From contig SHVJ01000001.1 in NCBI GenBank assembly GCA_009694295.1, forward strand, positions 71,286 to 107,717: a stretch of 36,432 nt of DNA. The letters are read 5' to 3'. The notes beneath the pieces are model-generated. The model did no database searches. It saw only the letters and a list, made by a program, of their open reading frames with translations, and was not told the DNA's origin. Position numbers and translations under genes: made by a program. This DNA comes from Acidimicrobiia bacterium (GTDB taxonomy: Bacteria > Actinomycetota > Acidimicrobiia > IMCC26256 > PALSA-555). Below, in pieces: positions 1-36,432 of this stretch (position 1 is the first letter of the stretch; the number at the start of each line of letters is the position of its first letter).

Positions 1-2
1 TG

Positions 3-668
3 ATCGGCAACTCGATGGGCGGCTCGATCTCGATCGGCGTGGCCGCCCGTCGACCCGACCTTGTCTCGAGCCTCGTGCTCGTCGATCCCGCGGTTCCACA
101 TCCGTCTCCGGGCGTGGTCGACCTGCTGCGGTACACACGCTTCGCTCCGGTGATGATCTCGTCGCTCGGCGGTCGGGTCGTACGCGCCCGCGCCCGTCTG
201 CTCGGACCCGAGCGGGTCGTCGACACCAGCCTCGCGTGGAGCCTCCACGACCCGACGCGCCTCGATCCCGATCTCCGGCGGCGACTGATCGCGCTCGCCG
301 CGGAGCGCTACCACTACCCCGAAGCGACGAACGGATATGCGGAAGCGGCGCGCTCGCTCCTCTTGTATCTGGCTCGCGGCGTGCTGGCCGACCTGGCTGA
401 CGGTGCGACGGGCCCACCCACGCTGCTCGTGCACGGCGAGCACGACCGCTTGGTGAGCTTGCACGCGGCCCGCGACGCCTCGGCCCGGAACCCCCACGTG
501 GATCTGCACGTGCTCGACGGCGTCGGCCACGCACCCCAGCTCGAGGACCCCGAGCGTCTCGTGGCAGTCCTCGTGGCCTGGCTGGATGCGAGGATGTCGG
601 GGTGCCAGAGCCAACCCCCGATGCCGGCCTCCTCGACGACCCAGTCCGGGCCTTCGTCAGCGACCTGA
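3..668 (+). CDS. alpha/beta hydrolase, C-terminal part (5' truncated by window edge)
   Basis: Open from the window start in the frame of ORF 15..668; GNSMGG nucleophile elbow; ...LLVHGEHDRLVSL... and ...GVGHAPQLEDP... (Asp/His region) typical of the fold. Confidence 0.85.
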   Translation: MGNSMGGSISIGVAARRPDLVSSLVLVDPAVPHPSPGVVDLLRYTRFAPVMISSLGGRVVRARARLLGPERVVDTSLAWSLHDPTRLDPDLRRRLIALAAERYHYPEATNGYAEAARSLLLYLARGVLADLADGATGPPTLLVHGEHDRLVSLHAARDASARNPHVDLHVLDGVGHAPQLEDPERLVAVLVAWLDARMSGCQSQPPMPASSTTQSGPSSAT

Positions 669-1993
669 CCGAGGTGCTGACGGCCCTCCGGAGCCGCAGC
701 GCCACCCCCGTCGACCGCGCCGCGCTCGAGCGCGACGCCGCGCTCGAGGTGCAAGCGGTCGCGGCGAGCGTGATCGCCTCCGACGGCCATCCGAGCGATG
801 CCGAGCTGCGTTCGTTCGCCGTCGCACTCGCTCCGTGGTTCGACTCGTTGAAAGACGCCACGCCCGCGAAGCTGCGCGACAGCCCGGCCATCCGGCAGCA
901 CCGGGCCTTTCCGATCACGCCATCGCCATTGTTCGAGACAATCGTGACAGCCGACGCACGCGAGCAGACCACACACGCTTGGCGCTACTACGACGGCGCG
1001 ATGCGCGTGGCCCACGCAGTGTGTGCGATCGACACCACGCCGACGCGTGAGGAGCTGCTCGCAGTCGACACGCTGCGCTCGATGATGTTGCGGCGTTTGC
1101 ACGCGGCCGAGATCGAACGCCCGACCGACTCCGGTCCCGACCCCGACGGCGGCCGAGACGCGGACGCCAAGCCAGTCGAGACGCTCGAAGACCTGCTCGC
1201 CGAGCTCGACAAGCTGGTCGGGCTCAAAGCGGTGAAGACCGAAGTGCGTTTGCTCATCAACCTCGTACGCGTCGAGAACATCCGGCGCGAACGCAAGCTC
1301 CCTGTCGTTGACCGCAGTCTGCACCTCGTGTTCCTCGGCAACCCGGGAACCGGCAAGACCACCGTGGCCCGACTGCTTGCGCGCTTCTACAAGGTGCTCA
1401 AGGTCGTCTCGAAGGGACACCTCGTCGAGACCGACCGATCTGGGCTCGTTGCCGGTTTCGTCGGTCAGACTGCGCCGAAGGTGAACAAGGCGTGCGACGA
1501 CGCGAAGGGTGGCGTGCTGTTCATCGACGAGGCATACGCGCTCGTCACCGACAGCGAGCAGGACTTCGGCGCCGAGGCCGTCGCCACGTTGCTCAAGCGC
1601 ATGGAAGACGACCGCGCCGACCTCATCGTGATCGTGGCCGGATACACCGAGCCGATGAAGAAGTTCATCGAGTCGAACCCCGGCATCCGCTCGCGCTTCA
1701 ACAAGCAGATCGACTTCCCCGACTACACCGACGACGAGCTCATGAAGATCTTCAAGTCGATCGGGCAGGCGAGCCACTACGAGCTCGACGCCGGGGCGCG
1801 CGAAGCCGTAAAGAAGTGGTTTGCCGCCCAACCGCGCGATGCCACGTTCGGCAACGGGCGCACGGCCCGTAACCTCTTAGAGGACTGCGTGACGCATCAG
1901 GCGAGCCGGGTGGTCGATGTGAAGAACCCCACCGACCACATGCTCGTCACGTTGACCGCAGCCGACGTGCCCAGCCCGACGAGCACCGAGTGA
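602..1993 (+). CDS. AAA+ ATPase of the CbbX/CbxX (ESX EccA-like) family with a possible TerB-like N-terminal domain
   Basis: Walker A GNPGTGKTT, Walker B GGVLFIDEAYAL, ...GNGRTARNLLEDCVTHQA... CbxX-type C-terminus. N-terminus contains ASVIASDGHPSDAELRSFAVAL, resembling the TerB acidic helix pattern. GTG start overlaps the upstream gene by 67 bp, so the start is uncertain. Confidence 0.85.
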   Translation: MPEPTPDAGLLDDPVRAFVSDLTEVLTALRSRSATPVDRAALERDAALEVQAVAASVIASDGHPSDAELRSFAVALAPWFDSLKDATPAKLRDSPAIRQHRAFPITPSPLFETIVTADAREQTTHAWRYYDGAMRVAHAVCAIDTTPTREELLAVDTLRSMMLRRLHAAEIERPTDSGPDPDGGRDADAKPVETLEDLLAELDKLVGLKAVKTEVRLLINLVRVENIRRERKLPVVDRSLHLVFLGNPGTGKTTVARLLARFYKVLKVVSKGHLVETDRSGLVAGFVGQTAPKVNKACDDAKGGVLFIDEAYALVTDSEQDFGAEAVATLLKRMEDDRADLIVIVAGYTEPMKKFIESNPGIRSRFNKQIDFPDYTDDELMKIFKSIGQASHYELDAGAREAVKKWFAAQPRDATFGNGRTARNLLEDCVTHQASRVVDVKNPTDHMLVTLTAADVPSPTSTE

Positions 1994-1997
1994 TCAC

Positions 1998-2999
1998 GTG
2001 AGGCGGTTCCTCGCGCTCTTGGGTGCGCTCGCGATGGTCGGTGGTGCGATCTTGGTTCGCGGTGCGATCGACGACGCCAGCGGCGGTGGATCGAACGACG
2101 GTAAGAAGATGACGCTCCTGTGCGCCGCGGAGCTCGAGACCGTGTGCGACGAGTTGCACGACACCACCGGCATCCGTATCGCCACCGCGCCGATGGACGG
2201 CGTGGCTAGCAATGCCGAGCTCGCCGACTACGACGGCTGGCTCACGTTCGAGCGCAACACCGCGAACAGCGCGGTCGCTCCGCTCCTTGGCGCGGCATCG
2301 CCGGTCCTTGGTCGATCGCCGCTGGTGCTCGCGGTGGGCAAAGAGCGTGGCGCGGTGCTCGAGCAGCAGTGTGGTGGAGAGATCACCTGGCGATGCGTCG
2401 GCGACGCGGCTGGCAGCTCGTGGGCATCGATCGGCGGTGAAGTCGCATGGGGCAACGTGAAGCTCGGTCACGCTGATCCCTCGACGAGCGGCGAGGGTCT
2501 CGCGATCATCGGACAGGCCGCTCAGCAGTTCTTCGGACCGACGAAGAACCTGTCTCGCGACGACTTCGAGCAAGACAACTTCTTCGCATGGTTCACCCAG
2601 CTCGAGCGCGCGGTCGAAAGCGACGACGCGGCGTTCGAGCACCTGTTGACCTTCGGAGCGGCCCGTTACGACGTGGTCGCAACCATCGAAGCGCTCGCCG
2701 GACCACAGCTCGCGGCGGCAGCACGCGACCGACGAGACCGTGTTCGGCTGCTCTACCCTGATCCCGTGGCCACTGCCGACGTTGTGTTCGTGCCGTTCAT
2801 CGACGGCAACGACTCCCTCTTCGATGTCGTGGTCAGCGACGACGGCCGGGCCGCGCTGGCCCACGCGGGCTTCCGCGTCGACGGCGAGGACCCCATCGCC
2901 GGGGTCCCAACCGCTCCGCCGCTCCCCGACTCGTCGAACCTGCCCGACGGCGGCGTACTCGAAGCGCTGCTCCAAACTTGGCGAGAGGTCACCCGATGA
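1998..2999 (+). CDS. membrane-anchored/secreted substrate-binding-protein-like protein
   Basis: N-terminal hydrophobic segment RRFLALLGALAMVGGAILVRG; type-2 periplasmic-binding-like body (ADPSTSGEGLAIIGQAAQQFFG). Stop overlaps the next gene's start (ATGA). Confidence 0.65.
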   Translation: MRRFLALLGALAMVGGAILVRGAIDDASGGGSNDGKKMTLLCAAELETVCDELHDTTGIRIATAPMDGVASNAELADYDGWLTFERNTANSAVAPLLGAASPVLGRSPLVLAVGKERGAVLEQQCGGEITWRCVGDAAGSSWASIGGEVAWGNVKLGHADPSTSGEGLAIIGQAAQQFFGPTKNLSRDDFEQDNFFAWFTQLERAVESDDAAFEHLLTFGAARYDVVATIEALAGPQLAAAARDRRDRVRLLYPDPVATADVVFVPFIDGNDSLFDVVVSDDGRAALAHAGFRVDGEDPIAGVPTAPPLPDSSNLPDGGVLEALLQTWREVTR

Positions 3000-4786
3000 T
3001 GCTGCGTCGCCCAATTGCCGTCACGCTCGCGGCCGCCACGATCTTGGGAGGCATCGTGTTGGCCGAAGCACCCGCCAGCGCGGGGAGCTGCATCACAGTC
3101 GACATCGCGTCGTCACCAGAGAAGCTTGTGCTCCTCACCGAGCTCGGCGAGCGCTTCGCAAAGTCCGATGAAGCGCGCGTCGACGGCCAGTGCGTCGCGA
3201 TCCAGGTGCAGCGCCAGTCGTCGGGCGCCGCCGAGGCCCTGCTCGAGGCCGACTGGCCGAAGCCCTCGAAGAACGGACCCCGTCCGGTGATCTGGTCACC
3301 GTCGGCGAGCACGTGGGCTGGCGTGCTCGATCAGCGCCGCGCCGACGCCGGCAAGGACCCCTACGTCACGACGCCGGGCAAGTCGTTCATGCTCACGCCG
3401 CTCGTCATCGCGATGCCCGAGCCGATGGCCGAAGCCCTCGGATACCCGGACACGCCGTTGGGCTTCGAAGATGTCCTCGCGCTCGCGCAAGACCCTGCGG
3501 GCTGGGCGGGCAAGGGGCATCCCGAGTGGGGCCCGTTCAAATTCGGCAAGACCAACCCGCACTTCTCGACGAGCGGACTCGCCGAGACCGTCGCGCAGTA
3601 CTACGCGGCCACGGGCAAGACGAGCGACCTCAGCCTCGAGGACCTGGCTCGTCCTGAGGTGGAGGCGTACTCGCGAGCCGTGGAGTCGGCCGTCGTCCAC
3701 TACGGCGACACCACCCTCACGTTCTTGAACAACCTGTACCGCTCCGATCGCCGCGGCGATCCGTTCGGGTACGCGTCGGCCGTCGCCGTCGAAGAGAAGT
3801 CGGTCGTCGACTACAACCGTGGCAACCCCGACGGCATCCTCGATCCCGGTGAGAAGCCCCGGAAGCCGCGCGTGCCGCTCGTGGCGATCTACCCCAAGGA
3901 AGGCACGCTCTTCTCCGACAACCCGCTGATGATCCTCGACGCGCCCTGGGTGTCGAACAAGGAGGCCGACGCCGCTCGCGCGTTCTCCAACTTCGTCACC
4001 GAGAAGCAGAACCAGAAGCGGGTGCTGAAGTTCGGGTTCCGTCCTGGGAACCCCGCGGTGTCCATCGGCGCGCCGATCACGGCAGCGAACGGCCTCGATC
4101 CGAGCCAGCCGCAGACCACGCTCGAAGTCCCGAGCCCGCCGGTGCTCGCCGGGGTGATCGACGAGTGGGACCAGGTGCGCAAGAAGGCGCGGGTGCTGCT
4201 GGTCATCGACGTGTCGGGCTCCATGGGCGACGAGGCCGACTCTCGCACCGGCGCGACCAAGCTCGACCTCGCCAAGCGCGCGGCGGTTGCGGCATTGGAC
4301 CAGTTCCAGGCGGACGATGAGGTGGGGCTGCGCGTCTTCTCCACCGACATCTCCAGCGACGAGCCAACCGACTACCTGGATCTCGTGCCGATCGGGGCGG
4401 TGTCCGACAACCGCAACGACCTCGAGCGCAGCATCAAGAGCCTGGTCCCAACACAGGGCACGCCGCTCTACACGGTCACCCAGGATTCGTACCAGCGCAT
4501 GCTCGACGAGTTCGACGCCACGCGCATCAACGCGGTCGTGATCCTGAGCGACGGCCGCAACGAGGACGACCGCAACAACGACCTCCAGGACTTGTTGAAG
4601 TACCTCCGCGGTCGCAACGAGGGCGAGACCACCACTCCTGTGCGCATCTTCCCGATCGCGTACGGCGGTGATGCCGACGAAGGCACGTTGCAACGCATCG
4701 CCGAAGCCACCAACGCCGCCGCGTACTCCGCCGTCGACCCCGCCACGATCATCAACGTGTTCAACGCGGTGGTCAGCAACTTCTGA
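2996..4786 (+). CDS. secreted substrate-binding domain fused to von Willebrand factor A (VWA) domain
   Basis: Signal peptide (ILGGIVLAEAPASAG); SBP-like region (NPHFSTSGLAETVAQYYAATGK...); VWA MIDAS DVSGSMG and ...VVILSDGRNEDD.... ATG at 2996 overlaps the previous stop. Confidence 0.85.
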   Translation: MMLRRPIAVTLAAATILGGIVLAEAPASAGSCITVDIASSPEKLVLLTELGERFAKSDEARVDGQCVAIQVQRQSSGAAEALLEADWPKPSKNGPRPVIWSPSASTWAGVLDQRRADAGKDPYVTTPGKSFMLTPLVIAMPEPMAEALGYPDTPLGFEDVLALAQDPAGWAGKGHPEWGPFKFGKTNPHFSTSGLAETVAQYYAATGKTSDLSLEDLARPEVEAYSRAVESAVVHYGDTTLTFLNNLYRSDRRGDPFGYASAVAVEEKSVVDYNRGNPDGILDPGEKPRKPRVPLVAIYPKEGTLFSDNPLMILDAPWVSNKEADAARAFSNFVTEKQNQKRVLKFGFRPGNPAVSIGAPITAANGLDPSQPQTTLEVPSPPVLAGVIDEWDQVRKKARVLLVIDVSGSMGDEADSRTGATKLDLAKRAAVAALDQFQADDEVGLRVFSTDISSDEPTDYLDLVPIGAVSDNRNDLERSIKSLVPTQGTPLYTVTQDSYQRMLDEFDATRINAVVILSDGRNEDDRNNDLQDLLKYLRGRNEGETTTPVRIFPIAYGGDADEGTLQRIAEATNAAAYSAVDPATIINVFNAVVSNF

Positions 4787-4866
4787 TGGGCGGTCAGGTG
4801 CTCGGTACGTCTGGCGTTCGTTCCCCGCTTCTCCACTTCCGAGCACCTGACCGCATGGTGACGTGA
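4786..4866 (+). other. 26-codon relay micro-ORF between the VWA gene and the next gene (candidate, unproven)
   Basis: ATG at 4786 shares a base with the VWA stop (tgATG). It reads MGGQVLGTSGVRSPLLHFRAPDRMVT* and its TGA (4864-4866) shares a base with the downstream ATG at 4866 (tgATG). Confidence 0.35.
4790..4854. repeat. perfect 16-bp inverted repeat with 33-nt loop
   Basis: GCGGTCAGGTGCTCGG (4790-4805) and CCGAGCACCTGACCGC (4839-4854) are exact reverse complements. Confidence 0.9.
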
Positions 4867-5627
4867 TGGGTGCGCTTGACGCGCTTCCGGAGAGCTGGAA
4901 GAGCCGCAAGACGGGCGACGCCATCACCGCGCCGTCGGCGATCCTGCTCGCGGGCGCGGGGGCGGCCGCCGGCATCATCGGTGGACTCGCGGTGCTGCCC
5001 GTCGTCGGGATCGCCGCTGCGGCGTGGCTCGTACGCGTCGCGACGTTGCTTCCCCGACGGGCGGCGGGTGAGCGCATCGACCCGATGAGCATCTCCGACC
5101 CGTGGCGCGGGTTCGTGCGCGACGCGCTCGACGCGCAGCGCCGCTACCGCAAGGCGGTGTCGACGGCGAAGCCGGGACCGATGCGCGAGCGGCTCGTCGA
5201 GATCGGCGAGCGCATCGACGCGGGTGTGAGCGAGTGCTGGCGGGTCTCCCGCCGCGGCGACGCGCTCGTGGACGCGATCGGCAACCTCGATGTGATCGGG
5301 GCTCGCAAGGACCTTGAGGACGCCAAGCAGGGGGCGAGCAACGAGGCCCGCAAGGCGACCGTCGAGGCCCTCCAAGCCCAGGTCGACACCGCCGACCGGC
5401 TCATCGACGTGGCCCAGGACGCGCAGGACCGCACGCGTCTGCTCAACGCTCGCCTCGACGAGGCGGTGGCCCGAGCGGTCGAGCTCGCGATCCGTGCCGA
5501 CGACGTCGGCGAGCTCGGGGGCCTCGGCGGTCAGGTCGATGACCTGGTGAGCGAGATGGAGTCCCTCCGGGTCGCCCTCGATGAGGTGAGCGGCACAGCA
5601 CAGGCAGCCGGGGCGGGCGCCACGTAA
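4866..5627 (+). CDS. membrane-associated coiled-coil protein of unknown function
   Basis: Long hydrophobic segment AILLAGAGAAAGIIGGLAVLPVVGIAAAAWLVRVATLLP followed by a helical/coiled region. In-frame GTG at 4863 is an alternative start. Confidence 0.7.
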   Translation: MGALDALPESWKSRKTGDAITAPSAILLAGAGAAAGIIGGLAVLPVVGIAAAAWLVRVATLLPRRAAGERIDPMSISDPWRGFVRDALDAQRRYRKAVSTAKPGPMRERLVEIGERIDAGVSECWRVSRRGDALVDAIGNLDVIGARKDLEDAKQGASNEARKATVEALQAQVDTADRLIDVAQDAQDRTRLLNARLDEAVARAVELAIRADDVGELGGLGGQVDDLVSEMESLRVALDEVSGTAQAAGAGAT

Positions 5628-5722
5628 CACGACAGCAAGCCGGGGCCCGAGCGGCCCGGCGCGCAGCGCCGAGAGCGGAAAGCAGGAGGCGAGCGGCACA
5701 GCACAGGCGGCCGGGGCGGGCG
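5583..5722. repeat. direct repeat, 37 bp, two copies 103 bp apart
   Basis: GAGGTGAGCGGCACAGCACAGGCAGCCGGGGCGGGCG (5583-5619) and GAGGCGAGCGGCACAGCACAGGCGGCCGGGGCGGGCG (5686-5722), 35/37 identical. Copy 1 is coding, copy 2 is intergenic. Confidence 0.9.
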
Positions 5723-5775
5723 GGTAGACACCCCCTTCTAGAACTTGCTGGCTGGTCCAACTAGCCTGCCGCTCC

Positions 5776-6570
5776 ATGTGGAAAACGATCAAGAAGTGGT
5801 GGAAGTACCTGGGCGCGAAGCTCGGCTTGGCCTTCGAGGAGAAGGCCGACCCGAAGGTCCAGCTCGAGCAGGCGATCGCCGAGGCCCGTGATCAGCACCG
5901 CAAGCTCACGGAGTCAGCAGCCAACGTCATCGCCAACCAGAAGCAGCTCCAGCTCAAGCTCGATCGCGCCATCGAGGAGTACGAGAAGGCAAACAAGTCG
6001 GCGCGCCAAGCGCTGCTGCTCTCCGATCAGGAGATGCGCGCGGGCAACGCCGACAAGGCCACGAGCTTCAACACTGCGGCCGAGTCGTTTGCCAACAAGA
6101 TCATCAACCTCGAAGCCGAGATCGAGACGTTGAAGAAGGGTCTCCTCGATGCCACGCAGGCGTCGGAGAAGGCCAAGCAGATGGTCACGCAAAACTCGTC
6201 GGTGCTTCAGAAGAAGCTCAACGAGCGCGAGAAGCTCCTCAGCCAGCTCGATCAGGCGAAGATGCAGGAGCAGATGAACAAGGCGATGGCCACGCTCAAC
6301 GAGCAGATCGGCGAAGACGTGCCGACGTTCGAGCAGGTCCGCGACAAGATCGAGAAGCGTCTCTCCAAGGCACAGGCAACGTCGGATCTCACCGGCGCAT
6401 CGGTCGACACGAAGATGCTCGAGGTTGAGCAGGCGCAGATGAGCGCCGAAGCCGGAGCCCGCCTCAGCGAGCTGCGTTCAGAGCTCGGGCTCGAGAAGCC
6501 AGCCGAGAAGGCCGCCGAGGCAAAGCCCGCCGCCGCAACCGAAGGCGAGACCAAAGAAGCCAAGGGCTAG
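5776..6570 (+). CDS. pspA: PspA/IM30 family protein
   Basis: PspA-like coiled-coil: KADPKVQLEQAIAEARDQHRKLTESAANVIANQKQLQLKLDRAIEEYEK...; acidic/Ala-rich tail. Confidence 0.85.
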   Translation: MWKTIKKWWKYLGAKLGLAFEEKADPKVQLEQAIAEARDQHRKLTESAANVIANQKQLQLKLDRAIEEYEKANKSARQALLLSDQEMRAGNADKATSFNTAAESFANKIINLEAEIETLKKGLLDATQASEKAKQMVTQNSSVLQKKLNEREKLLSQLDQAKMQEQMNKAMATLNEQIGEDVPTFEQVRDKIEKRLSKAQATSDLTGASVDTKMLEVEQAQMSAEAGARLSELRSELGLEKPAEKAAEAKPAAATEGETKEAKG

Positions 6571-6628
6571 TCGGAAGTGATCTGCCGGCGCGCTCGAGGC
6601 GGGCCGCCGGCGGGCCGATACTGAGCGC

Positions 6629-7555
6629 ATGGATCTACGACGGACGCTGAGTCGACTCGCTCTCGCGGCCGTCGCATTCGGCTCGGTGGCGTGTGTGCCG
6701 GTGAAACGACCTGTCGCCACGCCTGCGACGACCAACTCGACGACGACCACCTCGACGACGACCGTCGTGCCAGCGCTCCCCGCACCGGTCGCAAGTGCCG
6801 GTGCCGGATTCGTGGCGTTCGGCGACGCCGGAATGGCCGATGCGACGCAACACCAGGTGGCGGACCAGATGGAGCGTTGGGTGGCCACCTCTCATCGCGT
6901 TGACGCGCTCGTCGAAGCCGGCGACGACGTCTACCCGACCGGTGACCCGCTGCAATTCGCTGCCGCGCTCGACACGCCATACGCGGACCTGCGCGTGGGT
7001 CGGCCCCTGTGGGTTGCGCTCGGGAACCACGACGTGCAGGACGGGCATGGCGCTGAGCAGCTCGCGTACCTCGGGCTCCCCGACATGCCCTACGTCAAGA
7101 CGTTGTCTGGCGTACAGCTGCTCTTCCTCGATGCCAACCACCCCGACGAGGCTCAGGCCCAGTGGCTCGACGCTCGGCTGTCGGAGCCAGGTCCCGCCCT
7201 GAGGGTCGTCGTGTTCCACCAGCCTGCGTACTCGTGCGCGACGCATGGCAGCACCGCGGCCGTCATCCAATGGTGGGTGCCGATACTCGAAGAGCACCGT
7301 GTGGCGCTCGTACTCAGCGGTCATGATCACTACTACGAACGCTTCGTCTCCGCGAGTGACGTGACCTACGTCGTGACGGGCGGCGGAGGCGCCGCAACCT
7401 ACGCGCGCCGAGCAACGTGTACCGGGGTCCCGTCCTCTCAGGCAAGCGCCCAGCGCCACCACTTCGTCGGCGTCGAGATCGCCGACGGTGTGCTCACCCT
7501 CACTGCGGTCGCGCGCACCGGTGAAGTGCTCGACCGCGCCACCATCACTCGCTGA
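6629..7555 (+). CDS. secreted metallophosphoesterase (purple-acid-phosphatase-like), putative lipoprotein
   Basis: Lipobox-like AAVAFGSVAC, Thr-rich linker, metallophosphoesterase motifs GDAG, GDDVYPTG, GNHDVQ, VVFHQPAYS, SGHDHYYER. Confidence 0.85.
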   Translation: MDLRRTLSRLALAAVAFGSVACVPVKRPVATPATTNSTTTTSTTTVVPALPAPVASAGAGFVAFGDAGMADATQHQVADQMERWVATSHRVDALVEAGDDVYPTGDPLQFAAALDTPYADLRVGRPLWVALGNHDVQDGHGAEQLAYLGLPDMPYVKTLSGVQLLFLDANHPDEAQAQWLDARLSEPGPALRVVVFHQPAYSCATHGSTAAVIQWWVPILEEHRVALVLSGHDHYYERFVSASDVTYVVTGGGGAATYARRATCTGVPSSQASAQRHHFVGVEIADGVLTLTAVARTGEVLDRATITR

Positions 7556-7573
7556 TCGAGGCCGCTGACCGAG

Positions 7574-8560
7574 CTAGCTGAGAAGTTCCTTCACTTCTTC
7601 GCGTTCGCCGACGAGTTCTTCGGTGGTCACGGCAATCTTCGCCTCCGCGAAGTCGTCGTGCTTCAGTCCTTCGACGATCTCGCAGCTCGTGCCGTCGCTG
7701 CGGACGGGGAACCCGAACTGCAGTCCTTCCGGCGTGCCGTATTCACCGTGACTCGTGACCGCGAGCGAGTGCCAATCGCCCTTTGCGGTCTTCTGCCAGA
7801 TGCTCTGCACCGACTCAATGGCGGCATGGGCCGCGGACGCGGCTGACGACGCGCCCCGCGCTTCGATCACTGCCGCACCACGCTTTTGGATGGTATCGAT
7901 GAAGTCGGTCTTGAGCCACGTCTGATCGGTGACGACTTCGCCGGCGGGCTTCCCGCCGATCTTTGCGTTCTCGAAGTCGGGGAACTGCGTGTTCGAGTGG
8001 TTGCCCCAGATGGCGAGGTTCGACACTTCGCGAACCGGTGCGCCGGCCTTCTTGGCCAACTGCGTCTTGGCCCGGTTCTCGTCGAGGCGCGTCATCGCGA
8101 ACCAACGGTCATCGGGCACGTCGGGGGCGTTCGACCGCGCGATCAGGCAGTTCGTGTTGCACGGGTTGCCCACCACGAGCACGCGCACATCGCTCGCTGC
8201 GTGTGCATTGATGGCCTCGCCTTGCGGCTTGAAGATGCTGCCGTTGATGGACAGCAGGTCGCGGCGCTCCATGCCCGCCTTGCGGGGGATCGACCCCACG
8301 AGCATGCACCACGACGCGCCGTCGAACGCTTCGTTCAGACTCGAGGTGGCGACCACGCCTTCGAGGAGGGGATGCGCGCCGTCTTCGAGCTCCATCACCA
8401 CACCCTCGAGCGCCTTCATCACCGCTTCGATCTCGAGCAGGCGCAGGACGACGGGCTGGTCGGGGCCGAGCAGCGTGCCGTTGGCGATCTGATGCACGAG
8501 GGCGTACCCGATCTGGCCGGCCGCGCCCGTGACCGTGACATGAACTGGTTGCTTCGACAT
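7574..8560 (-). CDS. mdh: malate dehydrogenase
   Basis: [21 protein letters not shown]..., [33 protein letters not shown]. Confidence 0.95.
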
Positions 8561-8571
8561 GGGTTCGGAGG

Positions 8572-9357
8572 CTAGTTGTGCGCTGCCGCCACGGGCCGCT
8601 CGTGGTCGAGGAGCATGGCCCGCGCCTCCGCGAGCTCGGCCAATCGCTCGGCCGCGCCATCCGGAGACCCACCGTGATCCGGATGGGCGAGACGGGCCAG
8701 CCGCCGGAAGCGAGCCTGCACGTCGACGTGCTCAACATCCATGCCAGCCCGGAGGCCGAGCACTTCCATCGCCCACCGGCGCTCCGACGGCACACCACCC
8801 CAGAGGTCCTCGCCGTTCACCGTCACGACGGGCCGGGCGCCGGGTGCGAACGGTGCGAGCCCGGGCACACCTTCGGAGAGGCGCCGGATGATCACGCCCT
8901 CGGGGAGCGCGCCCGAGCGCAACGCGGCATCAATGGCGCGCAAGGCGATGGACCGTGACGAGTCGGGCAGCGCGACAGCGGCCATCACTGCGCCGATGAC
9001 CTGGGGTGCGGCACGGCCGTGGCAGTCGAGCTCCAGCACGACCTGGCGGCCCGAGCCGTTGTTCTCCTCACCGAGAATCCGATGGCGCGACCGGTCGAGT
9101 CCGTGCGTGTCGGTCTGGAGCCGGTATCGCAACGCGATGCGCGGGACGTGCAGGCCTCCACGCGCGTCGTGCAAGAGACCCGGCAGCATCTCGAGCTGGT
9201 CCTCGTCGAGCGCGCCGAGATTCTCGACCACCACCGCGCCGAGCAGCACGCCGCCGTACCCGGGGCCGCTCGTGGGCACGTAGGACCCGTCGAGCGCCAC
9301 TCGTCGGGTCGGCATGTGCCGCCGGGTGTGCCGAACGTTCAGCTCAGCGAGGAGCAC
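8572..9357 (-). CDS. protein with C-terminal DnaJ-like J domain and uncharacterised N-terminal region
   Basis: C-terminal ...[37 protein letters not shown] (HPD motif). GTG start with AGGAGG SD 8 nt upstream. Confidence 0.75.
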
Positions 9358-9373
9358 CTACCAAACCTCCTAC

Positions 9374-9411
9374 TTGGTCATTACGTCACAATCTGTGTTG
9401 TCGATGACCAA
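9374..9411 (-). promoter_or_regulatory. 8-bp perfect inverted repeat upstream of the J-domain gene (candidate operator)
   Basis: TTGGTCAT (9374-9381) ... ATGACCAA (9404-9411), in a locally AT-rich spacer just upstream of the SD. Confidence 0.45.
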
Positions 9412-9420
9412 ATACAGGTG

Positions 9421-10614
9421 TTACAGCCGTTCGACGATTGCGGCGGCGAACTCGCTCGTCTTGACCTCCTTCGCTCCGTCCATGAGACGGGCGAAGTCGT
9501 AGGTGACGATCTTGTCGGCGATGGTGGCTTCGATCGCCCGGACGATGTTGTCGGCGGCGTCTTGCCAGCCAAGGTGCTCGTACATCATCACGCCCGAGAG
9601 GATCACCGAACCAGGGTTCACCTTGTCCTGGCCCGCGTACTTCGGGGCGGTGCCGTGCGTCGCCTCGAACACACCGTGGCCCGTCACGTAGTTGATGTTG
9701 CCGCCCGGCGCGATGCCGATGCCGCCGACCTGCGCGGCCAGCGCGTCCGACAGGTAGTCGCCGTTGAGGTTGAGCGTGGCGATTACGTCGAACTCGTCGG
9801 GGCGGGTGAGCACCTGCTGGAGCGTGATGTCGGCGATGGAGTCCTTGACGAGGATCTTGTCGCCGGGGTCGCCGTTGCAGTCGTCCCAACCCACAGCAAC
9901 GTCGGAGAACTCGTCGCGCGTGAGCTCGTAACCCCACTCGCGGAACGCGCCCTCGGTGAACTTCATGATGTTCCCCTTGTGCACGAGGTTGACACTCTTA
10001 CGGTTGCGCTTCACCGCGTACTGGATCGCGGCACGGATGAGCCGCTTCGAGCCGCTTTTTGACACAGGCTTGATGCCGACGCCGGAGTCGGGCTTGATCT
10101 CCCACCCGAACGCGTCCTTCAGCATCCCGATCAGCTTCTTGGCTTCAGGAGTGCCTTCCTCGACTTCGAGGCCTGCGTAGATGTCCTCGGTGTTCTCCCG
10201 GAAGATCACCATGTCGACCTTCTCGGGGTGCTTCACCGGCGACGGCACACCGGTGAACCAGCGCACAGGGCGCAAGCACACGTAGAGGTCCATGATCTGG
10301 CGCAGCGCCACGTTGAGGCTACGAATACCGCCACCGATCGGCGTGGTGAGCGGGCCCTTGATGCCGATGAGGTGATCGCGGAATGCCTGGACCGTCTCCT
10401 CGGGGAGCCAGTCGCCGGTGGCGTCGAACGCCTTCTGACCGGCGAGCACCTCTTTCCACTCGATCGTCTTGCCGTGCTTCTTCGCGGCGGCGTCGAGCAC
10501 GAGCTGCGCCGCGGGCCAGATGTCGACGCCGGTGCCGTCGCCCTCGATGAACGGGATGATCGGGTCGTTCGGTACGTTCAGCACCCCGTCGACCAGGGTG
10601 ATCTTCTCGCTCAT
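9421..10614 (-). CDS. icd: NADP-dependent isocitrate dehydrogenase
   Basis: [20 protein letters not shown]..., [15 protein letters not shown], ...[26 protein letters not shown]..., ...[26 protein letters not shown]. Confidence 0.95.
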
Positions 10615-10642
10615 GCAGATTCCTTTGTGGCGGGAGATTCGT

Positions 10643-10855
10643 TCAGCGGGTCATCGCGACGATCGCGAGGGTAACGAGGTAGACGGCCAGGAAGCCCATC
10701 GCGCTCCACCAGAACACGGGTTGGGTGAAGCTCGGCCGCCCACCAACGCCGGCGAGATCGAAGCCACAGGCTGGGCACTGGGCCAGTTCGCCGCCCACGG
10801 CCGACTCGCACAGCGGACACGCAGCGGGAGCGGGCACCACGGCTTCAGCGCTCAT
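10643..10855 (-). CDS. small zinc-ribbon, single-TM protein
   Basis: [36 protein letters not shown]... (CxxC...CxxC) plus a C-terminal hydrophobic helix. Confidence 0.65.
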
Positions 10856-10907
10856 GAGGCTCGCCGCTCCGGCTCCACGGTCGCGCTCGCTGTGCAGCTG
10901 TGAGTCT

Positions 10908-11780
10908 TCACCGTTGCGAGTCCAGTCCCGCTCGCCGCTCCGCGGCATCGACCGTGTTCGACAGGAGCATGGCGCGAGTCGTTGGCCCGACGCCGCCCAG
11001 CCGTGGGGTGATCCAGCCGGCGACTTCGGCCACCGACTCATCAACGTCGGGCACGACCTTCCGCCCGTCCATCGTGATCCCGGCGCTCACGACCGCGGCG
11101 CCGGGCTTCACCATGTCGGGTGTGACGATCGACGCGCGTCCCGCGGCGGCGATGAGGATGTCGGCCCGCCTCGTGTAGGACGCGAGGTCGTCGACTCCGG
11201 TGTGTACGACCGTCACGGCGGCGTTGGCGTTCGGCTCTTTGAGCGCGAGCAGCAGCGCGAGCGGACGGCCGATCGTGAGCCCGCGGCCGATGATCACGAC
11301 GTGCTTGCCAGCGATGGGCACCCCGTGCTCGGCGAGCAGACCCTGGATGCCGAGCGGAGTGCACGGTCGGGGTCCCTTCACGCCCATGACCAGCCGCCCG
11401 AGGTTCACCGGGTGCAGCCCGTCGGCGTCTTTCTCGGGGTCGACCGACCGGAGCGCGGCCTCTTCGTCGATGCCATCCGGGAGCGGGAGCTGCACGATGA
11501 ACGCGTCGACGGCGGGATCATGGTTGAACGCGTTGATCTCGGCGTGGAGATGCGTCCACGACACATCGGCCGACAGCTCACGGTGATGCGAGCCGATGCC
11601 GATCTCGGCACCGTCGTCGCGCTTCGAGCGCACATACGCCGACGAGTTGGGATCATCGCCGACGAGAATCGTGCCGAGTCCCGGGGTGATGCCGCGGTCG
11701 ATGAGCGCGTCGACGCGACCGCGCAGACGCTCCTTCGTGCGTTCCAGGAACGCGTTGCCGTCGAGCAGCTCAGCACTCAC
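10908..11780 (-). CDS. folD: methylenetetrahydrofolate dehydrogenase/cyclohydrolase
   Basis: [73 protein letters not shown]. Likely GTG start at 11780. Confidence 0.93.
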
Positions 11781-11793
11781 CGCTGGTCCCCGA

Positions 11794-13332
11794 TCAATGG
11801 AGGAAGTGCCGTTCGCCGCTGAAGACCATCGCGACGCCGAGCTCGTCGGCGCGCTTGATGGTGTCTTCGTCGCGCATCGCTCCCCCGGGCTGGATGATGA
11901 CGGCAACGCCGGCCGCGGCCGCGGCCTCGATGCCGTCGGGGAACGGGTAGAAGGCGTCGCTGGCGCACGCACCGCCGACGGCCCGCCCGTCCGCCTTTTT
12001 GGCCGCGATCTCGCCGGCCTCGACCCGGTTCTGCTGCCCGGCGCCGATGCCGACCGCTTGGCCGTCCTTCACGAGCACGATCGCATTCGACTTCACGTGG
12101 CCGGTGATGCGCCAGGCGAGCTCCACGTCGCGCCACTGCTCGTCGGTCGGCGCAACTTTCGTGACCACCTTCCACTCGTCGCGCCCAGCGACGAACGAGT
12201 GCGGCTCCTGCACGAGGAACCCTCCTGAGATCTGACGCACGTCGAGCGTGAGCGGCTCGGGCGCCGGCGCCTCCAGGATGCGGGTGTTCTTCCGTTTGGC
12301 GATCAGCGCTTCGATCGTGCCGTCTTCGTAGCCGGGGAAGATGACCACATCGGCTTGCGGCCCGGCCACCATCAGCTCGACCGTTGCTGCATCGAGCGGT
12401 CGGTTGCAGGCAACGATGCCGCCGAACGCCGAACGCTCGTCGCACTCGAGCGCACGTTGGTACGCGGTCGCGAGGTCGGCGGCTACCGCGACACCGCACG
12501 GGTTCGCGTGCTTGATGATGGCGCACGCCGGTCCTCCATCAAGTTGACCGCCCCCAAGGTCGTGAACCACGCGCCATGCGGCGTCGGTGTCGTAGAAGTT
12601 GAGGTACGAGAGCGCAAGACCGGCGTGCTGGTGTAGGTCGTCCCACCAGCTCTCGGTACCGGCCATGCGATAGCGCGCGGCTTGTTGGTGCGGGTTCTCG
12701 CCGTAGCGCAACACGTCGTCGGTGCGCTCGAGCGTGAACACCAGATGCCCGGGCAGCAGATCGTCGGGGATCTGCTCGGTGCCCTCCAGCCAGCGGACGA
12801 TCGCCGCGTCGAACTCAGCAGTGCAGACGAACGCTTCGAGGGCGAGGGCCCGACGCGTCGCTTCCGAGAGCTCGCCGTCGCTCGTGCGCAGCTCTTCGAG
12901 GATGCCGTCGTACTGCTCGGGGCTAGTAACCACGCCCACCCACGCGTGGTTCTTGGCCGCGGCCCGCACCATCGCTGGGCCGCCGATGTCGATCGTCTCG
13001 ATATCGGGGCGTTCGTGGAAGGGATAGAGGTTCACAACGACAAGGTCGAAGGGCTGGATCCCGTACGTCTGGAGATCGGTGCGATGCGAGTCCTTGCCGA
13101 GGTCGGCGAGGATCCCGCCGTGGATCTTGGGGTGCAGGGTGACCACCCGGTGATCGAGCATCTCGGGTGACCCCGTCACATCGGCCACGGAGGTGACCGG
13201 CACGCCGCCCTCGGCGATCGCCGTGGCGGTACCACCCGACGACACCAGCTCGAACCCGAGGTCGTACAGCCCCTTGGCAAAGTCGACGAGTCCGGTCTTG
13301 TCGAACACCGAGAGGAGCGCCCGCCGCGTCAC
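11794..13332 (-). CDS. purH: bifunctional AICAR transformylase/IMP cyclohydrolase
   Basis: [33 protein letters not shown]..., [51 protein letters not shown]. Confidence 0.96.
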
Positions 13333-13889
13333 GACGCGAGCTCCAGCTGCTCACGGATCACCTTGGGATACAGGCGCCGCTCGACTTCCTTGATGCGCTC
13401 GTGCAGCGACTCCTCGGTGTCGTCGGCGAGAACAGCAACTTCTTCCTGCGCAAGGATCGGTCCTTCGTCGACTTCGAGCGTGGCGAGGTGCACGGTGCAG
13501 CCCGTGACGGGTGCGCGGGCCGCGAGCGCGTCGCGCACTGCGTGCCAGCCCTTGAACGCGGGAAGCAGCGCGGGGTGCGTGTTGAGGATGCGCGCCGGGT
13601 ACGCGTCGTGAATCTCCTGCGACAGGATCGTGCCGAAGCCGGCCATCGCGACCAGATCGACTTCGTGACGCTTGAGCACGTCGACGACTCGATGCGTGTA
13701 CCCGTCGCGGTCGAAATCGTCACTGAAGGACTCGCGCTCCACGAGCTCGACGGGCGCGCCAGCCACTTCGGCCCGCTCGATCGCGGGACACGCCCGATCG
13801 ACCACCACGACGGCGACGGGTAGCTCGGCGTCGAGGATCGCCTGCAGAATCGTCCCGCTCCCTGACGCGAGCACTCCGAGCTTCCCCAT
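13329..13889 (-). CDS. purN: phosphoribosylglycinamide formyltransferase
   Basis: LGVLASGSGTILQAILDA..., ILNTHPALLPAFKGWHAVRDALAA, GCTVHLATLEVDEGPILAQEEV. Confidence 0.95.
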   Translation of the reverse strand: MGKLGVLASGSGTILQAILDAELPVAVVVVDRACPAIERAEVAGAPVELVERESFSDDFDRDGYTHRVVDVLKRHEVDLVAMAGFGTILSQEIHDAYPARILNTHPALLPAFKGWHAVRDALAARAPVTGCTVHLATLEVDEGPILAQEEVAVLADDTEESLHERIKEVERRLYPKVIREQLELAS

Positions 13890-14063
13890 GATTCGGACAG
13901 TATCCGACGGGCCCCGTGGAGCCCCCGCCGGTGTCGCGGAGTCCCCGGCGCCCCATCAGAGGTCCGAGGGTCCTTGCATCACCCCCCGATCCGTGGTGGG
14001 CTGCCCCCTGGGCGCCCGAATGGCGGTCGCGCCCTTACTCATTGTCGTTCGGAGGCAACTGGA

Positions 14064-14570
14064 ATGGCTGTAGACATCAGCAAGCTTTCCCGAGGCGAGC
14101 AAGTGGTTGGCGCCAGCGGGATCGTCCTACTCATCTTCTCCTTCTTCAACTGGTACGGGGTCGGCGGGGGCAGCGTTGACGTCGGTGGCGTCGACGTCGA
14201 GGTTGGCGGCTTTGGCGTCAACGGCTGGCAGGCTCCGAGCTCGTTCCTCTCCCTCATTGCGATCCTGCTCGGCATCGCAATGGCGGGCTATGTCGTCGCC
14301 AAGCTCCTCGGCGTCGAGTTGCCAGCCAAGGTTGGTGGACAAGGCATCGGACTCCTGATGTTCGGCGGTGGAGTCATCGCCCTGTTGTTCGTGCTGATCA
14401 AGTACATCTCGAACACCGAGGGACCCGAGAAGTTCGGGTTCTACGTCAGCATTCTTGCGTGCGTCGGTCTGGCCGCAGGTGGCTACCTCATTGCCAAGGA
14501 GCGCGGCGACCTGCCGTCGGCCTTGGGCGGTAAGGGCGGCGGGAGTTCGCCAATGCCTCCGGCAGCCTGA
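14064..14570 (+). CDS. small multi-pass membrane protein of unknown function
   Basis: MAVDISKLSRGEQVVGASGIVLLIFSFFNWYGVGGG... with several hydrophobic helices; GGAGG SD at 14051. Confidence 0.75.
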   Translation: MAVDISKLSRGEQVVGASGIVLLIFSFFNWYGVGGGSVDVGGVDVEVGGFGVNGWQAPSSFLSLIAILLGIAMAGYVVAKLLGVELPAKVGGQGIGLLMFGGGVIALLFVLIKYISNTEGPEKFGFYVSILACVGLAAGGYLIAKERGDLPSALGGKGGGSSPMPPAA

Positions 14571-14590
14571 TCACACCCCACGAACTCGAG

Positions 14591-14614
14591 CGGCCCCCGT
14601 TTCGGCGGGGGCCG
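14591..14614 (+). terminator. intrinsic-type hairpin downstream of 14064-14570
   Basis: CGGCCCCCG-TTTCGG-CGGGGGCCG, perfect 9-bp stem. Confidence 0.6.
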
Positions 14615-14689
14615 TCTCGCGTCACTGGCGGTTGACGAGCGCGTCATGAGCGCGCCAGGCTGCCGCCCAACGACTTACAGGGGGAATCA

Positions 14690-15703
14690 ATGAGTGCACC
14701 AACTGCTGACGCGTCATCGGTGGGTCTGATCGAACGACTCGGGTGGCGCGCCGAGCGCCGGCCCGAGCCGGGCTTCGCGCACACGCTTGGAGCCGCCGCC
14801 GCCGCCTTCCTCGTGTTCGCGACGTTCTTCTTGATCATCGAGATCACCGGCAGCGACGACCCGACCCTGGTGGGCGTTGCCCTCAACCTCGTGCTGTTCG
14901 CGGGCGCGTTCGTACTCGGCTCGCAGCAGTCCGGCCCGGTTCGGTCGGCCGCGGTCACCGTCATGGTCTTGACCCCGCCGATCATCTTTTTCTTCCTCTT
15001 GCTGGGCAACGGTGGCGGCGGCGACGGCGATCTGCGCGTCATCTACGTGCTCACGCTCGCTAGCTACGCCGCGCTCTACCTGCTGCTGTGGACGAAGGGC
15101 CGGGGCATCTTCCTGGGGCTTGCGCTCCTGGTCCTGTTCTCGTGGGTCGTGTGGGAGATCGACAACGGCCACAGCCAACTTCCGTTCCAGGATCAGATCT
15201 CTTCGCAGACGGACGGCACGCAATTTGACTTGAACGACTCAATCGGCTCGAGCGACAACACCGACGCGACGTCCACCGCGGCGCTCGTGATCGGGTTGAT
15301 CTACCTCGCAGCCGCAGCCGCACTCGACCGCAAGAAGCTCGCCGGTGTCGCTACACCCTTTATCGCGGTCGGAGGCATCGCGACCGTCGCAGGAGCTGTG
15401 ACGCTCGTCGGCGACTCGAGCGCCCTGGCTGGTGGGCTCACGTTGGCCGTGTCGGGAGCGGTTGTCGGCCTCGTGGGAGGACTCGGCTTAGACCGACGGT
15501 TCTCGACCTGGTTCGGCGTCTTGATGGTGTTTCTCGGTCTGACCGTCGTGGTTGGCGATACCGCCGATTCCAACCTTGGCTTCGCCGGCTTCTTCGCGTT
15601 GCTCGCAATCGCGCTTGCCGTAGCGGCGAACTTCGTGGCACCGAAGCTGCACGAGTTCGTCGACGGCGACGTCAATGCTGGGAAGACGAGCGACTCCGCC
15701 TGA
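14690..15703 (+). CDS. multi-pass membrane protein of unknown function
   Basis: Several predicted TM segments, e.g. AAAAFLVFATFFLIIEI, PPIIFFFLLLG, GLALLVLFSWVVWEI. Confidence 0.75.
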   Translation: MSAPTADASSVGLIERLGWRAERRPEPGFAHTLGAAAAAFLVFATFFLIIEITGSDDPTLVGVALNLVLFAGAFVLGSQQSGPVRSAAVTVMVLTPPIIFFFLLLGNGGGGDGDLRVIYVLTLASYAALYLLLWTKGRGIFLGLALLVLFSWVVWEIDNGHSQLPFQDQISSQTDGTQFDLNDSIGSSDNTDATSTAALVIGLIYLAAAAALDRKKLAGVATPFIAVGGIATVAGAVTLVGDSSALAGGLTLAVSGAVVGLVGGLGLDRRFSTWFGVLMVFLGLTVVVGDTADSNLGFAGFFALLAIALAVAANFVAPKLHEFVDGDVNAGKTSDSA

Positions 15704-15726
15704 TGCTCTAAAGAACGAGACGGCCG

Positions 15727-15768
15727 GGGGTCGTCGTCAAGCTCGCATCAGAGCTTGGCGACGACCCC
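15727..15768. terminator. strong hairpin at the convergent junction with sucD (bidirectional terminator candidate)
   Basis: GGGGTCGTCGTCAAGCTC - GCATCA - GAGCTTGGCGACGACCCC, 18-bp arms with one T/G position. The right arm is the sucD 3' coding end. No U-tract. Confidence 0.55.
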
Positions 15769-16632
15769 GACCATCTTCTCCCCGGCTTCGGTCGGGTTGA
15801 GCGCCACCTGCACACCGGCGTCGGCCAGCGCCTCCATCTTCGCGGCGGCCGTGCCCTTGCCACCCGACACGATGGCGCCGGCGTGGCCCATCTTCTTGCC
15901 CGGCGGCGCGGTCACCCCGGCCACGTACGACACGACCGGCTTGCTCATCTCGGCCTTGATGAACGCGGCAGCCTCTTCTTCGGCCGAACCGCCGATTTCG
16001 CCGATCATCATCACGGCCTTGGTCTCCGGGTCGGCTTCGAATGCGCGCAGGCAGTCGATGAAGCTTGTGCCCGGCACGGGGTCGCCACCGATGCCCACAC
16101 ACGTGGTCACGCCGATGTTGTTGGTCTTGAGCTCGTAAAGCGCCTGGTAGGTGAGGGTGCCCGAGCGGCTGACGATGCCAACCGGTCCGCCCTCCTTTGC
16201 GATGTGCCCCGCCGTGATCCCGATGTTGCACTTGCCCGGGCTGATGATGCCGGGGCAGTTCGGTCCGAGCAGGCGCACCTCGGGGTAATCACGGCGCAGC
16301 TTGTTGTAGAACCACGCTTCGTCGTGCGCGGGCACACCCTCGGTGATGACGACGATGAGCTCGACGCCACCCGCGGCCGCATCGAGCACCGCGTCTTTCA
16401 CGCCGGGCGCCGGGATGAAGACGCACGACACGTTCGCGCCCGTCTCCTTGACGGCTTCGGCCACCGATGCGAACACCGGGATGCCCTCGACGTCGGTGCC
16501 GGCCTTCTTCGGGTTCGTACCGGCGACGACCTGCGTGCCGTAGTCGCGGTTGAGCAACCCGTAGAACTTGCCCTGCGAACCGGTGAGGCCTTGGTAGACG
16601 ACCAACGTGTTCTCGTCGACAAAGATCGCCAC
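15748..16632 (-). CDS. sucD: succinyl-CoA ligase subunit alpha
   Basis: [77 protein letters not shown]. Confidence 0.96.
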
Positions 16633-16634
16633 GA

Positions 16635-17789
16635 CTACTTCCCTCCTCGGGATTTCGCGAGCTCGACCACGCGTTCGGCGGCCGCGACCATCGTGGGTTC
16701 GATCTGCAGCGTGTCGGACAGATGCGGTTCGAGGATCGCTCGACCCTCGTCAGCGTTCGTGCCGTCGAGCCGGATGACGATCGGCGCGTCGATGGACACT
16801 CGCTTGAGCGCCTCGACGATCCCGTTCGCCACTTCCTCACCCTTGGTGATCCCGCCGAAGATGTTGATGAAGATCGACCGCACGGCAGGGTCGTTGTTGA
16901 TCACTTCGAGCGCTCCCGTCATCACCTCGGCGCTCGCGCCACCGCCGATGTCGAGGAAGTTGGCGGGCTTGCCACCCACCTGGCTCACGATGTCGACGGT
17001 GCTCATGGCGAGACCGGCGCCGTTGGCGATGATGCCGACGTAACCCTCAAGGCCCACGTACTGGAGCCCCTTCTCGTGGGCCGCGGTCTCACGCTCGTCG
17101 CGCACCTGCGTGGCGTCGTACTCGGCGTACTCGGGGTGACGGAACACCGAGTTGTCGTCGAGCGTGACCTTGGCGTCGAGCGCGTGCACCTTGCCGTCTG
17201 GCTTCAGGATGAGCGGGTTGACTTCGGCGAGGTCGCAGTCGGCGGCGACGTAGCAGTGCCAGAGCTTGAGCAGCAGCTCAACCGCCCCGTCGTTCGCCGC
17301 GGCATCGAGACCCGCGGCCAGGACCCACTCACGACACTTCGCCTCATCGAGCCCATCGACGGGATCGACGTGAATACGCGCGATGGCGTCGGGGCTCTCC
17401 GCTGCAACCTGCTCGATGTCGACCCCGCCCTGCGCCGACAGCATGCCGAGGTGGAGCTTTGCGGCCCGGTCGAGGGTGAACGACGCGTAGTACTCGCTCG
17501 CGATGTCGCTCGCCTGCTCGATCCACAGGATCTTGACGACGTGACCCTTGATGTCTAGGCCAAGGATGCTGGTTGCGTGCGTGCGGCACTCGTCTGCGTT
17601 GGCCGCGAGCTTGATGCCGCCGGCCTTCCCGCGTCCGCCCACCTGCACCTGCGCCTTGACGACCACGGGATACCCAACGCGGTCAGCGGCCGCGACGGCA
17701 TCGTCGACAGTTGTTGCCACTTCGCCCGCCGACACCGGGATGCCGTACTTCGCAAACAGCTGCTTGCCCTGGTACTCGTACAGATCCAA
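16635..17789 (-). CDS. sucC: succinyl-CoA ligase subunit beta
   Basis: [19 protein letters not shown]..., [66 protein letters not shown]. Confidence 0.96.
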
Positions 17790-17824
17790 CGCGGTCCTTC
17801 CAAGAAGTGATTTCTGGACTTCGT

Positions 17825-18241
17825 CTAGCCCGTCAGGCTGGCCTCGCGCTCATCGAGGGCTTGCTCGAGCCAGGTGGTGATGTCGGCGAGCGGCGCACCG
17901 GGCGTGAACATGCGGGCCACGCCAGCTGCTTGGAGCGTGATGATGTCGTCAGGCGGGATGATGCCGCCACCGAAGACGATCACGTCGCTGCGGCCACGCT
18001 CGGCCAGCAGCTGGACCACCTTCGGGAAGATCGTGAGGTGGGCACCGGACAGGATCGACAGGCCAACGGCGTCGGCATCCTCTTGGAGGGCCGCCTCGGC
18101 CACCTGCTCGGGGGTCTGGAACAGCCCCGTGTAGATCACCTCGAAGCCTGCATCGCGCAACGCCCGGGCGATCACCTTCGCGCCGCGGTCGTGCCCGTCG
18201 AGCCCGGGCTTGGCGATGACGACGCGGTAGCGCCGCTGCAT
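17825..18241 (-). CDS. stand-alone cobalamin-binding domain protein (methylmalonyl-CoA mutase C-terminal type)
   Basis: [39 protein letters not shown] (DxHxxG B12-binding motif), [19 protein letters not shown]. Confidence 0.92.
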
Positions 18242-18312
18242 TGATAGGTCCCTTCCCGCCAGAGCCGGTCCCGACTCCAGGGCGGCTCAATCTAGCGATA
18301 AGACTCACAACT

Positions 18313-18759
18313 GTGCCGCCCAGCAGATCCGATCGTCAGCTCCTCCTCGTGACGGGCAGCTTCCTCTTGGTTGCCGCGGTCTTCTTCGGCGGCGTTCTCT
18401 GGTTGGCGACCCAACGCAACGAGGCCAAGAAGGGCCCCTTCTTCATCGGACTCGAGCAAGCGCTGAAGACGCACATCCACGAAGGCAGCCCGCTGTACTT
18501 CTCCAACCCGGGTGCCGGCGACGGTTTCTGGCTCGACATCGAGCACGGCCAGCTCGTCGGCCTCGTGCTCGATCGGATGGACGGGCCGAAGGACTGCATC
18601 GTGAAGTGGAAGGACCAGCGCGATGCGTACATCGACTGCAACGACAACGAGCTCCAGAGCACCGACCTCGACCGCTACAAGCTGACGATCGGGCGGCGCA
18701 ACGGCTCACCGAAGACGTCGGTCTATGTGAACCTGCAAGAGACCGAGCCCGCGCCGTGA
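18313..18759 (+). CDS. hypothetical single-TM protein
   Basis: N-terminal TM LLLVTGSFLLVAAVFFGGVLWLA and soluble domain FWLDIEHGQLVGLVLDRMDGPKDCIVKWKDQ; GTG start at 18313. Confidence 0.6.
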   Translation: MPPSRSDRQLLLVTGSFLLVAAVFFGGVLWLATQRNEAKKGPFFIGLEQALKTHIHEGSPLYFSNPGAGDGFWLDIEHGQLVGLVLDRMDGPKDCIVKWKDQRDAYIDCNDNELQSTDLDRYKLTIGRRNGSPKTSVYVNLQETEPAP

Positions 18760-18775
18760 GTTGCCTCGCTGCGCA

Positions 18776-21664
18776 CTAACCCTTTTCCAGCGGCGCCCAC
18801 GCGAGGAGCAGGCGCTTCTCACCAACATCACGGAAGTTGATGACCGCTTCGGCGCGGTCGCCGCTGCCTTCCATGTCGATGATCACGCCTTCACCGAAAG
18901 TCTCGTGCACGACGTCGTCGCCGACCTTGAGGCCGAGCCCGTCAGCGCCGCGTCCGCCGGATGGAGCGGTTGCTGTCGGCTGGCCGTAGCGGTCGCCGCT
19001 GCCGCGTATCGCGGCCGCGACGATCGCCTCGCGGTGCCGACCGATCCCGCTCCCATAGACCCGGTCTTCGCCGATCGCGTTGACGAGCTCCTCGGGGATC
19101 TCGGCGAGGAACCGGCTCGGCGGGTAGAAGTCGGTGTTGCCGAACAACGTGCGGCACCACGCGTGGCACAGGTACAGGCGTTCGCGGGCCCGGGTGATGC
19201 CCACGTAGCAGAGGCGCCGCTCCTCTTCGAGCTGCTCGGGATCGCCGAGGCTGCGAATGTGTGGGAACACGCCGTCTTCGAGCCCCGTGACAAACACGAC
19301 GGGGAACTCCAGACCCTTGGCTGAGTGCAAGGTCATGAGCGTGACGGCGCTGGTGTTGCCTTCGTCGTCGAGCATGTGCGGATCGTTCTCCGACGCGTCC
19401 ATGTCGGTGACGAGGGAGATCGCCTCGAGGAACGCCTGGAGCCGGGCCAGGCCCTGCGGTGCCTCGAACGCCGCGGGCGGTGCGCTGTCGGCTTCGAGCG
19501 CCGACCCGACGCCGGCAATGCCGGGAAGCCCCGACACGTCGCCACTGTCGAGCGCCACATCGAACTCCCGGCACACCCCGACGAACTCCTGGAGGTTCTC
19601 GACGCGACCCTGGGCCTCGATCGTGCGCTCGGACTCGAGCTCGGCGAGATACCCGGTGTGCTCGAGCATCGCTTCGACAGTGCGGGCCACGCCGCCGACT
19701 CCATTGGTCGGCTGCGCAAGCTCCGCCTCCTCCGGCGACGACCGTCCACGCCGCTCGCCGCCGGTGGCGATCTTCTCGAACTCGACCATGAGCTCGAGCA
19801 CATCGCGCACGCCACCCAGCGACTTGCCACTCACGCCGGCTGCCGGGGCTTCGCGCAGCGCGTCGCGGAACGTGAGCCCACCAGCCTTGGCGTAGGCATC
19901 GACCTTCGCGATCGACGTATCGCCCACACCGCGCTTCGGCGTGTTGACGATGCGCTTCCACGACACCTCGTCGTCGGGATTCACGAGTGCCCGCAAGTAG
20001 GCGAGCGTGTCCTTCACCTCACGACGGTCGTAGAACTTCACGCCACCGACCACGCGATAAGGGATCCCGGCGCGCACCATGCGCTCTTCGATCACTCGGC
20101 TCTGCGCGTTCGTGCGGTAGAAGACGGCACAGTCGCGGAAACGCTGACCCTCGGTGTCGGTCAGACGCGTGATCTCGTTCACCACGAACGCGGCCTCGTC
20201 GTGCTCGTCCTCGGCCTGATACCGAGTGAGCAGCTCACCCTCCACCTGCTCGGTCCACAGATGCTTGGGGGTGCGCGCAACGTTGTTGGCGATCACCGCA
20301 TTCGCCGCGTCGAGGATCGCCTTCGTCGACCGATAGTTCTGCTCCAACAAGATGATCGTCGCGTCCGGAAACACCTCTTCAAACCGCATCAAGTTCCGAA
20401 CATCTGCCCCACGGAAGCTATAGACCGAGTTGTGCGTGACAATCCCGTTCGCCACAAAGTTGTGCGTCTGCTCGATGTCGAGGTCGTACACAGTTCCATC
20501 GATCTCTGTGGGCCGGACATCGGTCACGACGTCAAACTCACCGGCCTCGTCGACCATGACCATCCCAGGCCGCACGGACGAGGCTGGGGTCGCCGGGAGC
20601 GCGTTCGATGGAGAACACGGTATCGATCCCGCGAAGTGGACATGTTCTGGAGTCGAGACGACGACCCGACCGCTCGCGAGCTCGACTTCGATCCCTCGAC
20701 CAGCACGACCGCGAAATGTTCGAGTCACCAGATCCGAGCGGAAGTCGCCGTCGCCGTAGCGCGAGAACACTTTGTCGCCAACTGCGACACGTTCGATTGG
20801 CAGCTTTGAACCGTCGCCCATCGTGACGAGGGTGCCCTCAACGAGGCATTGATCGTGGTCGCCGACGACCATGACGTTGCGGTGCTCTTCGCCGAGCATC
20901 CGCACGAGCTCCCACTGCGCCATGTTCGTATCTTGGAACTCGTCGACGAGCACGTAGTTGAAGCGGCGGCGCCAGCGATCGAGCACATCGGGGTGCTCAC
21001 GGAAGAGTTTGACGGCAAGCATGAGGAGGTCGTCGAAGTCGACGGCTGAGGCTTCGAGCAGACGGCGTTGGTACTCCGTGTAAACCTCGGCGAGGCGAAC
21101 CTCGGGCGGGGTGTACGCCGACGCCGTGGCCTGTTCCGGACCGATGAGCTCGTTCTTGAGCGCCGAGATCCGGCCGTGGAGCTGGCGGGGCGGGAACCGC
21201 TTGGGATCGAGGTTCATGTCGCGACGCACGTAGTCGACGAGGCGAACGGCGTCGGACTGGTCGTAGATCGTGAACTGCGAGCGCAGCCCCACGTGCTCCG
21301 CCTCGCGGCGCAGGACGCGGGAGCACGCACTGTGGAAGGTGCTCACCCACATGCGGTGCGCCACCGGGCCGACAAGCGCGGCGACCCGCTCTTTCATCTC
21401 ACCCGCGGCCTTGTTCGTGAAGGTGATCGCGAGCAACCCGAACGGAGACACCCGCTTCTCGGCGATGAGGAACGCGATGCGGTTCGTGAGCACCCGCGTC
21501 TTGCCCGAGCCCGCGCCGGCGACGACGAGCAGCGGACCGTCGGGTGCGGTGACGGCGTCGCGCTGGACGGGATTCAGGCCGACGAGCAGGTCCTCGGTGC
21601 GTACACGCGGGTGTTGTGGTTCGCTCTCAGGCGCGTGTGTGTCGTGAGGAGTGGGTTCAGCCAT
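18776..21664 (-). CDS. pcrA: UvrD/PcrA-type SF1 DNA helicase precursor interrupted by an intein
   Basis: GLNPVQRDAVTAPDGPLLVVAGAGSGKTRVL, TFTNKAAGEM, VDEFQDTN, motif III VVGDHDQ/SVYSFRGAD split by an intein, TLMTLHSAKGLEFPVVFVTGLEDGVFPH. Confidence 0.96.
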   Translation of the reverse strand: MAEPTPHDTHAPESEPQHPRVRTEDLLVGLNPVQRDAVTAPDGPLLVVAGAGSGKTRVLTNRIAFLIAEKRVSPFGLLAITFTNKAAGEMKERVAALVGPVAHRMWVSTFHSACSRVLRREAEHVGLRSQFTIYDQSDAVRLVDYVRRDMNLDPKRFPPRQLHGRISALKNELIGPEQATASAYTPPEVRLAEVYTEYQRRLLEASAVDFDDLLMLAVKLFREHPDVLDRWRRRFNYVLVDEFQDTNMAQWELVRMLGEEHRNVMVVGDHDQCLVEGTLVTMGDGSKLPIERVAVGDKVFSRYGDGDFRSDLVTRTFRGRAGRGIEVELASGRVVVSTPEHVHFAGSIPCSPSNALPATPASSVRPGMVMVDEAGEFDVVTDVRPTEIDGTVYDLDIEQTHNFVANGIVTHNSVYSFRGADVRNLMRFEEVFPDATIILLEQNYRSTKAILDAANAVIANNVARTPKHLWTEQVEGELLTRYQAEDEHDEAAFVVNEITRLTDTEGQRFRDCAVFYRTNAQSRVIEERMVRAGIPYRVVGGVKFYDRREVKDTLAYLRALVNPDDEVSWKRIVNTPKRGVGDTSIAKVDAYAKAGGLTFRDALREAPAAGVSGKSLGGVRDVLELMVEFEKIATGGERRGRSSPEEAELAQPTNGVGGVARTVEAMLEHTGYLAELESERTIEAQGRVENLQEFVGVCREFDVALDSGDVSGLPGIAGVGSALEADSAPPAAFEAPQGLARLQAFLEAISLVTDMDASENDPHMLDDEGNTSAVTLMTLHSAKGLEFPVVFVTGLEDGVFPHIRSLGDPEQLEEERRLCYVGITRARERLYLCHAWCRTLFGNTDFYPPSRFLAEIPEELVNAIGEDRVYGSGIGRHREAIVAAAIRGSGDRYGQPTATAPSGGRGADGLGLKVGDDVVHETFGEGVIIDMEGSGDRAEAVINFRDVGEKRLLLAWAPLEKG
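20429..20848 (-). mobile_element. 140-aa in-frame mini-intein (no homing endonuclease domain recognised)
   Basis: Cys1 block A (CLVEGTLVTMGDGSKLPIERVAVGDKVFS), block B TPEH (GRVVVSTPEHVHFAG), blocks F/G (VYDLDIEQTHNFVANGIVTHN) followed by +1 Ser. Removal restores helicase motif VVGDHDQ-SVYSFRGAD. Confidence 0.95.
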
Positions 21665-21736
21665 GACGCGGCCATCGTACAGACGTTCGATGACAGTCCC
21701 TTCCCTTGTCTTAGGGCCGAGTGTCTCGCGGCCGGA

Positions 21737-22174
21737 TCAGACCTCGAGCATGAGTGTGACCGGACCATCGTTCACCAGTTCGACGTGCATGTCGGCGCCG
21801 AACACGCCGGTCTCCACCGTGGCGCCGAGGTCGCGCAGCGCGGTCACAAAGGCGTCGCACAGGGGCTCGGCGTGCTCCGGACGCGCCGCGTCGGTCCACG
21901 ACGGGCGCCGGCCCTTCCGAGTGTCCCCGTACAGCGTGAACTGGCTCACGACGAGCACCTGGCCACCCGTCTCGCCGAGCCCGAGGTTCATCGTGCCGTC
22001 GGCATCGTCGAACACCCGGAGCGTCCAGACCTTGTCGGCGAGCTTGACGGCCATCGCCAGGTCGTCACCGTGGGTGACGCCGACAAGTACACACAGGCCC
22101 CGACCGATCTCGCCGACGACCTGGCCGACGATCCGGACCCTGGATTCGGTCACCCGCTGGACAAGCGCTCGCAC
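21737..22174 (-). CDS. dtd: D-aminoacyl-tRNA deacylase
   Basis: [69 protein letters not shown]. Confidence 0.95.
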
Positions 22175-22207
22175 GACTCGGCACCCTAGAGTCCTTGCGC
22201 ACTCGCT

Positions 22208-22230
22208 CTGCGCCGGGGTACCCGGCGCAG
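22208..22230. repeat. 10-bp perfect dyad with GTA loop, divergent intergenic region
   Basis: CTGCGCCGGG-GTA-CCCGGCGCAG. Confidence 0.75.
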
Positions 22231-22293
22231 CCCTACGGGACGATCGCCAGCGCCTCTAGATTGGCCGCACGTTCTCGATGGAAGGAACCTCAG

Positions 22294-22575
22294 ATGGCTG
22301 ATTCACTGGAGCACGCCAAGAAGCGGCTCGACGATGAGTACGGGCAGACCCGACGTCGGTTCGACGAGATCCACGACGCCATGGACAGCGTTGCGCACGC
22401 GACCGCTGAGGAAGATCTCTACGGGCGGCTCAAGAACCTCGAGAAGAGCGTCCACAAGGTGCGCACCGGCGGTTGGTTCCGCCCCGGCGCCCGCGGCCAC
22501 AGCCGCGCCCTCAAGAAGTACAACGCCGCCAAGGCGGCAGCCGACGGCCCGAAGGTCCAGAAGTTCGGCTCGTAA
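22294..22575 (+). CDS. small charged helical protein of unknown function
   Basis: MADSLEHAKKRLDDEYGQTRRRFDEIHDAMDS...; GAAGGA SD upstream of ATG at 22294. Confidence 0.65.
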   Translation: MADSLEHAKKRLDDEYGQTRRRFDEIHDAMDSVAHATAEEDLYGRLKNLEKSVHKVRTGGWFRPGARGHSRALKKYNAAKAAADGPKVQKFGS

Positions 22576-22581
22576 ACCCGT

Positions 22582-22605
22582 CGTTCACCCGAGTTGGGGT
22601 GAACG
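22582..22605. terminator. hairpin in convergent intergenic region
   Basis: CGTTCACCC-GAGTTG-GGGTGAACG, perfect 9-bp stem between convergent CDSs. Confidence 0.55.
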
Positions 22606-22620
22606 TTGGGGTGGCGCGAG

Positions 22621-23646
22621 TTAGGCGGCTTCGCCTTCCATCTTCGGGGTGTAGCTGCCGGAGCGGGCCGCGCCGTTGAGACGGGCGCGGTGGGCGAACG
22701 CCTTCTGTCCGGCGCCCACGTTCGCGGGGTCACCGAGCCACGCCTTGAGCGCGGGTGCCTGCAGTGCGCGGCCGTACGAGAACGAGAGCTGCCACGGATG
22801 CGGGCCGCTCTTGTTCATCTCGTTGAGCCGGCTCGTCGCCTGCTCGTCGGTCTGACCACCCGAGAGGAACACGATCCCGGGGACGGCCGCGGGCACGCAC
22901 CGCTTGAAGCACGCGAGCGAGAGGTGCGCGACCTGCTCGTCGGTGGCCTGCTCCGCTGCGTCGTACCCCGCGAGCACCATGTTCGGCTTGAGCAACGTAC
23001 CCTCGAGGTGCACGCGCTGACGGAAGAGCTCGTCGTAGACCGCGTCGAGCACGGCCGACGTGACCACGAAGGCGCGCTCGATGCTGTGCGAGCCCTCCAT
23101 GAACACCTCGGGCTCCACGATCGGCACGATGCCGGCCTCTTGGCAGAGCGCCGCGTAACGAGCCAACGCGTGGGCGTTCGCGCGGATCGCGTACTCCGAC
23201 GGGAGCACGTCGGTGATCGTGTACGTGCCGCGCCACTTCGCGAACCGGGCTCCCAGCTCCTTGTACTCAGTCAGGCGCTCACGCAGACCGTCGAGGCCTT
23301 CGGTGATCGCCTCATCCTCGCCCGCGAACGCCAACGGGTGAGCGCCGGAGTCCACCTTGATCCCGGAGATGATCCCCCGGTCGGCAAGAAGCTTCGGGAA
23401 CGGCGTGCCGTTCGATGACGATTGACGGATCGTCTCATCGAACAGGATCACGCCGCTGATGTACTCCTCGGCGCCATCCGTCGTGAACAACAGCTCGCGG
23501 TAGGCGCGGCGGTTGTCCTCGGTGGACTCCACCTTGATGGAGTCGAAGCGCTTCTTGATGGTCCCGCCGGACTCGTCGGCGGCAAGGATCCCCTTGCCGG
23601 GGGCAACAAGAGCCTGGGCGGTCGTAATCAGAGCATCAAGGTCCAT
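22621..23646 (-). CDS. fda: class I fructose-bisphosphate aldolase
   Basis: ALVAPGKGILAADESGGTIKKRFDSIKVESTEDNRRAYRELLFTT, IVPIVEPEVFMEGSH, GTLLKPNMVLAG, FLSGGQTDEQA. Confidence 0.95.
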   Translation of the reverse strand: MDLDALITTAQALVAPGKGILAADESGGTIKKRFDSIKVESTEDNRRAYRELLFTTDGAEEYISGVILFDETIRQSSSNGTPFPKLLADRGIISGIKVDSGAHPLAFAGEDEAITEGLDGLRERLTEYKELGARFAKWRGTYTITDVLPSEYAIRANAHALARYAALCQEAGIVPIVEPEVFMEGSHSIERAFVVTSAVLDAVYDELFRQRVHLEGTLLKPNMVLAGYDAAEQATDEQVAHLSLACFKRCVPAAVPGIVFLSGGQTDEQATSRLNEMNKSGPHPWQLSFSYGRALQAPALKAWLGDPANVGAGQKAFAHRARLNGAARSGSYTPKMEGEAA

Positions 23647-23744
23647 GCCCCGGATCCTAAATCCTGGTCGCGCTCGCTCGGGCCTCGGGGTACCCGAGTC
23701 CCGTCCCTACGGGCCGGTCGGCCGCTCCTAGATTCCGATGCCGC

Positions 23745-25286
23745 CTATTCCCACTCGATGGTGCCGGGGGGTTTGCTGGTGATGTCGTAGGCGACGCGGT
23801 TGACGCCGGCGACCTCGTTGATGATCCGCGAGGCGATGCGCTCGAGGAGGTCGTACGGGAGGCGCGCCCAGTCGGCGGTCATGGCGTCTTCCGACGTGAC
23901 GGCCCGCACGATCACCGGGTTCTCGTACGTGCGGCCGTCGCCCATCACACCGACGGTACGAACTGCTGAGGGAAGCACCGCGAAGCTCTGCCAGATCTCA
24001 CGGTACAGGCCGGCGCGCCGGATCTCCTCGACGACGATGTGGTCGGCGGCGCGCAGTATCTCCAGGCGATCGGGTGTGATCGCGCCAATGATGCGCACCG
24101 CGAGCCCCGGACCCGGGAACGGCTGACGCCACACGATGTCTTCGGGAAGACCGAGCTCCTCGCCGATCGCGCGCACCTCGTCCTTGAAGATGTTACGCAG
24201 CGGCTCGACGAGCTCGAAGTCCATGTCGTCGGGGAGACCGCCCACGTTGTGGTGAGACTTGATGACGGCGTTGTCGCCGCCGCCCGACTCGACAATGTCG
24301 GGGTACAGCGTGCCCTGCACGAGGAAGCCGGCCGAAGAAATGTCGCGCGCCACTTCCTCGAACACCCGGATGAACGTCTCGCCGATGATCTTGCGCTTGG
24401 TCTCGGGTTCTTCGACATCGACGAGCGCGGCGAGGAACCGATCCGCCGCCTTCACGTGGATGAGCTCGACGTGGAACTGGCGGTTGAACGTCTCTTCCAC
24501 CTGCTCGGCCTCACCGAGGCGCAGCAGCCCCGTATCGACGAACACGCACGTGAGGTGGTCGCCGATGGCCCGGTGGACGAGCGCGGCGGCGACGGCGGAG
24601 TCGACCCCACCCGAGAGCCCACAGATCACCCCGGCGGTCCCGACCTGCGCCCGGATCTCCGCAACCGCTTCCTCGATGATGTTGGTGTTCGTCCACGTAG
24701 GCCGGCAGTCACACACGTCGAAGAGGAACGCCCGCAGGACGTCTTGGCCCCGCTCGGTATGCACCACCTCCGGATGGAACTGCACGCCGTAGATCGCTCG
24801 GTCGCGATCCTCCAGCGCGGCGACGGGCGCGCCCGGCGAGCTCGCGGTGATCATGAACCCCTCGGGCACAGTCGTGATCGCGTCGCCGTGACTCATCCAC
24901 ACCTGTTGCTCTTCCGGCAACGAGCTGAGGACCACCGACGACCCGGTGCGCGACAGCTGCGTGCGCCCGTACTCACCGCCGCCTGTCTCGCGAACCTCGC
25001 CGCCGAGCTGTTGCGCGATGAGCTGTGCGCCGTAACAGATGCCCAGGATCGGCGTGTCAGCGTCGTAGACCGCGGGATCGATCGACGGCGCGCCGTCGAC
25101 ATGTACCGATGCGGGACCGCCCGAGAAGATGATCCCCTTCGGTCGCTTCGCCAGCATCTCGGCGAGCGGCATCGTGCGCGGCACGATCTCGGAGTAAACG
25201 CGCGCTTCGCGCACGCGTCGGGCGATCAACTGTGCGTATTGCGCGCCGAAGTCGACAACCAGAATGGTGTCGTGCGGCGTGGGCAG
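23745..25286 (-). CDS. guaA: GMP synthase (glutamine-hydrolysing)
   Basis: [55 protein letters not shown]-term KPPGTIEWE. The conserved N-terminus ([19 protein letters not shown]) extends upstream of the tracked ORF; the start codon is unclear and a CTG at 25286 is one candidate. Confidence 0.93.
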
Positions 25287-25288
25287 GA

Positions 25289-26455
25289 TTAGCGCCCCAT
25301 CCCGATGTGCTGCTCGCGCTGGAGGATCTTGCCCTCGGTCTTCAGCGCCGGCGCAACCATCACTTCGGCCTTCTGAAACTCCTTGAGCGTCTCGTAGCCA
25401 GTGGTGGCCATCGACGTACGCAGCGCTCCGAACAGGTTGAGCGTGCCGTCGTTCTCGTGTGCCGGCCCGATGAGGATCTCAGCGAGTGAGCCCTTGAGTC
25501 CTTGATGCACCCGCGCGCCTCGCGGCAACGTGGGATGGAAGGTAGCCATGCCCCAGTGGTAGCCCTTGCCCGGCGCTTCGTACGCGCTCGCGAGCGGCGA
25601 CGCGACCATCACTGCGTCGGCACCACACGCGATCGCCTTGGCGATGTCGCCACCGGTGCGCATACCGCCGTCGGCGATGACCTGCACGTAAACGCCCGTC
25701 TCGTCGAGATGGCGAATGCGAGCGCCGGCCGCGTCGGCAATGGCAGTGGCCTGCGGTACGCCGATGCCGAGGACGCCGCGGCTCGTGCACGCGTGACCCG
25801 GGCCGACCCCGACCAGGATTCCAACGGCACCGGTCCGCATGAGGTGCAGCGCCGTGGAGTACGACGCGCAGCCGCCGACGATCACGGGGATGTCGAACTC
25901 GCGGATGAACTTCTTGAGGTTCAACGGCTGGCGCGACTCGTCCTTCGAGACGTGCTCGGCGGAGACAACCGTTCCCTGGATGACGAGAATGTCGAGCTCG
26001 GCTTCGAGTACCGCGGCCGCATGGGTCGCAACTCGTTGCGGTGTGAGCGACGCACATGCCGTGACGCCAGCGTCCTTGATCTCACGGATGCGCTTGCCGA
26101 TCAGCTCTTCCTTCATCGGCTCGGCGTAGATCTCTTGCATCCGACGCGTCGCCTTCTCGGTGGGCAGATCGGAGATCTCGTCGAACAGCGCGTCGGGATC
26201 GTCGTAGCGCGTCCACAATCCTTCGAGGTTCAAGCACGCGAGGCCACCGAGGTTGCCGATGTCGACGGCGGTCTTCGGCGACACGACGTCATCCATCGCG
26301 GCAGCCATGAGCGGAAGCTCGAACTTGAACGCGTCGATCTCCCAGGTGATGTCGACGTCTTCGGGGTCGCGTGTCCTGCGGCTCGGAACGATCGCGATGT
26401 CGTCGAACCCGTAGGCCCGTCGTCCGGACTTGCCGATCCCGATCTCGACTTCCAC
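25289..26455 (-). CDS. guaB3: GuaB3-family IMP dehydrogenase-related protein
   Basis: [57 protein letters not shown]..., [30 protein letters not shown] start at 26455. Confidence 0.9.
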
Positions 26456-26663
26456 GTCCCTGGTGCTCTCTTTCGTCGTGTGCCTGCGGACCCTGCGGCG
26501 AACATCGAGAATACCGCCGTTTCTCGCCCTCTTTGGGACTCGCGATTCCCTCGCGGTGGGTCGGTGGGTGTCGGTGGGTAAGGTCGCGAGCAGCGATCCC
26601 GCTCCCCCCGCGGACTCGTCACCTTCCCCATGCGAACCCACCGAGTGCTCGCGCCTCCCTGCC

Positions 26664-26704
26664 TATCAATGCACCGAGCCGGCCTATCGATGCACCGAGC
26701 CGGC
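26664..26704 (+). repeat. 21-bp tandem duplication spanning the start codon
   Basis: TATCAATGCACCGAGCCGGCC / TATCGATGCACCGAGCCGGC, giving [12 protein letters not shown]. Confidence 0.85.
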
Positions 26705-27289
26705 GCCGTGCTCGCGCTCTGCGCCACGATCGCGCTCTCTGCGTGCGGCGGCGGGGGCCCGAGCATCCAGTCCGACCCCGACACCTCCACCACGAGCACC
26801 ACTACCCCCGAGCCCACGACGTCAACGACCGGCGAGCCGACCACCTCGACCACCACCGGCGAGCCAACCACGACCACGACGGCCGTCGACGGGCAGGTCG
26901 TGCGATACCAGGGCTTGCAGTTCGTCGTCCCGACCGGCTGGCCGGTCTACGACCTGGCAGTCGACCCACGAACCTGCGTGCGGGCCGACCGCCATGCGGC
27001 CTTCTTGGGTACACCTGGACCCAAGCCCGACTGTCCGGCAAAACCCGAGGGTCATACCGAGACGATCCTGGTACAGCCGATTGCTGGGGCGTCCCAGATC
27101 GCGGTGGCCCGGGCGACGCAGCCAACGGTCTTGAACGGAATGTCTGTGCTCATCGACCCCGACCCCGACGCCATCGGCGCACTGACGGTGGTCTTCCCCG
27201 ATCTCGGACTCGTCGCCTTCCTCACCTATGGGGCAACTAGCACGCACGCAAACGAGCTCCTCTCAGGCTTCACCTTCGACGCACCGTGA
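26669..27289 (+). CDS. putative lipoprotein with Thr-rich linker
   Basis: [16 protein letters not shown] lipobox, (T/S/G/E/P)-rich linker, soluble domain [18 protein letters not shown]. Alternative start at 26690. Confidence 0.7.
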
Positions 27290-28209
27290 TCGGGAAGGGT
27301 GTGCTCATCCCCTTTGTGGTGATCGCTGGCTTGGTTGCGGTCGCGTGTCGACCTGTGACTGACGGCGCGCCTCTTGCTGAACCGAGCGGCGGAGTGGTTG
27401 CCAGCGCATCCACCCAAACCCGGAGTGGACGGCATGTGGGCTTGGCCTTCGACACCTGTCACGCGCCCACGACCGGGCAGATGGCGGTCTGGCGGACTTC
27501 TTCGCCCTATGGGGGGGTGGGCATCTACATCGGTGGACGAAACGCCGCTTGTCCGCCACAGACCAATCCTCAACTGAACGCGGCGTGGGTACAGACCGTG
27601 GCCGGGAGCGGTTGGCGGCTCCTGCCGCTCTGGGTCGGGCGGCAAGCGCCGTGTTCCGCAGGCAGCGGAGCCAAGATCAGCACGAACACCTTCTTCGCTT
27701 CCCTGCAAGGCATCGAGGAGGCCGACGACGCGGCCGACTCTGCCGCTTCGTTTGCCATCGGCCCGGCGGTCGCGGTGGGACCGGGAAGCCCTATCTACTT
27801 CGATATGGAGCATTACCCCCCATCTCCGTCTTGCAGCGCCGCCGTGCGTTCCTTCATCAACGCCTGGGTCAATCGGTTGCATGAACGCGGCTACCAAGCC
27901 GGCTTCTACTCCAGCGGATCGTCAGGGGTCACGGACATGGTGGCGACCGCCATCTTCGGCCTCCCATACAGCCTTCCGGATGATCTGTGGTTCGCGCATT
28001 GGAACGATGTCGCGAGCGCGTACGGCAACCAGTACGTGCCCGAGAACTTGTGGGTCTGCCACCGCCATCACCAATACATGGGTGGGCACAACGAGACTTG
28101 GGGTTCCGTGACGCTGAACATCGACAGCAATGCGAGCGACGGCGCAGTCGCGCAGATCGGGTTCGAACGGAACCAGACGTGGCCTCTGCTCTCAAAGTGC
28201 CGGGTGTAA
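27286..28209 (+). CDS. DUF1906 / Rv2525c-like glycoside-hydrolase-like secreted protein
   Basis: [38 protein letters not shown]..., [45 protein letters not shown] start overlaps the upstream TGA. Confidence 0.8.
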
Positions 28210-28229
28210 GAGGGGCAGCGCTCGCACGC

Positions 28230-28949
28230 CTAACGCACCGTCTTCGCCAGATGCTCCAGGAAGTTGACGAGGATGTGGGCCGTCGCACCCCACACCGTCT
28301 CGGTCTCGAGCTCGAAGAAGTGGATGGGACGGTCACGACCGGGATTGACGGCGACGCCTTCGGGCACATCCCAAAGCTCCTGGCGGAAGGTCACGTCGTC
28401 GAGCAGCTCTGAGAAGCTGACGTCGAACACGCTGGTCACCTCGTCGGGATGCGGCACCAAGACCGGTGGCTCGGTGAGCAGGCCCACGAACGGCGTGAGC
28501 AAGAACCGGCCCATCACCGTGACCATGCTGTCGAGCTCGGCCACGATCTCGACGCTCGCGGGGTCGAGCCCCACTTCTTCGTGGGCCTCACGCAACGCGG
28601 CGTCCTGCAACGAGCGGTCGACGGACTCGTCGAGCTTGCCGCCAGGAAACGCGATCTCGCCCTGGTGCGACGGCATCGTCTCAGGCCGCTTCGTCAGGAT
28701 GACCCGCGTATCCCGCTCAAACGCGCCCGGCACCACCGGCGCTTCAAACAAAGCCATCAACACAGCAGCCGGCCGCGCAGTCGCAGGAGGCACAGGCTTC
28801 CGAGGCACAGGAAACGTTGCACACGCAACCCGAACCTCATCCAGCGAAAACCGCCGCTCATCAGGAGAAAGGTGCGCCCACCCCGGCGCCGCCCCAGCCT
28901 TCGCGGAAGCAGGCCGAGGAATCCGCTGCTCACCCCCCCGAGACATCAC
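28230..28949 (-). CDS. NUDIX hydrolase (CoA pyrophosphatase-like)
   Basis: GEIAFPGGKLDESVDRSLQDAALREAHEEVGLDP Nudix box. Confidence 0.92.
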   Translation of the reverse strand: MMSRGGEQRIPRPASAKAGAAPGWAHLSPDERRFSLDEVRVACATFPVPRKPVPPATARPAAVLMALFEAPVVPGAFERDTRVILTKRPETMPSHQGEIAFPGGKLDESVDRSLQDAALREAHEEVGLDPASVEIVAELDSMVTVMGRFLLTPFVGLLTEPPVLVPHPDEVTSVFDVSFSELLDDVTFRQELWDVPEGVAVNPGRDRPIHFFELETETVWGATAHILVNFLEHLAKTVR

Positions 28950-29085
28950 GCTTTCCTATCGCACAAACGAGAGCCATCAGCGAGACGTCCACACCCGCGC
29001 CCTTGGGCGCGAGACCCGAACCTCACCAGAGTGACGTGCTCGCGCGCGCCGGAGGGATGCGGTGCATCGCGCGGGCCCGAACATA

Positions 29086-29167
29086 GGCAGACCCCGCCCC
29101 CGGCGTCCGCAGGCAGCCCGCCTCGGAGAGGAGACGGGGGCCGAGGACGACGGGGGCGGGGTCTGCC
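29086..29167. repeat. 17-bp perfect inverted repeat with nested stems (structured groES 3' region or terminator candidate)
   Basis: GGCAGACCCCGCCCCCG (29086-29102) / CGGGGGCGGGGTCTGCC (29151-29167), with inner CGTCC/GGACG and CCTCGG/CCGAGG pairings. Confidence 0.8.
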
Positions 29168-29202
29168 CGCAACCGTGCGCGAAGCCGAAACGCGCGGACT
29201 AG

Positions 29203-29496
29203 CTACTTCCCAACCTTCGCCAGCACGTCGCGGCTGGTGAGGATGAGCAGGTCTTCTCCGTCGATCGTGATCTCGGTCCCGCCGTACTTCGAGTAGACGA
29301 CCATGTCGCCAACCTTCAGATCCATGGGCACGACTTCACCCGTCTGCTCGGCGCGGCGCCCCGGACCCACAGCCAGGACTTCACCCTGCTGGGGCTTCTC
29401 CTTGGCGGTGTCGGGGATGACCAGTCCGCTGACGGTCATCTCTTCGGGCTCACTCGACCGGACCACGATGCGGTCCTCCAGCGGCTGCAACTTCAT
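29203..29496 (-). CDS. groES: co-chaperonin GroES
   Basis: [46 protein letters not shown]...; CAGGAGG SD. Confidence 0.97.
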
Positions 29497-29543
29497 ACGA
29501 ACGCCTCCTGCGGCATGTCTTGGCTTGGGTGACTTCAAGAACT

Positions 29544-29570
29544 CTGGCACTCACAAGGGGTGAGTGCTAA
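29544..29570 (-). promoter_or_regulatory. CIRCE element (HrcA operator)
   Basis: Minus strand TTAGCACTC-N9-GAGTGCCAG versus consensus TTAGCACTC-N9-GAGTGCTAA. Confidence 0.88.
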
Positions 29571-29574
29571 CGCC

Positions 29575-29603
29575 AAGATAGACGCCCATCCGCTTTCCGG
29601 CAA
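29575..29603 (-). promoter_or_regulatory. predicted groES promoter
   Basis: Minus strand TTGCCG-N17-TATCTT ending just upstream of CIRCE. Confidence 0.5.
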
Positions 29604-29709
29604 ATGGGCAGCACTCCCGGCACATGGGCAGCACTCCCGGCACATGGGCAGCACTCCCGGCACATGGGCAGCACTCCCGGCAAATGGGCAGCACTCCCGG
29701 CACATGGGC
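29601..29709. repeat. 20-bp tandem repeat array (5 full copies plus partial)
   Basis: CA[A/C]ATGGGCAGCACTCCCGG at 29601, 29621, 29641, 29661, 29681, then CACATGGGC. Confidence 0.97.
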
Positions 29710-29733
29710 CGGACGCCTGGGCGGGAGGTCGGT

Positions 29734-30729
29734 CTAGGTGATCGAGAGACTGGGATTGACCCCGGCGTCGAGCGGTGTGGGTCCGTCGGACTGGAGCCGC
29801 CACCAGGCGGTGGCCGCGATCATCGCGGCGTTGTCGGTGCACAGATCCGGCGGCGGCAGGAAGGCAGCGCGGCCAGTGGCCTCGGCCACCTCGGCCACCC
29901 GGGCCCGCAGACGGGAGTTGGCCGCCACCCCGCCACCGAGCACCAGCGTGGAGGCACCGGCCTCGTCGGCCGCTCGCACGAGCTTGTCGACGAGTTGATC
30001 CACGACCGCTTCCTGGAACGACGCGGCCACGTCGGCGATCGCTCCGTCGGGATCGCGACGCCGGTGCTGCACGACGGCGGTCTTGAGCCCGGAGAACGAG
30101 AAGTCGGGCTCGCCGGGCATCGCGCGAGGAAAGGCGATGGCCGCCGGATCGCCGTCTCGCGCGAGACGGTCGATGAGCGGTCCGCCCGGGTACCCGAGGC
30201 CGAGGTGGCGCGCCACCTTGTCGAACGCCTCACCCGCGGCGTCGTCGACCGTTTGGCCCACGACGCGCATGTTGGCGTGCCCTTCGAAGATGACGACGAG
30301 CGTGTGACCACCGGAAGCGACGAGCACGGCGAGGGGTGGCTCGAGGTTGGGCTGCTCGAGCCACGCGGCGTAGCAATGCGCTTCGAGGTGGTTCACACCC
30401 ACATAGGGGAGATCGGCGACGAGCGCGAGCGCCTTGGCCGCGCTCACCCCCACGAGCAGCGCGCCGGCCAGGCCGGGACCACTGGTCGCAGCGATCGCGG
30501 TGAGGTCACGCAACTCGACGCCCGCGTCGCCGAGCGCGTCGGCGATGACCGGACCGATGAGCTCCACGTGCGCGCGACTCGCGATTTCGGGAACCACACC
30601 ACCGAAGCGCGCGTGCAGATCGACCTGACTCGACACGACCGACGACAGGATCTCCGTGCCGTGCGCGACGACCGCAGCCGCGGTCTCGTCGCACGACGTT
30701 TCAATGGCCAGGATGGCTTCAGCTACCAA
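29734..30729 (-). CDS. tsaD: tRNA N6-threonylcarbamoyladenosine synthase subunit TsaD
   Basis: ILAIETSCDETAAAVV, GPGLAGALLVGVSAAKALA, NHLEAHCYAAWL, LVLGGGVAANSRLR. Confidence 0.96.
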   Translation of the reverse strand: MVAEAILAIETSCDETAAAVVAHGTEILSSVVSSQVDLHARFGGVVPEIASRAHVELIGPVIADALGDAGVELRDLTAIAATSGPGLAGALLVGVSAAKALALVADLPYVGVNHLEAHCYAAWLEQPNLEPPLAVLVASGGHTLVVIFEGHANMRVVGQTVDDAAGEAFDKVARHLGLGYPGGPLIDRLARDGDPAAIAFPRAMPGEPDFSFSGLKTAVVQHRRRDPDGAIADVAASFQEAVVDQLVDKLVRAADEAGASTLVLGGGVAANSRLRARVAEVAEATGRAAFLPPPDLCTDNAAMIAATAWWRLQSDGPTPLDAGVNPSLSIT

Positions 30730-30736
30730 CGCCTGC

Positions 30737-31288
30737 CTACCAACGTCGGGGCTCTTCGTAGACCGTCTCGCCGGGGATGGAGCGCTGGATGCTGTCGAGC
30801 AACGCGGAGTACTCGGGCGCGTCGACCGCGTGCACCCACATCACCAGCGCGTCTTCGGCCTTCTCGGCTTCCTGGTAGTAGTTCTTGCGCACACCCACGG
30901 GGGCGAAGCCGAAGCGGCGATAGAGGTGTTGCGCCGCGAGGTTGCCGAGCCGTACTTCGAGGGTGAGGTTCAAGGCGTCGCGGGCGAGCGCCTCACGGGC
31001 GAGGGCGATCATCAGCCGTGTGCCCAGCTTGTGACGGTGCCAGCTCGGGTCGACGGCGATCGTCATGATGTGGCCGTCTTCGGCACTCATCATGAGCCCG
31101 GCGTACCCCACCACGTCGCGCCCGACCCGCGCCACGAAGTACGAACGGGTAGCCCGCAACGCCAGCTCCGAGAGGAACAGCGAGTGGCTCCACGGCCGCG
31201 GGTACACCTGTTGCTCGATGCGGAGCACCGACCGGACATGGCGCCGGCGCATCGCCGCGATCTCGACGGTCAGGGGCTCCGTGATCAT
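30737..31288 (-). CDS. rimI: ribosomal-protein-alanine N-acetyltransferase (GNAT)
   Basis: GNAT fold: IEQQVYPRPWSHSLFLSEL, HIMTIAVDPSWHRHKLGTRLMIAL, LEVRLGNLAAQHLYRRFGFAPVGVRKNYY; tsa-cluster context. Confidence 0.92.
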   Translation of the reverse strand: MITEPLTVEIAAMRRRHVRSVLRIEQQVYPRPWSHSLFLSELALRATRSYFVARVGRDVVGYAGLMMSAEDGHIMTIAVDPSWHRHKLGTRLMIALAREALARDALNLTLEVRLGNLAAQHLYRRFGFAPVGVRKNYYQEAEKAEDALVMWVHAVDAPEYSALLDSIQRSIPGETVYEEPRRW

Positions 31289-31321
31289 GCTGGTTCAGTG
31301 ATCATGCTGGTCCGTAGTCAT
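31286..31321 (-). repeat. imperfect tandem duplications of the rimI start region
   Basis: Minus strand: ATGACTACGGACCAGC / ATGATCACTGAACCAGC / ATGATCACGGAGCCC. Confidence 0.8.
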
Positions 31322-31333
31322 GGGTGCTCTTCG

Positions 31334-32050
31334 TCACCGGGGCGTCTCCCAGTGAAGCTCGGCGTCACTCTCGCGTAGGTACATGGGATGCACGTCCCAG
31401 GGTTGCACGAACTCTTCCCGCTCGACCCGCCCGGCAGCCAGCTGCACCAGGGCAGCCACGCTCGGGTACTCGAACTCGGGGCCGGCCATCTCCGACCGAT
31501 CGAGGCCGGCGAACTGCTCCCGGTACCGGGTCACGCCGTCGCCGGCGAGGAGCACGTGCTCACTCCCGGCTTGGAGATCGGCGATGAGGTCTTCCACCGA
31601 CCCGACCGTGTAGTCGCCTTCGCGCTGTACGCCACCGGGCACGACGCGGTAGCGCGCCGAGAAGACCTCGCGCCGACGGGCGTCGATCACCGGCACCACG
31701 AGCGCGTGCGCGTGTCCCTCTTCCAGAAGGGCTGGAGGCGCGGCGATGAGATCCAAACTCGAGGCGGAGACGACCGGGATGCCGAGCGCCTGGGCCATCA
31801 CCTTGGCGGTGGTGACGCCGACCCGAAGGCCGGTGAACAAACCCGGGCCGATCCCGACAGCGATGGCCCCGAGCTGGTCGAGGCGCACGCCCGACTCGTC
31901 GCACACGTGCTGGATGGCCGGCGCGAGCTGCTCCGCGTGACGGCGATCGCCCGCGATCAGCACCTCGGCCAGCACGCCACCGCCGTCGGCCGAATCCCCG
32001 ATCGCGACGCCCACCTGCGAAGTGGCGGTGTCCATCCCGAGTATGAACAT
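31334..32050 (-). CDS. tsaB: tRNA threonylcarbamoyladenosine biosynthesis protein TsaB
   Basis: [55 protein letters not shown]. Confidence 0.94.
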   Translation of the reverse strand: MFILGMDTATSQVGVAIGDSADGGGVLAEVLIAGDRRHAEQLAPAIQHVCDESGVRLDQLGAIAVGIGPGLFTGLRVGVTTAKVMAQALGIPVVSASSLDLIAAPPALLEEGHAHALVVPVIDARRREVFSARYRVVPGGVQREGDYTVGSVEDLIADLQAGSEHVLLAGDGVTRYREQFAGLDRSEMAGPEFEYPSVAALVQLAAGRVEREEFVQPWDVHPMYLRESDAELHWETPR

Positions 32051-32544
32051 CAGGCGTCCAGGAGCGCCGCGACCGCGTCGGCGCGCGCCGTCCACGTCGG
32101 CCCGGCGACGGTGAAGCGCAAGGTTCGACCTTCTTCATCGTCGACAAGCTCAGAATCCGGGAGCTCGATCTCGACGAGCAGATGATCCGCGGGGAGGAAA
32201 CCCGAGACAGCGTCGCCCCACTCGACCACGGTGACCGCTTCGTCGGCGGCGAGGTCCTCCAGCCCGAGGTCGAGCAGCTCCTGCGCGTGATCGAGTCGGT
32301 ACACGTCGACATGGAGCATGCGCATGGAACCGGAGTACTCGCGCACGATCGTGAACGTCGGGCTGACGACGGTCTCCGTGATGCTGAGACCCTCGGCGAT
32401 GCCCTTGGCCAACTCCGTCTTCCCGGCACCGAGCTGCCCGGCGAGCAACACCACATCGCCTGCTTGCAGGATGCGCGCAAGCTCGCGACCGATGGCTCGG
32501 GTCTCGCTGGGTGAGTGGGAGACCAGCGTCGAGTGTTGACTCAT
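32050..32544 (-). CDS. tsaE: tRNA threonylcarbamoyladenosine biosynthesis ATPase TsaE
   Basis: [52 protein letters not shown]. Confidence 0.95.
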
Positions 32545-32560
32545 CTCTGCGGAACGCCCT

Positions 32561-33154
32561 TCAGGCGAAGGTGCGAGCCAACGCGCGCTTCGCCACCACG
32601 AAGTCGGCGCGCGACTGCGCCAACGCGCCGCCGCCATTGCGAAGCACTGCCGAGGGGTGCAACGTCGGCACGAGCGTGACGTTGCTCCCTGCGACCGTCA
32701 CCGCGAATTCTTGGCCCCGCAGCTTGGTGATCCCCTCCTTGGTGTCGAGCAACAGCTTCGTGGCGAAGTTGCCGAGCGTCATAATCACCTTCGGCGCCAG
32801 GAACCCGAGCTGCGCCTCGAGGTACGGACGGCACGCGGCAATTTCCTCAGGTTGCGGATCGCGGTTCCCGGGCGGCCGACACTTCACGACGTTCGCGATG
32901 TACACCTCGTCACGCGTCATCCCGATGCCATCGATCAGACGAGTGAGCAGCTGGCCCGCGCGCCCGACGAACGGGATCCCCTGCTTGTCTTCCTCGGCAC
33001 CCGGTCCCTCACCCACGAACACGAGGTCGGCGTTTGACGCGCCGGCGCCGAACACCACCTGAGTTCGTCCCTGCTCGGCCAACGGACACTTCGTGCACGC
33101 GAGCGCGTCATGCTCGAGGTCTTCCCACGAGTTCCAGATCGGTGCCTCGAGCAT
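32561..33154 (-). CDS. family 4 (Fe-S) uracil-DNA glycosylase
   Basis: [19 protein letters not shown]...[53 protein letters not shown]. Confidence 0.94.
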
Positions 33155-33171
33155 GGGTTGAAGTCTGCCCC

Positions 33172-34086
33172 CTACGTCTGGCGGACGGCGTTGCGCACCG
33201 CCTCAGCGACTGCGTCGGTGGCAGCCACGCGCAGGCGATCCAGGCCTGTGGGCGCGTCGAGTTCCCGCGTGCCGGTCGCGAGTGCGATCACGAGATCGCC
33301 GTCGTACCGGGTGTGCGATGGGGAGATCGCTCGCGCGAGGCCGTGATGCCCGCTCTCGGCCAGCAGTCGGCACTCCAGCTTCGTGAGCGCGGCGTCGGTG
33401 GCGATCACGACCAACGTGGTGTTTTCAACTGGGCTGGTGTTCTCGAAGAGGCTCTCTTCAGGATCAGGGAAGGCACCGACTTCCTCGGGTGCCGTGGAAC
33501 CGGCGAGGATCGAGCCGTCGCCGTCGACCACATCGCCGACCGCGTTGACCACCACAATCGCCTGGACGCCCGGACCCGTGGCCACACCGAGACCACCGGC
33601 CACCGCGTGCTCAGCGCCGCGCCACTTTCCGATGGTCGCACCTGTCCCCGCGCCAACCCTGCCTGACACGGGCCCAGACGCGGGCCCAGACGCGGGAACG
33701 GATTCCGCCGCGTCGGCGGCTTCGGCCGCAAGCCGACCCTGCACCGCGCCGGGGGGCTTGTCTTGGCCTTCAACCCCAGCCAAGTCGTAGATCGCTGCGG
33801 TCGGCACGATGGGTACCGGACCGCCACGCGTTGGATACCCGCGGTCGCGTTCGGCCAGCCACGCCATCACTCCATCCGCTGTGGCCAACCCGAATGCCGA
33901 ACCGCCGGTGAGCACGACTGCGTCGACGTGCTCGACGGTGCGAATGGGATCGAGGAGGGCGGTCTCGCGCGTGGCCGGCGCGCCGCCGCGTACCTCACAC
34001 GAACCAACGGTCCCGGGCGGACACAAAACCACGGACACGCCGGTTCCGTTTCCGGTCCAGTGGCCCAGCTGAATCCCGGTCTTCAC
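33172..34086 (-). CDS. peptidase family S58 (DmpA-like aminopeptidase)
   Basis: GIQLGHWTGNGTGVSVVLCPPGTVGSCEVRGGAPATRETALLDP, VLTGGSAFGLATADGVMAWL, GRVGAGTGATIGKWRG. Confidence 0.92.
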   Translation of the reverse strand: MKTGIQLGHWTGNGTGVSVVLCPPGTVGSCEVRGGAPATRETALLDPIRTVEHVDAVVLTGGSAFGLATADGVMAWLAERDRGYPTRGGPVPIVPTAAIYDLAGVEGQDKPPGAVQGRLAAEAADAAESVPASGPASGPVSGRVGAGTGATIGKWRGAEHAVAGGLGVATGPGVQAIVVVNAVGDVVDGDGSILAGSTAPEEVGAFPDPEESLFENTSPVENTTLVVIATDAALTKLECRLLAESGHHGLARAISPSHTRYDGDLVIALATGTRELDAPTGLDRLRVAATDAVAEAVRNAVRQT

Positions 34087-35162
34087 ACCGAGGCCGCGTC
34101 GGGGGCTTGCTCGCCGGAGTACGCGCCTACCTCACGGGCGAAGTCGAGCAACAGGTCGTCCAATGCAACGGCTCGTTCCAACATGATCGTGTGGCCGGCT
34201 CGCTCCAAGAGGACGAGCCGCGCCCCAGGAATGAGGCGTGCCATGCGCCGCGACTCTGCCGGCGGCGTGAGCAGATCAGCCGTGCCACCGATGACCAAGG
34301 TGGGCAGATCGATACGCGAGAGATCGGGCGTGAGGTCCATGCCAATCAACATCCGCAGAGCTTCACGGCCTGTCTCGACTGGGCACGTGGCGAGCATCTC
34401 GCGGATGAGCTCCACGTGGCTCGCCACCGGGTCGCGGCCGAAGCCCAACCGCGTGAGCATGAGCCCGAGATCCGGGTTGGCCATGATCCGGCCGAGCTCG
34501 AGCTTGTCCGACGCCCGCTCGGCAAGAGAACGTAAGCGCCGCGTCGCGCTCACCTGCATCTTGGCCAGCGACGAGAGCAACACGAGCCCTCGCACCCGCG
34601 TGCGCGCGATCTCGGGGAACTGCACCGCGAACGCTTGCGCGGCCACACCGCCCATCGAGTGACCAACGAGGATGACGTTTCGTAGGTCGAGTGTTTCGAG
34701 CAACGTGCGCACGTCCCAGGCGAGGTTCTCGATCGAGTGGCCGGTGTCGCCGCTCACCGACTCGCCGTGGCCGCGTGTGTCGAACGCAACGACTCGCACG
34801 CCATTTTCCTGCAGCGAAGCATGACTTGGCAAGGAAGCGAACTGCTTCACCCACACCCGCGAGTCGATGGTGACGCCGTGCGAGAGGACGATGCAGAGCT
34901 CTTCGGGTCCTGACGGATCAGGAGTTTGGGACCCCGAGTCGAAGACCTGGATACTGCCGCCGTCGTGGCTCGGGAGCCGTCGTTGCGACACGCTCGCCAG
35001 GAACGTCGCAAGCATCTCGTCGAGCACACCGGCGTCGGGATCGGGTCGATTGCTGAGCCCATGGCGCACCGCGCGCTGCGCGGCGTAGCCGGCTCCGACG
35101 AGTCCGGCCGCGACGCCAACCGTGATACCGGCAACCTTGAGCGCTCGCTTCCCGGCGCTCAT
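34083..35162 (-). CDS. alpha/beta hydrolase
   Basis: VLSHGVTIDSRVW, VVAFDTRGHGESVSG, VILVGHSMGGVAAQAFA, GGTADLLTPPAESR, ERAGHTIMLE. Confidence 0.93.
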   Translation of the reverse strand: MSAGKRALKVAGITVGVAAGLVGAGYAAQRAVRHGLSNRPDPDAGVLDEMLATFLASVSQRRLPSHDGGSIQVFDSGSQTPDPSGPEELCIVLSHGVTIDSRVWVKQFASLPSHASLQENGVRVVAFDTRGHGESVSGDTGHSIENLAWDVRTLLETLDLRNVILVGHSMGGVAAQAFAVQFPEIARTRVRGLVLLSSLAKMQVSATRRLRSLAERASDKLELGRIMANPDLGLMLTRLGFGRDPVASHVELIREMLATCPVETGREALRMLIGMDLTPDLSRIDLPTLVIGGTADLLTPPAESRRMARLIPGARLVLLERAGHTIMLERAVALDDLLLDFAREVGAYSGEQAPDAASV

Positions 35163-35246
35163 GTTCGGGCGCTCATGTTCGGGCGCTCATGTTCGGGCGC
35201 TCATGTTCGGGCGCTCATGTTCGGGCGCTCATGTTCGGGCGCTCAT
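35161..35246 (-). repeat. 14-bp tandem array (6 copies) of closed ATG...TGA mini-ORFs
   Basis: Minus-strand unit ATGAGCGCCCGAAC x6; plus-strand ATGTTCGGGCGCTC from 35161 to 35244. Seven ATGs; the last is the hydrolase start. Confidence 0.97.
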
Positions 35247-36406
35247 GCCTCACCCAGATACACGCGGGGAACCCGGGGGCCAAGGCGAGTCGTCACCTCG
35301 TACGAGATGATCCCGAGCTTCTCGGCCCACTCAATTGCAGTGATCTCTTCGGTGCCCTGACTACCAATCAGCACAACCTCATCATCCACCGCGACTACCG
35401 GCACGCCGGGCGCAGCCGAAGACAGGTCGACGACAAGCTGATCCATGGTCACGGAACCGGCGATGCGGTGCCGGCGGCCACCGATGAGCACTTGGCCACC
35501 CACAAGACCGAGATTACGAGGGACACCGTCGGCGTAGCCCGCGGGAACGGTGGCGACCTGAGTATCGGCGGCGGCGGTGAAGTGCCGTCCGTACGACACG
35601 CTCTCTCCGGCCGCGAGCGGCTTCACGTGCGAGACCTTCGCCTTCAGCGCGAGCGCCGGACGCAACGGCACGCGCCCCGCGAGTGCGGGCGACGGTGGGA
35701 TGCCGTAGATCGCGATTCCACAGCGCACGAGGTTGAACCGGGCACGCGGATGCGCGATCGCCCCAGCAGAGTTGGCCGCGTGCACCAGTGGCGGCACGCG
35801 ACTGCGCGCGTGAAGCGCGGCGAGCAGCGCATCGAAGCGGTCGAGCTGTTGGTTGGTATACGGGTTGTCGGGCTCATCGGCCACGGCGAGGTGGGTGCAC
35901 ACCCCTTCCAGCACGAGTTCCGAACGAGATTCGATGCGCTCGATGAGTGAGATCGCGGCATCAGGCGCGCACCCCACTCGGTGCATGCCCGTGTCGACCT
36001 TGAGATGCACCGGGAGCGGCTGAGCCCTCCCCTCGTGGGCCTCCCCAGCATCAGCGACTGCCTGCGCAAGCGCGTCGATCCCGTTCGCCGTGTAGACGAC
36101 GGGCGTGAGCCCACGGGCAACGACGGTCGCGGCCGCGGCCGGGACCGGTTCCGAAAGCACGAGGATGCGCGCGTCGATTCCCGCGTCGCGCAGCTCCACG
36201 CCTTCCTCCACGAGCGCAACGCCGAGCCACGTGGCCCCCGCTTCGATCGCGGCCCGCGCCACTGGCACCGCGCCGTGCCCGTACGCGTTGGCCTTCACCA
36301 CCGCGAGCAGCTCCGCCGCGGCTGCGGCGCCGATGAGCGTGCAGACGTTGTGGCGGATGGCGTCGAGATCGACCTCGGCCCAGACCGGTCGAAAGTCCTG
36401 CGTCAC
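35243..36406 (-). CDS. alr: alanine racemase
   Basis: PVWAEVDLDAIRHNVCTLIGAAAAAELLAVVKANAYGHGAVPVARAA, HLKVDTGMHRVG, SYGRHFTAAADTQVATVPAGYADGVPR. Confidence 0.95.
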   Translation of the reverse strand: MTQDFRPVWAEVDLDAIRHNVCTLIGAAAAAELLAVVKANAYGHGAVPVARAAIEAGATWLGVALVEEGVELRDAGIDARILVLSEPVPAAAATVVARGLTPVVYTANGIDALAQAVADAGEAHEGRAQPLPVHLKVDTGMHRVGCAPDAAISLIERIESRSELVLEGVCTHLAVADEPDNPYTNQQLDRFDALLAALHARSRVPPLVHAANSAGAIAHPRARFNLVRCGIAIYGIPPSPALAGRVPLRPALALKAKVSHVKPLAAGESVSYGRHFTAAADTQVATVPAGYADGVPRNLGLVGGQVLIGGRRHRIAGSVTMDQLVVDLSSAAPGVPVVAVDDEVVLIGSQGTEEITAIEWAEKLGIISYEVTTRLGPRVPRVYLGEA

Positions 36407-36432
36407 AAGCCGTGACTCACGTGATGTCGGCC

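Follow-up and report, generated by a model that had tools for sequence, protein, structure and literature searches.

On the minus strand of the window (the whole 36,432-nucleotide stretch of Acidimicrobiia DNA analysed here), the alanine racemase gene alr is joined to a downstream alpha/beta-hydrolase gene by a chain of very short, overlapping open reading frames. The features of this locus, with the basis for each call in brackets, are:

33172–34086, minus strand: gene of the Peptidase_S58 family, with a GTG start overlapping the hydrolase TGA as GTGA (Pfam, ORF, reading)
34083–35162, minus strand: alpha/beta-hydrolase, 359 amino acids, orthologous start (Pfam Abhydrolase_1, 4e-26; relatives align from residue 1)
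35163–35246, minus strand: array of six identical 14-bp units, ATGAGCGCCCGAAC (sequence, TRF, shuffle control)
35229–35246, minus strand: mini-ORF 1, MSART* (direct reading)
35215–35232, minus strand: mini-ORF 2, MSART* (direct reading)
35201–35218, minus strand: mini-ORF 3, MSART* (direct reading)
35187–35204, minus strand: mini-ORF 4, MSART* (direct reading)
35173–35190, minus strand: mini-ORF 5, MSART* (direct reading)
35159–35176, minus strand: mini-ORF 6, MSART*, with a TGA overlapping the hydrolase ATG (direct reading)
35248–35254, minus strand: GGTGAGG, Shine-Dalgarno (SD)-like, in the last bases of alr and immediately ahead of ATG 1 (anti-SD duplex energy)
35243–36406, minus strand: alr, alanine racemase, 387 amino acids, with a TGA overlapping ATG 1 (Pfam Ala_racemase_N and Ala_racemase_C, ORF)

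Read directly on the minus strand, alr ends ...CTG GGT GAG GCA TGA, its stop (TGA, 35245–35243) lying inside an ATGA, and is followed by six copies of ATGAGCGCCCGAAC with 0 mismatches. After the sixth unit comes ATGAGCGCCGGGAAG..., the hydrolase opening MSAGKRALKV; the stretch ATGAGCGCCGGGAAGCGAGCG... behind the six perfect copies thus opens that intact gene, at the seventh ATG (35162–35160). The 14-bp unit carries the start signal of the second gene, of which six extra copies lie between alr and the hydrolase. Because the unit is 14 bp long (3n+2) and contains ATGA, successive copies interlock, every TGA sharing bases with the ATG that follows: every mini-ORF spans 18 nt (ATG AGC GCC CGA ACA TGA, MSART*) and shares 4 nt with its neighbours. 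The junction holds seven consecutive ATGA overlaps, each an NTGA stop/start overlap of the kind that defines a −4-nt coupled gene pair. TRF called a 94-bp array with a period of 14, 6.7 copies and 100% matches, and the pattern of four ATGA at period 14 gave 4 overlapping matches in the window compared with 0 in 100 dinucleotide shuffles.

A preliminary description had read this chain of six MSART* frames at a 14-bp period correctly, including the seventh ATG as the hydrolase start; its span of 35152–35248 contains the array and also takes in a few flanking bases, the exact units running from 35246 to 35163. It also noted that the flanking frames are unaffected by changes in copy number, which is true, but equally so for any stop-start insert. 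What is special to a 3n+2 unit with ATGA is that the −4-nt overlap between a stop and the next start is kept at any copy number. The array is not a phase-variation switch in which copy number toggles the frame, as both the flanking frames and the −4 overlap stay constant. A search of 33000–36432 against Rfam and a plasmid megablast of the locus gave no match.

The hydrolase and the Peptidase_S58 gene also overlap, as GTGA, indicating that −4 junctions are used more than once in this operon, and the Peptidase_S58 gene appears to be the next link of the same predicted coupled operon. The start of alr (36403–36432) looks like a further GTGA overlap, with a frame open to the contig edge ending at its TGA. 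A separate 12-bp repeat (33665–33696) lies within the Peptidase_S58 gene and gives a PASGPASGPVSG-like protein stretch.

Both genes flanking the array are constrained, with a dN/dS of 0.108 for the hydrolase (dS 0.59) and 0.112 for alr (dS 0.47), values that place the intact hydrolase under purifying selection. They bear on whether the array is an assembly artefact of a draft genome. The assembly comprises 105 contigs and is 64.5% complete, and the end of the contig is about 1.2 kb from the array; however, a 94-bp array fits within an ordinary short read, the flanking genes are intact, constrained and conserved in order, and the same architecture occurs in unrelated assemblies (below). We therefore regard an artefact as very improbable. 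Within this 2.1-Mb draft, at its 64.5% completeness, the repeat (searched as a unit pair) was found at a single locus.

To place the array among its relatives, we searched for the hydrolase in 60 of them and read the alr-hydrolase junction in loci having both genes. Three congeners (90, 70 and 64% identity) and the three nearest family members compared lack the repeat, their junction being a single ATGA or GTGA. Many more distant relatives have a single NTGA, and others have a short gap. Among the genomes compared, the array is private to that of the window. Given the single NTGA in the six nearest relatives, it is an 84-nt insertion, made up of six start-region units, at an ancestral −4 junction. 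This copy-number comparison, proposed in the preliminary description, set one ATGA or GTGA in close relatives against six extra units here and, together with purifying selection on the hydrolase, bears out the suggestion made there that an ancestral ATGA junction was expanded. The six units are identical, whereas dS to the nearest relative is about 0.5–0.6; with about 0.5 silent substitutions per site separating the two genomes, the array is either recent or homogenised.

How might such an array arise? Near-identical head-to-tail units (100% over 6.7 copies) that are fewer or absent in close relatives are the pattern of a slippage VNTR. Outside ATGA, 7 of 10 positions of the unit agree with the first bases of the hydrolase itself (P about 0.01). 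TRF on 381 kb of the genome (a sample of genome stretches plus the window, slightly overlapping) detected 9 arrays of at least 3 units with periods of 12–21. One of these, a 20-bp unit repeated 5.7 times (29597–29709), occupies the tsaD-groES junction, ahead of groES; at that position L1032, the nearest relative, carries three shorter units, and each of the other two congeners a single copy of the motif. The abundance of arrays in this genome, the groES array being similarly expanded, suggests that slippage is sufficient as an origin. Combined with the likeness of the unit to the first hydrolase codons, this makes replication slippage the best-supported origin; neutral slippage was the alternative offered in the preliminary description.

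The SD-like GGTGAGG at the end of alr forms a predicted anti-SD duplex of −7.5 kcal/mol at ATG 1, whereas the same calculation found no SD at ATGs 3–7, the hydrolase start included (−1.9 kcal/mol). The hydrolase start lies about 80 nt from the alr stop and has no Shine-Dalgarno site. RNA folding gave no clear change in its accessibility (0.35 with the array and 0.34 without). A scan for sigma-70 promoters and terminators, which is weak for such genomes, found nothing. In E. coli gene pairs, restart falls by 40–80% when the start is moved to +14 nt and is nearly gone at +38 nt, the published loss setting in beyond about 20–38 nt (PMC10666635); in a phage gene pair, the start codon closest to the stop is the one used (PMC12548453). 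The lack of an SD at ATGs 3–7 and this published loss of restart with distance suggest that ribosomes have no short-distance path to the hydrolase other than the chain. Long-distance scanning is also reported in work cited by PMC10666635 and PMC12548453 and, if operating, would make a relay unnecessary.

We infer that the start region of the hydrolase, at what was originally a single −4-nt ATGA junction, was recently expanded by VNTR-type slippage, and that ribosomes finishing alr would restart at ATG 1, make MSART and stop, repeating this for six rounds before reaching the hydrolase. Each stop-to-restart distance would stay at −4 nt despite the 84-nt displacement of the hydrolase start. If r is the chance that any one restart succeeds, the hydrolase would be made at roughly r^6 of the level given by the ancestral junction (0.53 for r = 0.9 and 0.016 for r = 0.5). 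This would lower hydrolase expression without necessarily abolishing it, and perhaps also that of the GTGA-coupled peptidase behind it. Coupling should thus be attenuated rather than abolished. Very short ORFs may also shed ribosomes through peptidyl-tRNA drop-off. A termination-reinitiation relay is the best-supported account of how the array may work; counting against it is the possibility that ribosomes initiate at the last AUG without an SD or on a leaderless mRNA. Overall, we consider it somewhat more probable than its competitors combined that a recent slippage expansion at an ancestral −4 ATGA junction has given a six-step restart relay to the hydrolase.

To look for similar relays elsewhere, we looked for five ATGA with a period of 14 in a genome collection covering 85,000 species, and for four ATGA at periods 10, 11, 13, 14, 16, 17, 19 and 20 in viral contigs, in both cases considering the matches listed, which were sorted by ORF context and then by protein families. 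In an actinobacterial MAG (L066, 3333–3434), a 14-bp relay with eight ATGs (MTLRP*/MTTRP*) leads from a histidine kinase to a GlpK-like FGGY kinase; a relative with 97% identity has a single ATGA at this junction. In an alphaproteobacterial MAG (L096, 4486–4545), MIRSR* occurs four times between UbiE and UbiB and is followed by MIRSLRN, the first ATG lying just behind the ubiE stop. Relatives of the latter with zero units have a spacing of 2–9 nt, and four genomes (L991, L992, L993 and L998) carry one conserved 14-nt unit directly before ubiB (MIRSP*, MARSP* or VIRSP*) with a −4-nt overlap; further relatives have spacers that lack a 14-nt relay. This series of 0, 1 and 4 units appears to show the kind of path proposed for the window, namely duplication of a start region followed by expansion.

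Four viral contigs contained comparable chains: MSKI* four times at period 11, between the terminase large subunit and a 79-aa ORF (L655, 5106–5155); MRTSTI* four times at period 17 (L412, minus strand, about 450–520); MSLPK* three times in 14-bp units (L237, minus strand, about 2585–2630); and MSVAT* three times in 14-bp units, between a terminase C-terminus and a 74-aa ORF (L269, 266–311). Two of these, L655 and L269, lie directly behind the terminase large subunit. Derivation of the unit from the native start holds for the window (P 0.01), UbiB (P 0.002) and one phage case (P 0.03), and does not hold for GlpK or the remaining phage cases. The relays at the HisK-GlpK, UbiE-UbiB and phage junctions are independent of that in the window.

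Several other candidates were set aside. Reading of the ORFs excluded L085 and L061, in which the arrays lie behind genes facing a convergent neighbour; L039, L055, L068, L075 and L137 have 7-bp arrays near starts, of a different kind from the −4 relay; and the gene junctions of the viral period-13 candidates L318, L301, L340 and L348 were unconvincing. A 19-bp array, ATGATACAATTTGTTTAAC, is common to viral contigs L977 and L979, where it separates a 711-aa ORF from another long ORF; it is not a −4 relay at its first ATGA.

If preservation of coupling mattered, arrays at junctions should favour 3n+2 periods. Under one symmetric criterion and among the matches listed, 13 of 405 arrays with 3n+2 periods were junction-sited, compared with 10 of 384 with 3n+1 periods (Fisher P 0.68). 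Requiring the upstream stop to be the first ATGA gave 7 versus 1 (Fisher P 0.07, post hoc, among the matches listed), a count that takes in the weak cases L696, L447, L197 and L829 and ORFs not all backed by family matches. There is thus no firm evidence of selection for the relay frame, although 7 versus 1 is a lead worth a full count.

These counts bear on whether the array is a purely neutral spacer, that is, a slippage VNTR in which the relay follows incidentally from the length of the unit and the hydrolase is translated independently of alr, by SD-less initiation at the last AUG or from an internal promoter. Minisatellites are common in this genome, ATGA arrays at junctions occur equally often with 3n+1 and 3n+2 periods among the matches listed, and promoter activity has been reported for the senX3-regX3 MIRU region of M. 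tuberculosis (PMC4213456). Against this stand the absence of a promoter-like site in our scan (a weak test), a hydrolase start that lacks an SD, and the post hoc 7 versus 1 among the matches listed when the first ATGA is the upstream stop. We judge a neutral spacer to be a plausible minority reading, clearly less likely than the relay.

The preliminary description had suggested that the array could act as a tunable attenuator. In a selected version of this reading, slippage would vary the unit number, which would set the hydrolase:alr ratio. The layout is compatible with this, the units are identical, independent cases occur in other lineages, and one-unit relays are present in four relatives of the UbiE-UbiB case. 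However, the array is found in one genome only among those compared, some UbiE-UbiB relatives have spacers without a 14-nt relay, and the survey, among the matches listed, showed no significant frame preference, which leaves a selected attenuator unsupported in a genome with many slippage arrays. We consider it improbable, and the array is most likely not a selected regulator. A broader generalization would make start-stop relays a small class of translational attenuators that act in cis and recur across bacteria and phages. On this view, each would arise when the start region of a gene at a coupled junction slips, would be tolerated since a 3n+2 ATGA unit keeps −4 coupling whatever the copy number, and would lower output geometrically as copies are added, allowing fast, reversible tuning of one operon gene; we think this unlikely.

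Among known systems, the closest to the relay are MIRUs (for example, the tandem units at senX3-regX3; PMC12548453, PMC4213456). In both, the repeat unit contains a short ORF with a −4-nt overlap with the next gene, as do the MSART* units, and tandem units lie between two co-directional genes. MIRU mini-ORFs are inserted at start codons and −4 coupled, which has been proposed to leave the gene behind the insertion almost unharmed (PMC12548453). At senX3-regX3, the units number two to three in tandem and measure 77 or 53 bp (PMC4213456), whereas the unit here is 14 bp, outside the MIRU range of about 50–80 bp; the two are set apart by unit length and not by consensus alignment. MIRUs are also dispersed and apparently mobile, whereas the window array occupies one locus (in a genome 64.5% complete) and seems to originate locally from a start region. 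Its layout is that of a MIRU relay, but by these features it is no MIRU.

The relay shares with ATGA termination-reinitiation coupling (PMC6728339, PMC10666635) a −4-nt overlap at every step and an ordinary ancestral junction, and differs from it in that seven overlaps, linked by five-codon ORFs, follow one another where such a pair has a single one. The axe-txe two-codon minigene (PMC8708949) and synthetic upstream nonsense ORFs (PMC13255528) likewise place a very short ORF beside a gene, with a measured effect on translation in cis that depends on frame and distance; those are single mini-ORFs, whereas the window series is known from sequence. TAACTGA-type heptamer arrays (PMC4679880) and VNTR phase variation also involve intergenic tandem repeats near starts, replacing the SD region, but the heptamer shuts all three frames and lacks a chain of overlapping starts. 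Our search of the open-access literature turned up no previous account of short tandem start-stop relays.

The array is real, derived and mechanistically legible, and mostly explained by slippage at a coupled junction. ATGA as a gene-coupling signal is already known; its short tandem start-stop expansion is apparently new, as far as the open-access literature goes. Published data conflict on whether post-termination ribosomes must restart at the overlapping codon or can scan (PMC10666635, PMC12548453), and such relays supply a natural series with which to address this. Relays with 0, 1, 4, 6 or 7 units discriminate between the models: if restart alone operates, output should drop geometrically as units are added and disappear once the frame is broken, whereas scanning predicts dependence on distance alone. 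The array also offers an example of how an insertion at a coupled junction might become nearly harmless, as proposed for MIRUs.
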